This document shows positions 1 to 64,000 of a DNA stretch of 64,000 bases, one piece after another (position 1 is the first letter of the stretch; each line of letters begins with the position of its first letter). This DNA comes from Paludibacter sp. (GTDB lineage: Bacteria > Bacteroidota > Bacteroidia > Bacteroidales > Paludibacteraceae). The stretch spans positions 221,511-285,510 of the forward strand of contig JAFLKK010000005.1 in the NCBI GenBank assembly GCA_019163375.1, given 5' to 3'. The notes beneath the pieces are model-generated. The model was given only the letters and a program-made list of their open reading frames with translations, had not been told where the DNA came from and did no database searches. A program made the position numbers and the translations under genes.

Positions 1-230
1 CTGGGAGATTTTCTTTATGGATATTTCGAAACTTCCACAACAATCATAAAGATTGATTCTTATGGATAAAGAAGTTCTAGAGTATAATCGGTCATTTAGA
101 TAAATTAATATTGACTTTTCGGATATATTACCATAACCAAACATCTACCAATACACACCTATGCGATCCATCGTGACGAACGGTTTCGAGCGTTCACGTC
201 GATGGATATATAAATAGCTTATAAAAACAG
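1..230. other. Noncoding left edge with an imperfect hairpin
   Basis: No convincing reading frame is present. An imperfect inverted repeat spans about 166-207: ATCCATCG at 166-173 pairs with CGATGGAT at 200-207, and partly complementary arms lie inside. Its role is unknown. It could be a processing signal or part of a gene that begins outside the window. Confidence 0.4.
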
Positions 231-232
231 AA

Positions 233-269
233 AATCCCGCATTAAAAGCCAATACTTTAATGCGGGATT
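233..269. terminator. Bidirectional intrinsic terminator after topB
   Basis: A perfect 14-bp stem (AATCCCGCATTAAA at 233-246 with its complement at 256-269) is followed by a T run on the plus strand (271-275) and a T-rich tract on the minus strand. It sits 20 bp beyond the topB stop codon and would end that transcript. Confidence 0.85.
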
Positions 270-288
270 CTTTTTATATCGGTAAAAT

Positions 289-2211
289 TCAAAAAATCAA
301 TCTATACGTGCAACCACTTTTCCACTCGCTGCAACCATATGCCGTTTTACCTTTTAGAAGCGTTCCTTTGCCACAAAGCGGGCAAATGCTACCCACAAGT
401 GGATCGGCATTATTGATAACTACAGGCTTGTCTCCTACCCTTCGGTTGTCGCATTTTACGTTGAATACAATTTGAGTAACCATGGCTTTCAATTCGTCCA
501 AAAAGTCCTTTGCAGCGTACTCTCCACGTTCCACCTGACGAAGTTTCTTTTCCCAAAGTCCGGTTAGCTCTGCCGACTTCAGTAAATCCTCTTGAATAAT
601 CTGAATCAGTTCAACACCTGTGTTGGTAGCTATAAGATTTTTTCGCTCTTTGCGGATGTATTCTCGCTTAAACAAGGTCTCGATAATGGCGGCACGTGTT
701 GATGGACGCCCAATACCATTTTCTTTCAATGCATCTCGCAGCTCGTCGTTATCAACCAATTTTCCGGCCGTTTCCATAGCTCGCAGCAAAGTAGCTTCTG
801 TATGCGGTTTTGGTGGCGAGGTCCATTTTTCGGCTAATGTAGGCTCGTGCGGTCCGTTTTCGCCCTTTTCGAAAAGTGGCAACGTACGTTCATCGTCCTC
901 CTCTCCTTCTTTATCATCAGCGCTTGCTTTTGCAAAAACTACCCGCCATCCCATATCCAGAATTTGCTTTCCGTTTACTTTAAATTCAACCTTTTCCACT
1001 TCACCCAAAACAGTGGTAGTGGCTATTTTACATTCAGGATAAAAATTGGCAATAAAGCGTCGTGCAACTAAATCAAAAACAGCCCTTTCGGTATCGGTAA
1101 GCGCTGTGGGATGTATACCGGTAGGAATAATGGCATGGTGATCGGTTACTTTTTTATTATCAAATACCTTCTTCGATTTAGGTAATTTTCCTTCCAATAA
1201 AGGTTTTGTAAGCAATTCGTAGTCTTTAATTCCTTTCAGAATTTCGGGCACTTTAGGGAAAATATCATCCGTCAGGTAAGTGGTATCCACGCGTGGATAG
1301 GTAGTCACTTTCTTTTCGTAAAGATTTTGAATAATCTTCAGTGTTTCGTCGGCCGAATAACCGAATTTCTTGTTACATTCAACCTGCAGTGAGGTCAAAT
1401 CGAACAAGCGTGGAGCGGATTCAGTTCCTTTTTTAAGAATAATATCAGTCACAAAAAAATCGGCAGTGCGCACCGTGTCGAGAAAGTTAGTACCCTCTTC
1501 GACGCTCGAAAAACGACCACTTGATGCCGAAAAAACAGTATCACGATACACTGTTTTCAGCTCCCAATAGGCTTCGGGCTTGAAATTTTCAATTTCCAGT
1601 TGTCGATTAACAATCAATGCCAGCGTAGGTGTTTGCACACGACCTATGGAAAGTACCTGACGGTTCTTTCCGTATTTAAGGGTATAAAGTCGGGTTGCGT
1701 TCATTCCTAACAGCCAGTCGCCAATAGCACGCGAAAGTCCGGCTTCGTAGAGCGTCTGGAAAGCGCTTTGATCTTTAAGCTTCGCGAATCCTTCTCGGAT
1801 AGCTTCTTCGGTTAGTGACGAAATCCACAACCGTTTCACTGGGCATTTGCACATAGCTTTTTGCATTACCCACCGTTGAATAAGCTCCCCTTCTTGCCCG
1901 GCATCACCGCAGTTCACAACTTCATCAGCATTGGCCATCAGTGTTTCAATCACTTTGAATTGCTTCTGAATACCACTATCGTTCATTACCTTTATGCCAA
2001 ATCGTTGTGGAATCATAGGTAAATGGCTCAGTGCCCATGCTTTCCATTCGGGAGAATATTCGTGCGGTTCGAGCAAACCGCACAAGTGCCCGAAGGTCCA
2101 CGTTACCTGATAACCGTTTCCTTCAATATATCCTTCTTTTCGGGTCTTAGCACCAAGTACTTCAGCAATATCGCGCGCCACACTGGGCTTTTCGGCAATG
2201 CAAACAATCAT
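289..2211 (-). CDS. topB: DNA topoisomerase III (type IA)
   Basis: This enzyme relaxes and decatenates DNA by cutting one strand through a 5'-phosphotyrosine link. The Toprim domain is at the N-terminus, with EKPS at residues 7-10 and the acidic GDAGQEGE at 102-109 where many homologues have DPDREGE. The catalytic tyrosine is Y305 in TYPRVDTTYL. The C-terminus (about 613-637) holds a four-cysteine zinc-binding segment (CPLCGKG, then C and C near the end). The 640-aa length is normal for bacterial TopB. The gene is alone and is read away from the divergent flavodiiron gene. Confidence 0.95.
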   Translation of the reverse strand: MIVCIAEKPSVARDIAEVLGAKTRKEGYIEGNGYQVTWTFGHLCGLLEPHEYSPEWKAWALSHLPMIPQRFGIKVMNDSGIQKQFKVIETLMANADEVVNCGDAGQEGELIQRWVMQKAMCKCPVKRLWISSLTEEAIREGFAKLKDQSAFQTLYEAGLSRAIGDWLLGMNATRLYTLKYGKNRQVLSIGRVQTPTLALIVNRQLEIENFKPEAYWELKTVYRDTVFSASSGRFSSVEEGTNFLDTVRTADFFVTDIILKKGTESAPRLFDLTSLQVECNKKFGYSADETLKIIQNLYEKKVTTYPRVDTTYLTDDIFPKVPEILKGIKDYELLTKPLLEGKLPKSKKVFDNKKVTDHHAIIPTGIHPTALTDTERAVFDLVARRFIANFYPECKIATTTVLGEVEKVEFKVNGKQILDMGWRVVFAKASADDKEGEEDDERTLPLFEKGENGPHEPTLAEKWTSPPKPHTEATLLRAMETAGKLVDNDELRDALKENGIGRPSTRAAIIETLFKREYIRKERKNLIATNTGVELIQIIQEDLLKSAELTGLWEKKLRQVERGEYAAKDFLDELKAMVTQIVFNVKCDNRRVGDKPVVINNADPLVGSICPLCGKGTLLKGKTAYGCSEWKSGCTYRLIF

Positions 2212-2441
2212 CTTTTTCTGTTATCAGTGAGCGGTTATGTGTGAACAATTGAACTTACGTCTTTCACTTCAATAAATCTATCTTCATGCAAAAGTACAGA
2301 AAAACTTTCAAAAGAAATAAATCTATCGAAACGAAAGATTGATATGAATTATTCAAACGAAGGGCTTATGATTCCCTAAAAAGTTCTGTATTATGCTAAT
2401 TATGAATTGTAATTTATGCTTTATGAATAGATAGAATTGAT

Positions 2442-2449
2442 TATCTTTG
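2442..2449 (+). promoter_or_regulatory. -7 element (TATCTTTG) of the flavodiiron gene
   Basis: TATCTTTG fits the Bacteroidota -7 consensus TAnnTTTG and lies about 70 nt before the start codon. No clean TTTG box occurs 19-21 nt upstream. The rest of the 306-bp gap between topB and this gene shows nothing else I recognise. Confidence 0.55.
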
Positions 2450-2517
2450 CAGTCAGAAAAAACAAACACATTGGTATAGGTGTTTTTATGGTATAATCTT
2501 TACAAATAAATAGCTTC

Positions 2518-3735
2518 ATGTTTCAAAATCAAGAAATTGCAAAAGACATTTTTTATGTTGGTGTTAACGATCGCCAAAAACACAAATTTGAGAATATGCT
2601 TCCTCTCCCACTCGGGGTTTCGTACAATGCGTACATGATAATTGATGAAAAAACGGCACTTATCGATACCGTTGATATTGCAATGGGAGATCTTTTTATA
2701 GATAAAATTCAATCGCAGCTTAAAGGAAGAAAATTAGACTACCTTATTATCAACCACATGGAACCCGATCATTCTGGGTCTATAAAACTAATCAGAAAAT
2801 ATTATCCCGAAATGATCATCGTTGGCAATAGCAAAACATTGTCGATGGTGGAAGGTTTTTACGGCGTGGATAACAATATGTTGGAAATAAAAGATGAAGA
2901 AGTATTGTCATTAGGCAAACATAAATTACAATTTCATCTTACCCCGATGGTTCACTGGCCGGAAACAATGATGACTTTTGACCAGGGTGAAAAAGTTCTT
3001 TTCTCGGGCGATGCATTCGGCTGTTTTGGAACACTGGATGGTGCGGTAGTAGATTCCGATATGAATATCGATCGGTATTGGGATGAAATGACACGTTATT
3101 ATGCCAATATTGTAGGTAAATATGGTGCAGCTGTACAAAAAGCACTGAAAAAACTCACACCCCTGGACTTCGAAATGATTTGCAGTACACACGGTCCGAT
3201 TTGGAAAGAATATGTGAGTGAGGTTGTGGATAAATATGATCAATATAGCCGTTACGATAGCGAAGAAGGCGTTGTAATTGTATACGGTTCAATGTATGGT
3301 TTCACTGAGTTGATGGCTGAAACCGTAGCTCAGGGTTTAGCACAAAATGGTATCAAAACCATCATTATTCACAATGTATCGAAAAGTGATCCATCCGTTA
3401 TTTTGCAAGACATCTTCAAATACAGAGGTTTAATTGTTGGAAGTCCTACTTATAGTAACGAACTATATCCCGAAGTTGAGTCATTGCTTCGCAAAATTGA
3501 AATTCGTGGTGTGAAACATCGTATTTTTGGTTGTTTCGGGTCGTTTACATGGGCCAGCGCTGCTGTAAAACGATTGAACAGCTTTGTGGAAACCATGAAA
3601 TGGACAAAAGCAGAAATATCAGTTGACGAAAAACAAGGTTTAAAGGAAGATAATTATAAAGCTTGTTTAGAATTAGGTAGGCAAGTGGCCGAATTGGTGA
3701 AAATTCCAATTGAGATACCACAACATTGCGTTTAA
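2518..3735 (+). CDS. Flavodiiron protein (A-type flavoprotein, O2/NO reductase)
   Basis: Flavodiiron proteins reduce O2 to water or NO to N2O at a non-heme diiron site and protect anaerobes from oxygen or nitrosative stress. The N-terminal metallo-beta-lactamase fold carries the diiron ligands: H80-x-E82-x-D84-H85 (HMEPDH), H146, D165 and H225 (STHGP). A flavodoxin domain follows from about residue 251, with the FMN-binding loop GSMYGFTE. There is no rubredoxin or flavin-reductase extension, so it needs an external rubredoxin-type donor. The length (405 aa) is typical for class A. It is transcribed alone, divergent from topB. Confidence 0.93.
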   Translation: MFQNQEIAKDIFYVGVNDRQKHKFENMLPLPLGVSYNAYMIIDEKTALIDTVDIAMGDLFIDKIQSQLKGRKLDYLIINHMEPDHSGSIKLIRKYYPEMIIVGNSKTLSMVEGFYGVDNNMLEIKDEEVLSLGKHKLQFHLTPMVHWPETMMTFDQGEKVLFSGDAFGCFGTLDGAVVDSDMNIDRYWDEMTRYYANIVGKYGAAVQKALKKLTPLDFEMICSTHGPIWKEYVSEVVDKYDQYSRYDSEEGVVIVYGSMYGFTELMAETVAQGLAQNGIKTIIIHNVSKSDPSVILQDIFKYRGLIVGSPTYSNELYPEVESLLRKIEIRGVKHRIFGCFGSFTWASAAVKRLNSFVETMKWTKAEISVDEKQGLKEDNYKACLELGRQVAELVKIPIEIPQHCV

Positions 3736-3866
3736 GAATAACAAACACATCGAGTATCAATGAAATAACTGAAGTTGTAGCCGAAATAACGTTTATTACT
3801 CCAATATCTTACTTGTGTTGTTTCATTGATGTTATTTTTCTTGTAATCAATATCACGTAACTAATT

Positions 3867-5762
3867 ATGAATAATGGTTTTGTACGTTTAGCAGCAGCTA
3901 TACCCGAACTCAAAGTTGCCGATTGTGCTTTCAACATTGCCCGAACGGCCGAGTTGATTCTTAGCGCTGAAGCTGAAAAAGTGCAAGTTGTCTGTTTCCC
4001 CGAACTGTCGATTACAGGCTACACTTGTGCCGACCTGTTCTATCAACATCAGCTACTTTCGGATGCCGAAAATGCGCTACGCGATTTACAAAAACTTACA
4101 TATTCTATTTCGGCAGTTATCATAGTTGGCATGCCTCTGCGCGTTCAGCATCAACTATTCAACGTTGCAGTAGTACTGCAGAGTGGCCGTATTTTGGGGA
4201 TGGTTCCCAAAGTAAACCTGCCCAACAACAACGAGTTTTACGAAAAACGCTGGTTTACTTCAGGTGCCAATGTGCAAACACAAACCGTAACTTTAGCGGG
4301 CGAAAGTATTCCGTTTGGAACAGATTTACTATTCTCAAACGGAGAATTCTCTTTTGGCATTGAATTATGCGAAGACCTGTGGGTGCCCATTCCACCTAGT
4401 TCGCAACTGGCACTTCATGGTGCGGAGGTTATTTTCAACCTCTCGGCCAGCAACGAACTTATCGGAAAACATCACTACCTTCGTCAACTAATTGAACAAC
4501 AATCTGCGCGTTGTATTGCTGGTTATGTCTATGCTTCGGCCGGTGCCGGAGAATCAACCACCGATGTAGTTTTTGCCGGAAATGGATTGATTGCTGAAAA
4601 TGGTAAGTTTATTGCGACATCTGAGCGTTTTTCATTTGAGTCGCAACTTATTGTGAGCGATCTGGATATAGAAAGATTACAAGCCGACAGAATCAGAAAT
4701 TCGAACTTTGGTAATGGCAGGTCTGATCAGCTGTACAGAACAATCGAATTTAAAGCGGTTTCGTCGAATGATCTACCATTAAAACGAACATACGATAAGC
4801 ATCCGTTTGTACCACCATTGAGCAACCGTGACGAGAGTTGCGAAGAAATTTTCTCCATTCAGGTTGGAGGATTGGCCAAGCGCTGGCAACATACCCAGTC
4901 AGAGCATCTGGTTGTTGGCATTTCAGGTGGTTTGGATTCAACACTGGCTTTATTGGTCTGCGTAAAAACGGCTGATAAACTAGGTTTTGACCGCAAGCGT
5001 ATTATTGGTATCACCATGCCCGGGTTTGGAACTACCGACCGAACCTATAATAATGCCATCAATTTAATGAAATCACTCGGCATTACAATGTTCGAAATCT
5101 CAATAAAAGATGCTTGCATTCAACATTTTGCGGATATAAATCATAATCCGAATCAGCATGATGTGACTTACGAAAACACACAGGCTCGTGAACGAACTCA
5201 AATATTGATGGATATTGCCAATAAACACAACGGATTGGTGATAGGCACAGGAGACTTATCGGAATTAGCGCTTGGTTGGGCTACCTACAATGGCGATCAT
5301 ATGTCAATGTACGCTGTAAATAACGGCATTCCTAAGACCTTGGTTCGTTACCTAGTCGATTGGGCTTCAAACCAACTCGATGCTGCCTCAAAAGACATTT
5401 TGCAAGATGTACTCAACACACCGGTTAGCCCCGAATTGCTTCCGGCTGATGAAAATGGCAACATCGCACAAAAAACCGAAGACATTGTTGGACCGTACGA
5501 ATTGCACGATTTTTTTCTGTACTATTTTGTTCGTTTCGGCTTTACACCCTCTAAAATTCTATTTTTAGCACGTAATGCTTTTGCGGATACCTATTCTAAT
5601 GAGGTAATAGAAAAATGGCTCAAAACTTTTCTTCGTCGCTTTTTTGCGCAACAATTTAAACGCTCCTGCATGCCTGACGGACCAAAGGTGGGTTCCATCA
5701 ATCTATCGCCACGAGGCGACTGGCGCATGCCGAGTGACGCGGTGGCTTTTACGCTCCCATAA
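3867..5762 (+). CDS. nadE: Glutamine-dependent NAD+ synthetase
   Basis: Amidates nicotinic acid adenine dinucleotide to NAD+, with ammonia channelled from glutamine. The N-terminal nitrilase-type glutaminase domain shows the catalytic triad E46, K115 and C168 (IELCEDLW). The C-terminal synthetase domain starts near residue 330 and has the ATP-pyrophosphatase P-loop SGGLDST at 353-359. GTGDLSELALGW, typical of NadE, lies further on. The length (631 aa) matches two-domain NadE proteins. A 131-bp gap separates it from the flavodiiron gene; the MscS gene follows 38 bp downstream and may share its transcript. Confidence 0.95.
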   Translation: MNNGFVRLAAAIPELKVADCAFNIARTAELILSAEAEKVQVVCFPELSITGYTCADLFYQHQLLSDAENALRDLQKLTYSISAVIIVGMPLRVQHQLFNVAVVLQSGRILGMVPKVNLPNNNEFYEKRWFTSGANVQTQTVTLAGESIPFGTDLLFSNGEFSFGIELCEDLWVPIPPSSQLALHGAEVIFNLSASNELIGKHHYLRQLIEQQSARCIAGYVYASAGAGESTTDVVFAGNGLIAENGKFIATSERFSFESQLIVSDLDIERLQADRIRNSNFGNGRSDQLYRTIEFKAVSSNDLPLKRTYDKHPFVPPLSNRDESCEEIFSIQVGGLAKRWQHTQSEHLVVGISGGLDSTLALLVCVKTADKLGFDRKRIIGITMPGFGTTDRTYNNAINLMKSLGITMFEISIKDACIQHFADINHNPNQHDVTYENTQARERTQILMDIANKHNGLVIGTGDLSELALGWATYNGDHMSMYAVNNGIPKTLVRYLVDWASNQLDAASKDILQDVLNTPVSPELLPADENGNIAQKTEDIVGPYELHDFFLYYFVRFGFTPSKILFLARNAFADTYSNEVIEKWLKTFLRRFFAQQFKRSCMPDGPKVGSINLSPRGDWRMPSDAVAFTLP

Positions 5763-5800
5763 GTCAATTAAGTTTATAAATTAATTTCAATTTGGTTTTC

Positions 5801-6877
5801 ATGACAGAACAACTTTTTTACGGAAATAGCTTTCACAATTGGTTAATTTCGTTCTTTATTATTGTAGGTGCACTTGTACTCAACAAAGTAATTGTATTAT
5901 TGAATAAGTATGTAATTCAGAAACTTACATCCAAAACCAACAACAGACTTGACGATATCCTGTTTAAAATGCTGGAAGCGCCGGTTTTATTCGGCATTAT
6001 GCTCTTTGCCATTTGGATAGCCGCAAAAAGGCTCGATTTAAATGCCAAGTTCGAGCATTTTATCTTCCTTTCTTACCAGATACTTATCGTCATTAATATA
6101 ACCTGGTTTGTTGCCCGCCTAATAAATGCTTTGATTGAAGAGTATTGGATTCCCAAAACGGGAGATGTCGGACATAAAAAACTAGATTCGCACCTGATTT
6201 CCATCATCCGAAAAACGTTTCTATCCATTATCTGGTCGATAGGTGGAGTAATGGCGTTAAACAACATAGGCGTTGATGTACGGGCATTATTAGGCACTCT
6301 GGGTATTGGAGGTTTAGCTTTTGCGTTGGCAGCCCAGGATACCATTAAAAATATTTTTGGAGGTATTACGATTTTCACCGACCGCCCCTTTCGTATTGGC
6401 GATCGTGTAAAAGTAGATAAGTACGATGGATTTGTAGAAGATATCGGTATCAGAAGTACGCGTATCAGAACATTAGATAAACGGCTCGTGACCATTCCTA
6501 ACTTCAAAATGGTAGATGCACCCATCGAAAATGTATCGGAGGAACCACAGCGCAGAATACTTATGAAACTTGGCCTGACATACAATACTACCCCCGAGAA
6601 AATGAACGAGGCCATGGAAATACTCAAAAACATGCCCGATAAAGTTCGTAATGTCGACAATAAAGAGATGACCGTTGCCTTTACCGACTTTACGGATTTT
6701 GCACTGATTATTACCTACATCTATTTTATTCGGAAAAATGCTGATGTAATGGAAACACCATCGCAAGTGAATACTGAGATTCTACGCTCTTTTAATGAAG
6801 CCGGATTATCATTTGCCTTCCCTACGCAAACGGTGTATTTAGAAAAACAAAACATAGACCCAATTTTGGCAACCTAA
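5801..6877 (+). CDS. MscS-family small-conductance mechanosensitive channel
   Basis: An inner-membrane channel that opens under hypo-osmotic tension. Three hydrophobic segments (about residues 7-30, 57-77 and 85-110) precede the pore-lining helix, which is rich in Gly and Ala (LLGTLGIGGLAFALAAQD). The MscS beta-domain signature follows (FGGITIFTDRPFRIGDRVKV). An in-frame TTG lies 9 nt upstream, but the ATG at 5801 gives a normal start and is preferred. The protein is 358 aa. A strong terminator follows at 6901-6940. Confidence 0.92.
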   Translation: MTEQLFYGNSFHNWLISFFIIVGALVLNKVIVLLNKYVIQKLTSKTNNRLDDILFKMLEAPVLFGIMLFAIWIAAKRLDLNAKFEHFIFLSYQILIVINITWFVARLINALIEEYWIPKTGDVGHKKLDSHLISIIRKTFLSIIWSIGGVMALNNIGVDVRALLGTLGIGGLAFALAAQDTIKNIFGGITIFTDRPFRIGDRVKVDKYDGFVEDIGIRSTRIRTLDKRLVTIPNFKMVDAPIENVSEEPQRRILMKLGLTYNTTPEKMNEAMEILKNMPDKVRNVDNKEMTVAFTDFTDFALIITYIYFIRKNADVMETPSQVNTEILRSFNEAGLSFAFPTQTVYLEKQNIDPILAT

Positions 6878-6900
6878 GTAATTCCGATCTGATTTACAGC

Positions 6901-6940
6901 AAAAGGCTAAGAATTGAATATTTTCAGTTCTTAGCCTTTT
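6901..6940 (+). terminator. Intrinsic terminator after the MscS gene
   Basis: The stem AAAAGGCTAAGAA at 6901-6913 pairs with TTCTTAGCCTTTT at 6928-6940, and a T-rich tail follows. It lies 23 bp past the stop codon. Confidence 0.85.
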
Positions 6941-7044
6941 GTTATTTAAATTTCCCTGTATTTTAAATGCTAAACCAATGTGAGTTCGATAAAAGCGAAT
7001 GCATGTTAAGCTAAGAATATTATTGCTTAAGTTCAACCAAAAAT

Positions 7045-7080
7045 AAAAGAACCGATACACAAAATGTGCATCGGCTCTTT
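7045..7080 (-). terminator. Intrinsic terminator of the rpsF-rpsR-rplI operon
   Basis: A near-perfect 16-bp stem (arms 7045-7060 and 7065-7080, with G-T pairs) sits just downstream of the rplI stop. On the minus strand a T-rich tract follows it. Confidence 0.8.
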
Positions 7081-7102
7081 CCTGAGATTTTGAATTGAAA
7101 TA

Positions 7103-7546
7103 TTATTCAGCTACAACTTCGAAAGCAACATCGATAGTTACTTCTTTGTGCAATTTTAATGTAGCAGTGTAAGTTCCGATTTCTTTAACGGCATCTTTAA
7201 GTACGATTACTTTACGATCAACAGCATAACCTGCTTTTTCGAAAGCTTCAGCCAATTGGATAGGACCAACAGCTCCAAAGATTTTACCGGTAGTACTGGT
7301 TTTTGCACCTACAGTTAATGTAACGTCTTTCAATTTTTCAGCCAATTCTAAGCTTTCATTTTTGATACGTTCAATTTTGTGTGCACGTTGTTTCAAGTCT
7401 TCTGCCAACATTTTTTTAGCTGAAGTTGTTGCCAAAATCGCTTTTTTTGTTGGGATAAGGAAGTTACGACCGTAACCGTCCTTAACTTTCAAGATATCGC
7501 CTTTGTAACCTAAGTTGATTACATCTTCTTTTAATATAATTTCCAT
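7103..7546 (-). CDS. rplI: 50S ribosomal protein L9
   Basis: Structural protein of the large ribosomal subunit. The N-terminal rRNA-binding domain has the family signature (VINLGYKGDILKVKDGYGRN, IPTKKA). A long connecting helix and a C-terminal domain rich in Val and Ile follow; 147 aa is the usual length. A strong Shine-Dalgarno sequence (AAGGAGG) precedes the ATG. This is rare in the window and typical of ribosomal genes in this phylum. It is the last gene of rpsF-rpsR-rplI. Confidence 0.98.
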   Translation of the reverse strand: MEIILKEDVINLGYKGDILKVKDGYGRNFLIPTKKAILATTSAKKMLAEDLKQRAHKIERIKNESLELAEKLKDVTLTVGAKTSTTGKIFGAVGPIQLAEAFEKAGYAVDRKVIVLKDAVKEIGTYTATLKLHKEVTIDVAFEVVAE

Positions 7547-7565
7547 ACTTTTTCCTCCTTGTTTA

Positions 7566-7835
7566 TTATTTCATCATGTCGGTTACATAAGGAAGCAACG
7601 CAATATGACGTGCTCTTTTCACTGCTTGAGCTACTTTACGTTGAAATTTCAACGAAGTACCTGTAAGGCGACGTGGAAGGATTTTTCCTTGTTCGTTCAA
7701 GAATTTTTTCAAAAATTCTGCATCTTTGTAATCGATGTAACGAATACCGCTTTTTTTGAAGCGACAGTATTTTTTCTTTTTTACATCAACTGAAGGTGGA
7801 GTTAAGTATCTGATATCTCCGTTGTTTGCTGCCAT
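7566..7835 (-). CDS. rpsR: 30S ribosomal protein S18
   Basis: A small basic protein of the 30S platform that pairs with S6. It contains [20 protein letters not shown] and the conserved [20 protein letters not shown] segment, and is 89 aa long. It starts 3 bp after rpsF ends. Its Shine-Dalgarno sequence (AAAGGAG) lies inside the 3' end of rpsF, so the two are likely translationally coupled. Confidence 0.98.
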
Positions 7836-7838
7836 GGT

Positions 7839-8189
7839 TTAGTTCTCCTTTACTTCTTTAGATTTAATACTTTTTCTTTTTTCAGCGTACTCGAACGCAT
7901 ATTTGTCCAAACGGAACGATAGGAAACGGAGTACACGCTCGTCACGACGGAATTGAGTTTCCAACGTAGCGATGATGGTAGGATCTGCATCAAATTGAAG
8001 CAATGAATAAAAACCTGACGATTTCTTTTGAATTGGGTATTGCAATTTCTTCAATCCCCAGTTTTCTTCGTTCGTGATAGTCGCGCCATTTTCTGTCAAA
8101 ATGGTCTTAAATTTTTCTACCGCTTCCTTTGCCTGTACATCAGACAAAACGGGAGTTAGAATGAAAACGGTTTCATAATGATTTAACAT
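7839..8189 (-). CDS. rpsF: 30S ribosomal protein S6
   Basis: First gene of the S6-S18-L9 operon; S6 forms a heterodimer with S18 on the platform of the 30S subunit. The ferredoxin-like fold is recognisable from [13 protein letters not shown] and [20 protein letters not shown]. The C-terminus is lysine-rich. The 116-aa length is normal. Confidence 0.97.
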
Positions 8190-8240
8190 ACTGTTTGTTA
8201 GCTTATTAGTAATTAATACTTAGTTTTTCTTAAAGCGGGG

Positions 8241-8270
8241 CAAAGATACGAATAATTCTTTGATTGACAA
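8241..8270 (-). promoter_or_regulatory. Promoter of the rpsF operon
   Basis: On the minus strand a TTG (plus 8268-8270) is separated by exactly 19 nt from TATCTTTG (plus 8241-8248). This matches the Bacteroidota sigma-70-type consensus well and lies about 50 nt before the rpsF start. Confidence 0.85.
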
Positions 8271-8417
8271 TACTATTTATTCAAAAAATCAATTATCAAA
8301 TTGTAAAATTGACCTACTTAGACAATTATTTAGTCTGAAAATATAATCAAAGCACTGAACAATGCCACCTAAAAATATGTTTATATGTTAAACAAAAAAA
8401 CTTATAAAACAGAATTT

Positions 8418-9416
8418 ATGGCAATTAAAGTAGCATTTTTCGATTCAAAACCGTACGACGAAGCATCATTCAAGAAAGCCAACGAAAAGTATGGCTTCGA
8501 TATTCGTTTTTACAAAGGACATTTAAACAAAGACAATGTATTGTTATCAAAAGGTGCAGACGTAGTTTGCATATTTGTAAATGCAGTAGTTGATGCCAAT
8601 GTAATTGATGATTTAATTGAAAATGGTGTGAAACTAATAGCACTACGCTGCGCCGGATACAATAATGTGGATATAAAAGCTGCACACAACAGAATAAAAG
8701 TTGTGCGCGTCCCGGCTTATTCGCCCTACGCAGTAGCAGAGCACACTCTTGCTTTAATGCTGACTTTAAACCGAAAAACACATAAAGCCTATTCCAGAAC
8801 CCGCGAAGGAAACTTCTCGCTAAATGGACTTTTGGGATTTGATATGCATGGAAAAACGGCCGGAATGATAGGTACCGGTAAAATTGCTAAAATTCTCATC
8901 CAAGCACTGAGTGGAATGGGGGTGAAAATAGTGGCGTATGATTTATATCCCGACAATGAATTTGCAAAGCAGTACAATGTTGAATATGTTTCGCTCGACG
9001 AACTGTACAGTCGCTCCGATATTATTTCACTTCATTGTCCATTAAACAAGGATACGGAATATATTATCAATACAGATTCAATCGCTAAAATGAAAGATGG
9101 TGTAATGATCATAAATACCGGACGCGGAAAATTAATTCACACACATGCACTTATAAAAGGACTCAAAAGTAAGAAAATTGGTGCGGCAGGTTTGGATGTA
9201 TACGAGGAAGAAAGTGATTATTTCTTTGAAGACAGATCAAATATCGTGATGGATGATGATGTCTTGGCCCGCTTGCTTTCGTTCAACAATGTGATTGTTA
9301 CTTCGCATCAGGCATTTTTTACTAAAGAAGCACTTGAAAACATTGCTGAAACTACTTTAGTGAATATTCAGGACTTTGTTGATGGTAAAACATTGATAAA
9401 TGAAGTGACTATATAA
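8418..9416 (+). CDS. ldhA: D-lactate dehydrogenase (NAD-dependent, LdhA type)
   Basis: Reduces pyruvate to D-lactate with NADH, a fermentative route for regenerating NAD+. It resembles E. coli LdhA along its whole length (KYIALRCAG-like and VRVPAYSPYAVAEHT segments). The NAD motif GTGKI is at 152-156, with D175 after the second strand. The catalytic residues are R236 (TGRGKLI), an E in VYEEE (about 263-265) and H297 (SHQAF). The frame extends upstream to 8385, but MAIKVAFFDS from the ATG at 8418 fits the family start, giving 332 aa. A strong terminator follows. Confidence 0.93.
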   Translation: MAIKVAFFDSKPYDEASFKKANEKYGFDIRFYKGHLNKDNVLLSKGADVVCIFVNAVVDANVIDDLIENGVKLIALRCAGYNNVDIKAAHNRIKVVRVPAYSPYAVAEHTLALMLTLNRKTHKAYSRTREGNFSLNGLLGFDMHGKTAGMIGTGKIAKILIQALSGMGVKIVAYDLYPDNEFAKQYNVEYVSLDELYSRSDIISLHCPLNKDTEYIINTDSIAKMKDGVMIINTGRGKLIHTHALIKGLKSKKIGAAGLDVYEEESDYFFEDRSNIVMDDDVLARLLSFNNVIVTSHQAFFTKEALENIAETTLVNIQDFVDGKTLINEVTI

Positions 9417-9430
9417 AGTTATAAGATTTT

Positions 9431-9476
9431 AAACGAAAACGGCTTTGAATTTTTGAATTCAAAGCCGTTTTCGTTT
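9431..9476 (+). terminator. Intrinsic terminator after ldhA
   Basis: A 20-bp perfect stem (arms 9431-9450 and 9457-9476, core AACGGCTTTGAAT) is A-rich on the left and T-rich on the right, so it may work in both directions. Confidence 0.85.
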
Positions 9477-9643
9477 AAAATAAAGCAATTTGTATTCAAC
9501 TTTAGCACTTTATTATGCAAAAGCAAAATGCATATATATCTAAAATCATATCATTTTGACAATTAATATCATCAGTTTATGACAATTTGAATGGCAAAAT
9601 TAAATTTTCCTACATTTTGGTAGGAAATATGGACATATTTATA

Positions 9644-9651
9644 TACTTTTG
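9644..9651 (+). promoter_or_regulatory. -7 element (TACTTTTG) of the ammonium transporter gene
   Basis: TACTTTTG fits TAnnTTTG and lies 22 nt before the ATG at 9674. The nearest TTTG upstream (9616-9619) is 24 nt away, longer than ideal. The element falls inside the long upstream extension of the frame, which argues for the start at 9674. Confidence 0.6.
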
Positions 9652-9673
9652 CACCAAACTAAAAAACACCATT

Positions 9674-10906
9674 ATGTTAGATGTAGGATTGACCACGTTT
9701 ATGATCCTGGCCACCAGCCTTGTCATGCTCATGACGCCCGGATTAGCCTTCTTTTACGGAGGATTAGGCTGTAAAAAGAATATTTTAAGTATTATGATGC
9801 AGAGCTTTGTTTCTATGGGAATAGGCACTGTACTCTGGTTTGCATTCGGTTATTCAGTTTGCTTTAGCGGCAACATGCATTCCGGAACCGATTTTTTTGG
9901 AATTATCGGAAATTTCGACAAAGCGTTTTATCACGGTATAACGCCATCAACACTTTACTCGCCCGAAAAACGGTTTCCGGAGTACATTTTTATTGCTTAC
10001 CAAATGATGTTTGCCATTATCACGCCAGCACTTATCACCGGAGCATTTATCAATAGGGTATCGTTTAAATCGTACATTGTTTTCCTTGTATTGTGGCAAA
10101 TTTTTGTGTATTATCCTTTCGTTCACATGGTTTGGGGCGGTGGATTACTTGCTGAGTGGGGTGTATTTGATTTTGCCGGTGGTATTACTGTACACGCTAC
10201 AGCAGGATTTGCAGCCTTAGCTTCGGTCTACTTCGTAGGTCGTCGTCAGGAGAAAACAGATCCGAACAACATTCCGTTGGTAGCTATCGGAACTGCTTTA
10301 TTGTGGTTTGGTTGGTACGGATTTAATGCCGGAAGTGAATTGGCGGTTAACTCTGTCACAGTTTCGGCTTTTCTAAATACTGATACCGCGGCTTCGTTTG
10401 CAGCTGTAACCTGGTTGTTGATTGAATGGAACACAGGCAAAAAGAAACCTACTTTTATCGGATTGATGACAGGTGCTGTTGCCGGATTGGCCACTATCAC
10501 TCCTGCTGCCGGATATGTAGATATTTATTCAGCAGCCATCATTGGCGTAATTGCTGCTATTGGATGTTTCTTAGCTGTAAAATTCAAAGAACACAAAGGT
10601 TGGGACGATGCGCTTGACGTATGGGGCGTTCACGGAATGGGTGGTGTAATTGGCACCATTTGTTTAGGGTTCTTTGCCAACAGTTCGATCAATGCAGCTA
10701 TTCCTAATGGATTATTTTTTGGAGGAGATGGAATGTTATTACTAAAAGAATGTGTAGCCATTTTATTTGCAATAAGTTATGCATTTATCTTCACCGTATT
10801 GTTATTCAGAACCATCAATAAATTTATTCCGGTGCGCGTAACCGATGTTGAACAAACCGTAGGATTAGATTTAATTCATCACGGTGAAGTAGCCCGACAA
10901 AGCTAA
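9674..10906 (+). CDS. amt: Ammonium transporter (Amt/MEP/Rh family)
   Basis: A trimeric inner-membrane channel taking up NH4+/NH3. About 11 hydrophobic helices can be read. Family signatures are TPGLAFFYGGL near the N-terminus, HMVWGGGLLAEWG, DFAGGITVHATAGFAALA, LLWFGWYGFNAGSEL and VWGVHGMGGVIGT, which includes the pore histidines. The frame extends to 9587, but the promoter element at 9644-9651 lies within that extension and MLDVGLTTFMILA is the usual start, giving 410 aa. No glnB-type regulator gene sits beside it, unlike many amt loci. A terminator follows. Confidence 0.95.
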   Translation: MLDVGLTTFMILATSLVMLMTPGLAFFYGGLGCKKNILSIMMQSFVSMGIGTVLWFAFGYSVCFSGNMHSGTDFFGIIGNFDKAFYHGITPSTLYSPEKRFPEYIFIAYQMMFAIITPALITGAFINRVSFKSYIVFLVLWQIFVYYPFVHMVWGGGLLAEWGVFDFAGGITVHATAGFAALASVYFVGRRQEKTDPNNIPLVAIGTALLWFGWYGFNAGSELAVNSVTVSAFLNTDTAASFAAVTWLLIEWNTGKKKPTFIGLMTGAVAGLATITPAAGYVDIYSAAIIGVIAAIGCFLAVKFKEHKGWDDALDVWGVHGMGGVIGTICLGFFANSSINAAIPNGLFFGGDGMLLLKECVAILFAISYAFIFTVLLFRTINKFIPVRVTDVEQTVGLDLIHHGEVARQS

Positions 10907-10928
10907 TTTCGACAAATAACATATTAAT

Positions 10929-10963
10929 AAGGGCAGTATTCTTTGATCAGAAATACTGCCCTT
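10929..10963 (+). terminator. Intrinsic terminator after amt
   Basis: The stem AAGGGCAGTATT (10929-10940) pairs with AATACTGCCCTT (10952-10963). The next gene converges from the other strand. Confidence 0.75.
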
Positions 10964-10990
10964 GTTGCTAATATGCTACGAATACGCCTT

Positions 10991-11689
10991 TTAATCAAGC
11001 TTTTCAGATACTTTCGCCAATATTTTCATATCTTTCATTTCCAGTGTGTTTTTTGAATATCCTATTAAAGAAGCATTTATCATGGCTGCAGCCAGGTCTT
11101 TCAATGTTATCACAGAATTGGGGAAAATCACTTTCATTATTGATATCAGCCCTTTCATATATTTGTATGTTTTGTAATAGGTATGCGTGGGTTTCAATGG
11201 TAAAAACGGTTCTATGCCGCCCGGACGAAAATTATGCACCTGCTTGAACGGCAATTTCATTAAATCATTTTCAGTGCGCCCTTTCACGCGTGCCCACATG
11301 GTTCGTCCTTTCTCAGTACTATCGGTACCGGTACCCGAAATATAACAAAACGTCATATCTGGATTAAGAGTAGCAAGTGTGTTAGCAAAGTTTAGTGTCA
11401 ATGTATAAGTCAGCTTGCTATATTCAGCTTCTTTCTTGCCCAATGAAGTAACCCCAAGACAGAAATAACACGCATTGTAACTTGTCAGTTTGTCATTCAA
11501 AGACGATAGATCAAAAAAATCTTTATGAATTATTTCAGTAAGTTTTGGATGTGAATACCCGCACGAAGTACGCGTTAATACCAATACCTTTTCCACTTCG
11601 GGGTGATGTAGACATTCATAAAGAACGCCTTCGCCAACCATCCCGGTTGCTCCTGTAATAATGACTCTTAGTTTATTCATTGGATGCAT
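10991..11689 (-). CDS. NAD(P)-binding epimerase-like protein (extended/atypical SDR)
   Basis: A Rossmann-fold protein with the dinucleotide-binding motif TGATGMVGEG at residues 12-21. After the fold comes CYISGTGTDSTEKGRTMWARVKG, resembling the atypical SDR group that includes HTATIP2-like and YbjT-like proteins. The substrate is unknown. The 232-aa length fits that group. An alternative start lies three codons downstream at 11680. The gene follows the SDR gene by 11 bp and is the third gene of a TetR-SDR-epimerase operon. Confidence 0.75.
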   Translation of the reverse strand: MHPMNKLRVIITGATGMVGEGVLYECLHHPEVEKVLVLTRTSCGYSHPKLTEIIHKDFFDLSSLNDKLTSYNACYFCLGVTSLGKKEAEYSKLTYTLTLNFANTLATLNPDMTFCYISGTGTDSTEKGRTMWARVKGRTENDLMKLPFKQVHNFRPGGIEPFLPLKPTHTYYKTYKYMKGLISIMKVIFPNSVITLKDLAAAMINASLIGYSKNTLEMKDMKILAKVSEKLD

Positions 11690-11700
11690 TTTTAAGAAAA

Positions 11701-12513
11701 TTACTTCATCATGCTTAGAAACATCTTATCAAACATTCTATCCGAAAGAATTTTCCGCATAAACAATATTATTTTCGCTCCACCTCCCGTAGCATACCGA
11801 GTTTTTGGTCTCGTGGCCATAGCTGCTTTCACTATTGTTTTGGCCACGACTATTGGCTGAGAACCCATTTTATATGTCCTCTCAAACATTTTCACATGTT
11901 TGTGTGCCAATGTTTTGTAGGCGGTGTTTCCGGATGTTTTCAACAGATTATCGCTGGCAATTGAGCCCCACTCGGTAATTATTGCCCCTGGTTTTATAAT
12001 AACCACATCTATTCCGAATTGTTTCAATTCCATCCGTAAACTATCGCTCAAGCCCTCAAGAGCATATTTAGTGGCATGATACCATGCCCCATGAGGTTCT
12101 CCTAAACTTCCGCCAATGGATGAAATATTGATAATTCTACCCGAATGTTGAACGCGCATGGTTGGCAAAACCAACTGTGTCAGTCGGGCTAAGCCAAAGA
12201 TATTTACTTCAAACTGATATTTTGCTTCAGAAAGCGGCACATCTTCCAATGCGCCAAACGAACCATAGCCTGCATTGTTTACTAACAAATCAATGCGATT
12301 TTCGTTTTGGAGAATCTCATTTACTCCATTTACCAACGACGTTTCGTCAGTTACATCCATGGCAATGAGTTTGACTCCCTCTTTTACCAGATCAGCCATT
12401 TTTTCTACTCTGCGGGCTGCACCATAAACCGTGTATCCTTTTTGAACCAATAGTTTTGCGGTTTCTTTTCCTATGCCGGAGGAAGCTCCGGTTACTAATG
12501 CTACTTTTTTCAT
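11701..12513 (-). CDS. Classical short-chain dehydrogenase/reductase
   Basis: NAD(P)-dependent oxidoreductase of unknown substrate. The cofactor motif TGASSGIG is at residues 8-15, NNAG follows the fourth strand, and the catalytic YHATK carries the Tyr and Lys, with the serine in NISSIGG. The 270-aa length is normal, and the C-terminal extension is basic and hydrophobic. It lies between tetR and the epimerase-like gene. A half copy of the presumed TetR operator (12549-12560) lies in the gap upstream, suggesting control by that regulator. Confidence 0.88.
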   Translation of the reverse strand: MKKVALVTGASSGIGKETAKLLVQKGYTVYGAARRVEKMADLVKEGVKLIAMDVTDETSLVNGVNEILQNENRIDLLVNNAGYGSFGALEDVPLSEAKYQFEVNIFGLARLTQLVLPTMRVQHSGRIINISSIGGSLGEPHGAWYHATKYALEGLSDSLRMELKQFGIDVVIIKPGAIITEWGSIASDNLLKTSGNTAYKTLAHKHVKMFERTYKMGSQPIVVAKTIVKAAMATRPKTRYATGGGAKIILFMRKILSDRMFDKMFLSMMK

Positions 12514-12548
12514 TATTTTCTAATTTTAAATATTCACAATCTATTTAG

Positions 12549-12562
12549 ATTGACTAATCACT
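12549..12562. promoter_or_regulatory. Degenerate second copy of the TetR operator
   Basis: ATTGACTAATCA here repeats, base for base, the left part of the palindrome at 13153-13168. The right arm is not conserved. It lies between tetR and the SDR gene. Confidence 0.45.
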
Positions 12563-12584
12563 CCAAGTCTAAGCCAAATAAAAA

Positions 12585-13145
12585 TCAGGTTATCATATCC
12601 CAAAGCAAATCGAAAGTATCGCTGATAACAGCATGTTGCTTTGGTTTTGAAAATTCATTTTTAATCAGATAATCATTTAGACCATAGATAAGACTACTGA
12701 TGAGCATAACCAGATAATCAACTGGTAATGGTTTGATAACTCCAGCCTCGATACCCTTTTGCAGGAGTTCGCAGATCGGTTTATGAGCTTTTTCGATTTC
12801 CTCAGGTGCAATAAGTGAAAGAAATGGGGATGTTTTAAACTGCTGCACAAATCGAAATTCAATTTTATTATCGATAATCCAATAGAGAGAGGCAAAATAG
12901 AGTTCTTTGAAAGTATCTTTAAATGAGGTGGTTTCTTTCGAATTTTCTTCAACAAATTTGGACATACGCAATTCTATGTCGACAAATAACGCCACAATCA
13001 AATCGTCTTTCGTTTTGAATTTATTAAACAATGTACCGTTTGCTACACCGGCTTCTTGAGCTATTTTGCTGGTGGGCGTACCATGAAACCCATACTCTAC
13101 AAAAAGCTTTAATGCAGCATCTAATATTTTATTTGTTTTCTCCAT
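12585..13145 (-). CDS. TetR/AcrR-family transcriptional regulator
   Basis: A likely repressor. The N-terminal helix-turn-helix (about residues 5-47) has KILDAALKLFVEYGFHGTPTS, IAQEAGVANGTLFNKF and KDDLIVAL, typical of the family. The C-terminal helical ligand-binding domain is divergent, so the inducer cannot be guessed. It is the first gene of a minus-strand operon with two oxidoreductases. A palindrome lies between its -7 element and its start codon, so self-repression is likely. Confidence 0.9.
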   Translation of the reverse strand: MEKTNKILDAALKLFVEYGFHGTPTSKIAQEAGVANGTLFNKFKTKDDLIVALFVDIELRMSKFVEENSKETTSFKDTFKELYFASLYWIIDNKIEFRFVQQFKTSPFLSLIAPEEIEKAHKPICELLQKGIEAGVIKPLPVDYLVMLISSLIYGLNDYLIKNEFSKPKQHAVISDTFDLLWDMIT

Positions 13146-13154
13146 TTTTAAAAT

Positions 13155-13168
13155 TGACTAATCAGTCA
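13155..13168. promoter_or_regulatory. Presumed TetR operator palindrome
   Basis: TGACT-AATC-AGTCA is a 14-bp palindrome with 5-bp perfect arms. It lies directly downstream of the -7 element of tetR (13170-13177), over the expected transcription start, an ideal place for self-repression. Confidence 0.65.
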
Positions 13169-13169
13169 G

Positions 13170-13200
13170 CAAAAGTAATTCAATTATTTGAATCAGCAAA
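13170..13200 (-). promoter_or_regulatory. Promoter of the tetR operon
   Basis: On the minus strand TTTG (plus 13197-13200) is 19 nt from TACTTTTG (plus 13170-13177), the expected spacing. Confidence 0.8.
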
Positions 13201-13342
13201 TGATTATTCAAATAAAAACTGGATATTATGAGTTCTGAATCCGGTCAAAAGTTCAAAATAATTATACATTATTCATTCATAAATTCAATCATTTTATTAC
13301 TTTTGTTCAATCACTTTCCAACAATGTCAATATTCAATTGAA

Positions 13343-16306
13343 ATGAATTCTCCAAGCATAAAAAAACTATATTTCAAGGATACATCGTTTGCTAACCTAA
13401 TGACACATCGCATTTACAACGTGCTGCTTTATGCCAGTAAGTACGATGCTTTTGTATTGGAAGAAGACGGACGTATTGACGAGCTAATTTTCAACGAATA
13501 CACATCACTCAATCTTCGTTATCCACCCCGCTTTACGCTGGTTTCTAACGAAGAACAGGCCAATGCTTTGCTCCAGGAACGAACTTTCGAACTGATTATT
13601 TCGATGCCCAGTGGTGATAGTATCAACCCGTTTCAATGGGCAAAGAGCGTAAAACAGCGTTTCCCCGAAATTCCCATCGTGGTACTTACTCCATTTTCAA
13701 AATCGGTATCTAAGCGTATTGCCAATGAGGATTTAAGTGCTATTGATTATGTTTTCAGCTGGTTAGGAAACTCAGATTTACTATTAGCAATTATAAAGCT
13801 GATAGAAGATAAAATGAATGTTGAAGAAGATGTAGAATCAGTTGGTGTTCAGGTAATTCTTTTTGTGGAAGATGCTATTCATTTCTACTCGTCAATTGTT
13901 CCACATTTATATAAGTTTGTGTTTAAGCAAAGTAGATCGTTTATGACCGAAGCGCTGAACGAACACGAACAGATGTTACGCATGCGTGGTCGTCCCAAAA
14001 TTCTACTGGCGCGAACTTATGAGGAAGGCCTGGCAATTTACGAAAAATTTAAAAACAATATGCTCGGGGTAATTACAGACGTAAGTTATCCTCAGAATGG
14101 TGTAAAAAATAAATTGGCAGGTATCAATTTATGCAATGAAATTCGGAAACAAGACAAGCATATTCCACTTATTATCGAATCGGCAGAAGAAGAAAATCAC
14201 GGTCCTGCCGACAGCTTATCCGCTGCGTTTTTAAATAAAAATTCCAAAACTTTATTAATTGATTTACGCGAAAAGATTACCGACAACTTTGGTTTTGGCG
14301 ATTTTGTATTTATCAATCCGCTCACCAACGAAGAAGAAGCCCGCGTTGAAAACCTGAAAGGATTACAGGAGATAATTTTCAAAATCAGTAATGAATCCTT
14401 GTATTTTCATGTTTCGAGGAATAATATTTCCCGTTGGCTCTACTCACGCGCCATGTTTCCATTGGCCGAGTTTCTGAAAAGCATTAATGTTGATAATTTT
14501 GCTTCCAGCGATTTAGCAAAAGTACGACAAATCATTTTTGATGCCATTGTTCATTACCGAAAGGTCAAAAACCGTGGTGTAGTAGCAGTTTTCCAACGCG
14601 ACCGTTTTGATCAATACTCCAACTTTGCCCGTATTGGCGAAGGGTCCCTTGGTGGAAAAGGGCGTGGACTGGCCTTTATCGATGCCATGATTAAACGGAA
14701 TGTGAGTTTCGAAAATTTCGAAAATACGCAAATCACCATCCCTAAAACGGTGGTATTGTGCGCCGATAATTTCTCCGAATTCATGGAGCTTAATCAACTA
14801 TACCCCATAGCATTATCCGAATTATCAGACGATGAAATTCTGAAACATTTCCTGAAAGCGCGGATACCCAAACGTTTGATAGCCGATTTACATGCCTTTT
14901 TGAGGGCTATCGACTCACCTATAGCAGTTCGCTCATCCAGCTTACTTGAAGATTCGCATTATCAGCCATTTGCGGGAATTTACTCGACCTACATGGTGCC
15001 TTACAACGCCGAAAGCAAAACGCACATGCTGGAAATGGTTACTGAAGCCATCAAAGCGGTTTACGCATCCGTTTTTTATCACGATAGCAAAGCATACATG
15101 ACTGCCACCAAAAACGTGATTGACGAAGAAAAAATGGCCATTGTACTTCAGGAAATCTGTGGAAATGCTTATGAAAATCGGTTTTATCCATCGTTTTCGG
15201 GGGTAGCACGTTCACTCAATTATTACCCCATAGGAGCTGAGAAACCGGAAGATGGCATTGCCAATATTGCGTTAGGTTTAGGTAAATACATCATGGATGG
15301 TGGCACGAGTTTACGCTTCTCCCCCGCCTACCCCAACAACATATTGCAAACGAGTACATTGGAATTTGCTTTACGTGAAACGCAGACCTATTTTAACGCA
15401 CTGGATTTGTGCCAAACGCAGTTTGTTCCTCAAGTTGACGATGGATTTAACTTACTTAAGTTGAGGGTTTCAGATGCTGAAAAAGACGGTACATTGCGTT
15501 ATATTGCATCCACCTTTAACCCTCAGGATCAAGTAATAAACGATAGTTTGTATGAAGGTGGACGAAAAATAATTACATTCGCTAATATACTGAAACACAA
15601 TGTATTTCCATTAGCAGAAACTCTGAAGGAAGTGTTGCATATTGCGCAAGCAGAAATGGGACGACCCATTGAGATTGAGTTTGCTGTAAACCTCGATTAT
15701 TCGCCTTTAAAGCAACACATTTTCTATTTACTGCAGATTCGCCCTATAGTCGATAGCAAAGAGATGGTCAATGAAAACATCGGGGCAATACCCGAAGAAA
15801 ATGCCATCATTACCTGTAAAAGTGCTTTGGGTCACGGAATTACAAACGATATATACGACATTATATACGTAAAGCCGGAAGCATTTAATGCGGCTAAAAA
15901 TCAACACATTGTAACAGAACTTGAGCGTATCAACCGTGAACTTATTAGTCAGAATCGACATTATGTGTTGGTAGGTCCGGGACGTTGGGGCTCTGCCGAT
16001 GCCTGGTTAGGCATACCCGTTAAATGGTCGAACATCAGTAATGCACGACTTATCGTTGAGTGCGGATTATCCAATTACAGAGTTGATCCAAGTCAGGGAA
16101 CTCACTTTTTCCAAAACCTGACTTCGTTTGGTGTGGCGTATTTCACCATTAATCCATTTCAGCAGGATGGTAGTTTCGATACCGAATTTCTGAATGCACA
16201 AACCGCTCAGTATGAATCGGAATACGTGCGCCATATACGTTTCGGGAAACCAATGATAATGAAAGTAGATGGACGAAAAAATAAAGGAGTGGTCATGAAA
16301 CCATGA
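13343..16306 (+). CDS. Receiver-domain/PEP-synthase-type ATP-binding fusion protein
   Basis: A 987-aa fusion. Residues about 65-155 look like a degenerate response-regulator receiver, with no aspartate in the usual place (LIISMPSGD). Residues about 169-315 form a second receiver-like domain with a plausible phospho-acceptor D246 in GVITDVSYP. Residues about 431-803 match the PEP/pyruvate-binding, ATP-grasp half of PEP synthase and pyruvate phosphate dikinase: EGSLGGKGRGLAFI at 433-446, AVRSSSLLEDS at 528-538 and YLLQIRPI at 796-803. The usual swivelling phosphohistidine domain and PEP-binding barrel are absent; a distinct C-terminus (VLVGPGRWGSADAW, 876-888) replaces them. The true reaction is unknown. 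It may be a signalling ATP-dependent kinase or dikinase. A TACTTTTG -7 element lies at 13298-13305. Confidence 0.7.
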   Translation: MNSPSIKKLYFKDTSFANLMTHRIYNVLLYASKYDAFVLEEDGRIDELIFNEYTSLNLRYPPRFTLVSNEEQANALLQERTFELIISMPSGDSINPFQWAKSVKQRFPEIPIVVLTPFSKSVSKRIANEDLSAIDYVFSWLGNSDLLLAIIKLIEDKMNVEEDVESVGVQVILFVEDAIHFYSSIVPHLYKFVFKQSRSFMTEALNEHEQMLRMRGRPKILLARTYEEGLAIYEKFKNNMLGVITDVSYPQNGVKNKLAGINLCNEIRKQDKHIPLIIESAEEENHGPADSLSAAFLNKNSKTLLIDLREKITDNFGFGDFVFINPLTNEEEARVENLKGLQEIIFKISNESLYFHVSRNNISRWLYSRAMFPLAEFLKSINVDNFASSDLAKVRQIIFDAIVHYRKVKNRGVVAVFQRDRFDQYSNFARIGEGSLGGKGRGLAFIDAMIKRNVSFENFENTQITIPKTVVLCADNFSEFMELNQLYPIALSELSDDEILKHFLKARIPKRLIADLHAFLRAIDSPIAVRSSSLLEDSHYQPFAGIYSTYMVPYNAESKTHMLEMVTEAIKAVYASVFYHDSKAYMTATKNVIDEEKMAIVLQEICGNAYENRFYPSFSGVARSLNYYPIGAEKPEDGIANIALGLGKYIMDGGTSLRFSPAYPNNILQTSTLEFALRETQTYFNALDLCQTQFVPQVDDGFNLLKLRVSDAEKDGTLRYIASTFNPQDQVINDSLYEGGRKIITFANILKHNVFPLAETLKEVLHIAQAEMGRPIEIEFAVNLDYSPLKQHIFYLLQIRPIVDSKEMVNENIGAIPEENAIITCKSALGHGITNDIYDIIYVKPEAFNAAKNQHIVTELERINRELISQNRHYVLVGPGRWGSADAWLGIPVKWSNISNARLIVECGLSNYRVDPSQGTHFFQNLTSFGVAYFTINPFQQDGSFDTEFLNAQTAQYESEYVRHIRFGKPMIMKVDGRKNKGVVMKP

Positions 16307-16354
16307 TTTATTTTACAATTAAATCGTGATTTTTGTCAACTATCTGTATAAAAA

Positions 16355-16384
16355 TTGAATATTCAGCTTTTATTATTATTTTTG
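16355..16384 (+). promoter_or_regulatory. Promoter of the peptide transporter gene
   Basis: TTG at 16355-16357, a 19-nt spacer, and TATTTTTG at 16377-16384; the start codon follows 39 nt later. Confidence 0.8.
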
Positions 16385-16422
16385 CAATAAAGAAATAATT
16401 AATCATTTAAATTTAAAAATTC

Positions 16423-18213
16423 ATGTTGAAAAATCATCCAAAGGGATTATTAGTTGCATTTTTTGCCAATATGGGAGAACGGTTTGGGTTCTATACCATG
16501 ATGGCGATATTAGTTTTGTTTTTGCAGGTAAGGTTTGGACTTTCTGAAGAAGTAGCCGGTGATTATTACAGTTGGTTTTATTTTGGAATTTATGCATTGG
16601 CATTGATAGGTGGGATTTTAGCCGATTATTCCAAAAAATACAAACTTGTAATTCTTGTTGGTATTGTAGTCATGCTAACCGGATATGCCATGATGGCTAT
16701 GCCAGGCGTAAGTTTAAATATTACATTGTTGAGCTTATTCGTTATTGCGCTTGGTAACGGCCTTTTCAAAGGAAATTTGCAAGCAGTGGTAGGGCAACTT
16801 TACGACAATGAAAGATACGGGAAACTGCGCGATTCGGCCTTTATGATTTTCTATATGGGAATCAATGTCGGGGCTTTTTTTGCACCATTTGCTGCCACAG
16901 GAGTAAGAGACTGGTGGTTAAAAACGAACGGATTCCTTCAGGATGGTAGTCTGCCGGCTCTATGCCACCAAATGCTGGATGGTAAATTGACCGATACGAC
17001 TCAGTTTGCATCTTTAGCCAACAAAGTAAGTCTGACAGGACCTGTTACTGATTTAAATGCTTTTGCGACTGCTTATCTTGATGTTTTTTCAAGGGGTTAT
17101 AATTATGCGTTTGGTATAGCAGCCATTGCGATGGTAATTTCCTTGCTTGTATATATTTTCTTCAATAAACATCTGCCAAACAAACAAGAAGTGGTAGCTG
17201 AAAAAATAGAAAAAACGAGTGCCGAAAATAAATCAAGCCTGATAACTATTGTTGTAGCGCTACTTGTTGGCGGTTTGGTTACGTTTTTAGTAAGTTTGCT
17301 TAAAGACTACAAAACAGGAATGGCAATTGGTCTTTTAGGTACCTTTGTAACCTGGATTATTATGTCCTCTACTAAAGAAGAAAAGGCGCGTGTTACATCT
17401 CTTATTTTGGTATTTTTTGTCGTTATTTTCTTCTGGATGTCATTTCACCAAAACGGACTCACACTTACTTTCTTTGCCCGTGATTATATTGTAAAACAAG
17501 TTGGTCCGTTCACAAACATCTTCTTTACATTGCCTTCCATCTTATCGTTTATTGCCGGTATTGGTGGTTTATTCTTAGCATTTGGAAAAAACAAACTTTC
17601 CAATCGTCTTATCGGAGCTGCAATGACAGTTTCGGGAGCTGCCCTGTGTTATTATTTTATTTCGAAAAGCTCCTCATTGAATTCCATTTCACCAGAAGTG
17701 TTCCAGTCATTTAATCCATTGTTTATTGTTTTCTTAACGCCAATGGTAATGGGAGTATTTGCGTGGTTGAATAAAATAGGTAAGGAACCATCAACACCAC
17801 GAAAAATTGGGATCGGTATGATTATCGCTGCCATTGGATTTTTGGTAGTACTTGTGGGGTCGTTAAGTCTTCTTTCTCCTCATGATTTAAATGGTCAGGC
17901 TGTTCCTGATTCATCCAGAGTAAATCCATACTGGTTAATCAGCAGCTATTTGGTATTGACTATTGCCGAATTATTTTTAAGTCCAATGGGATTGTCGTTT
18001 GTATCAAAAGTGGCTCCACAACGTTTTCAGGGACTCATGCAAGGCGGTTGGTTATTGGCAACGGCTGTTGGTAACAAACTCTTATTTGTAGGAAGTTTCT
18101 TCTGGGGTAAATTGGATTTATGGCAATTATGGCTTATATTTATTGTTTGCTGTTTGCTATCAGCAAGTTTTATTTTCTCAATTATGAAACGACTTGAAAG
18201 AGTGACAAACTAA
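16423..18213 (+). CDS. Proton-dependent oligopeptide transporter (POT/PTR, MFS)
   Basis: Imports di- and tripeptides with protons across the inner membrane. The first helix carries the POT signature ERFGFYTMMAIL (residues 19-30, the ExxERFxYY-type motif). IFYMGINVGAFFAPF, the second family signature, follows near residue 145. The 596-aa length, with an extra loop at about 160-215 between helices, is longer than E. coli DtpA but common in Bacteroidota. It is monocistronic, flanked by its own promoter and a shared terminator. Confidence 0.92.
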   Translation: MLKNHPKGLLVAFFANMGERFGFYTMMAILVLFLQVRFGLSEEVAGDYYSWFYFGIYALALIGGILADYSKKYKLVILVGIVVMLTGYAMMAMPGVSLNITLLSLFVIALGNGLFKGNLQAVVGQLYDNERYGKLRDSAFMIFYMGINVGAFFAPFAATGVRDWWLKTNGFLQDGSLPALCHQMLDGKLTDTTQFASLANKVSLTGPVTDLNAFATAYLDVFSRGYNYAFGIAAIAMVISLLVYIFFNKHLPNKQEVVAEKIEKTSAENKSSLITIVVALLVGGLVTFLVSLLKDYKTGMAIGLLGTFVTWIIMSSTKEEKARVTSLILVFFVVIFFWMSFHQNGLTLTFFARDYIVKQVGPFTNIFFTLPSILSFIAGIGGLFLAFGKNKLSNRLIGAAMTVSGAALCYYFISKSSSLNSISPEVFQSFNPLFIVFLTPMVMGVFAWLNKIGKEPSTPRKIGIGMIIAAIGFLVVLVGSLSLLSPHDLNGQAVPDSSRVNPYWLISSYLVLTIAELFLSPMGLSFVSKVAPQRFQGLMQGGWLLATAVGNKLLFVGSFFWGKLDLWQLWLIFIVCCLLSASFIFSIMKRLERVTN

Positions 18214-18231
18214 TTCTGTTTTCACGAACAT

Positions 18232-18272
18232 AAAAAAATCCGGTAGATAATTCATATCTACCGGATTTTTTT
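18232..18272. terminator. Bidirectional terminator between convergent genes
   Basis: Eighteen-base perfect arms (18232-18249 and 18255-18272, core TCCGGTAGATA) have an A run on the left and a T run on the right. They serve both the peptide transporter and the helicase. Confidence 0.9.
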
Positions 18273-18286
18273 ATCTAATTCAACAA

Positions 18287-19705
18287 CTATCTGGTTGTTT
18301 TATTCTTACCCCAAAATCTGCTCATTGCACTTTGTGGTTTTTTAGGAGGTTCAATCGTTGAAGTTTCTTTTCTTCTTGGAGTAGCTTCCGGTCGTTTTGG
18401 TGCGTTTTCAGTTTTCCGTGGTGATAACTCAATTTTCTTTCCGTTAGCTTCCACTCTTGGTTCTCTCACAACATCCTTTTTGGTTGCCTGGGGACGTTTG
18501 TTTGGATTTACCGGACGTGCATGTGGTGCCGGTTTTTTCTTTTTCGGAGCACCTTCAACCGGGATATTTACTGCCAAAAATGGATGATCATTTACCACCG
18601 GAATTCGGATAGAAATCAGTTTTTGAATGTCGCGCAAAAATTCACGTTCCTCAGCATCGCAAAACGATACGGCTTTTCCATTCAGCCCTGCCCTACCCGT
18701 ACGGCCTATGCGGTGAACATAAGTTTCAGGGATATTCGGAATTTCGTAGTTGATAACCAAATTAAGGTCATCAATATCAATACCACGTGCTGCAATATCG
18801 GTAGCAACCAATACGCGGGTGGTACGGTCTTTAAAATTGCGTAATGCATTCTGACGTGCATTCTGCGACTTATTACCATGTATAGCTTCCGCTTTGATGT
18901 GCGCTTTGGTCAGGAAACGTTGCACTTTATCTGCACCATGTTTAGTCCGTGTAAAAACTAAAGCAGTTACAATTGATTTGTCTTGCAGGACATGTATCAA
19001 TAAGTCTTTCTTGTTTTCGGCATCTACAAAGTACATTTCCTGCTGAATGGTTTCGGCAGTTGTTGACGCAGGCGTAACTTCCACTTCTTCCGGATTGGTA
19101 AGAATTGTACTTGCCAATGTGCGAATTGAGTCAGGCATGGTAGCCGAAAAGAATAACGATTGACGCTTAGCCGGAATAATTTTAATTAATTTCCGAACAT
19201 CATGTATAAAACCCATGTCGAGCATGCGGTCAGCTTCATCCAACACAAAAATAGAAAGCTCGTTTAACTTTACATATTTCTGATCTATTAAGTCGAGTAA
19301 ACGACCCGGAGTAGCGATCAATATATCCACTCCCATTTTGAGCGGGTTTACTTGTTGACTTTGCGGAACACCACCAAATATTACGGTGTGACGCAAACCG
19401 GTATTGCAACCATAACTGGTAAAACTTTCGCCAATTTGAATGGCAAGTTCACGTGTTGGGGTCACTATCAGTGCTTTAATTTTGCGGGGTCCTTTATCAT
19501 TTGCTTTCGCAAGATACAATTGTTGTATGATAGGAATAGCAAATGCAGCCGTTTTCCCGGTTCCGGTTTGAGCACAACCTAATAAATCACGACCTTTAAG
19601 TACTATTGGAATTGAGATTGCCTGGATGGGTGTTGGGGTGGTATAACCTTCTGATTTAAGAGCGTTTAAGATCGGCTCTACAAGATCTAATTTTTCAAAT
19701 GACAT
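18287..19705 (-). CDS. DEAD-box ATP-dependent RNA helicase (RhlE-like)
   Basis: Unwinds or remodels structured RNA in ribosome assembly or decay. The Q motif is near residue 8-27 ([10 protein letters not shown]), motif I AQTGTGKT at 45-52, PTRELA at 83-88, DEAD at 156-159, SAT at 187-189, and HRIGRTGR closes the second RecA domain. From about residue 385 a basic, Pro-rich, low-complexity tail ([11 protein letters not shown] onward) probably binds RNA. The 472-aa length is typical. It has its own promoter. Confidence 0.93.
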
Positions 19706-19775
19706 ATATAAGTTTCAACGCATCCGTTGTCTATCCACAGGTTCTAACAAAAACCTGACGGGATACGATTCGCTG

Positions 19776-19807
19776 CAAAGATACAGAAAATAAACGGAGG
19801 AGTCAAA
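19776..19807 (-). promoter_or_regulatory. Promoter of the DEAD-box helicase gene
   Basis: On the minus strand TTTG (plus 19804-19807) is 20 nt from TATCTTTG (plus 19776-19783). The leader is about 70 nt. Confidence 0.8.
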
Positions 19808-19963
19808 AAACCATTATTTTGACTAAAACTCGCATTCCATTATCGTGCCCGCACACGGCTTTTTGCTCAAAAAATGTATATAAATTGAGATATAAATACT
19901 CTCACTGCACAAAAAATGGCAAAACGTGCTAATTTTAATGTTTTTTAAGCAATAAAACTGTCA

Positions 19964-20000
19964 AATTAAGTTGGTCGACCAATTTAATTGCCTATTTTTG
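19964..20000 (+). promoter_or_regulatory. Palindromic operator over the promoter of the ETF locus
   Basis: TTGGTCGACCAA (19971-19982) is a perfect 12-bp palindrome, extended by flanking AATTAA/TTTAATT to 26 bp (19964-19989) with one mismatched pair. Its first TTG is also the -33 box: 19 nt later comes TATTTTTG (19993-20000). The TGGT...ACCA core resembles operators of the GntR/FadR family. A bound repressor would block this promoter. Confidence 0.65.
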
Positions 20001-20358
20001 CAATGTCGAAGTTACAAAACACAGCACAGTGTCACATTTTTGACACGATACTCGAGCGAATATATTCAGATATTAAATACTAGTTTAAATCATAATCTTG
20101 AATCACTTGAAATCACAACACGCCTTCCGTCCAACTCCACTCGACCTCCATCTTCGAGTCAAGATGAATATGTCTTCTTGACATATCCTCCAAGTTCAAT
20201 TTTCTGCACACATTTCAACCAATAAAAATTTATTGGAAGCTTTTGTTCGCGCTCTTTTGTATAAGTTGATACACCTGAAATAAACTTGAACAGGCTACAA
20301 CTAGTATATTCGAACTTCTTTAAACAATATCATAATCACAATTTAAATCAAAAGAATA
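20001..20358 (+). other. Long leader of the ETF locus
   Basis: If transcription starts just after 20000, the leader is about 350 nt, unusually long here. It contains a small hairpin (ATATGTC at 20168-20174, GACATAT at 20180-20186) but no coding region or riboswitch I recognise. A later, less obvious promoter cannot be excluded. Confidence 0.4.
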
Positions 20359-22017
20359 ATGAGTAATGTTAATTCCGTATCAACGGACATTTTAATTATT
20401 GGAGGTGGACCTTCAGGTCTGGCAACTTCAATTCATTTGGCTGACATCCTCAAACAAAAGGGCTTAAACAAGCGCATTTTGTTGATTGAAAAAGGGAGCT
20501 CAATCGGCAGCCATATTTTGTCAGGAGCTGTAATTAAACCTGAGGTGTTTAAAGAGTTATTGCCCGATGTGGACTTTAATGAAATTCCGTTCAACGCTAA
20601 AGTAGCTAAAGATTCAACAGTAATGCTGAGCGAAAACGGATCATTTAAATTGCCATTTCATGTTCCGTACATGAGCAATGCAGGTAACTATACCGCTTCA
20701 TTGGGACAAATCTGTCGCTACCTGGCCACCAAAGCCGAAGAAAAAGGAGTGGAAATCTATGCCGGATTTGCCGTGGACGAAATTCTGTATAAAGATGGTA
20801 AAGTGACAGGTGCTAAAACCAAGGACACCGGTATTGATCATCATGGCAAACAAATGGAAAACTTTCAGCAAGGCTCTAGCATTGAGGCAAAGTTGACCAT
20901 TTTTGCGGAAGGCACCCGTGGAAGTTTAGCAAAACAACTTATTCAAAAATTTGATTTAGAGAAAGATAAAAACTGCCAGATTTACTCACTGGGAGTAAAA
21001 GAAGTATGGAGCGTGCCGGAAGGAAACATCCAACCCGGCGAAGTATATCACACAATGGGATACCCGTTGAATTTGAAAGAATTTGGAGGTGGATTTGTGT
21101 ATGGATTGAACGACAATAAAGTAGCTGTAGGATTGGTAGTAGGTTTGGAATACGAAGATCCTACTTTTGATGCTCACGATGCTTTTCAGGCATGGAAAAC
21201 AAATCCGTTTATTTCAAAATTCCTAAAAGGCGGAAAATTAGTAGAATACGGTGCTAAAACATTGCCCGAAGGTGGCTATTACTCTATCCCTAAACTCTAC
21301 ACCGACAATGCATTGATAGTAGGCGATAGTGCAGGATTAGTGGCAATGCCGGCACTTAAAGGTGTGCATTTGGCCATTACTTCAGGGATGCTGGCAGCTA
21401 AAACGGCAGCTTTGGCTCTAGCGACTGATGACTATTCTGAAAAAGTATTAGCTGCATACGAATTGTCGATAAAAGACAGCTTAATCTACAAAGATTTATA
21501 TCCGGTTCGTAACTTCCGCCAGGGATTTTCGAAAGGATTAATTGTGGGCGCACTGCACTTTGGAACACAACTAATTACGGGAGGAGCTGGATTTTGTGGT
21601 AGATTAAAATCTCATCCTGACAAAGATGCAACTAAAACATTAGCCGAGTTTAAAGGAAAACCTTTTAAAGAAAGGTTCAAAGACAAATTAGAATTTGATA
21701 AAGTATTAACCTTCGATAAAGTAACAGATGTTTATTTTTCGGGTGTAAATCACGATGAGCAACAAGTAGCTCACGTGAAAATAAATAACCCGGAATCATT
21801 CGCAGCCATTAATATCAAACAATATGGTGCTCCATGTCAGTTCTTTTGTTCGTCGGAAGTTTACGAACTTCATACTGACAAAAACGGACATCAAGAGTTG
21901 CGTATACATGCCGAAAACTGCATGCATTGCAAAACCTGCGATATAAAAACCCCTGGCGATGGTATCACATGGTCGGTACCCAATGGTGGTAATGGTCCGG
22001 AGTTTCAAAACATGTAG
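20359..22017 (+). CDS. Electron-transfer-flavoprotein:quinone oxidoreductase (FixC plus FixX-like)
   Basis: Passes electrons from reduced ETF to the quinone pool. The FAD-binding motif GGGPSG is at residues 15-20, and VGDSAGLVAMPALKGVHLAI is the second FAD contact region typical of GG-reductase/ETF-QO proteins. The C-terminal ferredoxin-like segment binds a 4Fe-4S cluster: C497 (or C493), C521, C524 and C527 in NCMHCKTCDIKTP. The 552-aa length equals mitochondrial ETF-QO, so the FixC and FixX parts are joined. It lies 60 bp upstream of the fused ETF gene and probably shares its transcript. No acyl-CoA dehydrogenase is nearby, so the electron donor is not evident. Confidence 0.88.
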   Translation: MSNVNSVSTDILIIGGGPSGLATSIHLADILKQKGLNKRILLIEKGSSIGSHILSGAVIKPEVFKELLPDVDFNEIPFNAKVAKDSTVMLSENGSFKLPFHVPYMSNAGNYTASLGQICRYLATKAEEKGVEIYAGFAVDEILYKDGKVTGAKTKDTGIDHHGKQMENFQQGSSIEAKLTIFAEGTRGSLAKQLIQKFDLEKDKNCQIYSLGVKEVWSVPEGNIQPGEVYHTMGYPLNLKEFGGGFVYGLNDNKVAVGLVVGLEYEDPTFDAHDAFQAWKTNPFISKFLKGGKLVEYGAKTLPEGGYYSIPKLYTDNALIVGDSAGLVAMPALKGVHLAITSGMLAAKTAALALATDDYSEKVLAAYELSIKDSLIYKDLYPVRNFRQGFSKGLIVGALHFGTQLITGGAGFCGRLKSHPDKDATKTLAEFKGKPFKERFKDKLEFDKVLTFDKVTDVYFSGVNHDEQQVAHVKINNPESFAAINIKQYGAPCQFFCSSEVYELHTDKNGHQELRIHAENCMHCKTCDIKTPGDGITWSVPNGGNGPEFQNM

Positions 22018-22077
22018 TTAATGCATAATTCCAAAATGCATAATTCACAATTATCAATTCTTAATTTATAATTTAAA

Positions 22078-24021
22078 ATGGCACTAACGATAATAAGTTT
22101 AATTAAACAAGTTCCACTTCCAACAGAAATGCGCATGGGCGATGATGGTTTGATGGATAGAACAAAAGCTAAATCGATCATCAATATTGACTGTCAGTTT
22201 GGACTTGAAGCAGGATTACAATTAAAAAAACAATATCCCGATGCAAAACTAATCGTTTGCTCAATGGGACCTCAATCATTTGAAGTAGCATTAAAAACGG
22301 CTATTTCTATGGGCTACGACGAAGCCTATCTTTTGTCGGACAGAAAGCTGGGAGGCAGCGATACATATGCCACAGGATTAGCTATCGCCACCATGCTAAA
22401 ACATTTGGGCTTTTCAAAAGATTCAAAAGAACCTTTTATTGTCCTTGCCGGTCGTCAAACCAGTGATGGTGACACTGCTCACGTACCATCGCAAGTAGCT
22501 GAAAACCTGGGAATACCACAAGCAACTTTTGTGGAAACAGTAAAAGCAGATGGCGAAGGAAATGTAATTGCGAAACGTATCATTGAAGGCGGTTATCAAA
22601 TGATGAAACTGCCAATGCCATGTACTATCTCGCTTACTCCTACCGGTATTCCTCCACGTAAACCATCGTTGGTTGGTGCTATCAAAGCTCGAAGCACAAA
22701 AGTGACTGTATTTGGTATTGACGATATCGGATTAGGAACAGAGAAAATCGGACTTGGTGGTTCACCGACTATTGTTGCAGGAGTAGTAAATATTGTGAGC
22801 GAAAGAGCTCCGATTATTATGTCGGAAGGTCATAATGAAAATACACTTGTCAATAGTTTGGTTAGTAATTTTGGTAAAGGTGCCAATGTACTGGAGAAAA
22901 AAGAGGCCGCTGAAAAGAAAACTTCAGAAAAACCGGAGTTCCCACTTTATGATAACAGAAACGGCGCAAAAGGAATTATTACCTGGGCCGAGGTTACGAA
23001 CGGAAGTATCTCGCGTCCATCCATCGAATTGCTTACTCCTGCACGCCATTTGGCCGATCAATTGGGTAATGATACCAAAATCATGACCGTTTTAATTGGC
23101 AAAAATATTCATAGTTTGACACAAACGCTTTTCGAACATGGATCGGATGAAGTAATTGTTGTTGATGATGCCAGACTGGAAGAATATTTAGTTTTGCCAT
23201 TTTCATCCATCATTGCACAAATAATTAAAGAGCGAAAACCTGAAATAGCCTTATTTGCAGCAACTACAGCAGGACGTGAACTGGCACCACGTATTGGCGT
23301 AAAAACCGGAAGTGGTGTAACGGCCGATTGTACAGGTTTGGAAATTGGCGAATATGTAAACAGAAAAGACAAGGTCATCAACAAACCAATCCTACATTCG
23401 CGCCGTCCTACTTATGGCGAAAGTAAACTGGCTACAATTCTTGGATTTGTGTATCCTCAAATATCTACAGCTCGTGCAGGTACCTTCGAAGTTCCCGCAA
23501 AAGTTGAAGGACGCTCAGGTATTGTATCGGAATTTAAACCCACTATTGATAAAAAGGAATTCTCTGTTGAGATTCTGAAAACAGTGCGTGGAGAAGGAAA
23601 TTCGGTTAACCTGTTTGATGCAGACATCATTATAGCCGGAGGTAGAGGTACCACGGGTGATGGATTAGAATTAATCAAAAAACTGGCTGAAACATTGAAA
23701 GAAAAAGGTGTGAAGGCTGAATGGGCTTGTAGCCGCGTGGTGGTTGATGAAGGTTTTTCTGAATATGCACGTCAAGTTGGACAAACCGGTAAAACTGTTC
23801 GTCCCAAAGTGTATGTTGGCGTAGGAATTTCAGGCGCGATACAACATATTGCAGGAATGAAAGAATCTGAGAAAATCATTGCTATTGATCGCAATCCAAA
23901 AGCTTCCATTTTCCATTTTGCCGATTTCGGTATTGTAGGTGAATATCAAGATATTTTACCGGAACTTATTGAACGGGTAAAAGGAGGTTTTACTTTCGGA
24001 ATTGAGCCAAGTAAAAACTAA
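22078..24021 (+). CDS. Fused electron-transfer flavoprotein (EtfB-EtfA)
   Basis: One 647-aa polypeptide carrying both ETF subunits. Residues 1 to about 265 are EtfB, with GRQTSDGDTAHV at 125-136; the DGDTA element is characteristic of ETFs that bind a second FAD and take part in electron bifurcation. A Lys/Glu-rich linker (about 270-288) joins EtfA (about 290-647). The C-terminal FAD-binding part of EtfA is clear: VGQTGKTVRPKVYVGVGISG (567-586), then AIQHIAGM and AIDRNP. No frameshift is involved; the fusion is continuous. Bifurcation is inferred, not shown. Confidence 0.9.
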   Translation: MALTIISLIKQVPLPTEMRMGDDGLMDRTKAKSIINIDCQFGLEAGLQLKKQYPDAKLIVCSMGPQSFEVALKTAISMGYDEAYLLSDRKLGGSDTYATGLAIATMLKHLGFSKDSKEPFIVLAGRQTSDGDTAHVPSQVAENLGIPQATFVETVKADGEGNVIAKRIIEGGYQMMKLPMPCTISLTPTGIPPRKPSLVGAIKARSTKVTVFGIDDIGLGTEKIGLGGSPTIVAGVVNIVSERAPIIMSEGHNENTLVNSLVSNFGKGANVLEKKEAAEKKTSEKPEFPLYDNRNGAKGIITWAEVTNGSISRPSIELLTPARHLADQLGNDTKIMTVLIGKNIHSLTQTLFEHGSDEVIVVDDARLEEYLVLPFSSIIAQIIKERKPEIALFAATTAGRELAPRIGVKTGSGVTADCTGLEIGEYVNRKDKVINKPILHSRRPTYGESKLATILGFVYPQISTARAGTFEVPAKVEGRSGIVSEFKPTIDKKEFSVEILKTVRGEGNSVNLFDADIIIAGGRGTTGDGLELIKKLAETLKEKGVKAEWACSRVVVDEGFSEYARQVGQTGKTVRPKVYVGVGISGAIQHIAGMKESEKIIAIDRNPKASIFHFADFGIVGEYQDILPELIERVKGGFTFGIEPSKN

Positions 24022-24114
24022 TGCTTAATTAAACATTTAGGGTCTATTTGAAAACATGCTCTAAATATCATTATAAATGGAGTTGCACAGACATAAATCT
24101 TGTGCAACTCCATT

Positions 24115-25125
24115 TTAGTATTGAATAAGATTCATTTGATTATCATATTTAAATGAAAAAATTTTAATTGGAGCTAACTGACTTTTTGTATAGGCAAACA
24201 CTCTAAATTCAGGATTCTCTAAACCTATCACTAGAGCTTGATAAATCTTTGTAATCATTGGCTCGTGCTTCACTATTTCTAAAGCTTTTTTTAAACTACC
24301 CCGATGAATATACGTTTCTTCCATATATTCTTTTGAAAGAAAGCAATCATCATATATTAAGTCATTAGCGAGAAAAACTGGGGAATTTTGATAGTGATCT
24401 TCTATTGGAGTCTCAATCAATTCATAGCTATTTGGCACAAAATCCATTTTGTAGTATCTTAGGTTTCTCCCTTTTAAACTAAACATGATTTTTTCCATAT
24501 CTTCGGGAAGTATTCTTTTACCAAAATAAATAGCTGTAACTGCTCGAAAATCAATTTCTATTAAGCCCGACTCTTCAAAAATTAAACGTATCTCATCTTC
24601 ATGTTTCCAAGATAAAGATTTGGTGCCAATTATAGTCTGTAAAAGTTTTTCATTATTGTGCATAAATAATTGACGAGAATTTTTTCGATTAATTTCAGGA
24701 ATTTTGTTTTGATAATCAACTTCTACGAAATTAGTCAATGAAGCATATTGATTATAATTTAAGCATTTAGCTATAATGTCAATATCATATTCAACACAAA
24801 AGCCAGTATGACCACTTGCATAATAAGCCCACAGTAATTCACTCTTAAAAGTATTGCTTAATGAATAAATTCCATATTTTATCCCAATACTCAACTTCAA
24901 ATCGTTGTAAATTTTTGAAATATCAGTACTATTGGGTATATCTTCATTAAGAAAATTAATAAAGTCAGAATCGACATATTGAGTTTCAGTAGGATCGTTC
25001 AATTTATCTTTGAGTGGGGCATAAATTTGATTTTCTACTAATGCTTCAATATCTCTCTTAAATAATGATTTGCCATCTTCATCATAAAAACCAGAACCGC
25101 TTCTATATTTATAACCTTTTCTCAT
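24115..25125 (-). CDS. DUF2971-family protein
   Basis: Function unknown. The family pattern is visible: an N-terminal KGYKYRSG, LWAYYASGHTGFCVEYD near the middle, and SWKHEDEIRLIFEE further on. DUF2971 proteins often lie in defence or mobile regions, but nothing next to this one supports that. An upstream in-frame ATG at 25146 would add 7 residues; the ATG at 25125 fits the family start. The gene is clearly more AT-rich than its neighbours and stands alone between two plus-strand genes, suggesting insertion by transfer. A 13-bp inverted repeat covers its promoter. Confidence 0.75.
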   Translation of the reverse strand: MRKGYKYRSGSGFYDEDGKSLFKRDIEALVENQIYAPLKDKLNDPTETQYVDSDFINFLNEDIPNSTDISKIYNDLKLSIGIKYGIYSLSNTFKSELLWAYYASGHTGFCVEYDIDIIAKCLNYNQYASLTNFVEVDYQNKIPEINRKNSRQLFMHNNEKLLQTIIGTKSLSWKHEDEIRLIFEESGLIEIDFRAVTAIYFGKRILPEDMEKIMFSLKGRNLRYYKMDFVPNSYELIETPIEDHYQNSPVFLANDLIYDDCFLSKEYMEETYIHRGSLKKALEIVKHEPMITKIYQALVIGLENPEFRVFAYTKSQLAPIKIFSFKYDNQMNLIQY

Positions 25126-25155
25126 AATTGTTATTGAATTAATCAATGAATCTAA

Positions 25156-25189
25156 AGTATGTATATTTCTATCGGCAAATATACATACT
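25156..25189 (-). promoter_or_regulatory. Inverted repeat over the DUF2971 promoter
   Basis: The perfect 13-bp arms AGTATGTATATTT (25156-25168) and AAATATACATACT (25177-25189) are separated by 8 nt. The right arm overlaps a minus-strand -7 element TATATTTG (plus 25176-25183). This could be an operator or a leader hairpin. Confidence 0.55.
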
Positions 25190-25415
25190 ATAATTTAACT
25201 AGACATGTTTAAATTAGGAATAAATCAAAACAAGTCTAAGAGCAAATTAAATTACAAATATTATCTACCAATTGCTCTATACTGACTACAAGTCATAACA
25301 CACTAATTTGTATCATTCTAAATTAAGCTATTACATCAAAATAACAGCTTCATATTGATGGCACAAGCATTTCTTTTGAGTATTTTTGACGAAAATTTAT
25401 CTATCACTATTCATT

Positions 25416-26339
25416 ATGATTCAGGAAAAAAAGAACGTTGCTTTAAACTCTGTTTTCGCAGCAGGTTTTATCACAAGTTTTAAATTGGTTGTGGGGCTAC
25501 TCACGGGGAGTTTGGGTATTCTATCCGAAGCCTTACACTCGGCACTCGATATGGTGGCAGCTGTCATTACTTTCTTCTCGGTAAAAGTGTCTGACAAACC
25601 GGCTGACAGAGAGCACAATTACGGACATGGGAAAGTAGAAAACCTCTCAGCACTCATTGAAACTATTCTATTACTCGTTACTTGCGTATGGATTATTTAC
25701 GAAGCAACGCACCGCATTATTTCTGGCAAAGGACTGGAACTAAACACTATTCAAACCATATTTAGCTTTATTGTAGTTATTACTTCCATTGTAATCGACG
25801 CATGGCGTTCGAAAATGTTATATGCTGTAGCTAAAAAGCACAACAGTCAGGCACTGGAAGCGGATGCGCTCCACTTTTCTACCGACATTTGGAGCTCGGC
25901 AGTGGTACTGCTCGGATTAGTTTGTGTAAAAATTTACGAATGGACTCACTGGCCTATTTTCTTTTATGCCGATTCGGTGGCTGCGCTTGTGGTAGCAGTC
26001 ATTGTGTTGTTTGTATCATATCAATTGGGACGAAGAGCTATCGATGTACTATTGGATAAATCTCCTCAAAACACTACACAAATTGTACGCGACACCTTAA
26101 AGGAATTTCCGGAAGTGATTAAATATCACAGTTTAAAGGCTCGTACAGCCGGAGCAGATACGTTTATAAAGTTCAATGTTCACTTCGATCCCGAGTTAAG
26201 TCTGCGCGAAGTGCATAGCGTTTGCGATAAAATAGAGGCTAACATCCGGGCACTCGTACCTCGTAGCGAAGTCTATATCCATCCCGAACCGGAAGATGCC
26301 TGCCATCTTGAAAATGAAGTGGATGACTTATTGATGTAA
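25416..26339 (+). CDS. Cation diffusion facilitator (CDF) metal transporter
   Basis: Exports divalent metals in exchange for protons. Six hydrophobic helices precede a cytoplasmic domain. The transport-site residues are H41 and D45 (ALHSALDM) and H153 and D157 (ALHFSTD), an HD-HD site; in the family this favours zinc. The loop DREHNYGHGKVENLSALIE (64-82) is diagnostic. A TTG start at 25386 overlaps a TATTTTTG -7 element (25381-25388), so the ATG at 25416 is chosen (307 aa). Confidence 0.9.
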   Translation: MIQEKKNVALNSVFAAGFITSFKLVVGLLTGSLGILSEALHSALDMVAAVITFFSVKVSDKPADREHNYGHGKVENLSALIETILLLVTCVWIIYEATHRIISGKGLELNTIQTIFSFIVVITSIVIDAWRSKMLYAVAKKHNSQALEADALHFSTDIWSSAVVLLGLVCVKIYEWTHWPIFFYADSVAALVVAVIVLFVSYQLGRRAIDVLLDKSPQNTTQIVRDTLKEFPEVIKYHSLKARTAGADTFIKFNVHFDPELSLREVHSVCDKIEANIRALVPRSEVYIHPEPEDACHLENEVDDLLM

Positions 26340-26360
26340 GTAACAATCACCGTTTTTTAT

Positions 26361-26396
26361 TAGCCCGTTTGTCAATGATTATTGACAAACGGGCTA
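26361..26396 (+). terminator. Intrinsic terminator after the CDF gene
   Basis: A perfect 16-bp stem (26361-26376 and 26381-26396, core AGCCCGTTTGTCAA), a GATT loop and a T run. No other gene or site is recognised in the remaining gap up to 26608. Confidence 0.9.
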
Positions 26397-26608
26397 TTTT
26401 TTTATTTATCAACAAGCTCAATACTCAGTCATTGTAAACTCGTAACTACTATCACTTATTACCATCGTCACTTTCCGTATATTTAAGAAATTTCACACAA
26501 CATCCTCTTTTAATTATTGTTATAAACGAGCTTTCAATATACTATAAATAATAAATGATAGTTTTAGTATGTACAAACTAAAATAATAATCTCTAAAAAA
26601 TTAAGTGT

Positions 26609-27721
26609 ATGAAGACAAAAGGTTTTTATGTAGCAATTACCCTTTTTGCTGTACTTACGTGGAGTTGCTCGAATCAGGACAATTCGAGCGATAAATCGCT
26701 TAAAAGTTCAATGGATCAGAGTGCACAACAATTATCCTCTGCTTTGGGGCAAATCACAACTAGTCCGGGTTATCAGGTATTAGCTGTTACAGGCACAGCA
26801 GCAGCGAGCAGTCCTTCACTGGTAAAAGCATCGGGTGGATCGATAGTGGTTGACTCAACTATTAATAGTATCGCTTTGGCTGATATTATGGGTGTGTATA
26901 ATTATAAAGCGGTGAGCTTTAAAAAAGGCGGTTTATCATTGCTTCGCTATTTTACTAAAACGGCTGACAATACTCAAATGATTGTTCGTTTGCCCGAAAG
27001 TAAAGTAAAACATTTCGGTGGAATGTTGCATTATTCGCCTGCCGATACGCTATTGGCAAACGATTATGTTATCTCTGTTTCGAAGTACGACTACAAATTC
27101 AATCGTTTTCTGGGTTGGGATTATTCATTGGCATCAAACATTAACATCAAAGACGTAAATGCCGGCGATTTAAAAATTCAATCGTCAAACAACAAAACCA
27201 CAGGTACTAATTTCTCATCCGAATTTGCTTTTGCAAATGGTTATTTGGCTAAATGTAGTTATTCGAATGGTGACACCGCAGTGTCGACCTATGCTATCAC
27301 GCAGGGAACAAAGATTCTTTTCGAAGAAAAATACACTGCTGTTAAATCGGCAGTAACCAAAAGACATCGCGAAAAATCTTATTCATTGACCATTGGCGAT
27401 GTTCAAATTATCAGAGCACAAGGAAAAAACAGTTTGGATAGCGCAAAAGTATATGTAGCAGGCGTATTGCAAACAAAATCGAAAGTAGAGATTGTAAATG
27501 TATCAACGGGTACGGTGGAAGACTCAACCAATGTTTGTGTTGCCAACCATAACCGCGAAATAAAAATCACGTTCGACGATGGTACAAGTTCTACGATTAG
27601 TCAATTGCTTGGAACTTCGGTCGACACCATTCGCACCTTGTTTATCTCCCTACGTCAAACCTATTTTGCAACAAACGTAGTGAACTGGATTGCCTGGGAT
27701 ATTTACACCAAAAAGCAATAA
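26609..27721 (+). CDS. Hypothetical secreted lipoprotein
   Basis: I do not recognise the family. A type II signal peptide is visible: MKTKG, a hydrophobic stretch, and a lipobox-like LTWSC with Cys near residue 20, then a Ser/Asp/Asn-rich linker. The mature part (about 350 aa) has alternating polar and hydrophobic residues, suggesting a mostly beta structure. It lies alone between terminators, so the context gives no clue. Outer-membrane or periplasmic attachment is likely. Confidence 0.7.
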   Translation: MKTKGFYVAITLFAVLTWSCSNQDNSSDKSLKSSMDQSAQQLSSALGQITTSPGYQVLAVTGTAAASSPSLVKASGGSIVVDSTINSIALADIMGVYNYKAVSFKKGGLSLLRYFTKTADNTQMIVRLPESKVKHFGGMLHYSPADTLLANDYVISVSKYDYKFNRFLGWDYSLASNINIKDVNAGDLKIQSSNNKTTGTNFSSEFAFANGYLAKCSYSNGDTAVSTYAITQGTKILFEEKYTAVKSAVTKRHREKSYSLTIGDVQIIRAQGKNSLDSAKVYVAGVLQTKSKVEIVNVSTGTVEDSTNVCVANHNREIKITFDDGTSSTISQLLGTSVDTIRTLFISLRQTYFATNVVNWIAWDIYTKKQ

Positions 27722-27810
27722 TTTCAGATAAAATAGAAGCCGGAAGTTGAACCGTTCGTATTTTAAATGTGTTTGTACATTTAAAAGATTCAACTTCAAC
27801 TAAATTTATA

Positions 27811-27844
27811 AAGTGAGGGGAAGTTTTTATGCTTCTTCTCACTT
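27811..27844 (+). terminator. Intrinsic terminator after the lipoprotein gene
   Basis: Thirteen-base arms (27811-27823 and 27832-27844, with one mismatch region and G-T pairing) end in a T run. Confidence 0.75.
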
Positions 27845-27942
27845 TTTTAATAATAGTTCTACTGATGCAGCAATTCAACTGTCATTTCGTTTTAATTCAA
27901 AACAAAATGCTTAACAAAAACTCATTTTAAAAGCAAAATCCG

Positions 27943-27950
27943 TATCTTTG
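27943..27950 (+). promoter_or_regulatory. -7 element (TATCTTTG) before HAD-hisD-hisC
   Basis: TATCTTTG lies 17 nt upstream of the ATG at 27968. The upstream box is weak. Confidence 0.6.
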
Positions 27951-27967
27951 CACAAAATTTATTGCGT

Positions 27968-28711
27968 ATGTTTACAACAGAAATAGAAACTTTTATAAAA
28001 GATAGAAATTATCCCAGATTTGAACCAAAAGCTATTTTCTTTGACATGGATGGAGTACTTTTCGATTCGATGAAACATCATGCTTCATCGTGGGTAAAAG
28101 CCATGCTAAAAGTAGGATTGCCATTCACCGAACACGAAGCATTTATGAATGAAGGACGCACAGGAGCATCCACCATTGATGAAGTTTTCATTAAGATATA
28201 TGGAAGAAATGCTACTGATGAGGAAAAACAACAAATATATCATTTGAAATCAGATTTTTTCGAGTCGTGTGGTAAACCGGAAAGGATGCCATTTGCCATG
28301 GAATTGCTGACAAAAGTGAAGTCGCAACATTTGGAAATTTTCGTTGTAACAGGCTCGGGCCAACCTACATTGATTGATAGTTTGGATGGTAATTTTCCGG
28401 GGATGTTTCACAAAGAAAAAATGGTCACTGCCTTTGATGTAAAACATGGTAAACCGCATCCGGAGCCTTATCTGATGGCTTTAAAAAAATCGGGACTGCA
28501 GCCCTGGGAAGTGCTCGTTATCGAAAATGCACCACTTGGAGTAGAATCGGCCGCCTCGGCAGGACTTTTTACCATAGCTGTAAATACAGGTCCATTGGAT
28601 GCAGCTGTTTTAGCCAGCAGCGGAGCCGACATTGTGCTGGATGATATGGAAAATTTGTATGAAAAATGGGATCTATTTTCGAAAAAAGTTTCATCGTACA
28701 ATCAACAATAG
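27968..28711 (+). CDS. HAD-superfamily phosphatase/phosphomutase (beta-PGM-like)
   Basis: Cytoplasmic phosphotransferase of the HAD subfamily I with a helical cap. Motif I FFDMDGVLFDS (D26 nucleophile, D28 acid/base), motif II VTGSGQ, and motif III with KPHPEPY followed by VIENAPLGVESA. An in-frame TTG at 27962 precedes it, but the ATG at 27968 is preferred (247 aa). It ends 27 bp before hisD and probably shares a transcript with hisD and hisC. The substrate is unknown; histidinol phosphate is one guess from context only. Confidence 0.85.
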   Translation: MFTTEIETFIKDRNYPRFEPKAIFFDMDGVLFDSMKHHASSWVKAMLKVGLPFTEHEAFMNEGRTGASTIDEVFIKIYGRNATDEEKQQIYHLKSDFFESCGKPERMPFAMELLTKVKSQHLEIFVVTGSGQPTLIDSLDGNFPGMFHKEKMVTAFDVKHGKPHPEPYLMALKKSGLQPWEVLVIENAPLGVESAASAGLFTIAVNTGPLDAAVLASSGADIVLDDMENLYEKWDLFSKKVSSYNQQ

Positions 28712-28738
28712 AATTTACAAAACACGAAATAAATTTGT

Positions 28739-30055
28739 ATGGAAGTAATTAAATACCCGGCTCGTACCGAATGGGCATCACTCCTCACCCGCCCCACTTT
28801 CGATAGCACCTCGTTATTCGACACAGTACAAAAAATACTTGATGAAGTACGCACTTCGGGCGATAAAGCCGTGATGAAATTCACCAAACAATTCGATAAA
28901 GTAGAGCTTACGCATTTGGAAGTTACCAAAGAAGAAATGCTTGAAGCCGAATTGCAGGTATCGTCCAATCTGAAACAAGCCATAGAAATGGCTCGTCGCA
29001 ATATTTGGAAGTTCCATTCCGAGCAACAACAGGATTTACCCGAGATTCAAACTTCACCGGGTGTATTTTGCTGGCAAAAAGCCATTGCTATCCAAAAAGT
29101 GGGACTATACGTACCGGGAGGCACAGCACCTTTATTTTCTACTGTTTTGATGCTGGGAATTCCTGCACAAATTGCCGAATGTCAGGAAATAGTATTGTGT
29201 ACACCGCCCAATAAGGAGGGGAAAATACACCCTGCCGTGTTGTATGCGGCTAAAGTAGCCGGTATCCATCGTATTTTCAAAATTGGTGGTACTCAAGCTA
29301 TTGCAGCTATGGCTTACGGAACAGAAACAGTTCCTAAAGTATATAAAATTTTTGGCCCGGGTAATCAATATGTCACTGCGGCCAAGCAATTGGTTTCGTT
29401 GCGCGACGTAGCAATCGACATGCCTGCCGGTCCATCGGAAGTAGAAGTGATAGCTGACGACTCGGCCAATCCTGCTTTTGTTGCTGCCGATTTACTCTCG
29501 CAAGCCGAACATGGTGTTGACAGTCAATCTATCCTGATCACTATCAGTGAAAAACTGGTAGATTTGGTGTTAGAACAGGTTGAATTGCAGGTAGAACAAT
29601 TACCACGCAAAGAGCTGGCACGTAAATCGTTGAAAAACAGTAAAATTATCGTTGTAAAAACACTTGAAGAAGCGGTGGAAATGACCAACGAATATGCTCC
29701 AGAACACCTTATCATTTCTACCCGATATTACATGGGTGTAGCAGCAAATATTGTAAATGCAGGTTCAGTATTCCTAGGAAACTATACGCCCGAGAGTGCC
29801 GGTGACTATGCTTCGGGCACCAATCACACCTTACCAACCAACGGATATGCTAAAGCGTATAGCGGTGTGAATCTGGATAGTTTTATCCGCAAAGTTACTT
29901 TTCAGCAAATTACTCAGGAAGGTTTGACTAATTTGAGCAATGCCATCATTTTAATGGCCGAAAGCGAAGAATTACAAGCACACAGCAATGCGGTTAAAGT
30001 AAGATTGCAAGAAGAAAAGGAGGTTATTGAAACCTATAGCAGCCATAGACGTTGA
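28739..30055 (+). CDS. hisD: Histidinol dehydrogenase
   Basis: Catalyses the last two steps of histidine synthesis, L-histidinol to L-histidine with two NAD+. Recognisable segments include KVGLYVPGGTAPLFSTVLM, IFGPGNQYVTAAKQ, DMPAGPSEVEVIAD, the zinc/substrate region SQAEHGVDSQS and the catalytic YAPEHLI (Glu-His). The 438-aa length is normal. hisG, which often precedes hisD in this phylum, is replaced here by a HAD gene. hisC follows after 83 bp. Confidence 0.96.
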   Translation: MEVIKYPARTEWASLLTRPTFDSTSLFDTVQKILDEVRTSGDKAVMKFTKQFDKVELTHLEVTKEEMLEAELQVSSNLKQAIEMARRNIWKFHSEQQQDLPEIQTSPGVFCWQKAIAIQKVGLYVPGGTAPLFSTVLMLGIPAQIAECQEIVLCTPPNKEGKIHPAVLYAAKVAGIHRIFKIGGTQAIAAMAYGTETVPKVYKIFGPGNQYVTAAKQLVSLRDVAIDMPAGPSEVEVIADDSANPAFVAADLLSQAEHGVDSQSILITISEKLVDLVLEQVELQVEQLPRKELARKSLKNSKIIVVKTLEEAVEMTNEYAPEHLIISTRYYMGVAANIVNAGSVFLGNYTPESAGDYASGTNHTLPTNGYAKAYSGVNLDSFIRKVTFQQITQEGLTNLSNAIILMAESEELQAHSNAVKVRLQEEKEVIETYSSHRR

Positions 30056-30138
30056 CAGTGATCAGTAAATAGTTATCAGTATCTACGAGTAACAGTTAAT
30101 AACGTGAACGAAGTGAGTAAATAACACGAAGTAAAAAA

Positions 30139-31167
30139 ATGAATTTAGACAAGCTTTTAAGAAATAATATCCGTTCCCTTCAACCCTACTCTTGCGCTCG
30201 TGACGAGTTCAAAGGGGAAGCGTCGGTTTACCTGGATGCGAACGAGAATCCCTACAATGCACCTTTTAATCGCTATCCCGATCCTTTACAATGGGAAGTG
30301 AAAGAACAGATCACCCGCGTGAAGGGTGTTCCCGCCGAAAACATCTTTTTGGGCAATGGAAGCGATGAACCGATCGACTTATTGTTTCGTGCCTTCTGCG
30401 AACCACGTATCGACAATGTGGTAGCTATTGAGCCAACGTATGGCATGTACAAAGTGAGTGCAAACATAAATGACGTGGAATACCGCAAGGTGATATTGGA
30501 TGAAAACTTCCAGTTTTCGGCTGATAAGTTACTCGATGCAACAAATCTGTATACCAAGATTATATGGCTTTGCTCCCCTAATAATCCGACCGGTAATAGT
30601 TTAGACCGTAACGAAATTATAAAACTACTGACTTCGTTCGAAGGAATAGTGGTACTGGATGAAGCCTATATCGACTTTGCTGCTGAAGGTAGTTTCTCGG
30701 AAATGCTATCGCACTACCCAAATCTGGTGATTTTGCAAACATTCTCCAAAGCATGGGGAAGCGCTGCTATCCGTCTGGGAATGGCATTTGCCTCGACCGA
30801 AATAATAGCGGTGCTCAATAAAATAAAATACCCTTACAATATCAATATACTGACTCAAAAACAAGCCTTATTAGCTCTGAAAAACGATGCGCAGGTAAAA
30901 CAATGGGTTAAAACATTGCTCGCCGAACGTGCCGTATTAGTTGAAGCGTTGCAACAATTACCGATTGTACAACACATATACCCTACAGATGCAAATTTTG
31001 TGTTGGTAAAAGTGGATGATGCAAATGCACTGTATCACTATTTAGTTGACAAGAGCATTATTGTTCGTAACCGCAATACGGTTTCGTTATGTTTGGGTTG
31101 TGTACGCATTACGGTTGGAACTCCCGAAGAGAATAGAATTCTATTGGAAGAGCTGAAAAAGTTCTAA
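30139..31167 (+). CDS. hisC: Histidinol-phosphate aminotransferase
   Basis: PLP-dependent fold-type I aminotransferase making histidinol phosphate from imidazole acetol phosphate and glutamate. LDANENPYN at 32-40 is the substrate-side motif, NGSDEPID at 73-80 binds the cofactor phosphate side, D174 (VLDEAY) contacts the pyridine nitrogen, and K204 (FSKAWG) is the Schiff-base lysine. The 342-aa length is normal. It completes HAD-hisD-hisC; no hisB follows. Confidence 0.95.
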
Positions 31168-31183
31168 TTTCAATTTATTTTAT

Positions 31184-31224
31184 ACAAGTACGGCGTGTAG
31201 TTTTAAACTATACGCCGTACTTGT
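31184..31224. terminator. Terminator between hisC and the DUF1304 gene
   Basis: A 20-bp stem with one G-T pair (31184-31203 and 31205-31224, core TACGGCGTGTAG) lies between convergent genes. A T-rich tail follows on the plus strand. Confidence 0.8.
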
Positions 31225-31240
31225 ATTTTCTATTTCCGTT

Positions 31241-31606
31241 TTAATTGGCCAATAAAACAACTATCAAGGTGACAATAGCCGGTAGTGCCTGCACAAAGAA
31301 TATCTTTTTATCGGCAGTTACAGCACCATAAATTCCGGCGATAGCAACGCAACTCAGAAAAAATACCGAGATATTTGTTTTCCAAATCATATCGGATATA
31401 AAAAATGTCCATATCAAACCGGCAGCTAAAAACCCATTGTACAAACCCTGATTAGCAGCTAATCCTTTTGTGGGCTTAAACAGTTCATCGGGTAATGACT
31501 TAAATGTCTTTTTTCCAGCCGACTCCCATGCAAACATTTCCATCCATAAAATATAGATATGCTCGAGTGCCACCAGTGCTATTAAAAGTGATGCTATTAT
31601 TGCCAT
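31241..31606 (-). CDS. DUF1304-family small membrane protein
   Basis: A 121-aa protein with four hydrophobic helices. The family signature is clear: LEHIYILWMEMFAW, then KGLAANQGLYNGFLAAGL. Its function is unknown. It sits 31 bp downstream of the GNAT gene and probably shares its promoter. Confidence 0.85.
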   Translation of the reverse strand: MAIIASLLIALVALEHIYILWMEMFAWESAGKKTFKSLPDELFKPTKGLAANQGLYNGFLAAGLIWTFFISDMIWKTNISVFFLSCVAIAGIYGAVTADKKIFFVQALPAIVTLIVVLLAN

Positions 31607-31637
31607 AAGTTATTGTTTGGTGTCTACTTAGTTACTA

Positions 31638-32093
31638 TTATTTCGAAAGCTGTTTACACATTTTATAGTGAGGGATATTTATCTCCATAAACTCGTCACT
31701 GATGATTTCGTATCCGAGTTTGTCGTAAAATCCAATAGCAGCCTTTCGGGCATTGAGCAACATGGTTTTAAATCCTTTCATCTTAGACGATTCTTCTGCA
31801 AAAACAACCAATGCACGTCCAATATTCAACGATCTCCAATCCTCGTCAACTGCCACTTGTCTCATTTTTATTTCGTCGGCATTTAATTTGGTCAGTATAA
31901 GTACACCAACCATGTCATTATTTACAAATGCACCAATGTGAACGTCATCCTTTTCTGCATCCAGATTGGCATCATACAAACTCATTCCTAAGGGCTTTCT
32001 GAGCACTTTATCTCTCAAAACCAGTTCCTTTGTATAATCAGGAGTATTATAACTAATCTCTCTGATTTGTATTTTATCTCTGTTCTCAATCAT
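31638..32093 (-). CDS. GNAT-family N-acetyltransferase
   Basis: Acetyl-CoA-dependent acetyltransferase of unknown substrate. The fold is recognisable from MRQVAVDEDWRSLNIGRALV (the acetyl-CoA pyrophosphate loop, with N-I-G-R-A in place of G-x-G-x-A/G) and LNARKAAIGFYDKLGYE. The length (151 aa) is typical of a single GNAT domain. It leads a two-gene transcript with the DUF1304 gene. Confidence 0.88.
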   Translation of the reverse strand: MIENRDKIQIREISYNTPDYTKELVLRDKVLRKPLGMSLYDANLDAEKDDVHIGAFVNNDMVGVLILTKLNADEIKMRQVAVDEDWRSLNIGRALVVFAEESSKMKGFKTMLLNARKAAIGFYDKLGYEIISDEFMEINIPHYKMCKQLSK

Positions 32094-32198
32094 CAGTACC
32101 TCCTTTCATAATTATTTCAAACTTACCATCTAACATTCTATGGTTTAGATAAGTTTTTTGTATTTCAAAATTCCTTCTGTAAGCGAATTCAATTTTGG

Positions 32199-32229
32199 CA
32201 AATATACAACTAGTTTTAATAAAATCAAA
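32199..32229 (-). promoter_or_regulatory. Promoter of the GNAT-DUF1304 pair
   Basis: On the minus strand TTTG (plus 32226-32229) is 19 nt from TATATTTG (plus 32199-32206). Confidence 0.75.
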
Positions 32230-33055
32230 AAAATAATCTCATTGTATATATATCCATTTCAAAATGTTTGTATCTTTGAACATTAATTATATATAATTGT
32301 TTTTCAGACTTGGGAACATACTTTTTTGGATAGATATGCATCTTCGCTCTGCGAGATAAGCGAGATCTGCCGGAAATAAAAATATCTTTGGGATATCTCA
32401 TTGAATATTTTCTCCCGCAAATTTCGCTTATATAAATAGTGATCAGACTAAAAATCCATTTTTTTCGCTAGATCAGCGTATTCTCTACGCGTTAAGCCGC
32501 AAAAATACGGTCAGACGCTACGCTTGACACCTGCAATGAAGCCTGCAAACTCTGCAATGGCCTCTTAGACTGTTACATTGTCAGTTATAAGGTCTGCAAT
32601 GAGGTCTTTAGACTGTGCAATGACCTCTTTGACTGTTACAATGTCAGCTTTTAGCCCCGTAGAGGAATTTTGAACCATTGCAGAGGAGTTTTTGAACGCT
32701 GCAGAGCATAGTTGAACCGTTTCAGAGGATAGTTTATCAAACGCAAATAAACCATACCAACTATAACAAGACATTGAAATCAGCGCACAGCTTATTTATC
32801 TCTTTTAGGTAGAGAATAGCTTGTAATATCGGCTACCTTTTTAGTTGGATTTATAAAATGATTGGTCGACAAATGATTTGTATGTGCACTATTTGAAAAG
32901 TTATAATAATATTTATACGTATTTTTATCACTTTCGTCCCCCTTTTTTCTTTGGTTCACCGAGTTTAACAAAAAAATAAATATGAAATAGACTACTTTTG
33001 AACTATTGAAACGCTCATCAATTAAAAAAAATTTAAACCAATAATTATTTCACGC
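32230..33055. other. Long noncoding region before the efflux operon
   Basis: An 826-bp stretch without a convincing gene. It holds a TATCTTTG element (32271-32278), a 21-nt periodic array (32531-32740, listed separately), and a near-palindrome ATTGGTCGACAAAT (32861-32874) resembling the ETF operator at 19971. No clear promoter for the RND operon could be placed. Confidence 0.5.
32531..32740. repeat. Tandem array, ten degenerate 21-nt units
   Basis: Ten consecutive units of exactly 21 nt. Units start at 32531, 32552, 32573, 32594, 32615, 32636, 32657, 32678, 32699 and 32720. Most begin with a form of TGCAATG or TGCAGAG. Units 2-3 and 5-6 resemble each other, giving a 63-nt higher-order repeat. 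Because 21 is a multiple of 3, a minus-strand frame stays open across the array and reads as degenerate heptads, but it has no sign of being a gene. Confidence 0.85.
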
Positions 33056-34486
33056 ATGTTCAGAAAAAAGAAACAGATGCTACTGATGGTAGCTATGATC
33101 CTGGGAGGAACATTACTTTCCTTTGCTCAGGAAACCGAGAGACTAACGCTCGAGAAAGCCATACAAATGGCTTTAAAAAACAACACCAACATAATCAACT
33201 CAAAGATTGATCTTAAAATTGCCCAGAAGAAAATTTGGGAAACAACAGCTAAGGGTTTGCCACACGTTGATGTAAAATCGAGTTACCAACATCTCTTCTC
33301 GGTTCCGGTTATGAGTTTTCCGGGCACAGAATTGTCGAAAACCCATGTCCCGATGGATCCGGCTACCGGAATAGGAACCACGAGCGAAGTACAATTATCG
33401 ACCGGCGAAAGCATATATATGAATAATGTTGCCGGAACTCCTATTGCCCTAGGTGTAAAAGATAATATAACTGCCGATCTTACGGTTTCGCAATTGATTT
33501 TTAGCGGATCGTATATTGTTGGATTGCAGGCTACTAAAGTATATTACAATTTTTCGAAGCAAACGGATGAGAAAACAAAACTCGATGTGGCTGAAACGGT
33601 TGTAAATACCTATCATATGTTGCAATTGGCCGAAGAGAGTCGAAAGATATTAACTCAGAATCTGGATAATATCAACAAAACGTTGTCGGAAATCACAGAG
33701 ATGAATAAACAGGGATTTCTCGAAAAGACGGATGTTGACCAACTGGAGGTTACGGCCAATAATGTTCGAAACATGATGAACCAGATTGATAGTAATCTGG
33801 ACTTAGGGTATCGGTTGCTGAAAATTCAACTAGGGTTACAGGAATCAACTAAGCTGGAACTTGCAGATGAAATGGAATCGGGCGACGCACTAATGAAATC
33901 AAGCATGTTACTTACAGCGGAACAATTCAATATAAACAGAAACGTGGATTATCAGCTTATTCAATCGGCTGAGAAAATTGCAAAACTGGATTTGAACCTT
34001 TCTAAAATGGTTTTTCTACCGACAATATCAGGCTTCTACAATCACAACGAACAATTAAACAGCACATCTTTCAATTTTTCCCCCAGAGATTTAGTTGGTA
34101 TCAATCTTACGTTACCTATTTTTAGTAGTGGCGAACGATTGGCTGTTGTGTCGCAAAAACGCATGTCGTTGGAAAAAGCCCAGAACACAAGCAAATATGT
34201 ATCCAGCAGTTTACAGATGCAGGCAAGCCAGTATCAGACCGATGTAAAACTGAAACTGGAAAGATACCTCAATCAGAAAAAAAACAAGGAACTTTCCGAC
34301 GATATATATCAACGAACGATGGAGAAGTACAAACAGGGAATATCATCGAGCATGGATCTAATGACCAGCCAGAACCAATACCTGACCAACCTCACCAATT
34401 ATTATCAAAGCATATATGATTTACAGGGTGCAAGATCCAAACTGGAAAAAATGTACAATATCAATCAAGACAGTTTAAATAAATAG
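33056..34486 (+). CDS. TolC-family outer-membrane efflux protein
   Basis: Outer-membrane exit duct of a tripartite RND pump. A signal peptide is present (MFRKKKQ, hydrophobic core, cleavage near SFAQ-E, about residue 25). LTLEKAIQMALKNNTNI is the usual start of the mature TolC fold, and two long coiled helices per repeat follow (about 150-270 and 350-470). The 476-aa length is normal. It is the first gene of the outer-membrane protein/adaptor/pump operon, 25 bp ahead of the adaptor gene. Confidence 0.92.
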   Translation: MFRKKKQMLLMVAMILGGTLLSFAQETERLTLEKAIQMALKNNTNIINSKIDLKIAQKKIWETTAKGLPHVDVKSSYQHLFSVPVMSFPGTELSKTHVPMDPATGIGTTSEVQLSTGESIYMNNVAGTPIALGVKDNITADLTVSQLIFSGSYIVGLQATKVYYNFSKQTDEKTKLDVAETVVNTYHMLQLAEESRKILTQNLDNINKTLSEITEMNKQGFLEKTDVDQLEVTANNVRNMMNQIDSNLDLGYRLLKIQLGLQESTKLELADEMESGDALMKSSMLLTAEQFNINRNVDYQLIQSAEKIAKLDLNLSKMVFLPTISGFYNHNEQLNSTSFNFSPRDLVGINLTLPIFSSGERLAVVSQKRMSLEKAQNTSKYVSSSLQMQASQYQTDVKLKLERYLNQKKNKELSDDIYQRTMEKYKQGISSSMDLMTSQNQYLTNLTNYYQSIYDLQGARSKLEKMYNINQDSLNK

Positions 34487-34511
34487 ATACTAAAACATAA
34501 ACATAATTACA

Positions 34512-35624
34512 ATGAGAAAAATTATTTATTATTCAGTACTCATCGTTTTTTTATCGTCGTGCTCATCCTCCGACAAAAAAGCTGAGCTAGCCAAACTAAA
34601 ACTTCAACGTGATCAGCTAAACACCGAAATTTCAAAGCTCGAAAATGAAGTCAATCCCGGAAATAAAAATGACTCTAAATCTGTAACAGTGAGTGTTACC
34701 GATGCAGTTGAAACAGTATTTAATCATTATATTCAGGTTCAGGGCACCGTAGATGGTGATCAGAATATTGCTGTCAGCCCACAGATACCGGGTATTGTTA
34801 CAGCCGTTTATGTAAAAGAAGGATCGAACGTGGGGAAAGGTCAGTTGTTGGCCGAACTCGATGGTCGGGTTTTGAAGCAATCGCTCGAAGAGGTGAAAAC
34901 ACAACTGGTACTTGCCAATAGTATCTTCCAAAAACAAAGCGCCCTTTGGGATAAAAAAATTGGCAGCGAGGTTCAATACCTTCAGGCTAAAACCAATAAA
35001 GAATCATTGGAACAACGTTTAGAAACAATGAGAGAGCAGCTTAAACAAGCCAGAATTGTGTCGCCCATTTCCGGAACCGTTGAAAGTGTGCCTTTACGCG
35101 TTGGACAAAGCGTATCGCCGGGCGTACCTACTTCTACCATTCGTGTTATCAATATGAGTGTGGCTAAAATTTCGGCTGATGTATCGGAAGCATACGCAAG
35201 CCGCATACACGATGGCAATTCGGTATTGGTAAACTTCCCGGATGTGGGCAAGGATATTGAAACAAAACTTACTTTTGCCGGTCGGTTTATCGACCCCACC
35301 AACCGTACTTTCAAAGTTGAATGTAAAGTTTCGTCGAAAGATTTGGTACTACGTGCCAATATGATTGCCTATATCAAGATTAAAGATTACAGCAACAATA
35401 AGGCTATCAGTTTGCCGGTGAACTATGTTCAGAACGACCAGAAAGGCAAGTTTATTTATGTAGCCAAACAAAAAGGTACCGGTTGGATAGCCGATAAAAG
35501 AACAATCAAAACCGGAAAAGATTACGATGGACTTGTTGAAGTCCTTGAAGGAATTAATACGGGTGAAAAGATTGTTTCGGCAGGCTTCCAAAATCTGAAC
35601 GCCGGTTCAAGTATAGTTTTCTAA
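34512..35624 (+). CDS. RND efflux periplasmic adaptor (membrane fusion lipoprotein)
   Basis: Links the inner-membrane pump to the TolC channel. A lipoprotein signal ends at the lipobox LSSC (Cys near 17). A short Lys/Leu/Glu coiled coil follows at about 20-45. Then come the biotinyl-lipoyl half (PQIPGIVTAVYVKEGSNVGKG), the alpha hairpin (about 120-180), its second lipoyl half (IVSPISGTVESVPLRVGQSV) and the beta-barrel. The 370-aa length is usual. It starts 25 bp after the TolC gene and ends 9 bp before the pump gene. Confidence 0.92.
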   Translation: MRKIIYYSVLIVFLSSCSSSDKKAELAKLKLQRDQLNTEISKLENEVNPGNKNDSKSVTVSVTDAVETVFNHYIQVQGTVDGDQNIAVSPQIPGIVTAVYVKEGSNVGKGQLLAELDGRVLKQSLEEVKTQLVLANSIFQKQSALWDKKIGSEVQYLQAKTNKESLEQRLETMREQLKQARIVSPISGTVESVPLRVGQSVSPGVPTSTIRVINMSVAKISADVSEAYASRIHDGNSVLVNFPDVGKDIETKLTFAGRFIDPTNRTFKVECKVSSKDLVLRANMIAYIKIKDYSNNKAISLPVNYVQNDQKGKFIYVAKQKGTGWIADKRTIKTGKDYDGLVEVLEGINTGEKIVSAGFQNLNAGSSIVF

Positions 35625-35633
35625 TTTCCAAAA

Positions 35634-38600
35634 ATGACCAATATGCCGAAAGAAAACAAGTTTAAGCAGTTTTTTGCAACGAACTGGGCCATCGATAACA
35701 GGACAAGTGTTTATGTGCTTGCCGTCCTGATTACGATTCTGGGGATGATGAATTATTACTCTATTCCCAAAGAACAGTTCCCGCAAGTAGTTATACCCTA
35801 TATAGTTGTCAATACAGCATACCCCGGAACTTCACCCGAGGATATTGAAAATCTGGTGACCCGCCCTATCGAAAAACAACTGAAATCGATAGCGGATGTA
35901 AAGAAAATGACCAGTAGTTCGGTTCCTGACTTCTCGTCCATCATCGTTGAGTTTGATCCCGATCTGTCCATCGAAACCGCCAAACAACGGGTGCGCGATG
36001 CTGTGGATAAGTCAAAAAGCGATTTGCCTACCGACTTACCTACTCAACCCTCTATCATGGACATTGATATTTCTGAGATGCCCGTTATGTACCTCAATAT
36101 TTCGGGTAATTATGACCTGGACAAACTGAAACATTATGCCAAAATAGCTCAGGATAAAATTGAAGGTCTGAAAGAGATTACCCGTGTGGATATTGTTGGA
36201 GCACTTGATCGCGAAATACAGATTAATGCCGATATTTTCAAAATGCAGGCTGCTAAAGTGACGTTTAGTGATATCGAACGGGCTGTAGCTATGGAAAATA
36301 TGACCATTTCGGGAGGCTCGCTAACGAATAATGGTATCAGAAATTCGGTTCGTATCAAAGGACAGTTTGCCGATGTGGAAACATTGAAAAACATTGTGGT
36401 TCATTCGTCAAGCGGTGCCTATGTAAAGCTTACCGACATTGCCGAAGTGGAAGACAGTCATAAAGACCAGGAAAGTTTTGCACGTTTGGATGGTAAAAAT
36501 GTAATCACCCTCAACGTGGTAAAAAAGAGTGGAGCTAACCTGCTCGATGCCTCCGACCAGATAAAAGATATTGTTGAAAATGAGCTGAAAGGGCATGAGT
36601 TTCCGAAGGATATGGAAATTACCATTACCGGCGATCAGAGTCGTTTTACGCGAAACACCCTCGAGGAACTGAACAACACCATTATCATCGGTTTTATTCT
36701 GGTTACCATCGTGTTGATGTTTTTTATGGGTTTCACCAACGCATTTTTTGTAGGATTATCTGTTCCGCTGTCCATATTTGTGGCCTATCTGGTTCTTCCG
36801 GGACTGGGATATACCATGAACATGATTGTAATGTTTGCCTTTATTTTCGCATTGGGAATTGTAGTGGACGATGCCATTGTGGTGATTGAAAATACCCATC
36901 GTCTGCATCGTAAACATCCCGACATCAATATAGCGGCAAAAATGGCTGCAGGTGAAGTATTTATGCCTATCTTTTCAGGAACACTTACCACCCTTGCTCC
37001 TTTCTTTCCGCTGGCTTTCTGGCCGGGTATAGTTGGGCAGTTTATGCATTATCTGCCGGTAACGCTTATAATTACACTGTTTGCATCGCTCTTTGTGGCC
37101 TACGTGTTCAATCCGGTGTTTGCTGTTTCGTTTATGAAACACGAATACGATAACAACGTACAATTCAAAGGAAGTGCATGGAAACGCTATAAAACGGTAA
37201 TTATCGTTATGCTTTCTTTTGCAATCATCTTCTACCTCACTAAATCATACGGACTGGCTAACTTCCTGGTATTTGGTGTATTGATGCTACTGTTTTATCA
37301 TTATGTTTTGGTAAAAGCCATTACTATATTTCAGGAGAAAATATGGCCTTACTTTATGGCTGTTTACGAACGTCAGCTTACAACTATTCTTAAAGGATCA
37401 CGTCCGATGTGGATTTTGGGTGGAATGATCGGGCTATTCCTGGTCACCATTGTTATCACCGGAATGGTAAAACCAACAGTACTGTTCTTCCCCGAAAGTG
37501 ATCCGAATAACATTTATGTTTACATCAAAATGCCGGGTGGTACCCATCAGAGTGTAACGGATAGTATTACAAGTATAGCCGAACAGCGGGTATATAAAGC
37601 ATTGGGGAAAAATAATCCTGATATTGAATCCATCATTTCGAACGTTACCATTGGTGCCGAAGAAGAAGGATTTACCACTACAGGAACCCCATTTAATAAA
37701 GGAAAAGTTTCTATCAACTTTGTAGAGCATAAATTGCGGACTACCGGCATCTCATCTACCGAATATATGAATATTATTCGTAAAGAAGTAGCCGACATTC
37801 CCGGTGCCGAGATTACGGTTGACAAAAACCAAAATGGTCCGCCTACCGGAAAACCGATTAATATTGAGATTACCAGTGAAAACCTGGAAAATCTGGTATC
37901 AGATGCTTTCGCTTTCCAGACTTATCTTGATTCATTGAAAATTCCGGGAGTTGAAGATTTAAAAACCGACTTCGAAACAAATTCACCGGAAATAATCGTG
38001 AAAATAGATCGTGACCGGGCGCAGCGACTTGGTCTTTCAACCGGACAAATCGGCTTGGAAATACGGACTGCTCTGTACGGAAAAGAGATATCGAAACTAA
38101 AGCAGGATGAGGATGAATACCCCATTATGGTTCGGTACAACAAAATTACCCGCGAAAATATCAATGCATTGGTAAATCTGGAAATCACCTACAGGGACAT
38201 GAATTCCGGTCAATTGCGAAGTATTCCATTGTCCACAGTGGCAACTATTAATTATACTTCGTCGTATGCAGGTATCAAACGGTTAGATCAAAAGCGGGTT
38301 ATCACTGTCTTTTCAAATGTGCTGTCAGGTTATTCTGCCAACGATATCGTTCCGGTTATTAATCGCGAAGCAAAAAAGTTTAATTTCCACGAAGGAACAG
38401 TTGTAAAACTAACCGGCGAGCAAGAAGATCAGGCCGAAACCGCCAACTTCCTGATGATGGCTATGATTATTGCACTGGGTGCTATTTTCTTTATCCTTAT
38501 CACGCAATTTGGGTCGGTAAGTAAATCGCTTATTATTCTAAGCGAAGTTATTTTCAGCATTATCGGGGTTTTGCTTGGTGTAATGATTTTCAATATGGAT

Positions 38601-39041
38601 TTGGTGATTATGATGACCGGACTTGGAGTGGTGGCACTTGGAGGTATTGTTGTCCGAAACGGGATATTGATTGTTGAATTTATTGATGTCAAGAAAAAAG
38701 AAGGACTGCGTACACGTCGTGCCATTATCGAAGGAGGTAAAACACGTATCACACCCGTTATCCTTACCGCAACCGCAACAATGCTCGGACTTGTACCATT
38801 GGCAGTGGGAATGAATATCGACTTCACCACTATGTTTACGGAACTGAATCCGCACATTTACTTTGGGGGCGATAATGTTGCCTTCTGGGGGCCGTTGGCG
38901 TGGTCTATTATCTTTGGATTAAGCTTTGCCACTTTCCTTACCCTGATGTTCGTTCCGGCCTTATATGAGCTCGACTACACCATGAAGTTGAAAATGGCCA
39001 GACGTAAAAATCAGAAGCTTATCAAAAAATTGAATAAATAA
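35634..39041 (+). CDS. RND-family efflux pump permease (AcrB/MexB type)
   Basis: Proton-driven inner-membrane exporter of the hydrophobe/amphiphile class. Twelve membrane segments are arranged as one helix (residues about 23-43), a large periplasmic loop, helices 2-6, a second large loop, and helices 8-12. The proton-relay aspartates are in helix 4 (LGIVVDDAIVVIEN). Typical phrases are YPGTSPEDIENLVTRPIE and TALYGKEISKLKQ. At 1135 aa it is somewhat longer than AcrB. Its substrates are not predictable. No regulator gene adjoins it. Confidence 0.93.
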   Translation: MTNMPKENKFKQFFATNWAIDNRTSVYVLAVLITILGMMNYYSIPKEQFPQVVIPYIVVNTAYPGTSPEDIENLVTRPIEKQLKSIADVKKMTSSSVPDFSSIIVEFDPDLSIETAKQRVRDAVDKSKSDLPTDLPTQPSIMDIDISEMPVMYLNISGNYDLDKLKHYAKIAQDKIEGLKEITRVDIVGALDREIQINADIFKMQAAKVTFSDIERAVAMENMTISGGSLTNNGIRNSVRIKGQFADVETLKNIVVHSSSGAYVKLTDIAEVEDSHKDQESFARLDGKNVITLNVVKKSGANLLDASDQIKDIVENELKGHEFPKDMEITITGDQSRFTRNTLEELNNTIIIGFILVTIVLMFFMGFTNAFFVGLSVPLSIFVAYLVLPGLGYTMNMIVMFAFIFALGIVVDDAIVVIENTHRLHRKHPDINIAAKMAAGEVFMPIFSGTLTTLAPFFPLAFWPGIVGQFMHYLPVTLIITLFASLFVAYVFNPVFAVSFMKHEYDNNVQFKGSAWKRYKTVIIVMLSFAIIFYLTKSYGLANFLVFGVLMLLFYHYVLVKAITIFQEKIWPYFMAVYERQLTTILKGSRPMWILGGMIGLFLVTIVITGMVKPTVLFFPESDPNNIYVYIKMPGGTHQSVTDSITSIAEQRVYKALGKNNPDIESIISNVTIGAEEEGFTTTGTPFNKGKVSINFVEHKLRTTGISSTEYMNIIRKEVADIPGAEITVDKNQNGPPTGKPINIEITSENLENLVSDAFAFQTYLDSLKIPGVEDLKTDFETNSPEIIVKIDRDRAQRLGLSTGQIGLEIRTALYGKEISKLKQDEDEYPIMVRYNKITRENINALVNLEITYRDMNSGQLRSIPLSTVATINYTSSYAGIKRLDQKRVITVFSNVLSGYSANDIVPVINREAKKFNFHEGTVVKLTGEQEDQAETANFLMMAMIIALGAIFFILITQFGSVSKSLIILSEVIFSIIGVLLGVMIFNMDLVIMMTGLGVVALGGIVVRNGILIVEFIDVKKKEGLRTRRAIIEGGKTRITPVILTATATMLGLVPLAVGMNIDFTTMFTELNPHIYFGGDNVAFWGPLAWSIIFGLSFATFLTLMFVPALYELDYTMKLKMARRKNQKLIKKLNK

Positions 39042-39067
39042 AATTCCACCGTGAATTTTTTACTATA

Positions 39068-39110
39068 AAAAAAAGCAGGCTGTACTCAACTGAGTATAGC
39101 CTGCTTTTTT
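39068..39110 (+). terminator. Intrinsic terminator of the RND operon
   Basis: A stem of about 20 bp (39068-39088 and 39091-39110, core AAGCAGGCTGTACTC with G-T pairs) is followed by an 8-base T run. Confidence 0.9.
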
Positions 39111-39171
39111 TTTGATTTAACGTGAGTTCGAAATAAGCAAACAACTTATAATCAGCCAAAAGTGGATTATA

Positions 39172-39385
39172 GAATCCTGAAAGGATTCAATTTTAATAGC
39201 CACGGGTGTAAACCCGTGGAATATGTATAAGATAATTCGAACCCCGAATGGGGTTCAATATCACACATTTATATATTGAACCCCATTCGGGGTTCGAATT
39301 CAGCTTCTGTCTTTTCCACCCCGATACATCGGGGCGGCTATTGGCTACGCCGATTTTCAATTCACATTCAAGTCCTTCGGACTTG
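39172..39385. repeat. Cluster of six short palindromic hairpins
   Basis: Six compact stem-loops occur in 214 bp: 39172-39188 (GAATCCT/AGGATTC), 39200-39219 (CCACGGGT/ACCCGTGG), 39239-39256 (GAACCCC/GGGGTTC), 39278-39295 (the same in reverse), 39319-39334 (CCCCGAT/ATCGGGG) and 39369-39385 (CAAGTCC/GGACTTG). The third and fourth sit inside a perfect 27-bp inverted repeat (39235-39261 and 39273-39299). They fall between the pump terminator and the MFS stop and resemble REP-type intergenic repeats. Confidence 0.8.
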
Positions 39386-39421
39386 TAAAAGAGTGAGATA
39401 CAAATGAATCTTATCTATAAA

Positions 39422-40582
39422 TCACCTTAATTTAGAGTTTGTTCTGTTTTTCACAAAAGCAATGATAAATGCTATACTCACAAAAGCAGTAAGCACCATA
39501 AAACTCAGATGTAAAGAATCAAATTCAGCAACAAAACCCAATAACACCGGTCCCACAAGAAAACCGATATTCGTTGTGGCAGCTATAAACGAAACACCAT
39601 CAGCAGTCTTTACTCCTTCCACTTTCGAAGCCAGTCTGTATACTTCAGGTACGACTACCGAAAAGCCTATTCCCACAATAAAAAAGCCAAGAATAGAAAC
39701 TACCGGATTGAGAATCAGAACCAGTAAAAAACCCACTATTCCTGTTAAGCTCGAATAGGTGATCAATTGCCACGAACCCAGTTTTTTGCTCAGCGAGTCA
39801 CCCGTAAAGCGCCCAATCATCATGGCCGAGGAGAATGCGGCATAACCAAATCCTATGTATTTCATGTCCAACAGAATGATTTTCTTAAGATACAAAGCAC
39901 TCCAGTCGGCAATGGCACCTTCCGAAACCATCATCACAAGTCCAAGCACTGCAACGAGATAAAGTGGCTTTAGATTTTTCTTTTTATGCTTCTCATTTAT
40001 CAACTGCTCTCCAACGCGGGAATAATAATGGTGTTTTAATCTGAATTGAACCAGCAGAATAATGGCCACCAAAATAGAAATATGCGCGATAGGGTTATGT
40101 AATAAAACGGCAATAAAACTACCGGTGGCAGCACCTATCATCCCGCCAATACTCCAAAAAGCATGACTACGCGACATGATGTAAATCTCATCTTGTCTTT
40201 CGATAGTAGCTGTTAATGAGTTTAGTGATATGGCAAATGACGAACCGGCCATCCCAAAAAAGAACAAACTGATACACAAAGTATCGAAGCTATAGGCCAC
40301 GAAGGGGCCATAGAAAGAAATACAATAAACAATCAATGAAAAAAAAGTGTACTTGCCAACTCCTACCCTATCTACAAAATGACGGCAGATACGAATCATG
40401 ACAAATGCACCAAGCGCAGAGAAAAAGATGGCTTTACCTATCCCACCTTCCGTTATATCTAGTTTTTCTGCTATTTGTGGAATGTAAGTTACCCAGGTAC
40501 TGAAAATAAGACTAAAGCATGAAAACAAAAAGGCAGAAGCAAAGTACTTTTTGTTGTAGTAGAAAAACTTAATTGAATTCAT
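39422..40582 (-). CDS. Major facilitator superfamily transporter
   Basis: An inner-membrane secondary transporter with about 12 hydrophobic helices in 386 aa. The order of helices and short loops (GKAIFFSALGAFVMIRICRH after helix 2; MIGRFTGDSLSKKLGSW after helix 8) fits small MFS permeases related to sugar/FucP-like or drug exporters. The substrate is not predictable. It has its own promoter and is transcribed toward the hairpin cluster. Confidence 0.85.
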   Translation of the reverse strand: MNSIKFFYYNKKYFASAFLFSCFSLIFSTWVTYIPQIAEKLDITEGGIGKAIFFSALGAFVMIRICRHFVDRVGVGKYTFFSLIVYCISFYGPFVAYSFDTLCISLFFFGMAGSSFAISLNSLTATIERQDEIYIMSRSHAFWSIGGMIGAATGSFIAVLLHNPIAHISILVAIILLVQFRLKHHYYSRVGEQLINEKHKKKNLKPLYLVAVLGLVMMVSEGAIADWSALYLKKIILLDMKYIGFGYAAFSSAMMIGRFTGDSLSKKLGSWQLITYSSLTGIVGFLLVLILNPVVSILGFFIVGIGFSVVVPEVYRLASKVEGVKTADGVSFIAATTNIGFLVGPVLLGFVAEFDSLHLSFMVLTAFVSIAFIIAFVKNRTNSKLR

Positions 40583-40607
40583 CCGGATGTTTGCATTTAA
40601 AGAACTG

Positions 40608-40638
40608 CAAAATTACCCTATTCCAATCAAACATACAA
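40608..40638 (-). promoter_or_regulatory. Promoter of the MFS gene
   Basis: On the minus strand TTG (plus 40636-40638) is 20 nt from TAATTTTG (plus 40608-40615). Confidence 0.7.
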
Positions 40639-40746
40639 GTAATTAGCGTATTTAATACACTTTTAAATCTATTGAATGAAAGTTCGAGAAAAAAGGGTGC
40701 CTGAAATTGCTCAGATTAAAATAAAAAATTCGTAGTGTATTGTTGT

Positions 40747-41433
40747 TTAGCGCTTTTTTATTCCATTACGATTCGGACAAACCTTTCTGCATTCGTGACA
40801 GGCGTATATCTCAACGCCCCGTTTATTGGGTACCTCGGCATGTTCCCGGCATTTTTTCTGACATACTTCTGCGTTCGGTCCTATGGCTCCAACCGGACAA
40901 CTGTCTATGCAAAGCGTACAGCTCTCTTTACACAAACTCTTTTCTATAAAAGGGTCAGCTACCAATTCGGCGTTGGTTATCAAAGCACCAAGCTTTATCA
41001 AATTGCCATATTCATCGTTGCAAAGCAAAGAGTTTTTACCAATATATCCGACACCGGCTTTATAACCCAGGTGCTTTAACGACAGTATCCCTTTTCCGGT
41101 CATGGTTTCAGCATTCCAGTAATCATAAGGCACAGAGGGTATCATGATAGCCTGAAATCCGCACTTTTCGAGATACAGCGTTAGCGATAAAGCAATCTGA
41201 TTCACCTTAGCCAAAGCAATATCCTCTATGGCGGTATAAGGAGCCGGCGTATCTATATACATCGAACTTCCGGGAATGCGACAAGCAATGGAAATCACCG
41301 ATTTAGTATTTTTATAAACATCCGTAGGATGAAAACCCGCAGGCGAATCATCAAATCTATCAATAGAAGCAATGCCGCATATATCGGCACCCAACTCCTT
41401 TGCCAGTTCTTTTATTTCGGTTGATGTTATCAT
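40747..41433 (-). CDS. QueG-like 4Fe-4S protein (short form)
   Basis: A redox protein related to the cobalamin-dependent epoxyqueuosine reductase. The core has GYIGKNSLLCNDEYGN near residues 132-147. A double cluster-binding segment follows: CKESCTLCIDSCP (about 167-179), C near 190 and 194, and CHECRKVCP near 214-222. At 228 aa it lacks the C-terminal HEAT repeats of true QueG, so tRNA substrate use is doubtful. It may reduce another corrinoid-linked target. It is the last gene downstream of the minus-strand accessory array, 156 bp after GNAT-A. Confidence 0.75.
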   Translation of the reverse strand: MITSTEIKELAKELGADICGIASIDRFDDSPAGFHPTDVYKNTKSVISIACRIPGSSMYIDTPAPYTAIEDIALAKVNQIALSLTLYLEKCGFQAIMIPSVPYDYWNAETMTGKGILSLKHLGYKAGVGYIGKNSLLCNDEYGNLIKLGALITNAELVADPFIEKSLCKESCTLCIDSCPVGAIGPNAEVCQKKCREHAEVPNKRGVEIYACHECRKVCPNRNGIKKR

Positions 41434-41589
41434 GGTGAGTATTATTTATTGTTGCACATTTGTCTGAATCAGAATTTCCAGAATTTTAAAATTATCAGAA
41501 TTAAGATGTAACTAATTAAGTCAATGTCTACGCTACGCTCAGAAATGAACTAATCAGTAAATAGACTTTAACGAAAGTGAGTTTGAGTT

Positions 41590-42087
41590 TCAAATTCTCA
41601 AACCATAAACAGGTATCATCCTGCCGGGTATTGACGATTTGGAGTCATATAAATACCTTGCACCCACCTTATCATAAAACCCCTTTGCATAAGGATCTAC
41701 AAAGATCAATAAATCAGTAATGCCCAAGTCTCTTGATACTTGTTTTGCGTGATTAATCAACAAGGCACCAATTCCCAATTTATGATATTCGGGTTTAATA
41801 AACAGATGCTCTAACCAAAATCCTTTTTTTACAAATGTGCCACCACTGTAGAAATCTTCTTTATTCTCAGTAATTGAATAAAAACCTATAACAACGTCCA
41901 TATATAAAGCTTTAAATACAATGTTCTGCAGTATATATTCCTTCGTTATGGTTAGCTCATCTCTCCATAAGTCATAATAACTGTCAGGATAATTCCAATG
42001 CTTCTTTGCTGCAAATGAAATATCAGTCAACACATCCGTATCACTGTTTTGGGCTTTACTAATTTGTATTTTATTCAATTCAATCAT
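41590..42087 (-). CDS. GNAT acetyltransferase, copy A (full length)
   Basis: A single-domain GNAT of 165 aa. Acetyl-CoA binding is at LGIGALLINHAKQVSRD (about 103-119), with the C-terminal VDPYAKGFYDKVGARYL segment. The substrate is unknown. Its first 75 or so residues are nearly the same as the truncated copy at 44860-45111. It follows cupin-A by 27 bp in the same direction. The sequence is AT-rich, like the whole block to 48.7 kb. Confidence 0.88.
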   Translation of the reverse strand: MIELNKIQISKAQNSDTDVLTDISFAAKKHWNYPDSYYDLWRDELTITKEYILQNIVFKALYMDVVIGFYSITENKEDFYSGGTFVKKGFWLEHLFIKPEYHKLGIGALLINHAKQVSRDLGITDLLIFVDPYAKGFYDKVGARYLYDSKSSIPGRMIPVYGLRI

Positions 42088-42114
42088 AATAGAGAACTTC
42101 TCTTATTCAATTAT

Positions 42115-42459
42115 CTATTGCAAAAAATCACCATCAATAATCATAAGTTTCACACCGTTTTTTGTGATGGAGCGATGCGAGCTCAACTCATCTGAGACAA
42201 CATAGGTCATTCCTTTTGTCAAGATAAATTCCTCTTCATTTTGTAATTCGCTTACAAATTCACCTTCCAAACAATGTACAATATGTCCTTTTTTACACCA
42301 ATGGTCAGCCTTATACCCTTTTGAATACTCAACTATTCTTATTCTTAATCCTGGAAACTGAATAGTTTGCCAAAATGCAGTTCCACTTTCTCCAGTGTGT
42401 TCAGTCTTAGGAATTTTTATCCAATCAATGGTTTGAAATGGAATGTTTGAGTTTGGCAT
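42115..42459 (-). CDS. Small cupin-domain protein, copy A
   Basis: A 114-aa single cupin barrel. DHWCKKGHIVHCLEGEF resembles cupin motif 1, and the second motif (GMTYVVSDELSSHRS) is present. The catalytic or binding role is unknown. It differs from the copy at 45140-45484 at only six residues, so the two arose by recent duplication. It lies between GNAT-A and a scar of the racemase gene. Confidence 0.85.
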   Translation of the reverse strand: MPNSNIPFQTIDWIKIPKTEHTGESGTAFWQTIQFPGLRIRIVEYSKGYKADHWCKKGHIVHCLEGEFVSELQNEEEFILTKGMTYVVSDELSSHRSITKNGVKLMIIDGDFLQ

Positions 42460-42476
42460 AATCTATTTAGATTTAT

Positions 42477-42507
42477 TTTGATATGTAGAAATATCGCTTT
42501 ACAATTG
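42477..42507 (-). pseudogene. 3' remnant of a deleted racemase-like gene
   Basis: The 31 bp here align with the last codons of the intact racemase-like gene (from 45503), including the stretch encoding SxIST near its C-terminus, but with an in-frame stop. In the intact copy the full gene lies in this place between cupin and GNAT. This shows the racemase was present in the ancestral block and was deleted here. Confidence 0.65.
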
Positions 42508-42561
42508 GCTAGATGTGAGTGAGGATATGAATAGTTATTACATGGTATTTCCTGTTTCTAT

Positions 42562-43014
42562 TCAAACGTTCAAGTAATAGATTGATTTATAATCGAGAGC
42601 TTTAGCTCCAATCTTTTTATAAAAATCAATAGCTCCATGATTAGCATTATTCACATACCATTCCACTTTATTAGCACCCTGAACTTGCGCATAGTCTTTT
42701 ATGTAATCAAAAAGCTGTTTCCCAATTCCTAAGTTTCTATATTCAGGAAAAACAAATAAATCTTCGATATAATAATTCGTCTTCGCCTTAAATGTGGAGA
42801 ATGTTTTTAATATTAATGCAAAGCCACATATCTTATTCTCATCGTTTTCTACCACAAACACTTTAACGTGACTCTCTGAACTAAAAATGGACTCTTTTAT
42901 AGCTTGCTCAGTTGCTGAAACCATATCTAATTGATCGACATGCTCAGCCAATCCACATATACAATCAAAAATAATTGCTGAGTCATTCTCAACCGCTTCT
43001 CTAATTTTTGTCAT
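42562..43014 (-). CDS. GNAT acetyltransferase, copy B
   Basis: A single-domain GNAT. IEDLFVFPEYRNLGIGKQLF holds the acetyl-CoA pyrophosphate loop, and VNNANHGAIDFYKKIGAKAL is the C-terminal signature, as in diamine-type GNATs. The frame could begin at a TTG two codons earlier; the ATG at 43014 is used (150 aa). About 11 of 152 positions differ from the copy at 46271-46723. The substrate is unknown. Confidence 0.88.
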   Translation of the reverse strand: MTKIREAVENDSAIIFDCICGLAEHVDQLDMVSATEQAIKESIFSSESHVKVFVVENDENKICGFALILKTFSTFKAKTNYYIEDLFVFPEYRNLGIGKQLFDYIKDYAQVQGANKVEWYVNNANHGAIDFYKKIGAKALDYKSIYYLNV

Positions 43015-43061
43015 ATTCAATTTATTATAAATAATCTATACGTATTCATGATAGCACATTT

Positions 43062-43748
43062 TCATTTAATTCCTCCGTAAACACTAAAGTTATAATACTT
43101 CCATATCACATCAACTGTTCTAAATCCTATTTCTTCCAGCCATTTTAGTTGGTCTATCAATTTGGCAGGTCTATCCTCTACTTTATAACTCGGAATCCAT
43201 TTATTCTGAATTTCGTCCATTGATACACTTTTGTTCATGTAATCCATCCACCGATTCATATTTGTATCTTGTTGATAATCTGTTGTTGCCAAAACAACAT
43301 CAGCATTTACAAACTGACCGGAATTAGCCAGAACATTAAAAATTTTAGTGTAAAATTCTTTTTTCTCGTTGTCTGTCTCTATATGGTGTAATGCCAACGA
43401 AGAAACAACTACATCAAATTGCTCTTTGAAGTCAATTTTGGAAAAGTCCCCAACGATAAACTCAGTATTCTTATGATCAAGCAATTTATACTTTGCAATT
43501 TCTATCATTTTTGAGGCTATATCCAAACAAACAATCTTTGAATTAGGAAATCTGTCTGCAAGTCGTTTTGCAATTGTGCCGGTTCCACAGCCCAAATCTA
43601 TTATTCGAATACTATCAAATCTGTCAAATTGAATGGAGTCAATCAGCGCATTAATCATCTGATCGTAATACGGTATTAACTTCACAATTATGCTATCAAA
43701 CTCGTGCGCTTCAGCCTCAAAATGCTCTTTTACTGTACTTGTTGTCAT
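43062..43748 (-). CDS. Class I SAM-dependent methyltransferase
   Basis: Motif I IIDLGCGTGTIAKRLADRF is at about 49-67, followed by motif II at VCLDIAS and motif III at FDVVVSSLALHHIE. The 228-aa length fits small-molecule methyltransferases. The target is unknown. It lies between copy B and the PH-domain gene, in the unique segment that separates the two copies of the duplicated block. Confidence 0.88.
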   Translation of the reverse strand: MTTSTVKEHFEAEAHEFDSIIVKLIPYYDQMINALIDSIQFDRFDSIRIIDLGCGTGTIAKRLADRFPNSKIVCLDIASKMIEIAKYKLLDHKNTEFIVGDFSKIDFKEQFDVVVSSLALHHIETDNEKKEFYTKIFNVLANSGQFVNADVVLATTDYQQDTNMNRWMDYMNKSVSMDEIQNKWIPSYKVEDRPAKLIDQLKWLEEIGFRTVDVIWKYYNFSVYGGIK

Positions 43749-43815
43749 TTATATATGTTTGTTTACCCCAATGGATGTTGGTATATCAACTAATCGTGTG
43801 AGCCTTTATTTGTTC

Positions 43816-44370
43816 TTATTTTTGTCGTTGTAAGTCTATTATTATGTCATAAACCGATTTTACGTCCTCTATAAACTCCAGTCTTGGAGCTTGCTTTGTC
43901 CCTGAATAGGCCACTCCATTCATTGTCGAAAAAATCATGTCTGTTGGATCAAGTGTTATAGTTCCACTGTTATCACTTTTTTGATTGATTGTTATATCTG
44001 AAAGTGATTTAATGCTTAATGATTTAATTTCTGAGCTAAATAGACCCGATTTTATAATAATTCTGTCCGTAGTAATTCCATAAATAGTGTTTGCCCGTTT
44101 CTTAGCATCAATAAAGAAACGACCAATGGTAATGTATATGGCTGCTAACACAAAAGGAATCCCAAAAAGTTTAAAAAAGAGAGGGGCTTCAGTTGTCATA
44201 ACACTTGTTTCCCAGAAAACCGCGAAACCGGCCCAAAGCAAACTAAATGGTATTAAAAAAGCATCAGAGCTTCTAAATATAATTCCTGTTTTGGGTTTTC
44301 CGGCCCAAATAAGCTTTTCACCCGAACTCAGGTTCGATCGTAATTCGTTTTCAACATCGTAATTTGTCAT
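43816..44370 (-). CDS. Bacterial PH-domain membrane protein
   Basis: A 184-aa protein. The N-terminal SSGEKLIWAGKPKTGIIFRSSD is typical of YdbT-like bacterial PH proteins. Two hydrophobic helices (about 35-55 and 65-87) are followed by a beta-rich PH-like domain (YGITTDRIIIKSGLFSSEIKS and onward). The role is unknown; such proteins are membrane-associated. It is 13 bp from the CPBP gene and probably cotranscribed with it. Confidence 0.8.
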   Translation of the reverse strand: MTNYDVENELRSNLSSGEKLIWAGKPKTGIIFRSSDAFLIPFSLLWAGFAVFWETSVMTTEAPLFFKLFGIPFVLAAIYITIGRFFIDAKKRANTIYGITTDRIIIKSGLFSSEIKSLSIKSLSDITINQKSDNSGTITLDPTDMIFSTMNGVAYSGTKQAPRLEFIEDVKSVYDIIIDLQRQK

Positions 44371-44383
44371 AAATGTGCTTTGT

Positions 44384-44848
44384 TTAGATAATGGAAGAAT
44401 AGAGCAATAGGAAGCTAATACCGTTATTCAGATAATGAATTATTGTTGCTATCCAGATCGTTTTTGTTTTGTAAGTAATCAAACACATGATTGGGCCAAA
44501 AATAATTCCGGTGTAACAAATTTGCTTTAGTAGTTCAAAAGGATCAACAAAAAATATATTTTTAATGTGCCATAATCCAAAAAGTAAAGAAGAAAAAACG
44601 ACAGCTTTTACTAATGAATAGTGCTTCAATAAAACACTCAGGATGACAGCTCTGAAAATGATTTCCTCGTAAATTGGTGCAAATAATGTCTCCAGGTAAA
44701 AGGTATCGGGTTTCCCAAACAACAATCCGGTTTTAACGACACAAAACTTGCCAAGTATAGCTATAGAAACGAGTAATATAGCCATAATTACTATTTGAAC
44801 AAATGGTGTAAAAATCCATATCTTTTTAAATCGAAGATATTCCGTCAT
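44384..44848 (-). CDS. CPBP-family intramembrane metalloprotease (short)
   Basis: A membrane protein of the Abi/CAAX-protease-like family. The catalytic EExxxR motif is E61-E62-x3-R66 (YEEIIFRAVI), followed by FGLWHIKN with the conserved His. About four helices in 154 aa make it shorter than most members. The role is unknown; relatives include bacteriocin immunity proteins. It begins 12 bp after the end of truncated GNAT-A', at the duplication junction. Confidence 0.82.
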   Translation of the reverse strand: MTEYLRFKKIWIFTPFVQIVIMAILLVSIAILGKFCVVKTGLLFGKPDTFYLETLFAPIYEEIIFRAVILSVLLKHYSLVKAVVFSSLLFGLWHIKNIFFVDPFELLKQICYTGIIFGPIMCLITYKTKTIWIATIIHYLNNGISFLLLYSSII

Positions 44849-44859
44849 ATTTTTATCGT

Positions 44860-45111
44860 TTAATTAATTCCAGATAAATCTTCGTCATTCTCCGTAATTG
44901 AATAAAATCCTATAACAACACCCAAATATAAAGCCTTAAATACGATGTTTTGCTGTATATAGTCCTTCGTTATGGTTAACTCATCTTTCCATAAGTCATA
45001 ATAATGGTCAGGATAATTCCAATGCTTTTTTGCAGCAAATGAAATCTCAGTCAATACGTCATCATCACTATTTTGAGCTTTACTAATTTGTATTTTATTC
45101 TGTTCAATCAT
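44860..45111 (-). pseudogene. Truncated GNAT (copy A')
   Basis: The first 75 or so of 83 residues match GNAT-A (41590-42087). After YSITENDED the match ends and the frame stops within four residues. The acetyl-CoA loop and C-terminal half are missing, so it cannot be an active acetyltransferase. The breakpoint is near 44873, next to the CPBP gene, marking where foreign DNA joined or DNA was deleted. Confidence 0.8.
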
Positions 45112-45139
45112 AATAGATCAACTTGTCATATTCAATTAT

Positions 45140-45484
45140 CTATTGCAAGAAATCACCATCAATAATCATAAGTTTCACACCGTCTTTTGTGATGGAGCGA
45201 TGTGAGCTCAATTCATCTGATACAACATAGGTCATTCCTTTTGTCAAGATAAATTCCTCACCATTTTGTAATTCGCTTACAAATTCACCTTCCAAACAGT
45301 GCACAATATGTCCTTTTTTACACCAATGGTCAGCCTTATATCCTTTTGAATACTCAACTATTCTTATTCTTAATCCGGAGAACTGAACTGTTTGCCAAAA
45401 TGCGGTTCCACTTTCTCCTGCGTGTTCTGTTTTAGGGATTTTTGTCCAATCAATGGTTTGAAATGGAATGTTTGAGTTTGGCAT
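45140..45484 (-). CDS. Small cupin-domain protein, copy A'
   Basis: 114 aa and 95% identical by eye to cupin-A (six differences). The histidines in DHWCKKGHIVH and SSHRS are conserved. A TTG two codons earlier extends the frame; the ATG at 45484 matches the start of cupin-A. It lies between the truncated GNAT-A' and the intact racemase-like gene. Confidence 0.85.
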   Translation of the reverse strand: MPNSNIPFQTIDWTKIPKTEHAGESGTAFWQTVQFSGLRIRIVEYSKGYKADHWCKKGHIVHCLEGEFVSELQNGEEFILTKGMTYVVSDELSSHRSITKDGVKLMIIDGDFLQ

Positions 45485-45502
45485 ATTCAATTTAGATTTA
45501 TT

Positions 45503-46222
45503 TTATTGTGTAGAAATATTGCTTTGAAATTGATTTTTTCTTTTTGCTTCTTCCAATATTGCTTCTACATGCAGGTCAAGTGTGTTCACCAAATTTAACT
45601 CTGGGGCTGTCTGCTTATTGAAAAACACAGGAAGTCTCATACAACCAAGAATAATTCCATCAACTGAGTAATTTGATATAATCTTTAAAATATGGCTCTT
45701 TGAATCAGCATCAATATCTTGTCCATTTATTAATTTATTGAAAATAATATTGTTTAAAATATCTTGTTCCTCCGTGATAGGTGTAATCAAATCGATACCT
45801 GCGAGCCTAAATCTGTCTTGGTAAAAAGTAGATTGCATGGTAAATTTAATACCGAGCAAAAGTCCTTTTTTTATATTTAATCTTCGTGATTCTTTTAAAA
45901 CAGATTCCACCGCACTTACTATTGGTATTTCAAATTTATTTTGAAGAATATCAAATACCCGATGGGGAGAATTGGCTGCTAATGCAATAACTTCCGCTCC
46001 GGCATTAATTAGTTTCTCTATCCCATAGCTGATATAATCTACATACTTATCTATTTGCTGATTGTCTTCATACTCTTTAAAAAGTCCGTGAGACAAACTA
46101 TAAATTATTATTTCAGGATAATCTATATTTCCGTATTGAATTTTATATAAGTCCATTAAGCGATTATAATACTCAATTGTAGTATAATGACTTATTCCTC
46201 CAAGAATTCCTATTCTTTTCAT
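45503..46222 (-). CDS. Aspartate/glutamate racemase-family protein lacking one catalytic Cys
   Basis: The N-terminal GILGGISHYTTIEYYN and the C-terminal GIILGCMRLP place it in the Asp/Glu/hydantoin racemase superfamily. Two cysteines normally flip the alpha-proton. The second is present (C194), but the first, usually in CNT/S-H, is alanine (A83 in AANSPH). It may act in one direction, use another residue, or have a different activity. It is 239 aa long. It lies between cupin-A' and GNAT-B', where the other copy of the block has only a remnant. Confidence 0.8.
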   Translation of the reverse strand: MKRIGILGGISHYTTIEYYNRLMDLYKIQYGNIDYPEIIIYSLSHGLFKEYEDNQQIDKYVDYISYGIEKLINAGAEVIALAANSPHRVFDILQNKFEIPIVSAVESVLKESRRLNIKKGLLLGIKFTMQSTFYQDRFRLAGIDLITPITEEQDILNNIIFNKLINGQDIDADSKSHILKIISNYSVDGIILGCMRLPVFFNKQTAPELNLVNTLDLHVEAILEEAKRKNQFQSNISTQ

Positions 46223-46270
46223 AGATTATTTAGTTGAAAGCTTGTACTCATAAGTATGTGTAAGACATAA

Positions 46271-46723
46271 TCAAACGTTCAAGAAATAGATTGATTTATA
46301 ATCAAGCGATTTAGCTCCAATCTTTTTATAAAAATCAATAGCTCCATGATTTGCATTATTCACATACCATTCCACCTTATTAGCACCATTAATTTGTGCA
46401 TAGTCTTTTATGTAATCAAAAAGCTGTTTTCCAACTCCACAGTTTCTATACTCAGGGAAAACAAATAAATCTTCAATATAATAATTCGTCTTCGCCTTAA
46501 ATGTAGAGAATGTTTTTAAAATCAATGCAAAACCACATATCTTATTCTCGTCGTTTTCAGCCACAAACACTTTAACGTGACTATCTGAACTAAAAATGGA
46601 ATCTTTTATAGCTTGCTCAGTTGCTGAAACCATATCTAATTGATTGACATGCTCAGCCAATCCACATATACAATCAAAAATAATTGCTGAGTCTTTTTCT
46701 ACCGCTTCTCTAATTTTTGTCAT
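46271..46723 (-). CDS. GNAT acetyltransferase, copy B'
   Basis: About 93% identical by eye to copy B (42562-43014). The acetyl-CoA loop reads RNCGVGKQLF. The frame extends to a TTG at 46729; the ATG at 46723 is used, matching copy B. It is the upstream end of the duplicated block. The substrate is unknown. Confidence 0.88.
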   Translation of the reverse strand: MTKIREAVEKDSAIIFDCICGLAEHVNQLDMVSATEQAIKDSIFSSDSHVKVFVAENDENKICGFALILKTFSTFKAKTNYYIEDLFVFPEYRNCGVGKQLFDYIKDYAQINGANKVEWYVNNANHGAIDFYKKIGAKSLDYKSIYFLNV

Positions 46724-46740
46724 ATTCAATTTATATTTTC

Positions 46741-47247
46741 TTATTTTATTCGTTCATGTATTTCTGTTTGATTATTTTCGACGTATTTACAACTCGGTGT
46801 ATTTCCGCACTTTCTGCATGATAAGTCCCAACCTGAATTTAGTGTCCCACATTGCGGACATTTATAATTTTCCAATGCTTCAGTATAGAAAATCTCGAAT
46901 CCAACTTCTTTAATCCTGTCTAAATCTTTCCAAAGCTCAATTCTATGTGGCATTATTGATTGAAAATTTTCAAGTTCTTTGCATGGATATTGCCTGCATT
47001 CCGAGCAGAAGTTTATTCCTTTTTCTATCGTACACTTCAGCATAAAACACTTATTACAATTCGCATTTCTTTTCTGCGAACGACAACCTTCACAACGAGT
47101 TTTTTCAACTGTCAGGTTAAGAGACTCTGCTTGTCTTTCAAGTCTTTCTGTATCTTCATTACTCGCGATAAAAATTGCACATGAAGGACAAAAAAGCCCA
47201 CAAGCAGCTATCAGAGTTTTATCAGGGTGGTTAAGTTTCAATGTCAT
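46741..47247 (-). CDS. DUF3795-family Cys-rich protein
   Basis: 168 aa. The N-terminal ACGLFCPSCAIFIAS and CEGCRSQKRNANCNKCFMLKC show the Cys pattern of DUF3795. A C-terminal zinc ribbon (CPQCG...CRKCG, about 136-154) is added. Metal binding is likely; function unknown. It overlaps nothing and is 17 bp upstream of copy B' on the same strand. Confidence 0.82.
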   Translation of the reverse strand: MTLKLNHPDKTLIAACGLFCPSCAIFIASNEDTERLERQAESLNLTVEKTRCEGCRSQKRNANCNKCFMLKCTIEKGINFCSECRQYPCKELENFQSIMPHRIELWKDLDRIKEVGFEIFYTEALENYKCPQCGTLNSGWDLSCRKCGNTPSCKYVENNQTEIHERIK

Positions 47248-47294
47248 TTATCTGTTCTTTTTAGACATGCCCATAGATTACGTTGCACTGAAAT

Positions 47295-47792
47295 TCATTT
47301 TTCATTTAATTTTCCCCAAATCTGATCGACATTTTCGTCTCCTTTAAAATAATCGACCTGCGAACCTCTTTCAAAAATATCCATAAGCGGACCTATTATC
47401 ATTTTGTTCGTATCAGGAAACTCTGCAACATCAAAATCGTTGTTTGTTCGTAAATCGAAATAGATACACGGTTCTGCTGTATGGTTATATAATTGGTGAG
47501 TACTTGTGTCACCCATTTCAAAAAACAGAATATCTCCTTTTTTTACAATTTCTAATCCCTCCTTTGTTCTTAAAGTTGCAGAACCTTCCAATATCAATAG
47601 AACCTCTTCTGCATTTCTATGAAAATGATATGGATATGAGTATTTGTTCGGATCCAATTTACGCATATTAAAGAATAAATCTTTTGATTTACCCAACTCG
47701 GACAACCTCGGACTTGAATACCACTCATATGGTTTCAAATTAGATTGCAACTCATTATATTCGATTTCTTCCTGTCTGAAAATTTTAGGCAT
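47295..47792 (-). CDS. Cupin-domain protein (second type)
   Basis: A 165-aa cupin unrelated to the cupin-A pair beyond the fold. Motif 1 is YHFHRNAEEVLLILEGSATL and motif 2 is GDTSTHQLYNHT, so a metal site of two His plus Glu plus His is plausible. The role is unknown. It lies 47 bp upstream of the DUF3795 gene and is probably cotranscribed. Confidence 0.82.
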   Translation of the reverse strand: MPKIFRQEEIEYNELQSNLKPYEWYSSPRLSELGKSKDLFFNMRKLDPNKYSYPYHFHRNAEEVLLILEGSATLRTKEGLEIVKKGDILFFEMGDTSTHQLYNHTAEPCIYFDLRTNNDFDVAEFPDTNKMIIGPLMDIFERGSQVDYFKGDENVDQIWGKLNEK

Positions 47793-47936
47793 AGTTTATT
47801 TCTCTTAAATTGTTAGCCATTATCATTATTTTTATTACACAAAAAACCGTCTTCGTTCAAAAGTTTCTATAATCATAATTCTAACTTGTATATAAACGAC
47901 ATTTAATCCTTCGTTATTTACGCTAGCTTTAATTTC

Positions 47937-48737
47937 TTATTTCGTTTTCTGTCTTCGTTCTAATAACTTCTCATTCATACTTATGCTAATAAAGTCAAAA
48001 CAGTCAGGAATAACTTTCTCTGCTGCAATAATGGCAGATTCAGTCAGACCGCCCTTGTTTGCAACTTCTGATATTATCTTGTTCACTGATTTATCAGAAT
48101 CAATCAAATAATTCATTGTACTGGCAATAGTATAATAAACCGCTTGTTTCTGTATGTCATCAGATATGTCAAATGAGGTCAATAGTTGTTCTACAATTTT
48201 TGTAAATAATCCAGGACCACAACTAGTCAACTTCCCCAACATATCAAACTCTTGGTCAGATTTCGCTTCAATCAGCTTAGTTATCCGAGTAAGAATATCT
48301 ATAAGTTCCGTTAAATCAGTCGTTGAAACAGTTGAATTGCTTTGAAAGATTGTCGTACCCTGCTTAATCTGCCAGTTTATATTCGGTAAAAGTCTTACTA
48401 TTTTCGTTTTTGGAAACAATTCGTTTAATTTGTCAATAGTCACAGAATTAGCACAACTAACAATCACTGAGTCACTTTTTAATAATGACGAAACAAAATC
48501 AGTCTCTAAAGCAACAATACCTGAAGTCGGAATAATTAAGAAAACAAATGAACTGTCACTACATAAGTCATTGTAATTGGCTACATAATTAACTCTAGGG
48601 TTATAAGTCTGAAGTTCCAGAACTTTATCAGCAGTTCGATTGTAAACTTTTATCGACTTGTCAGGAAAGATTTGTCTAAGTCCAGTTATCAAAGATTTAG
48701 TCAAATGTCCAGATCCGTATATGGAAAGTTGTCTCAT
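47937..48737 (-). CDS. Pyrroline-5-carboxylate reductase-like protein
   Basis: An NAD(P)-binding protein with YGSGHLTKSLITGL near the N-terminus, matching the P5CR-type Rossmann motif, and SCGPGLFTKIVEQLL plus VANKGGLTESAI in the dimerisation domain, as in ProC. Many ProC residues are replaced (LPNINWQIKQGTT for MPNTPAxxxxG), so proline synthesis is doubtful. The frame extends to 48767; the ATG at 48737 (MRQLSIYGSG) is used, giving 266 aa. It is the first gene of the minus-strand accessory array. Confidence 0.75.
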   Translation of the reverse strand: MRQLSIYGSGHLTKSLITGLRQIFPDKSIKVYNRTADKVLELQTYNPRVNYVANYNDLCSDSSFVFLIIPTSGIVALETDFVSSLLKSDSVIVSCANSVTIDKLNELFPKTKIVRLLPNINWQIKQGTTIFQSNSTVSTTDLTELIDILTRITKLIEAKSDQEFDMLGKLTSCGPGLFTKIVEQLLTSFDISDDIQKQAVYYTIASTMNYLIDSDKSVNKIISEVANKGGLTESAIIAAEKVIPDCFDFISISMNEKLLERRQKTK

Positions 48738-48867
48738 TTTCTTTTTTTCTATTATGCCGTCTAACACTAGTATATGCCCAGTTGAAAAAATGGATATGCT
48801 ACATTAAATGGACATATATCACATTTTACCTTCTGCCTCCTCAAATTTTATGTTTATTTTTCGCCCA

Positions 48868-48903
48868 CAAACATACTAAAAACAATTAACATGAAGTATG
48901 TTT
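48868..48903 (-). promoter_or_regulatory. Inverted repeat at a -7-like element before the P5CR-like gene
   Basis: AAACATACT (48870-48878) and AGTATGTTT (48895-48903) form a perfect 9-bp repeat around a 16-nt spacer. The left arm overlaps a minus-strand TATGTTTG (plus 48868-48875). The AGTATGT element recurs at the DUF2971 promoter (25156). Confidence 0.4.
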
Positions 48904-48960
48904 TTTGAAGAAAAATATTCAAACAATTAAAAATAATTACGGCATCTTATCAAATAAATA

Positions 48961-48992
48961 AAATGGAGCACAACTTACGCCGTGCTCCATTT
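48961..48992. terminator. Orphan intrinsic terminator
   Basis: AAATGGAGCAC (48961-48971) pairs with GTGCTCCATTT (48982-48992), with a T run on the right and T-rich sequence on the minus side. No gene ends here on either strand, so it closes an unseen small RNA or a lost gene. Confidence 0.7.
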
Positions 48993-49235
48993 TTTGGGTA
49001 TGAGGGTGTCTCAAAAGTAAGATGAACGCAAAACTCGTCAGTCCACTGACGGATTAAGCTAATAACCGCAAATTCACAAATAACAAATAACTATACTTTA
49101 GCAATATACAGTAATCCAAAATAATGAAATTTGTGAAAATTCGCGTAATTCGCGTTCAAAAAACTCTTTTAATACATCCTCCTAAAATTGAAAGAAGAAT
49201 AGAATCTATATATTTCAATATTAACGTTATTGCTA
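48993..49235. other. Noncoding junction with an IS-like end and a hairpin
   Basis: GAGGGTGTCTCAAAAGT (49003-49019) resembles the terminal repeat of several insertion sequences, but no transposase or partner end is seen. A hairpin CGTCAGT-CC-ACTGACG (49036-49051) follows. It marks the boundary between the AT-rich array and the AraC/GyrI locus. Confidence 0.35.
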
Positions 49236-49856
49236 CTACACCTGAAATCTCAAAATGGTTTTCAACTTCTCTGCTGCTGTCTTTCGGGCATCCGACAAGT
49301 AGATCTCGCGGTGCGTTTTGGACTTTCGCACCAAGCCACGACTTTCGGCAAAGGCTTCCATGGTTGCAAAACTCTGCGGTTCGTTATCATAACTGCCAAG
49401 GTGCAGGATTTGAACACAGTTGCCCTCTTCTATCGTCTCGAACCTGACTTTGTCCAACAAAGGATGGGGCTTTTTCATTTTTACCTGTTCGATAATAGCG
49501 GAAGCATAGTCGGTAGTCACAAAATCGGGTTGACGAATCATCAGGTTAAACACCAGTGCGTCTTTATCCAGCGTCTCCATCGGTTTTTGTTTTGCTTCGT
49601 CGGTAATATTCCACACTCCTTCGAGCGGATAAACGCTGTAATCGTAGTAGCCGACAGGTGCTCGCCCCGATTTAGGACTCATCTTTACCGCATACGATAT
49701 AGAATACAACACAGCGATATATTCGGCGAAAGCGGGATGATTCGGATTTCCTTCGCCACGGATGCTAAAGAAATTCATAGCCGGAATAATTACTTGTTCG
49801 GGCTTACTTTTAGGAGCATAGAAAGCTTTCTCTTCTTTTTTCCAATCGTGTTTCAT
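49236..49856 (-). CDS. GyrI-like small-molecule-binding protein
   Basis: 206 aa from the ATG at 49856. FYAPKSKPEQVIIPAMNFFS, VYPLEGVW and PHPLLDKVRFETIEEG are typical of the GyrI-like family whose members bind small hydrophobic or cationic molecules. The start overlaps the stop of the upstream AraC gene (TAATG), so translation is coupled. It probably acts with that regulator, perhaps as a ligand scavenger. Confidence 0.82.
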   Translation of the reverse strand: MKHDWKKEEKAFYAPKSKPEQVIIPAMNFFSIRGEGNPNHPAFAEYIAVLYSISYAVKMSPKSGRAPVGYYDYSVYPLEGVWNITDEAKQKPMETLDKDALVFNLMIRQPDFVTTDYASAIIEQVKMKKPHPLLDKVRFETIEEGNCVQILHLGSYDNEPQSFATMEAFAESRGLVRKSKTHREIYLSDARKTAAEKLKTILRFQV

Positions 49857-50803
49857 TACAGTCTTTTGAGAGGGATACAAATGTCCAGAATAAATTTACG
49901 TTCGGGGTGTTGAGTATGGTCGTTGTAGTATAACTCGTAGTTATACCCTTCGCCCGGCTCGTAACCACTTTCGGTAAGCCACAGGCACATGGTGTTCCAA
50001 GCCTGTTCGAACTGAGCTTCTACAATTTCAAAATGTCCGACGGCATATTTTCCTGCCGGAACGGTCATCTTTCCTATTTCACCTTCTACTTTCACATCGG
50101 AATTTACAATAAGGCAGGCACTTTGACGCATTTTATCCATTTCAGTCACCGAGGGATCGTCGTGATACACGGTAAGGGTCTTCGCGTTGGGCGAATTGAG
50201 CAATCCACGTGGACCGGCGAACTGCATTAACTTACCATACGCTTGTCCGATTTGATTAAACGCACCCGTGTGACGACAATAAATAACTTGCAGCTCGGGC
50301 ATTTCTTTTACAATAACTTCTGTTTCCATAATAATGAGTTGTTTTAATTTGTTGGTACAAAATTCCTCATTTTGGATAACAAAGAGTTTACTTTTCTTGC
50401 TCAACTGTTGACCCATCTTGCTAAAGTAAATACCATCCTTTACCAGCAATGGTTTTTCCAACTGTCGGTATTCCTTGGCACTTACCCCAAAATGCTTCCG
50501 AAACGTGCGGCTAAACAACGACACACTGCTAAACCCGCAACTGTAAGCTATGTCGCCAATAACTTTGGATGGACTATCTTTTAGTTGTTGCGCTGCCTTT
50601 TCTATACGGATACGTTGCAGAAAATTAGCGGGGGTCTCTCCTACCACTACAGTAAAAATACGATGAAAATGGAATGGTGAGAAATGCGCTATCTGTGCCA
50701 TAGCATAGAGATTGATCGGTTGGTCGATATGCTGCTCTATATACTCCATGATGCGGTTAATGCGCGCAATGTATTCTTGTTTACTTAGTTCTTGCGAGGT
50801 CAT
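49856..50803 (-). CDS. AraC-family regulator with GyrI-like effector domain
   Basis: 315 aa. The AraC/XylS DNA-binding domain is N-terminal (about 10-110), with HFSPFHFHRIFTVVVGE and IGDIAYSCGFSSVSLFSRTF as its two helix-turn-helix units. A GyrI-like ligand domain follows from about 155 (METEVIVKEMPELQVIYCRH). This layout resembles Rob/SoxS-Rob-like activators of multidrug response. It is coupled to a second GyrI-like gene. A TATGTTTG element lies at 50826-50833 on the minus strand. Confidence 0.9.
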   Translation of the reverse strand: MTSQELSKQEYIARINRIMEYIEQHIDQPINLYAMAQIAHFSPFHFHRIFTVVVGETPANFLQRIRIEKAAQQLKDSPSKVIGDIAYSCGFSSVSLFSRTFRKHFGVSAKEYRQLEKPLLVKDGIYFSKMGQQLSKKSKLFVIQNEEFCTNKLKQLIIMETEVIVKEMPELQVIYCRHTGAFNQIGQAYGKLMQFAGPRGLLNSPNAKTLTVYHDDPSVTEMDKMRQSACLIVNSDVKVEGEIGKMTVPAGKYAVGHFEIVEAQFEQAWNTMCLWLTESGYEPGEGYNYELYYNDHTQHPERKFILDICIPLKRL

Positions 50804-50924
50804 ATTATCAATTGCTATAAGAGTGCAAACATAGTAATTTTATTTCTACCTTTATTTACTAATCTTGCTTTTTTCGAATCAATGCATCGTTCCGCAGGGT
50901 GACACAGTTTATTGAATAGACCCC

Positions 50925-51113
50925 CTTTCGATGACTATACTAGGCCTTTCGATGGCTACACTAGGCCTTTCGAAAGCTAAACTAGGCCTTTCGAAAGCTA
51001 AACTATGCCTTTCGAATGCTCTGCTAGGCCTTTCGAACTCTCTGCTAGGGCTTTCGAATGCTCTGCTATACCTTTCGAACGTTCTGCTAGGGCTTTCGAT
51101 GAGTGCTTGTAAA
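50925..51113. repeat. Tandem array, nine degenerate 21-nt units
   Basis: Nine consecutive 21-nt units begin at 50925, 50946, 50967, 50988, 51009, 51030, 51051, 51072 and 51093, each starting with CTTTCGA and most containing GCTAGG or a variant near the end. A plus-strand frame (50931-51170) stays open and would encode LGLSxAx heptads. The array lies between a minus-strand membrane-protein stop and the AraC/GyrI promoter. It is unrelated in sequence to the array at 32531 but has the same period. Confidence 0.9.
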
Positions 51114-52019
51114 CTACTTTTTAGTCAGCCTAAATACATAATTATCATTACTATACATTCCATTTATTAGAAAACCTCCTTCCTCGGCTAAAAACACTCC
51201 GGTTACAATGGCAACAATATCCACCAGCACCCGCAGGAAAAAGGATCGGAACACTTCGAATACGGATACCTGAAAAATGACCGGAACCAAGAAGTTGTAC
51301 AGTGCCCAGTTCAATCCGAACACCACCAATCCAAAAAGCAGGGCTTTTGCAAATGAATTATAGGCCGGAAAAGCATTGCGGTAGAACGAATAAAGAATCG
51401 CAATAAGCACGGCATTACCTCCGGTCCATAAAAAGGTGGCCAGCGGACTGTGCACATAAGCCGATTCGACTTCGATAACAATATATGCAAAGTAACGTCC
51501 AAAAAGGTACAACTCAACGATAGGAAACAGGGCAAACCAATAGGAGGCGTTTAATGTATGCGACAGTTTTCGGGTGGAATTGGTTCCGAAAAAGATCCCC
51601 GACAGTACACCCAGCAGCACGATGGGCAAGCCTTCGCTAATGCCGAAGATAATCTCAGCAGGCAGGGATGTTTGTTTTATTATCCCTGCTTCGAGCATGC
51701 CATAGGTCCACAAAAGGGCAAACAAGGTTCCGTAGATACAGCCCTTTTGCAATTTAGTGCCTGCCAGATTTTTCTGAACAACCAGAAACACGATTGCTAA
51801 AGCAAAATAGCAGATATAAAACATCCCTACAATCACCGGTTTGAAACCGATTGTTTTTACCAGCAGGCTGTAATCCATATTTTCTCCAATAGGATCCTCG
51901 CCCACCACAACTACTAACACGATACGAAATACGACTGCCAGGCTAATAATAAGAAACAGTTTCGGTACAAAATAAGGCTTGTTAGTAGCAGGTCTACTAT
52001 AGTTATTCATTTCACGCAT
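51114..52019 (-). CDS. Polytopic membrane protein of unknown function
   Basis: 301 aa with about eight hydrophobic helices and short loops; the first begins near residue 19 (PKLFLIISLAVVFRIVLVVV). I do not recognise the family. It starts 5 bp after the outer-membrane-like gene upstream and is cotranscribed with it from the promoter at 52706. Its stop is directly at the end of the 21-nt repeat array. A start three codons later (52010) is also possible. Confidence 0.7.
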   Translation of the reverse strand: MREMNNYSRPATNKPYFVPKLFLIISLAVVFRIVLVVVVGEDPIGENMDYSLLVKTIGFKPVIVGMFYICYFALAIVFLVVQKNLAGTKLQKGCIYGTLFALLWTYGMLEAGIIKQTSLPAEIIFGISEGLPIVLLGVLSGIFFGTNSTRKLSHTLNASYWFALFPIVELYLFGRYFAYIVIEVESAYVHSPLATFLWTGGNAVLIAILYSFYRNAFPAYNSFAKALLFGLVVFGLNWALYNFLVPVIFQVSVFEVFRSFFLRVLVDIVAIVTGVFLAEEGGFLINGMYSNDNYVFRLTKK

Positions 52020-52024
52020 TGGAT

Positions 52025-52603
52025 TTAAAATTTGACTGATACAGCAATATTACCGGCTAGAAAAACCGGTTCATCATTTTTGTAGTACGCATGAAAACTA
52101 TCGGGTTTATACCCGCTTTCAATGCCTTTGCCCACTATAAACTGTGGCGTGATCATTAAACGCAGATGTTTTATTCCCAGTCCGAATTCAATATCATACC
52201 CTGTTCTGAACTCACCCCACAGTTCGGCACTGTTGTAGTATTTGCGTTCATTTTTCTCGTAAAAAAAGTTGTAAGCCGGCCAAAAAGCATACTCGGCACT
52301 CCATCCTTTCCACAAATAACGACGATACCCGATGATCAAAGCCGGAGCGTGTGTGGCTCCAAAATCATAGCGTGCATTTTCGTAAGCCAGTCCCAACATA
52401 ATTTTGTTTTTCGGACTCAGGTCGTAAATATAAAGGGCACTGTAAAAATGTCCCACAAACTCCAATGCATTGAGTTGAATAGTGTGAGTGCGATGATAAG
52501 TGGAAACAGAATCGGTATTTTGTGCTCCCAAAGCAGCACTTGCACACACAGTAAACGCAATAATACAAAACATTTTTTTTACTGAAAATTGAATTGTTTT
52601 CAT
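52025..52603 (-). CDS. Small outer-membrane beta-barrel-like protein
   Basis: 192 aa. A signal peptide (MKTIQFSVKKMF, hydrophobic, cleavage near ALGAQ) is followed by about eight short amphipathic strands with aromatic ends (GYRRYLWKGWSAEYAFWPAY) and a final SVKF ending in Phe, as in outer-membrane barrels. I cannot name the family. Its promoter has two AraC boxes at 52734-52741 and 52755-52762, so it is a likely target of the neighbouring membrane AraC regulator. Confidence 0.7.
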   Translation of the reverse strand: MKTIQFSVKKMFCIIAFTVCASAALGAQNTDSVSTYHRTHTIQLNALEFVGHFYSALYIYDLSPKNKIMLGLAYENARYDFGATHAPALIIGYRRYLWKGWSAEYAFWPAYNFFYEKNERKYYNSAELWGEFRTGYDIEFGLGIKHLRLMITPQFIVGKGIESGYKPDSFHAYYKNDEPVFLAGNIAVSVKF

Positions 52604-52705
52604 ACGATAGAAATTGTTTATTTTTGAATTGTTGTGTGGAATTCATCGTCAATAATAACCGAATGGATTCCACTTGAATGATTGATTATTTTTTTTTTGA
52701 CGGTG

Positions 52706-52762
52706 CAAAAGTAAAATAATAGATTAGGCGGAAGGTCTCACTTTAGGCAAAGTAGGTCTTAC
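52706..52762 (-). promoter_or_regulatory. AraC-box promoter of the outer-membrane protein operon
   Basis: On the minus strand two direct boxes, GTAAGACC (plus 52755-52762) and GTGAGACC (plus 52734-52741), are spaced 21 bp apart. Twenty nt after the proximal box lies TACTTTTG (plus 52706-52713). There is no TTTG -33 box, as expected for an activator-dependent promoter. Confidence 0.7.
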
Positions 52763-52789
52763 TAAATGGCAGAATTAGTATCAGGTTAA

Positions 52790-52797
52790 GTAAGACT
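52790..52797 (+). promoter_or_regulatory. Third AraC box (GTAAGACT)
   Basis: A single box on the plus strand, facing the AraC gene, 85 nt upstream of a TATATTTG element (52883-52890). It could serve autoregulation. Confidence 0.45.
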
Positions 52798-52915
52798 TAT
52801 CCTCCCGTGACAATACAGCAGATATATTTACAGTTCATCAACTTTCCTGATTCTGATTATCAACATTTTGATACAAAATAACTATATTTGCAAAAAAAAA
52901 CAATAGCCGGGGTTT

Positions 52916-54037
52916 ATGTATTACATTTTCAGTATAGGTATTTTCGAAGCCGTATTTCTTTTTTCACTTATCGCTACCAAAAGAAAAAAAAGTGTAGCCG
53001 ACAGCCTCTTAGGTGGGGTATTTCTTTTGTTCGCTGTCAATATACTTTCGGCCTTTGTGGAGTTTTACAACCGTCAAAACGCTTATCCTTTCCCTGCCTT
53101 TATTAATACCACGCCACCTCTTATCCTGTTGCACGGCCCCATGCTGTGGTTTTATGTAAAGGCACAAACAGAACAAAACTTTCGGTTTAAGCCCCTTCAT
53201 CTCATTCACTTCCTCCCTTTTACTTTTTCAATAGCACATTTTAGCTACTTCATTTATCTTCAACCTCAAGCAGTAAAAATAAGCCTCGACGCGCACGAAG
53301 GATTTAAACAATTGCCTACCTATGGGCTGTTAATGATGATGATTCTTTTTTCGGGTCCTTTGTACTATATCTGGGCACTGAATATCTTGCGGAAATATAC
53401 GCAGCGCATCAAAAACTATTTCTCGGAAATTACACATATCGACCTGAAATGGTTGAGGGTGTTGTTGGTCTCATCGTTAGTAATGAGTTGTATTATCAAC
53501 GGAACCTTCTTTGTCGACTTCTTTTATCCGCTTGCTTCTTTCGAAAAGCTGCAGGCGGCCAGTTATATTTTTGTATCGTTGTATGTGTTGTTTCTGGGCT
53601 TCTTCGGGCATAAACAGGAATCGTTATTCACCAAAGTACCGTTAGAACAAGTAGAAGCACCGGCCAAAGTTGCGACCAATATTAGTAAAGCGGACGAAAA
53701 ATTTGTGTACACATTGATGGAAACAATGAAAGAAAAGAAACCGTACCTCCATCCCGATCTCACCTTATCGGCACTGAGCGAGGAAATGCAGGTATCGGAG
53801 GAATATCTTTCGGGTATACTCAACAACCAACTTCAGCGCAATTTCTTCGATTTTGTAAATCATTACCGGGTGGAAGATTTTAAAGTTCAATGTCAGGATG
53901 CAAAAAACAATCATCTCACCCTGATTGCCATTGCCTACGACTGTGGCTTCAATTCCAAAGCCACCTTCAACAGGGTATTTAAAAACATGACAAGCCTCAC
54001 TCCTACTCAGTTTAAACAAAGCGCGCAAGGAAAGTGA
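52916..54037 (+). CDS. Membrane-anchored AraC-family transcriptional regulator
   Basis: 373 aa. The N-terminal half has about seven hydrophobic helices (first at residues 2-20, last near 213-230), and the C-terminal 100 residues form an AraC DNA-binding domain (DLTLSALSEEMQVSEEYLSGIL and IAIAYDCGFNSKATFNRVFK). The DNA-binding domain is tethered to the inner membrane, a pattern frequent in Bacteroidota. It is divergent from the outer-membrane-like operon and upstream of a flavodoxin and aspartic-protease pair. Six GTRAGACY boxes flank it. Confidence 0.88.
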   Translation: MYYIFSIGIFEAVFLFSLIATKRKKSVADSLLGGVFLLFAVNILSAFVEFYNRQNAYPFPAFINTTPPLILLHGPMLWFYVKAQTEQNFRFKPLHLIHFLPFTFSIAHFSYFIYLQPQAVKISLDAHEGFKQLPTYGLLMMMILFSGPLYYIWALNILRKYTQRIKNYFSEITHIDLKWLRVLLVSSLVMSCIINGTFFVDFFYPLASFEKLQAASYIFVSLYVLFLGFFGHKQESLFTKVPLEQVEAPAKVATNISKADEKFVYTLMETMKEKKPYLHPDLTLSALSEEMQVSEEYLSGILNNQLQRNFFDFVNHYRVEDFKVQCQDAKNNHLTLIAIAYDCGFNSKATFNRVFKNMTSLTPTQFKQSAQGK

Positions 54038-54122
54038 GACTTCTTTTTTGCTCATTTTTTAGAAAGTGAGACCTCTTTCCGGCTTATTAAGACCTCCAGA
54101 CTCCCCCTTTTCCATTTCTTTG
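54034..54122 (+). promoter_or_regulatory. AraC-box promoter of the flavodoxin-protease operon
   Basis: Three plus-strand boxes: GTGAGACT (54034-54041, overlapping the AraC stop), GTGAGACC (54066-54073) and TTAAGACC (54087-54094). The last two are 21 bp apart. Twenty nt later lies a -7-like TTTCTTTG (54115-54122). The layout equals the divergent promoter at 52706-52762. Confidence 0.65.
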
Positions 54123-54152
54123 CAGTGAATTTAAAAACCGCAGTAAAAAGAA

Positions 54153-54635
54153 ATGAAAATGAAAACAGCCATTATCTATGCCACTCATCACGGAACAACC
54201 GAAACGGTGGCAAAACAAATTCAACAACAGTTGCTACCGCAGCAGGTAGAACTCATTAATCTGGCACACAACAAGCAACCCGACATTAGCACCTACGACA
54301 GAATTGTAGTAGGTAGTTCCATTCATGCGGGCAAAAATCAAACAGTGGTGCAGAAATTCTGCTCGAAAAATATGCCCGAACTGCTGCAAAAACAGATAGG
54401 CTTGTTTCTGTGCTGCCTCAACGAGAAAGAGTTTGAGCAAAGTATGGCAAACGCCTATCCCGAGATATTGCGTAACCATGCTTTCGACATTCAATTGATG
54501 GGCGGGGAATATAAAATGGACAGAATGAATTTTATCGAACGCTTTCTGGTTAAGAAAATAGCCGGAGTAACCCAGTCACAATCATTGATTAACTATAACA
54601 ACATCAATAATTTTGTAAAAAGCCTACGAAAATAA
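54153..54635 (+). CDS. Flavodoxin-domain protein (HemG-like)
   Basis: 160 aa. The FMN phosphate loop is ATHHGTTETVAKQI (residues 10-23), and VVGSSIHAGK (about 52-61) resembles the menaquinone-dependent protoporphyrinogen oxidase HemG. The C-terminal FIERFLVKKIAG fits that group. A role in heme synthesis is possible but not proven. It is the first gene after the AraC-box promoter, followed in 29 bp by the protease gene. Confidence 0.82.
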   Translation: MKMKTAIIYATHHGTTETVAKQIQQQLLPQQVELINLAHNKQPDISTYDRIVVGSSIHAGKNQTVVQKFCSKNMPELLQKQIGLFLCCLNEKEFEQSMANAYPEILRNHAFDIQLMGGEYKMDRMNFIERFLVKKIAGVTQSQSLINYNNINNFVKSLRK

Positions 54636-54664
54636 AAAATCGTAACACCGAAATAGTATTTGAA

Positions 54665-55843
54665 ATGAAGAATAAAATTTTAATAGTAACCATTTTAATA
54701 AGCGCATCTGTCTTCTCTTTTGGGCAGATCGCTAAAATTCCATTCCAATTGTTGGAAAGTAATTTCGTATTTATCAAACTCCAAATAAATAACAGCACCG
54801 ACAGCCTGCTGTTTTACTTCGATACCGGTGCAGCTACAACACTTATCGACTCAAGCGTAGCTCAGAGAACAGGTTTAGTTTCCGATTACAAACTTAAAGT
54901 AGATGGTGCGGGAGGTGAGCGTAATTACTTGGTGGCTTTGAACCAGACCGTTCATCTATCCAACACCATAAAAATAGACAGCACACATATTGTGTTCGAC
55001 GATTTATCCAGATTACAAGCCACTATGGGTGTGCATTTTGATGGCATCGTCGGGTATTCAATTCTGAAGCATTACAAAACCAAAGTCGACTTTGACAATA
55101 AGGTTATTGAACTCTATTCGTTCGAATCGGAATTAGATCTGAAGGAATACTCGGAATTACCATTTTCATTAAAGAAAGAAATCTGTGTCCCCCAATTTCC
55201 AATAACCGTTACATTGAAAAACGGAGAGCAATATACCGACACGGTTCTCTTCGACAGTGGCGCTGCTTTGTCGCTGTCTATCAACACACCGTACAAATCA
55301 AAACACAATATCAAAGAGAAAACAGGTAAAACAATTGTTAGCGAAAACAATAACCTCAGCACCACTTCTATTCAGGAAGAAGGGTTGATCCAATCGTTGC
55401 AAATTGGCAGGTTCAAATTCGAAAAAATGGCAATTTGTCTTTCCAACGATAAGAAAGGTGTCAGTTCCTACGAAGGCTATCTGGGAATTTTGGGAAATAA
55501 AATCATCAACAGGTTTAATTTCATTGCCGACTATCACAACAAGAAACTGTACCTTAAACCCAATGGTTATTTCAATTCTTGTTTCGAATTGCCAGCCAGC
55601 GGCATAAAACTGAAATTGGTCAACGGTCGGGTATTGGTGGCTAGTGTGATAAAAACAGCCGAGGCGTTTAAAAAAGGACTTCGTGAGAATTTCAGAATCA
55701 TTGCCATCAACGGCATTAAAACAACCCAACTTGCTACTTATCGTAGTCTGCTTAAAAAAGAAAATACAAGCGTCAAAATTGTTTACGAGGGAAATAATGG
55801 AAGCATTCAAAAGTTGCATCTGGCAATAAAAAGCCTACTATAA
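54665..55843 (+). CDS. Retropepsin-like aspartyl protease with PDZ domain
   Basis: 392 aa, exported (hydrophobic signal MKNKILIVTILISASVFSFG). Two retropepsin-like halves each keep the catalytic aspartate: DTGAATTLID (about 53-62) and DSGAALSLSIN (about 198-208). A PDZ-like domain closes the C-terminus (VLVASVIKTAEAFKKGLREN, then FRIIAINGIKT). Such proteins occur in the periplasm of Bacteroidota. It is likely cotranscribed with the flavodoxin gene. Confidence 0.82.
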   Translation: MKNKILIVTILISASVFSFGQIAKIPFQLLESNFVFIKLQINNSTDSLLFYFDTGAATTLIDSSVAQRTGLVSDYKLKVDGAGGERNYLVALNQTVHLSNTIKIDSTHIVFDDLSRLQATMGVHFDGIVGYSILKHYKTKVDFDNKVIELYSFESELDLKEYSELPFSLKKEICVPQFPITVTLKNGEQYTDTVLFDSGAALSLSINTPYKSKHNIKEKTGKTIVSENNNLSTTSIQEEGLIQSLQIGRFKFEKMAICLSNDKKGVSSYEGYLGILGNKIINRFNFIADYHNKKLYLKPNGYFNSCFELPASGIKLKLVNGRVLVASVIKTAEAFKKGLRENFRIIAINGIKTTQLATYRSLLKKENTSVKIVYEGNNGSIQKLHLAIKSLL

Positions 55844-55918
55844 TGCTCCACACCATTGTTTTCAACGAAGTTTAAAGCAACTCAATCCGGGTCGTATCCA
55901 CACAAAAAAACAAAACGC

Positions 55919-57007
55919 CTAGTTCAACTGCGCATCATCCTCCAAAAACTTGATGCGCAGTTGAATAGCATCTGCCCAACTTTCTTCCTCTTCGTTGTTC
56001 TTGACACCTATGCCTATCAGCCGTATCTTGGGCGTCAAATCAATCAGTTGCAACAGTTCGGCGCCGGTCTTGAACAATGTTTCGTAATCGGATACGTGCG
56101 TGGGGAATGTTTTGCTGCGACTAATCACTTTGAAATCTGAAAACTTTATCTTCAGGCTTACAGTGCGTCCTTTAAAACCCTTTTTAGCCACATAATCTAT
56201 CACCTCGCGGGTGAGCTTTTCCAATTCGGGCAGTAGTTCCTCATAGTTGTCTGTATCGCTTTCGAAAGTTGTTTCGGAGCTTACCGATTTCCGGATACGT
56301 TGCCATTCCACCGGTCGGTTATCAATGGCGCGTGCATTCTGATAATAGCTATGACCGGCCTTGCCAAACTTCGTCACCAAATCCTGTTCCGACCATTGTT
56401 TTAAATCGGCTCCGGTCTTAATACCCAACCGATGCATTCGCTCCGCAGTTACCTTGCCCACCCCGTAGAACTGCTCAATAGAAAGCGTTTCAACAAACCG
56501 CTCAGCATCGTTGGGCTTTACCACAAACAGTCCGTTAGGCTTATTGTAATCTGAAGCTATCTTGGCCAAAAACTTATTAAACGACACGCCCGCCGAAGCC
56601 GTTAGCCCAGTGGTGTGCTGTATTTTTTGTTTTATCTCCTGCGCTATTTGTGTGGCCGAAGCCATTTGTTTATGATTCTCGGTAACATCCAGAAAAGCCT
56701 CATCCAACGACAGCGGTTCTACCAAATCGGTGTACTCGTGAAAAATATCCATTATCTGCCTCGATACCGACTTATAAACCTCAAAGCGTGGCATCACGAA
56801 TATCAGATGAGGACATTTACGCAATGCCGTTGTTGAGGCCATAGCCGAACGAACACCATACCGACGGGCTTCGTAACTGGCAGCAGCTACCACTCCCCGC
56901 GCACCCGAATAGCCCACCGCCAAAGGCTTACCTTTATAGTCAGCATTATCGCGCTGCTCTATAGAAGCAAAAAAAGCATCCATGTCGATATGTATTATTT
57001 TACGCAT
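55919..57007 (-). CDS. dinB: DNA polymerase IV (Y-family, lesion bypass)
   Basis: Error-prone polymerase that copies past damaged bases. Catalytic acidic residues are D8 (HIDMDAFFASIE) and D102-E103 (LSLDEAFLDVT). The steric-gate aromatic is F13. Helix-hairpin-helix residues (IEQFYGVGKVTAERMHRLGI) and the little-finger domain from about 240 follow. A short beta-clamp-type QLxLF end is not evident. The 362-aa length is typical. A TATCTTTG element lies at plus 57143-57150 (minus strand). Confidence 0.95.
   Translation of the reverse strand: MRKIIHIDMDAFFASIEQRDNADYKGKPLAVGYSGARGVVAAASYEARRYGVRSAMASTTALRKCPHLIFVMPRFEVYKSVSRQIMDIFHEYTDLVEPLSLDEAFLDVTENHKQMASATQIAQEIKQKIQHTTGLTASAGVSFNKFLAKIASDYNKPNGLFVVKPNDAERFVETLSIEQFYGVGKVTAERMHRLGIKTGADLKQWSEQDLVTKFGKAGHSYYQNARAIDNRPVEWQRIRKSVSSETTFESDTDNYEELLPELEKLTREVIDYVAKKGFKGRTVSLKIKFSDFKVISRSKTFPTHVSDYETLFKTGAELLQLIDLTPKIRLIGIGVKNNEEEESWADAIQLRIKFLEDDAQLN
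55923..55965 (-). terminator. Terminator hairpin overlapping the end of dinB
   Basis: A perfect 15-bp inverted repeat (55923-55937 and 55951-55965, core CAACTGCGCATCA) lies in the last codons of dinB. On the minus strand a T-rich tract follows. The hairpin is thus both coding and terminating. Confidence 0.6.
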
Positions 57008-57223
57008 AGTGAGTGGTACTACTATAATTTTATCGCTTTTTTATATGCATTGCATATCCATGACAAAACAATGAATACTTCGTGATTTTTGACTTCTATT
57101 CGGAAGTGATTTCCCTTTTGGCCGTTTTTTTTATTTACTTCACAAAGATAACCATTGTAGCCGTAATTAATCGTTCCCGGTATGGTGTAATACTGAATTG
57201 AAAAGCATTTGAAAAATACGCAT

Positions 57224-58474
57224 ATGAATTCTCCTAAAAAAGTAAGAGTCGCTTTTTTTACTGACATCCTGACAAAAGATCTTGATGGAGCCATAAAAAC
57301 AATGTATCAACTCATTGACAGAATTCCGGAGGAAGAATTTGAATTTCTGTTTTTTTGCGGTACTCCTCCCAACCACAAAATAAAGCATCGGGTTATCAGC
57401 GTCCCGACAGTTACATTATTTTTCAACTGTACCTATAAAATAGCTGTTCCACTTCTAAGCGGAGCTAAACTAACAAAAGAGCTATCTGAGTTCAATCCGG
57501 ACATTATTCACATCTCAACTCCTTCTTTTCTAGGATTTTTTGCTCTTAATTATGCTAACAAAAATCAGATTCCGGTATTAACTATTTACCACACGCATTT
57601 CATTTCGTACCTGAAATATTACCTGAAATTAATGCCTTTTCTAATAAAACCGGCAGAATTTATCGCCAAAAAATTATACCGAACATTTTATAATAAATGC
57701 AGTACAATTTATACTCCAACCATACAAATGGTAACAGAGCTGAAAGAGATGGGCATTTCTGGTAAACTATTAAAAGTTTGGCAGCGAGGAATTGACACCA
57801 ACTTGTTTAATCCGTCAAAAAAAGACACTGGATTTATGAAAAGTATTGCCGGAAACGATAAACCCTGTATTTTATTCGCATCTCGACTGGTATGGGAAAA
57901 AAACATCGAAACGCTGTTTACTATTTACGATGAAGCACAAGCTCAGCAATTGGATGTAAACTTTATAGTTACCGGCGTGGGAGTAGCGGAGCAAGTAGCA
58001 CGACAACGAATGAAAAAAGCTATATTTCTCGGGTTTATTGATCACAGTACCTTAGCCAAAATCTTTGCTTCAAGTGATATTTTTTTATTTCCTTCCATAT
58101 CCGAAACCTATGGAAATGTGGTAGTGGAAGCAATGGCTTGTGGCTGCACACCTGTTATTGCCAGAGGTGGTGGTTCTCAATCGCTGGTTATGGATGGAAA
58201 AACCGGATTTTTGTGCGAACCCACCAATGCTAAAGAATATATCCGAAAAATCGATACAGTACTACAGGACAGTACTCTTAAAGAAAAAATGAAAATGTCC
58301 GGTTTGCAATACACTTCAACATTAAAATGGCAAACTTTAGCAAACAACTATTTTGAAGACATCATCTGTTTAGCCCTGAATTATCGTTATAAAAAGCATC
58401 TTATGCCGAGTTATCATGATTCGGCTGCTGTACAGTTTAAATCGAAAGTACTTTCTTACTTATTACAAAAATGA
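57224..58474 (+). CDS. Glycosyltransferase, GT4-type (first of cluster)
   Basis: 416 aa from the ATG at 57224 (a TTG at 57209 is in frame). The GT-B fold shows FASRLVWEKNIETLF near the middle and the family E-x7-E motif SETYGNVVVEAMACGCTPVIA. It resembles lipid-linked or PimB/MgtA-type mannosyl- and glucosyltransferases. The donor is unknown. Its last four bases overlap the start of the flippase-like gene (ATGA), so the two are translationally coupled. Confidence 0.87.
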   Translation: MNSPKKVRVAFFTDILTKDLDGAIKTMYQLIDRIPEEEFEFLFFCGTPPNHKIKHRVISVPTVTLFFNCTYKIAVPLLSGAKLTKELSEFNPDIIHISTPSFLGFFALNYANKNQIPVLTIYHTHFISYLKYYLKLMPFLIKPAEFIAKKLYRTFYNKCSTIYTPTIQMVTELKEMGISGKLLKVWQRGIDTNLFNPSKKDTGFMKSIAGNDKPCILFASRLVWEKNIETLFTIYDEAQAQQLDVNFIVTGVGVAEQVARQRMKKAIFLGFIDHSTLAKIFASSDIFLFPSISETYGNVVVEAMACGCTPVIARGGGSQSLVMDGKTGFLCEPTNAKEYIRKIDTVLQDSTLKEKMKMSGLQYTSTLKWQTLANNYFEDIICLALNYRYKKHLMPSYHDSAAVQFKSKVLSYLLQK

Positions 58475-59496
58475 ACATACCAGCTATTGTAACCAAATAT
58501 CGATTTTATTTTATCGGAGCTTTATTGATAATAGTACTTGCTCTGGTTACCAGGTTTATATCCAACATCGACTTTTACACCCTGAAAGCATATTTATACG
58601 AGATGCCGGGAATGTTCCTGGCCATTATTTTTTCCTCTTTTATCGCATATCTCGCTTCATCCATGTCGTGGGTATTTTGCATGGGCAACGATGGGAAAAA
58701 ATTTACATTGACAGAGATTTTCATTTACAGATTAATTGGCGAGATGCTGGCTGTTTTTAATCCTACAAGCATTGTAGCCGGCGATAGCCTAAAAACGTCT
58801 TACCTCTACAAAAAAGGAGTAACAAAACACAATGCGTTGAGCTCTGTATTGCTGTCGAGAGTACTCAATTTTTTATCTGCCATCTTTCTGGTCGTTATCG
58901 CTTCGGTTTACTTTATTGTTTTCAAAAACAAAGATCAAAAAAATATTTATATCATCCTGGCAGCAGTCTCTGTATTGATTATTCTGGGGTATATTTTGTC
59001 TAAACTTCTACTGGATAAAAATCTGTTTTTTAGTGTAATAATCAGAAAGATAAGTATCAAAACAAGGTGGAAGTTTCTCTCAGAAAACACATTGACTTCG
59101 TGTTACGAAATTAATGCAACCTTGTCTTGTTATTTTCACGAAGACAGAAGAAAATTTATGACCGCTTTCTTTTTATCCGTCATACACTGGATATTTGGAG
59201 CGTTGGAATTTTATATTATTCTCCGGGCACTGGACATTCATGTCTCCATCATTGACGTTATTTCTGTAGAAATGGGGGTTATGCTTTTTAAAACCGTAGG
59301 TTCCATCATCCCGGGTCAGCTTGGAGTCGAAGAATACGGTAATAAAGTAATGCTAAACTCAATTGGCATTATGAGCAACGAGATTTGGTTGGTTGTTTCT
59401 CTGGCAAGAAGAGCACGGCAGTTATTCTGGCTCGGCCTGTCGGGTATATTAGTAGTAGCAACAACCAGAAAAGTACACCTAAAACTACATAAATGA
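58471..59496 (+). CDS. LPG-synthase-TM/UPF0104-type flippase-like membrane protein
   Basis: 341 aa with about eight hydrophobic helices. FNPTSIVAGDSLKTSYLYKKG and the C-terminal GQLGVEEYGNKVMLNSIG are characteristic of the lysyl-phosphatidylglycerol-synthase TM (AglD/UPF0104) family, several members of which handle lipid-linked sugars or lipids. It is coupled by ATGA overlaps to both flanking glycosyltransferases. Confidence 0.82.
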   Translation: MNIPAIVTKYRFYFIGALLIIVLALVTRFISNIDFYTLKAYLYEMPGMFLAIIFSSFIAYLASSMSWVFCMGNDGKKFTLTEIFIYRLIGEMLAVFNPTSIVAGDSLKTSYLYKKGVTKHNALSSVLLSRVLNFLSAIFLVVIASVYFIVFKNKDQKNIYIILAAVSVLIILGYILSKLLLDKNLFFSVIIRKISIKTRWKFLSENTLTSCYEINATLSCYFHEDRRKFMTAFFLSVIHWIFGALEFYIILRALDIHVSIIDVISVEMGVMLFKTVGSIIPGQLGVEEYGNKVMLNSIGIMSNEIWLVVSLARRARQLFWLGLSGILVVATTRKVHLKLHK

Positions 59497-60671
59497 CTGA
59501 AGTTCTTTTTATCACCCATAAATACCCACCTATGATTGGTGGTATGGAAAAGCAAAGTTTCCATTTGATTAAAGGAATGTCACACCACTATAAAACGCAT
59601 GTAATTGCTTATCAAAATAACGGGAATAAACTGCTGTGGTTTATACGTTTAAAATCAAAAATTAAAGCCACACTAAAGGAAAATCCGGGTATCAAACTCA
59701 TACATCTGAATGACGGTTTGATGGGTGTAGCCTGTCTGTGGTTGCAACGATACACCAGCATCCCGATAGTAGTGACCTATCATGGACTGGATATAACATT
59801 TCCACATTCGTTTTTCCAAAACAAACTGATACCCAAACTTACCGACTACAGTGGAGCAATATGTGTAAGCGAATCTACCCGCAATTTATGCATCAAAAGG
59901 GGATTTAATGAAAAACTCACTTTTACCGTCAGGAATGGTATCGACAATCAATTAGCTACCATTCAGCCGAATGAAAACATAAAAGAAAGGCTTCAAAATC
60001 TGTTTGGGATTGATATTTCGAACAAACGAATTATCGTTTCCACTGGCAGACTTGTAAAAAGAAAAGGATTTTCGTGGTTTTTGAAAAATGTTATGCCTTG
60101 TCTCGACAAAGATATTATTTTTCTGATGATGGGGCCGCTAAATAACAAGCCGACCTTTTTCGAAAAAATAGTTCAATGTTTACCTGAACAAACAAGCGGA
60201 CATTTGCAACTCATGCTCGGACATGCAACCGATACAAAAGATATTATAAAATTAGTTGCAATGCAGGAATCTGTCTATCATTTAGGAAAAGTCTCAGACG
60301 ATGATCTTTTTCAACTATTGCTGCTAGCCGATTTGTTTGTTATGCCCAACATAGCTGTAGAAGGAGATATCGAAGGATTTGGTTTGGTAGCACTCGAAGC
60401 CTGCATCAAAGGCACTTATGTCTTAGCATCAGGCATTGAAGGAATAACAGATGCAGTTATTAACGGGGAAAACGGTTGCCTTCTGCCAAGCGAAAATGCA
60501 CAGGCCTGGACTAACAAAATTCATGAATTACTCAGCGACAGGCAAAAACTAAAAATGTTATCGCAACAGGGAAAAGAATACACCCGGAAACATTATTCGT
60601 GGGACATTATGGCCGATGGCTATAAAGATGTATTCGATAAATTAATATCCACTAAACAAATAAAGGAATAG
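59493..60671 (+). CDS. Glycosyltransferase, GT4-type (second of cluster)
   Basis: 392 aa. The N-terminus (THKYPPMIGGMEKQSFHLI) and VTYHGLDITFPHS, then VSTGRLVKRKGFSWFLKN and EGDIEGFGLVALEACIKGTYVLA, identify a GT-B, GT4-family enzyme. With the first glycosyltransferase and the flippase-like protein it should build a two-sugar or longer glycan on a lipid. Acceptor and sugars are unknown. A terminator follows directly. Confidence 0.87.
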   Translation: MTEVLFITHKYPPMIGGMEKQSFHLIKGMSHHYKTHVIAYQNNGNKLLWFIRLKSKIKATLKENPGIKLIHLNDGLMGVACLWLQRYTSIPIVVTYHGLDITFPHSFFQNKLIPKLTDYSGAICVSESTRNLCIKRGFNEKLTFTVRNGIDNQLATIQPNENIKERLQNLFGIDISNKRIIVSTGRLVKRKGFSWFLKNVMPCLDKDIIFLMMGPLNNKPTFFEKIVQCLPEQTSGHLQLMLGHATDTKDIIKLVAMQESVYHLGKVSDDDLFQLLLLADLFVMPNIAVEGDIEGFGLVALEACIKGTYVLASGIEGITDAVINGENGCLLPSENAQAWTNKIHELLSDRQKLKMLSQQGKEYTRKHYSWDIMADGYKDVFDKLISTKQIKE

Positions 60672-60697
60672 AACTTGTCTACCCCAGACAGGTTCTA
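60669..60697 (+). terminator. Terminator of the glycosyltransferase operon
   Basis: TAGAACTTGTCT (60669-60680) pairs with AGACAGGTTCTA (60686-60697) with one G-T pair. A T-rich tail follows, and the arm starts in the stop codon. Confidence 0.8.
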
Positions 60698-60999
60698 TTC
60701 TTTTTATCAAATGAAATTTTGTATTCCGACTGTTGCGACAAAGGTATTCGACTATGAATAATCAGTGAAACAGTTATTTGTTACTGAGAAGTTCGGGCTT
60801 AGTTTCAACAACAGCCATTTCCTTGCTCCATTTATCCTAGATAAGACAAGTAGTTTTTGTTTCTTCATCAAAATAAAAACAATAATCGTCAAATAAGTGT
60901 ATCGCTATTTCAACCTTCATTTCACATTTTTCATTTTTATTGAATACTTAATTAAAAAAATTCATACCTTTGTTTTTTAATTAAAAAAACCACACAACT
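60698..60999 (+). other. Noncoding gap with the promoter of the YciI gene
   Basis: No gene is seen. TACCTTTG at 60965-60972 fits the -7 consensus, and a TTG at 60940-60942 is 22 nt upstream. The leader is about 28 nt. Confidence 0.5.
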
Positions 61000-61287
61000 A
61001 TGTACGTTATTGTTCTAACTTACACCCATGGCTTCGCAAAAATTGAGGAACATTTGGTGGAACACCGCGCTTTCCTCGACAAGTACTACTCGCTCAACAA
61101 ATTTGTTTGTTCGGGTGCACAAAACCCTCGCACCGGCGGTGTGATTCTTTGTAATGCCGACAGTTTGGAAGAAACCCAACGCATTATTTCCGAAGATCCG
61201 TTCAATATCCACAAAGCTGCCACCTATCAAGTAATAGAATTCGCTCCCACTAAGTTTGCTCCCGCCTTCGAACCGTTCCTTAAATAG
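61000..61287 (+). CDS. YciI-like protein
   Basis: 95 aa, ferredoxin-like alpha-beta fold of the YciI/YCII family. MYVIVLTYTHG, then HRAFLDKYYSLNKFVCSGAQNP and EDPFNIHKAATYQVIEF, are family hallmarks, with the conserved His in EHRAFL. Catalytic role unknown. It is the first of a row of small plus-strand genes. Confidence 0.88.
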   Translation: MYVIVLTYTHGFAKIEEHLVEHRAFLDKYYSLNKFVCSGAQNPRTGGVILCNADSLEETQRIISEDPFNIHKAATYQVIEFAPTKFAPAFEPFLK

Positions 61288-61344
61288 AAGCAAGGAGTAA
61301 GAGGCAAGGAGTAAGTAAAAACAATCAACTACATTTTAAAAAAT

Positions 61345-61650
61345 ATGAAAAGCACTTTAGACACTTTTCAGAATGAAGCCCCCGAAGTAGCTAAGGCATT
61401 CGATGGGCTTATCGATTCATTGAAAGCCACCAACGGATTGGATGCCAAAACCAAACAACTGGTTTATATCGGTATAAAATCGTCCACCGGCGATAGTACT
61501 GCTGTTTTCTTTCACGTGAAAATGGCAAAGAAACTTGGAGCTACCCGCGACGAGATTAAAGATACCATTCTGATAACACTTACCGTTTGCGGACTGAAAG
61601 GTGTTTCTTCCTGCTTGCAAACAGCTTTAGATGCTTATGATAACGAATAA
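61345..61650 (+). CDS. Carboxymuconolactone-decarboxylase/AhpD-like protein
   Basis: 101 aa, an all-helical CMD domain. AFFHVKMAKKLGATRDEIKDTI fits the family, but the AhpD-type CxxC is not at its usual place (STGDSTAVFFH); two Cys occur later in CGLKGVSSC. Peroxide reduction is therefore uncertain. Upstream, a short direct repeat with two AAGGAG runs (61291-61310) may help translation. Confidence 0.8.
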   Translation: MKSTLDTFQNEAPEVAKAFDGLIDSLKATNGLDAKTKQLVYIGIKSSTGDSTAVFFHVKMAKKLGATRDEIKDTILITLTVCGLKGVSSCLQTALDAYDNE

Positions 61651-61660
61651 TACATTGACT

Positions 61661-61936
61661 ATGGTATCAGATTTATTGAAGCAACCCAATATTGGTAAAG
61701 ATACTGCAACAAAGCTGATAGAAGTAGGTATAACTTCTTATGCAGAACTAAAAGATGCAGGAACTGAACAGGCTTTTTTGCGTTTACAAACACTCGATCC
61801 GGGGGCATGTATTCAGTTATTGTTCGGACTTGAAGGCGCTATAGAAGGTATTCCCTACACTCACTTATCCCCTCAGAAAAAACTGGAATTAAGAGAATTT
61901 CATCGAATGTCAAAGAAAATGATGAATAATAAGTAA
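61661..61936 (+). CDS. Stand-alone TfoX C-terminal-domain protein
   Basis: 91 aa. QPNIGKDTATKLIEVGITSYAELKDAG and LDPGACIQLLFGLEGAIEGI match the helix-hairpin-helix C-terminal domain of TfoX/Sxy, without the N-terminal domain. An upstream ATG at 61631 overlaps the preceding gene; the ATG at 61661, 10 bp after its stop, is preferred. Role unknown; competence control is not implied here. Confidence 0.82.
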   Translation: MVSDLLKQPNIGKDTATKLIEVGITSYAELKDAGTEQAFLRLQTLDPGACIQLLFGLEGAIEGIPYTHLSPQKKLELREFHRMSKKMMNNK

Positions 61937-61995
61937 TAAATTGGAATTGATTAATTCTGAATTGTGCATTATAAATTATGAATTAAATGATTATT

Positions 61996-62454
61996 ATGAG
62001 CGAAAAAACCAGACATGCTACTGAAAGATTCCGGAGCGGATTCAACTGCTCTCAATCTGTGATATCGGCATTTGCCGAAGATTTTGGATTATCGAAAGAT
62101 AGTTGCCTCCGACTGGCAAGCCCTTTCGGATCGGGCATTGCCCGCATGCAGGAAACCTGTGGAGCCATTACAGGGGCTTTAATGGCTATCGGACTCAAAT
62201 ACGGCAAAGGCGAAAACGGTAGTGAAGACGATAAGGCATTAGCCTATAAACACTCGTTATTTCTTATCAATGAATTCAAAAGCCGGAACAACACAATTTG
62301 TTGCCGCCAGTTGCTGGATGAGCATGATATAAATTCACCCGAAGGAATGGCTAAAATTATGGAATTGGATTTATACTACACCCATTGTTTGAAATACATT
62401 CAGGATGCGGTTGAAATAACTGAGGCTGTCTTGTCTGACAAGGATACACATTAA
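61996..62454 (+). CDS. C_GCAxxG_C_C-family redox protein
   Basis: 152 aa. Four conserved cysteine regions: FNCSQSVISAFAEDFG near 18-33, ETCGAITGALMAIGLKYG near 55-72, CCRQLL near 100, and a final C in YTHCLKYIQD. The cysteines fit the metal- or heme-binding C_GCAxxG_C_C family. A frame start 9 bp upstream (61987) is possible. Confidence 0.85.
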   Translation: MSEKTRHATERFRSGFNCSQSVISAFAEDFGLSKDSCLRLASPFGSGIARMQETCGAITGALMAIGLKYGKGENGSEDDKALAYKHSLFLINEFKSRNNTICCRQLLDEHDINSPEGMAKIMELDLYYTHCLKYIQDAVEITEAVLSDKDTH

Positions 62455-62463
62455 AGAAAACGA

Positions 62464-62967
62464 ATGATGTCCGGAGTAAATCACAGTAAACAATTACTGA
62501 TAGCAGGCGCATTATTCACCTTGCATAATATTGAAGAGACGGTTGGATTGGTTCATTTTGTATATCCAACCCATTTACCTTTAGGTCTGCGTCCTCATAA
62601 TTCCAATGCAGTGATCTTAGCCATTGGGTTGACGACTATCATTGCCTGGCTGCTTATTATGTGGGCCAATAGTCAACCAAAAGAATCGAACCGAAAAAAC
62701 CTGCTGACCATATTGGTGTCGGTATTTATCGTCAATGCCGTGTTCCCGCATATTGTTGGAACAATTGTTCTACAACGTTATTTCCCGGCGGTGATCACAT
62801 CGGTTGTGTTGTATCTTCCCTATTCGTTTTGGTTGATGCCAAAACTATATCGTTCGTATACATCACGCTTCGATTTTTATATCCTTATCACAGGAGGCTT
62901 GTGTCTGGCCCTTGTTTTAGTTTTAGTGCTCCATTTCTTTGTAAATATTTATTTACATTATCTGTAA
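62464..62967 (+). CDS. HXXEE-domain membrane protein
   Basis: 167 aa with five hydrophobic helices. HNIEE, with a leading L and a following T, lies in the first helix region (about 21-25) and defines the family. Function unknown. It starts 9 bp after the preceding gene and is probably in the same transcript. Confidence 0.82.
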   Translation: MMSGVNHSKQLLIAGALFTLHNIEETVGLVHFVYPTHLPLGLRPHNSNAVILAIGLTTIIAWLLIMWANSQPKESNRKNLLTILVSVFIVNAVFPHIVGTIVLQRYFPAVITSVVLYLPYSFWLMPKLYRSYTSRFDFYILITGGLCLALVLVLVLHFFVNIYLHYL

Positions 62968-63124
62968 TTTCACGAAAGCGGTTATTCAATTATAAATTTT
63001 TCTGAATAATTGTTCTCTAAAATATGGATTTGCTATTTCATAAAAACTAAAATTTCAGTACATTTGTACTCAAATTAATAGAAACATCACTTTATATCTT
63101 CAGAAATTAAACGCTTCAGAAATA

Positions 63125-63589
63125 ATGAGTAAAATTGTCATCAATAGCTTCGCCGAATTTGAAAAATTTATTGGTCAGGAATTAGGAGTATCAGATTATA
63201 TAACGATTTCGCAAGATCAGATTAATTTGTTTGCTGATGCCACCCTGGATCACCAATGGATACATATCGACACCGAAAAAGCTAAAAATGAGAGCCCTTA
63301 TAAAACAACCATCTCACATGGTTTTTTGAACATCTCAATAATGCCTTTTTTGTGGAATCAGATAGTAGAAGTAAATAACTCGAAACTAACTGTAAATTAT
63401 GGTATCGAAAGTCTTCGTTTTAATCAACCGGTGTTGGTAAACAGCGAAGTGCGTCTGCGTGCTAAACTAAAATCCTTATTAAATTTGAGAGGAATTGCAA
63501 AAGCTGAAATTCAGGTATCACTCGAAATAAAAGACAATCGTAAAACTGCTTTGGACGCAACCATCGTATTTTTGTATCACTTTATGTAA
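63125..63589 (+). CDS. MaoC-like hydratase (hotdog fold)
   Basis: 154 aa, R-specific enoyl-CoA hydratase type. The catalytic segment is D-x2-HQWIHID (about 41-49) with ISHGFLNISIMPFL, the MaoC signature. Substrate is probably a 3-hydroxyacyl/enoyl-CoA but no partner gene is adjacent. A TACATTTG element lies at 63059-63066. Confidence 0.88.
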   Translation: MSKIVINSFAEFEKFIGQELGVSDYITISQDQINLFADATLDHQWIHIDTEKAKNESPYKTTISHGFLNISIMPFLWNQIVEVNNSKLTVNYGIESLRFNQPVLVNSEVRLRAKLKSLLNLRGIAKAEIQVSLEIKDNRKTALDATIVFLYHFM

Positions 63590-63639
63590 TTATTTTCGGG
63601 GATTAACTCCTCCTACCATTATACAAGTACCTATTCAGT

Positions 63640-63676
63640 CCACCCGTTTGTTGAAAAAAACTCAACAAATGGGTGG
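63640..63676 (+). terminator. Terminator after the MaoC-like gene
   Basis: A 15-bp stem with one or two G-T pairs (63640-63654 and 63662-63676, core CACCCGTTTGTTGA) is followed by a T-rich tail. Confidence 0.85.
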
Positions 63677-63808
63677 ATTGTTTTGTTATATTGTTTTTAA
63701 TCAACGAACTTCTAAACGAAACAAAAACGGCAGATTAGTAAGCATAACTTCCTGTTTTATATAAAATTATTACGTTTTGATTAAATAATCTTATCAACCA
63801 AAACCTTT

Positions 63809-63840
63809 TTCTTTTTCAACCGTTTTAGGCTGAAAAAGAA
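63809..63840 (+). other. Hairpin directly before the DUF255 start codon
   Basis: TTCTTTTTCA (63809-63818) pairs with TGAAAAAGAA (63831-63840); the start codon is at 63844. The right arm covers the place of a ribosome-binding site. Confidence 0.4.
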
Positions 63841-63843
63841 CTT

Positions 63844-64000
63844 ATGTATACTACTCAACACAAACATACTAATCCACTTATTCTGCAAAGCAGTCCGTAC
63901 TTGCTGCAGCATGCTCATAACCCGGTAAACTGGTATCCATGGGGTGCCGAAGCATTGGAAAAAGCGAAGAAAGAAAATAAGTTGATACTCATCAGCATTG
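63844..64000 (+). CDS. DUF255 thioredoxin-domain protein, N-terminal part
   Basis: Only the first 52 codons lie in the window. The frame reads [10 protein letters not shown], then [20 protein letters not shown] (residues 16-35), then [16 protein letters not shown]. These are hallmarks of the YyaL/SSP411 family: an N-terminal thioredoxin-like domain followed by an alpha/alpha toroid. The gene continues past the right edge. Function unknown. Confidence 0.85.

Follow-up and report, generated by a model that had tools for sequence, protein, structure and literature searches.

An AraC-type regulator with a predicted seven-helix membrane sensor and a conserved array of putative operator boxes beside its own gene

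How does a transcription factor that is built into the membrane find the promoters that it controls? Membrane-embedded AraC regulators are common in Bacteroidota, with several in each genome, and no described operator was found for them in the open-licence literature, a source whose silence is weak evidence. The question is raised in concrete form by a locus of Paludibacter sp., which lies in the 64,000-nucleotide stretch of contig JAFLKK010000005.1 analysed here (the window). An earlier note, made from the letters of this DNA, had proposed that a membrane-bound AraC regulator activates two operons through six GTRAGACY boxes. Our analysis arrives close to that proposal and extends its anatomy: sequence comparison points to an AraC-type regulator with a predicted seven-transmembrane (7TM) sensor, and to an array of putative operator boxes adjoining its own gene that is real and conserved.

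The regulator and its two arrays in the window

The regulator is laid out as seven predicted membrane helices (residues about 2-233), a linker (236-255) and an AraC-type DNA-binding domain (287-368). In the AlphaFold2 model (mean pLDDT 83.6), long helices occupy residues 2-20, 27-54, 66-85, 93-114, 136-168, 178-203 and 209-233 and are followed by the linker and the AraC domain, which bears out the earlier description of about seven membrane helices ahead of such a domain. The protein is predicted to sit in the membrane with its helices and its DNA-binding domain in one chain, and the modelled sensor is a 7TM bundle that may be GPCR-like in its fold. Pfam GPCR families are not among the matches at E≤1 in the 15 orthologues examined. 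HTH_18 and HTH_AraC match all 15 of them and are the only Pfam families to do so, and the top ten Foldseek rows of the regulator are mostly AraC-type domains.

The boxes, spacings and gaps given in the earlier note all agree with the window sequence, and the elements are collected in Table 1. Five of its six boxes match GTRAGACY exactly and the proximal box of the 3′ array departs from it by one letter. Together they make up two arrays, to which a box at 52777-52784 that had been overlooked also belongs. The plus-strand box at 52790-52797 is better read as the inverted half of the divergent array than as an independent site; it forms the unit GTCTTA-N7-TGATAC, and orthologous arrays show the counterpart GTCTCA-N6-9-TGAGAC. 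GATAC variants like that of the divergent distal box also occur at three orthologous loci (L090, L098, L110).

Bacteroidota promoters carry TAnnTTTG at -7 and TTTG near -33. In both window promoters the direct-repeat spacing is exactly 21 bp and the gap from the proximal box to the -7 element exactly 20 nt, as had been claimed, and by eye neither has a good -33 element. The -7-like element of the 3′ array is one base off TAnnTTTG; its letters and its place are identical in L084, an orthologue with 70% identity. The TGA of the distal box of this array is the stop codon of the regulator gene. The divergent array shows the whole design, with a -7, three boxes and an inverted partner. The window's 3′ array has three boxes without the inverted half, whose place is held by the degenerate letters gcgcgcaa (54021-54028). 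A divergent array was seen at none of the other 27 orthologous loci, where 0.6 to 6.6 kb upstream were covered, and in the window's genome control has probably been extended to a second operon.

Table 1. Coordinates of the regulator, its arrays and the adjoining genes in the window
Feature	Position	Strand	Remark
Predicted membrane protein, 301 aa, second gene of divergent operon	51114..52019	-	ORF
Small OMP-like gene, 192 aa, first gene of divergent operon	52025..52603	-	no Pfam/NCBIfam match
Divergent array, -7 element TACTTTTG	52706..52713	-	20 nt past proximal box
Divergent array, proximal box GTGAGACC	52734..52741	-	21 bp from middle box
Divergent array, middle box GTAAGACC	52755..52762	-	exact GTRAGACY match
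Divergent array, distal box CTGATACT	52777..52784	-	22 bp beyond middle box
Divergent array, inverted half-site	52790..52797	+	GTAAGACT on +, AGTCTTAC on -
Regulator, 373 aa, membrane sensor and AraC-type domain	52916..54037	+	HTH_18 E=7.6e-14
3′ array, distal box GTGAGACT	54034..54041	+	position kept in orthologues
3′ array, middle box GTGAGACC	54066..54073	+	32 bp from distal box
3′ array, proximal box TTAAGACC	54087..54094	+	21 bp from middle box
3′ array, -7-like element TTTCTTTG	54115..54122	+	20 nt past proximal box
Flavodoxin (Flavodoxin_5), first gene of 3′ operon	54153..54635	+	Pfam E=6.1e-30
Clan AA aspartic protease-like protein, second gene of 3′ operon	54665..55843	+	Asp_protease_2 E=7.4e-11

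The number of GTRAGACY matches over the whole window is unremarkable, at 6 against 3.7 expected, a count that 19 of 100 shuffles reach. Their clustering stands out, with five in 1.34 kb against 0.08 expected (Poisson 2e-8, a post hoc value). A first degenerate pattern was too loose in the window's own genome, giving 118 matches against 215 for its reversed control, and a pattern of two boxes and TTTG was used instead. This pattern, NTGAGACY-N13-NTGAGACY-N24-TTTG, occurs at up to one mismatch only twice in the whole 4.66-Mb genome, both times within this 1.4 kb, and its reversed control not at all.

Arrays beside orthologous regulators

The regulator belongs to a clade of at least 28 orthologues, the window included, with an SH-aLRT support of 100 in a tree of 118 rows from which 16 of 134 loci were omitted as falling outside 320-430 aa. 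The loci from named genomes are the best 80 from an alignment query, so that the orthologue total is a lower bound; a single-protein query of the same genomes had given no match. L103 and L109 were dropped as loci taken to be identical to L089 and L096 (L089 and L103 share a contig), and L113, a partial regulator at a contig end whose 3′ flank has no array, was kept out of the 28. The members include Natronoflexus (L089), Marinilabilia, a Balneolaceae MAG and Maribacter (L108), the last of which places orthologues beyond the order. Their distribution is patchy. In 393 genomes drawn from the order there are one relative at 70% (G390), a group at 39-47% and then, setting aside a partial match at 40% (G258), matches at 35% or less. 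The 60 nearest genomes give only matches of 6.6e-54 or weaker, the orthologues lying in other families of the order, and the other 35 genomes of the window's genus give none better than 9.5e-51. In the family of G390, 1 of 13 genomes has the regulator. Of 395 genomes sampled from the class, the one that includes the window is the sole match at E≤1e-60, a cut-off that would also miss G258. This patchiness, in the window's own genus and in the family of G390, suggests horizontal movement of the regulator.

An NTGAGACY-like array was found for 27 of the 28 orthologues, directly 3′ of the regulator gene in 22, where it often overlaps the stop codon, and displaced in 5; the remaining locus (L106) has none on its 4.5-kb contig. 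The conservation that the earlier note had proposed to look for is thus present, and the strict pattern (≤2 mismatches) is found for 21 of 28, that is, at 19 loci and in the displaced arrays of G249 and G379. Six adjacent arrays (L087, L093, L099, L105, L108, L111) fall short of it; they are counted because of where they stand and because parts of the boxes are present. The 350 kb surrounding the 28 regulators contain 20 occurrences of the strict pattern, spread over 19 loci; all are 3′ of the regulator and on its strand, the sole exception being the window's divergent array. When the 3′ flank alone is considered, the pattern is present for 16 of 28 orthologues and for none of the 106 other regulators, a set that includes L113, which is incomplete and probably an orthologue (Fisher 1.5e-13, relatedness ignored).

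Of the 22 adjacent arrays, 21 have their inner boxes at a distance of 21 bp (20 bp in L099), and the proximal box stands 20 nt from the -7 in 21 of 22 (21 nt in L087), where the fitting one of several -7-like words was chosen and the array of L111, whose -7 starts with A, was read by eye. In the 13 arrays with both inner boxes scoring at least 10 of a possible 13.5, the two distances are always 21 bp and 20 nt; in the other 9 at least one inner box scores below 10. The distal box, where listed, lies 32-33 or 21-22 bp from the middle box, which is three or two helical turns. Over 25 rows, pairwise identity is 26% in the spacer columns, which are in effect random, and 73% in the box columns, the latter figure being partly inflated by the selection of the boxes. 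At the level of sequence, comparison across these loci thus establishes that the array exists, what its geometry is and that it is linked to regulator and operon.

A script found the inverted half in 19 of the 22 adjacent arrays, as GTCTCA in 15 and as a one-letter variant in 4, standing 6-9 nt ahead of TGAGAC-like letters and within the last codons of the regulator. This location raises the thought that what is conserved on the 3′ side is coding sequence or an RNA element, such as the protein's C-terminus or an attenuator, rather than a protein-binding operator. The distal palindrome does overlap the gene end and could form an mRNA hairpin, and GTCTCA stands in one phase, reading Val-Ser, in 14 of 19 cases, so that phase taken by itself would leave room for a constraint on the protein. 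Two other phases are used in the remaining 5, however (2 and 3 cases), and four of the five displaced arrays, which lie clear of the regulator gene, still have the inverted half. In addition, pairing between the direct repeats is impossible, and their helical spacing to the -7 is fixed. We regard a coding or RNA origin as the least probable of the alternatives and keep to a protein-binding operator. The regulators L092, L093, L105, L108 and L111 end in Val-Ser-stop, the codons being supplied by the half-site GTCTCA, and these protein termini have perhaps been shaped by the operator.

In the displaced cases, array and regulator are separated by 1.5 kb (L101), 4.9 kb (L102), about 5 kb (G165) or 12.6 kb (G249), or lie on different contigs (G379). 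The genes after the array are an OmpW-like lipoprotein and DUF6544 in G249 and G379, a flavodoxin in L101 and, in G165, a frame taken by eye as the start of a flavodoxin, so that flavodoxin or OmpW-like genes follow four of the five (not L102). The inverted half is kept in all but L101. Because displaced arrays still precede genes of the regulon, the array appears to travel and stay with its operon while co-occurring with the regulator across genomes. A separate observation concerns G379, where the oriented locus L094 has, directly downstream of the regulator (7582-12225), a 1547-aa frame with a start, MKKILGLDLGTNSIGWAL, that looks Cas9-like by eye.

The displaced arrays show that array and regulator gene are separable, and the binding of the boxes by the regulator is a prediction; both would suit a reading in which the boxes belong to a different protein, say a soluble regulator with its gene elsewhere, and the 7TM protein is a mere neighbour. 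Against this, the arrays track the regulator over the 393 genomes: an array at up to one mismatch is present in 9 of the 15 genomes that have the regulator and in 13 of the 378 that count as lacking it (Fisher 3.7e-9); these genomes are a drawn sample with at most five candidates scored in each, so that some of the 378 may have the regulator. The 13 are about what the reversed pattern gives (11 genomes); 10 of their arrays fall inside open frames of at least 296 codons, and none lies within 1.5 kb of a homologue of a regulon gene. Regulator and array also share a contig in 26 of 27 cases, and paralogous regulators have different boxes at the equivalent place, so that the identity of the box follows the clade of the regulator. 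Ownership of the boxes by another protein therefore seems very improbable, and the adjoining membrane regulator is the preferred reader of the array.

Operon genes and a proposed mechanism of activation

The genes that recur after the arrays are C1, Flavodoxin_5, DUF6544 and an Acg-family FMN oxidoreductase; they do not come next at L111, where a 788-aa protein comes first, or at L108, where two small frames follow. In C1, a barrel of roughly eight strands, a lipoprotein-type cysteine is invariant; the protein has no Pfam family, and its best Foldseek match is OmpW/OprG (E 4.6e-5). It was not found in the window's genome in a search that had no positive control. The regulon is very small, with one clear array in most genomes and two in the window's. 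Because OmpW-like, flavodoxin and nitroreductase genes recur, its content suggests the handling or uptake of small hydrophobic, redox-active compounds at the envelope, and a regulon this small may also hint at what is sensed, namely small hydrophobic or redox-active compounds.

The window's own operons add less familiar genes. The 192-aa protein was called OMP-like by eye, from a signal peptide and barrel-like strands. In G249 a homologue with 51-53% identity occupies the fourth place in the array-driven operon; for two others (G154, G354) the 1.5 kb covered shows no array at up to three mismatches. A relationship between this protein and the OmpW-like C1 was considered and dropped, the hhalign probability being about 0.1 of 100. 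The loci retrieved from other genomes contain no homologue of the 301-aa membrane protein, which has no Pfam or NCBIfam match, or of the aspartic protease-like protein. Downstream of the 301-aa gene, before the following minus-strand gene begins, lies a tandem array (50924-51099) of a 21-bp unit, CCTTTCGAAGGCTATACTAGG in consensus, with 8.4 copies and 84% match. Further along, at 49236-50803, an AraC-GyrI regulator (49856-50803) is followed on the same strand by a GyrI-like protein (49236-49880), the two overlapping by 25 bases.

For activators of the AraC/XylS family, a common arrangement is a pair of bound direct repeats at a distance of 21 bp, the proximal repeat lying at -35. On this model, we consider it likely that the seven-helix sensor-AraC protein is a local, membrane-embedded one-component switch which activates envelope and redox operons through NTGAGACY arrays; binding, activation, the arrangement of the dimers and the signal are all parts that we infer. 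The AraC domain would recognise NTGAGACY, with two protomers on direct repeats 21 bp, or two helical turns, apart. The proximal repeat would occupy the -33 position, 20 nt from the -7, so that the regulator would replace the -33 contact and recruit RNA polymerase as in class II activation. A third site, the palindrome GTCTCA-N6-9-TGAGAC, is located two or three turns upstream, in most cases spanning the point where the regulator gene ends, and could serve to load a second dimer. The targets would be the OmpW-like lipoprotein, flavodoxin, DUF6544 and the Acg-type nitroreductase, to which the window would add the OMP/membrane-protein pair and the aspartic protease.

The sign of the regulation is read from position alone: activation is suggested because the -33 is missing and a box stands in its place. 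With the same regulator and the same sites, the protein could instead repress both operons over the -33/-7 region until a signal lifts the repression. A proximal box beside the promoter is compatible with this, and the upstream palindrome could support looping of the kind known from AraC. However, both window promoters lack a good -33 by eye and the -7 varies, which suits promoters that depend on an activator, and the 20-nt gap, which 21 of 22 arrays and further paralogue groups retain, is stiffer than repression requires. Repression is thus unlikely, although it is the strongest of the competing explanations, and activation is the reading that we carry forward.

Known systems and paralogous regulators

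Among the closest known systems are the class II activators of the AraC/XylS family, such as AraC at araI1-araI2 and XylS at Pm, whose mark is a direct-repeat operator of about two turns beside the core promoter. The likeness lies in the AraC-type domain with two HTH motifs, in the two 21-bp direct repeats and in the proximal repeat set against the core promoter, an arrangement of about two turns that is found in 21 of 22 arrays. The present system differs from these activators in its predicted 7TM sensor, its -7-only core promoter of the Bacteroidota type, its upstream palindrome and the siting of its array at the 3′ end of the gene that encodes the regulator. Bacteroides hybrid two-component systems (HTCS) are likewise Bacteroidota membrane regulators with an AraC output domain. 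They share output domain and predicted membrane location with the present protein, but kinase and receiver families are absent here: neither histidine kinase or receiver families nor 7TMR-DISM domains have a Pfam match at E≤1 in the 15 members, which places the protein apart from both classes. TfoS is AraC-type, a term that the text of PMC11856585 does not use. CadC (PMC7888679) and TfoS/ChiS (PMC11856585) are alike in joining sensor and DNA-binding domain in one membrane chain that works on DNA from the membrane, as the available parts of these papers describe, and CadC is presented, in the accessible part of PMC6320335, among proteins with one membrane helix, against the seven predicted here. 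In Saccharophagus degradans, 16 of 31 AraC-type regulators are reported to be membrane-bound, several of them near enzyme genes (PMC2386152, as far as its available text goes); this organism belongs to another phylum, and that text describes no operator or geometry. PMC1183210, in the portion at hand, leaves single-component regulators out.

The paralogous 7TM-AraC groups were picked after the sequences had been seen, P1 and P6 contain close relatives, and the alignments anchored on the -7 take the -7 that maximises conservation, without a null; the counts that follow are to be read in that light. In P1, a box occupies -28..-21 relative to the -7 in 18 of 19 rows, with exactly GTAGGTCG in 11 and related letters in 7. 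For P7/P10, from Flavobacteriaceae, Saprospiraceae and Balneolaceae, 11 of the 15 rows aligned show a TTGAGTCG-like box at this offset, and P6 has no clear box at a shared offset. The best 3′ word beats 20 shuffles and the 5′ flank in 14 of 19 members of P1, 13 of 15 of P6, where the word is an A/T run, and 13 of 16 of P7/P10; P4/P5 and P3 have no 3′ word above shuffles. Ten P1/P10 members too short for the tree (L121, L140, L143, L146, L162, L163, L166, L172, L175, L177) were placed by eye. Over 105 other regulators, 12-mer direct repeats give only a weak peak at 42 bp. Because the offset recurs in P1 and P7/P10, these alignments argue, with caution, for a box-to--7 offset that is common beyond the focal clade and for a shared mode of polymerase contact.

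These observations lead us to a broader, tentative proposal, which we hold possible at somewhat below an even chance. The regulator may represent a phylum-wide family of GPCR-like-7TM-AraC proteins in which every clade has an array of its own design, written at the 3′ end of the regulator gene itself and in part within the final codons, and in which 20 nt separate the proximal box from a -7-only promoter; the transcription factor would carry its target along as a mobile cassette and keep the locus near the site of membrane insertion. For CadC, relocation of the target caused almost no change in search time and proximity was not required, according to the accessible part of PMC7888679. Since CadC needs no proximity to its target, the 3′ position of the array may reflect cassette transfer rather than search kinetics. 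If the rule of box, 21 bp, box, 20 nt and -7 applies, it would allow target operons of an uncharacterised receptor family to be predicted from sequence. The system would also be a clean case in which to study transcription-factor action from the membrane, and the same layout recurs in distantly related bacteria.

Two sets of words at the 3′ ends of paralogous regulators deserve mention in their own right. A GTRCTACTTTATAAAGTAGGTCGCAC-like array precedes TACTTTTG in the 3′ flank of L117, L121-L125 and relatives, from Paludibacter, Salegentibacter and others. At the regulator 3′ ends of L131, L142, L162, L163, L175, L143, L147 and L149, which are Flavobacteriaceae/Balneolaceae paralogues, stand GTCTCAAATCGTATTTGAGAC-type words that form a palindrome similar to the focal one.
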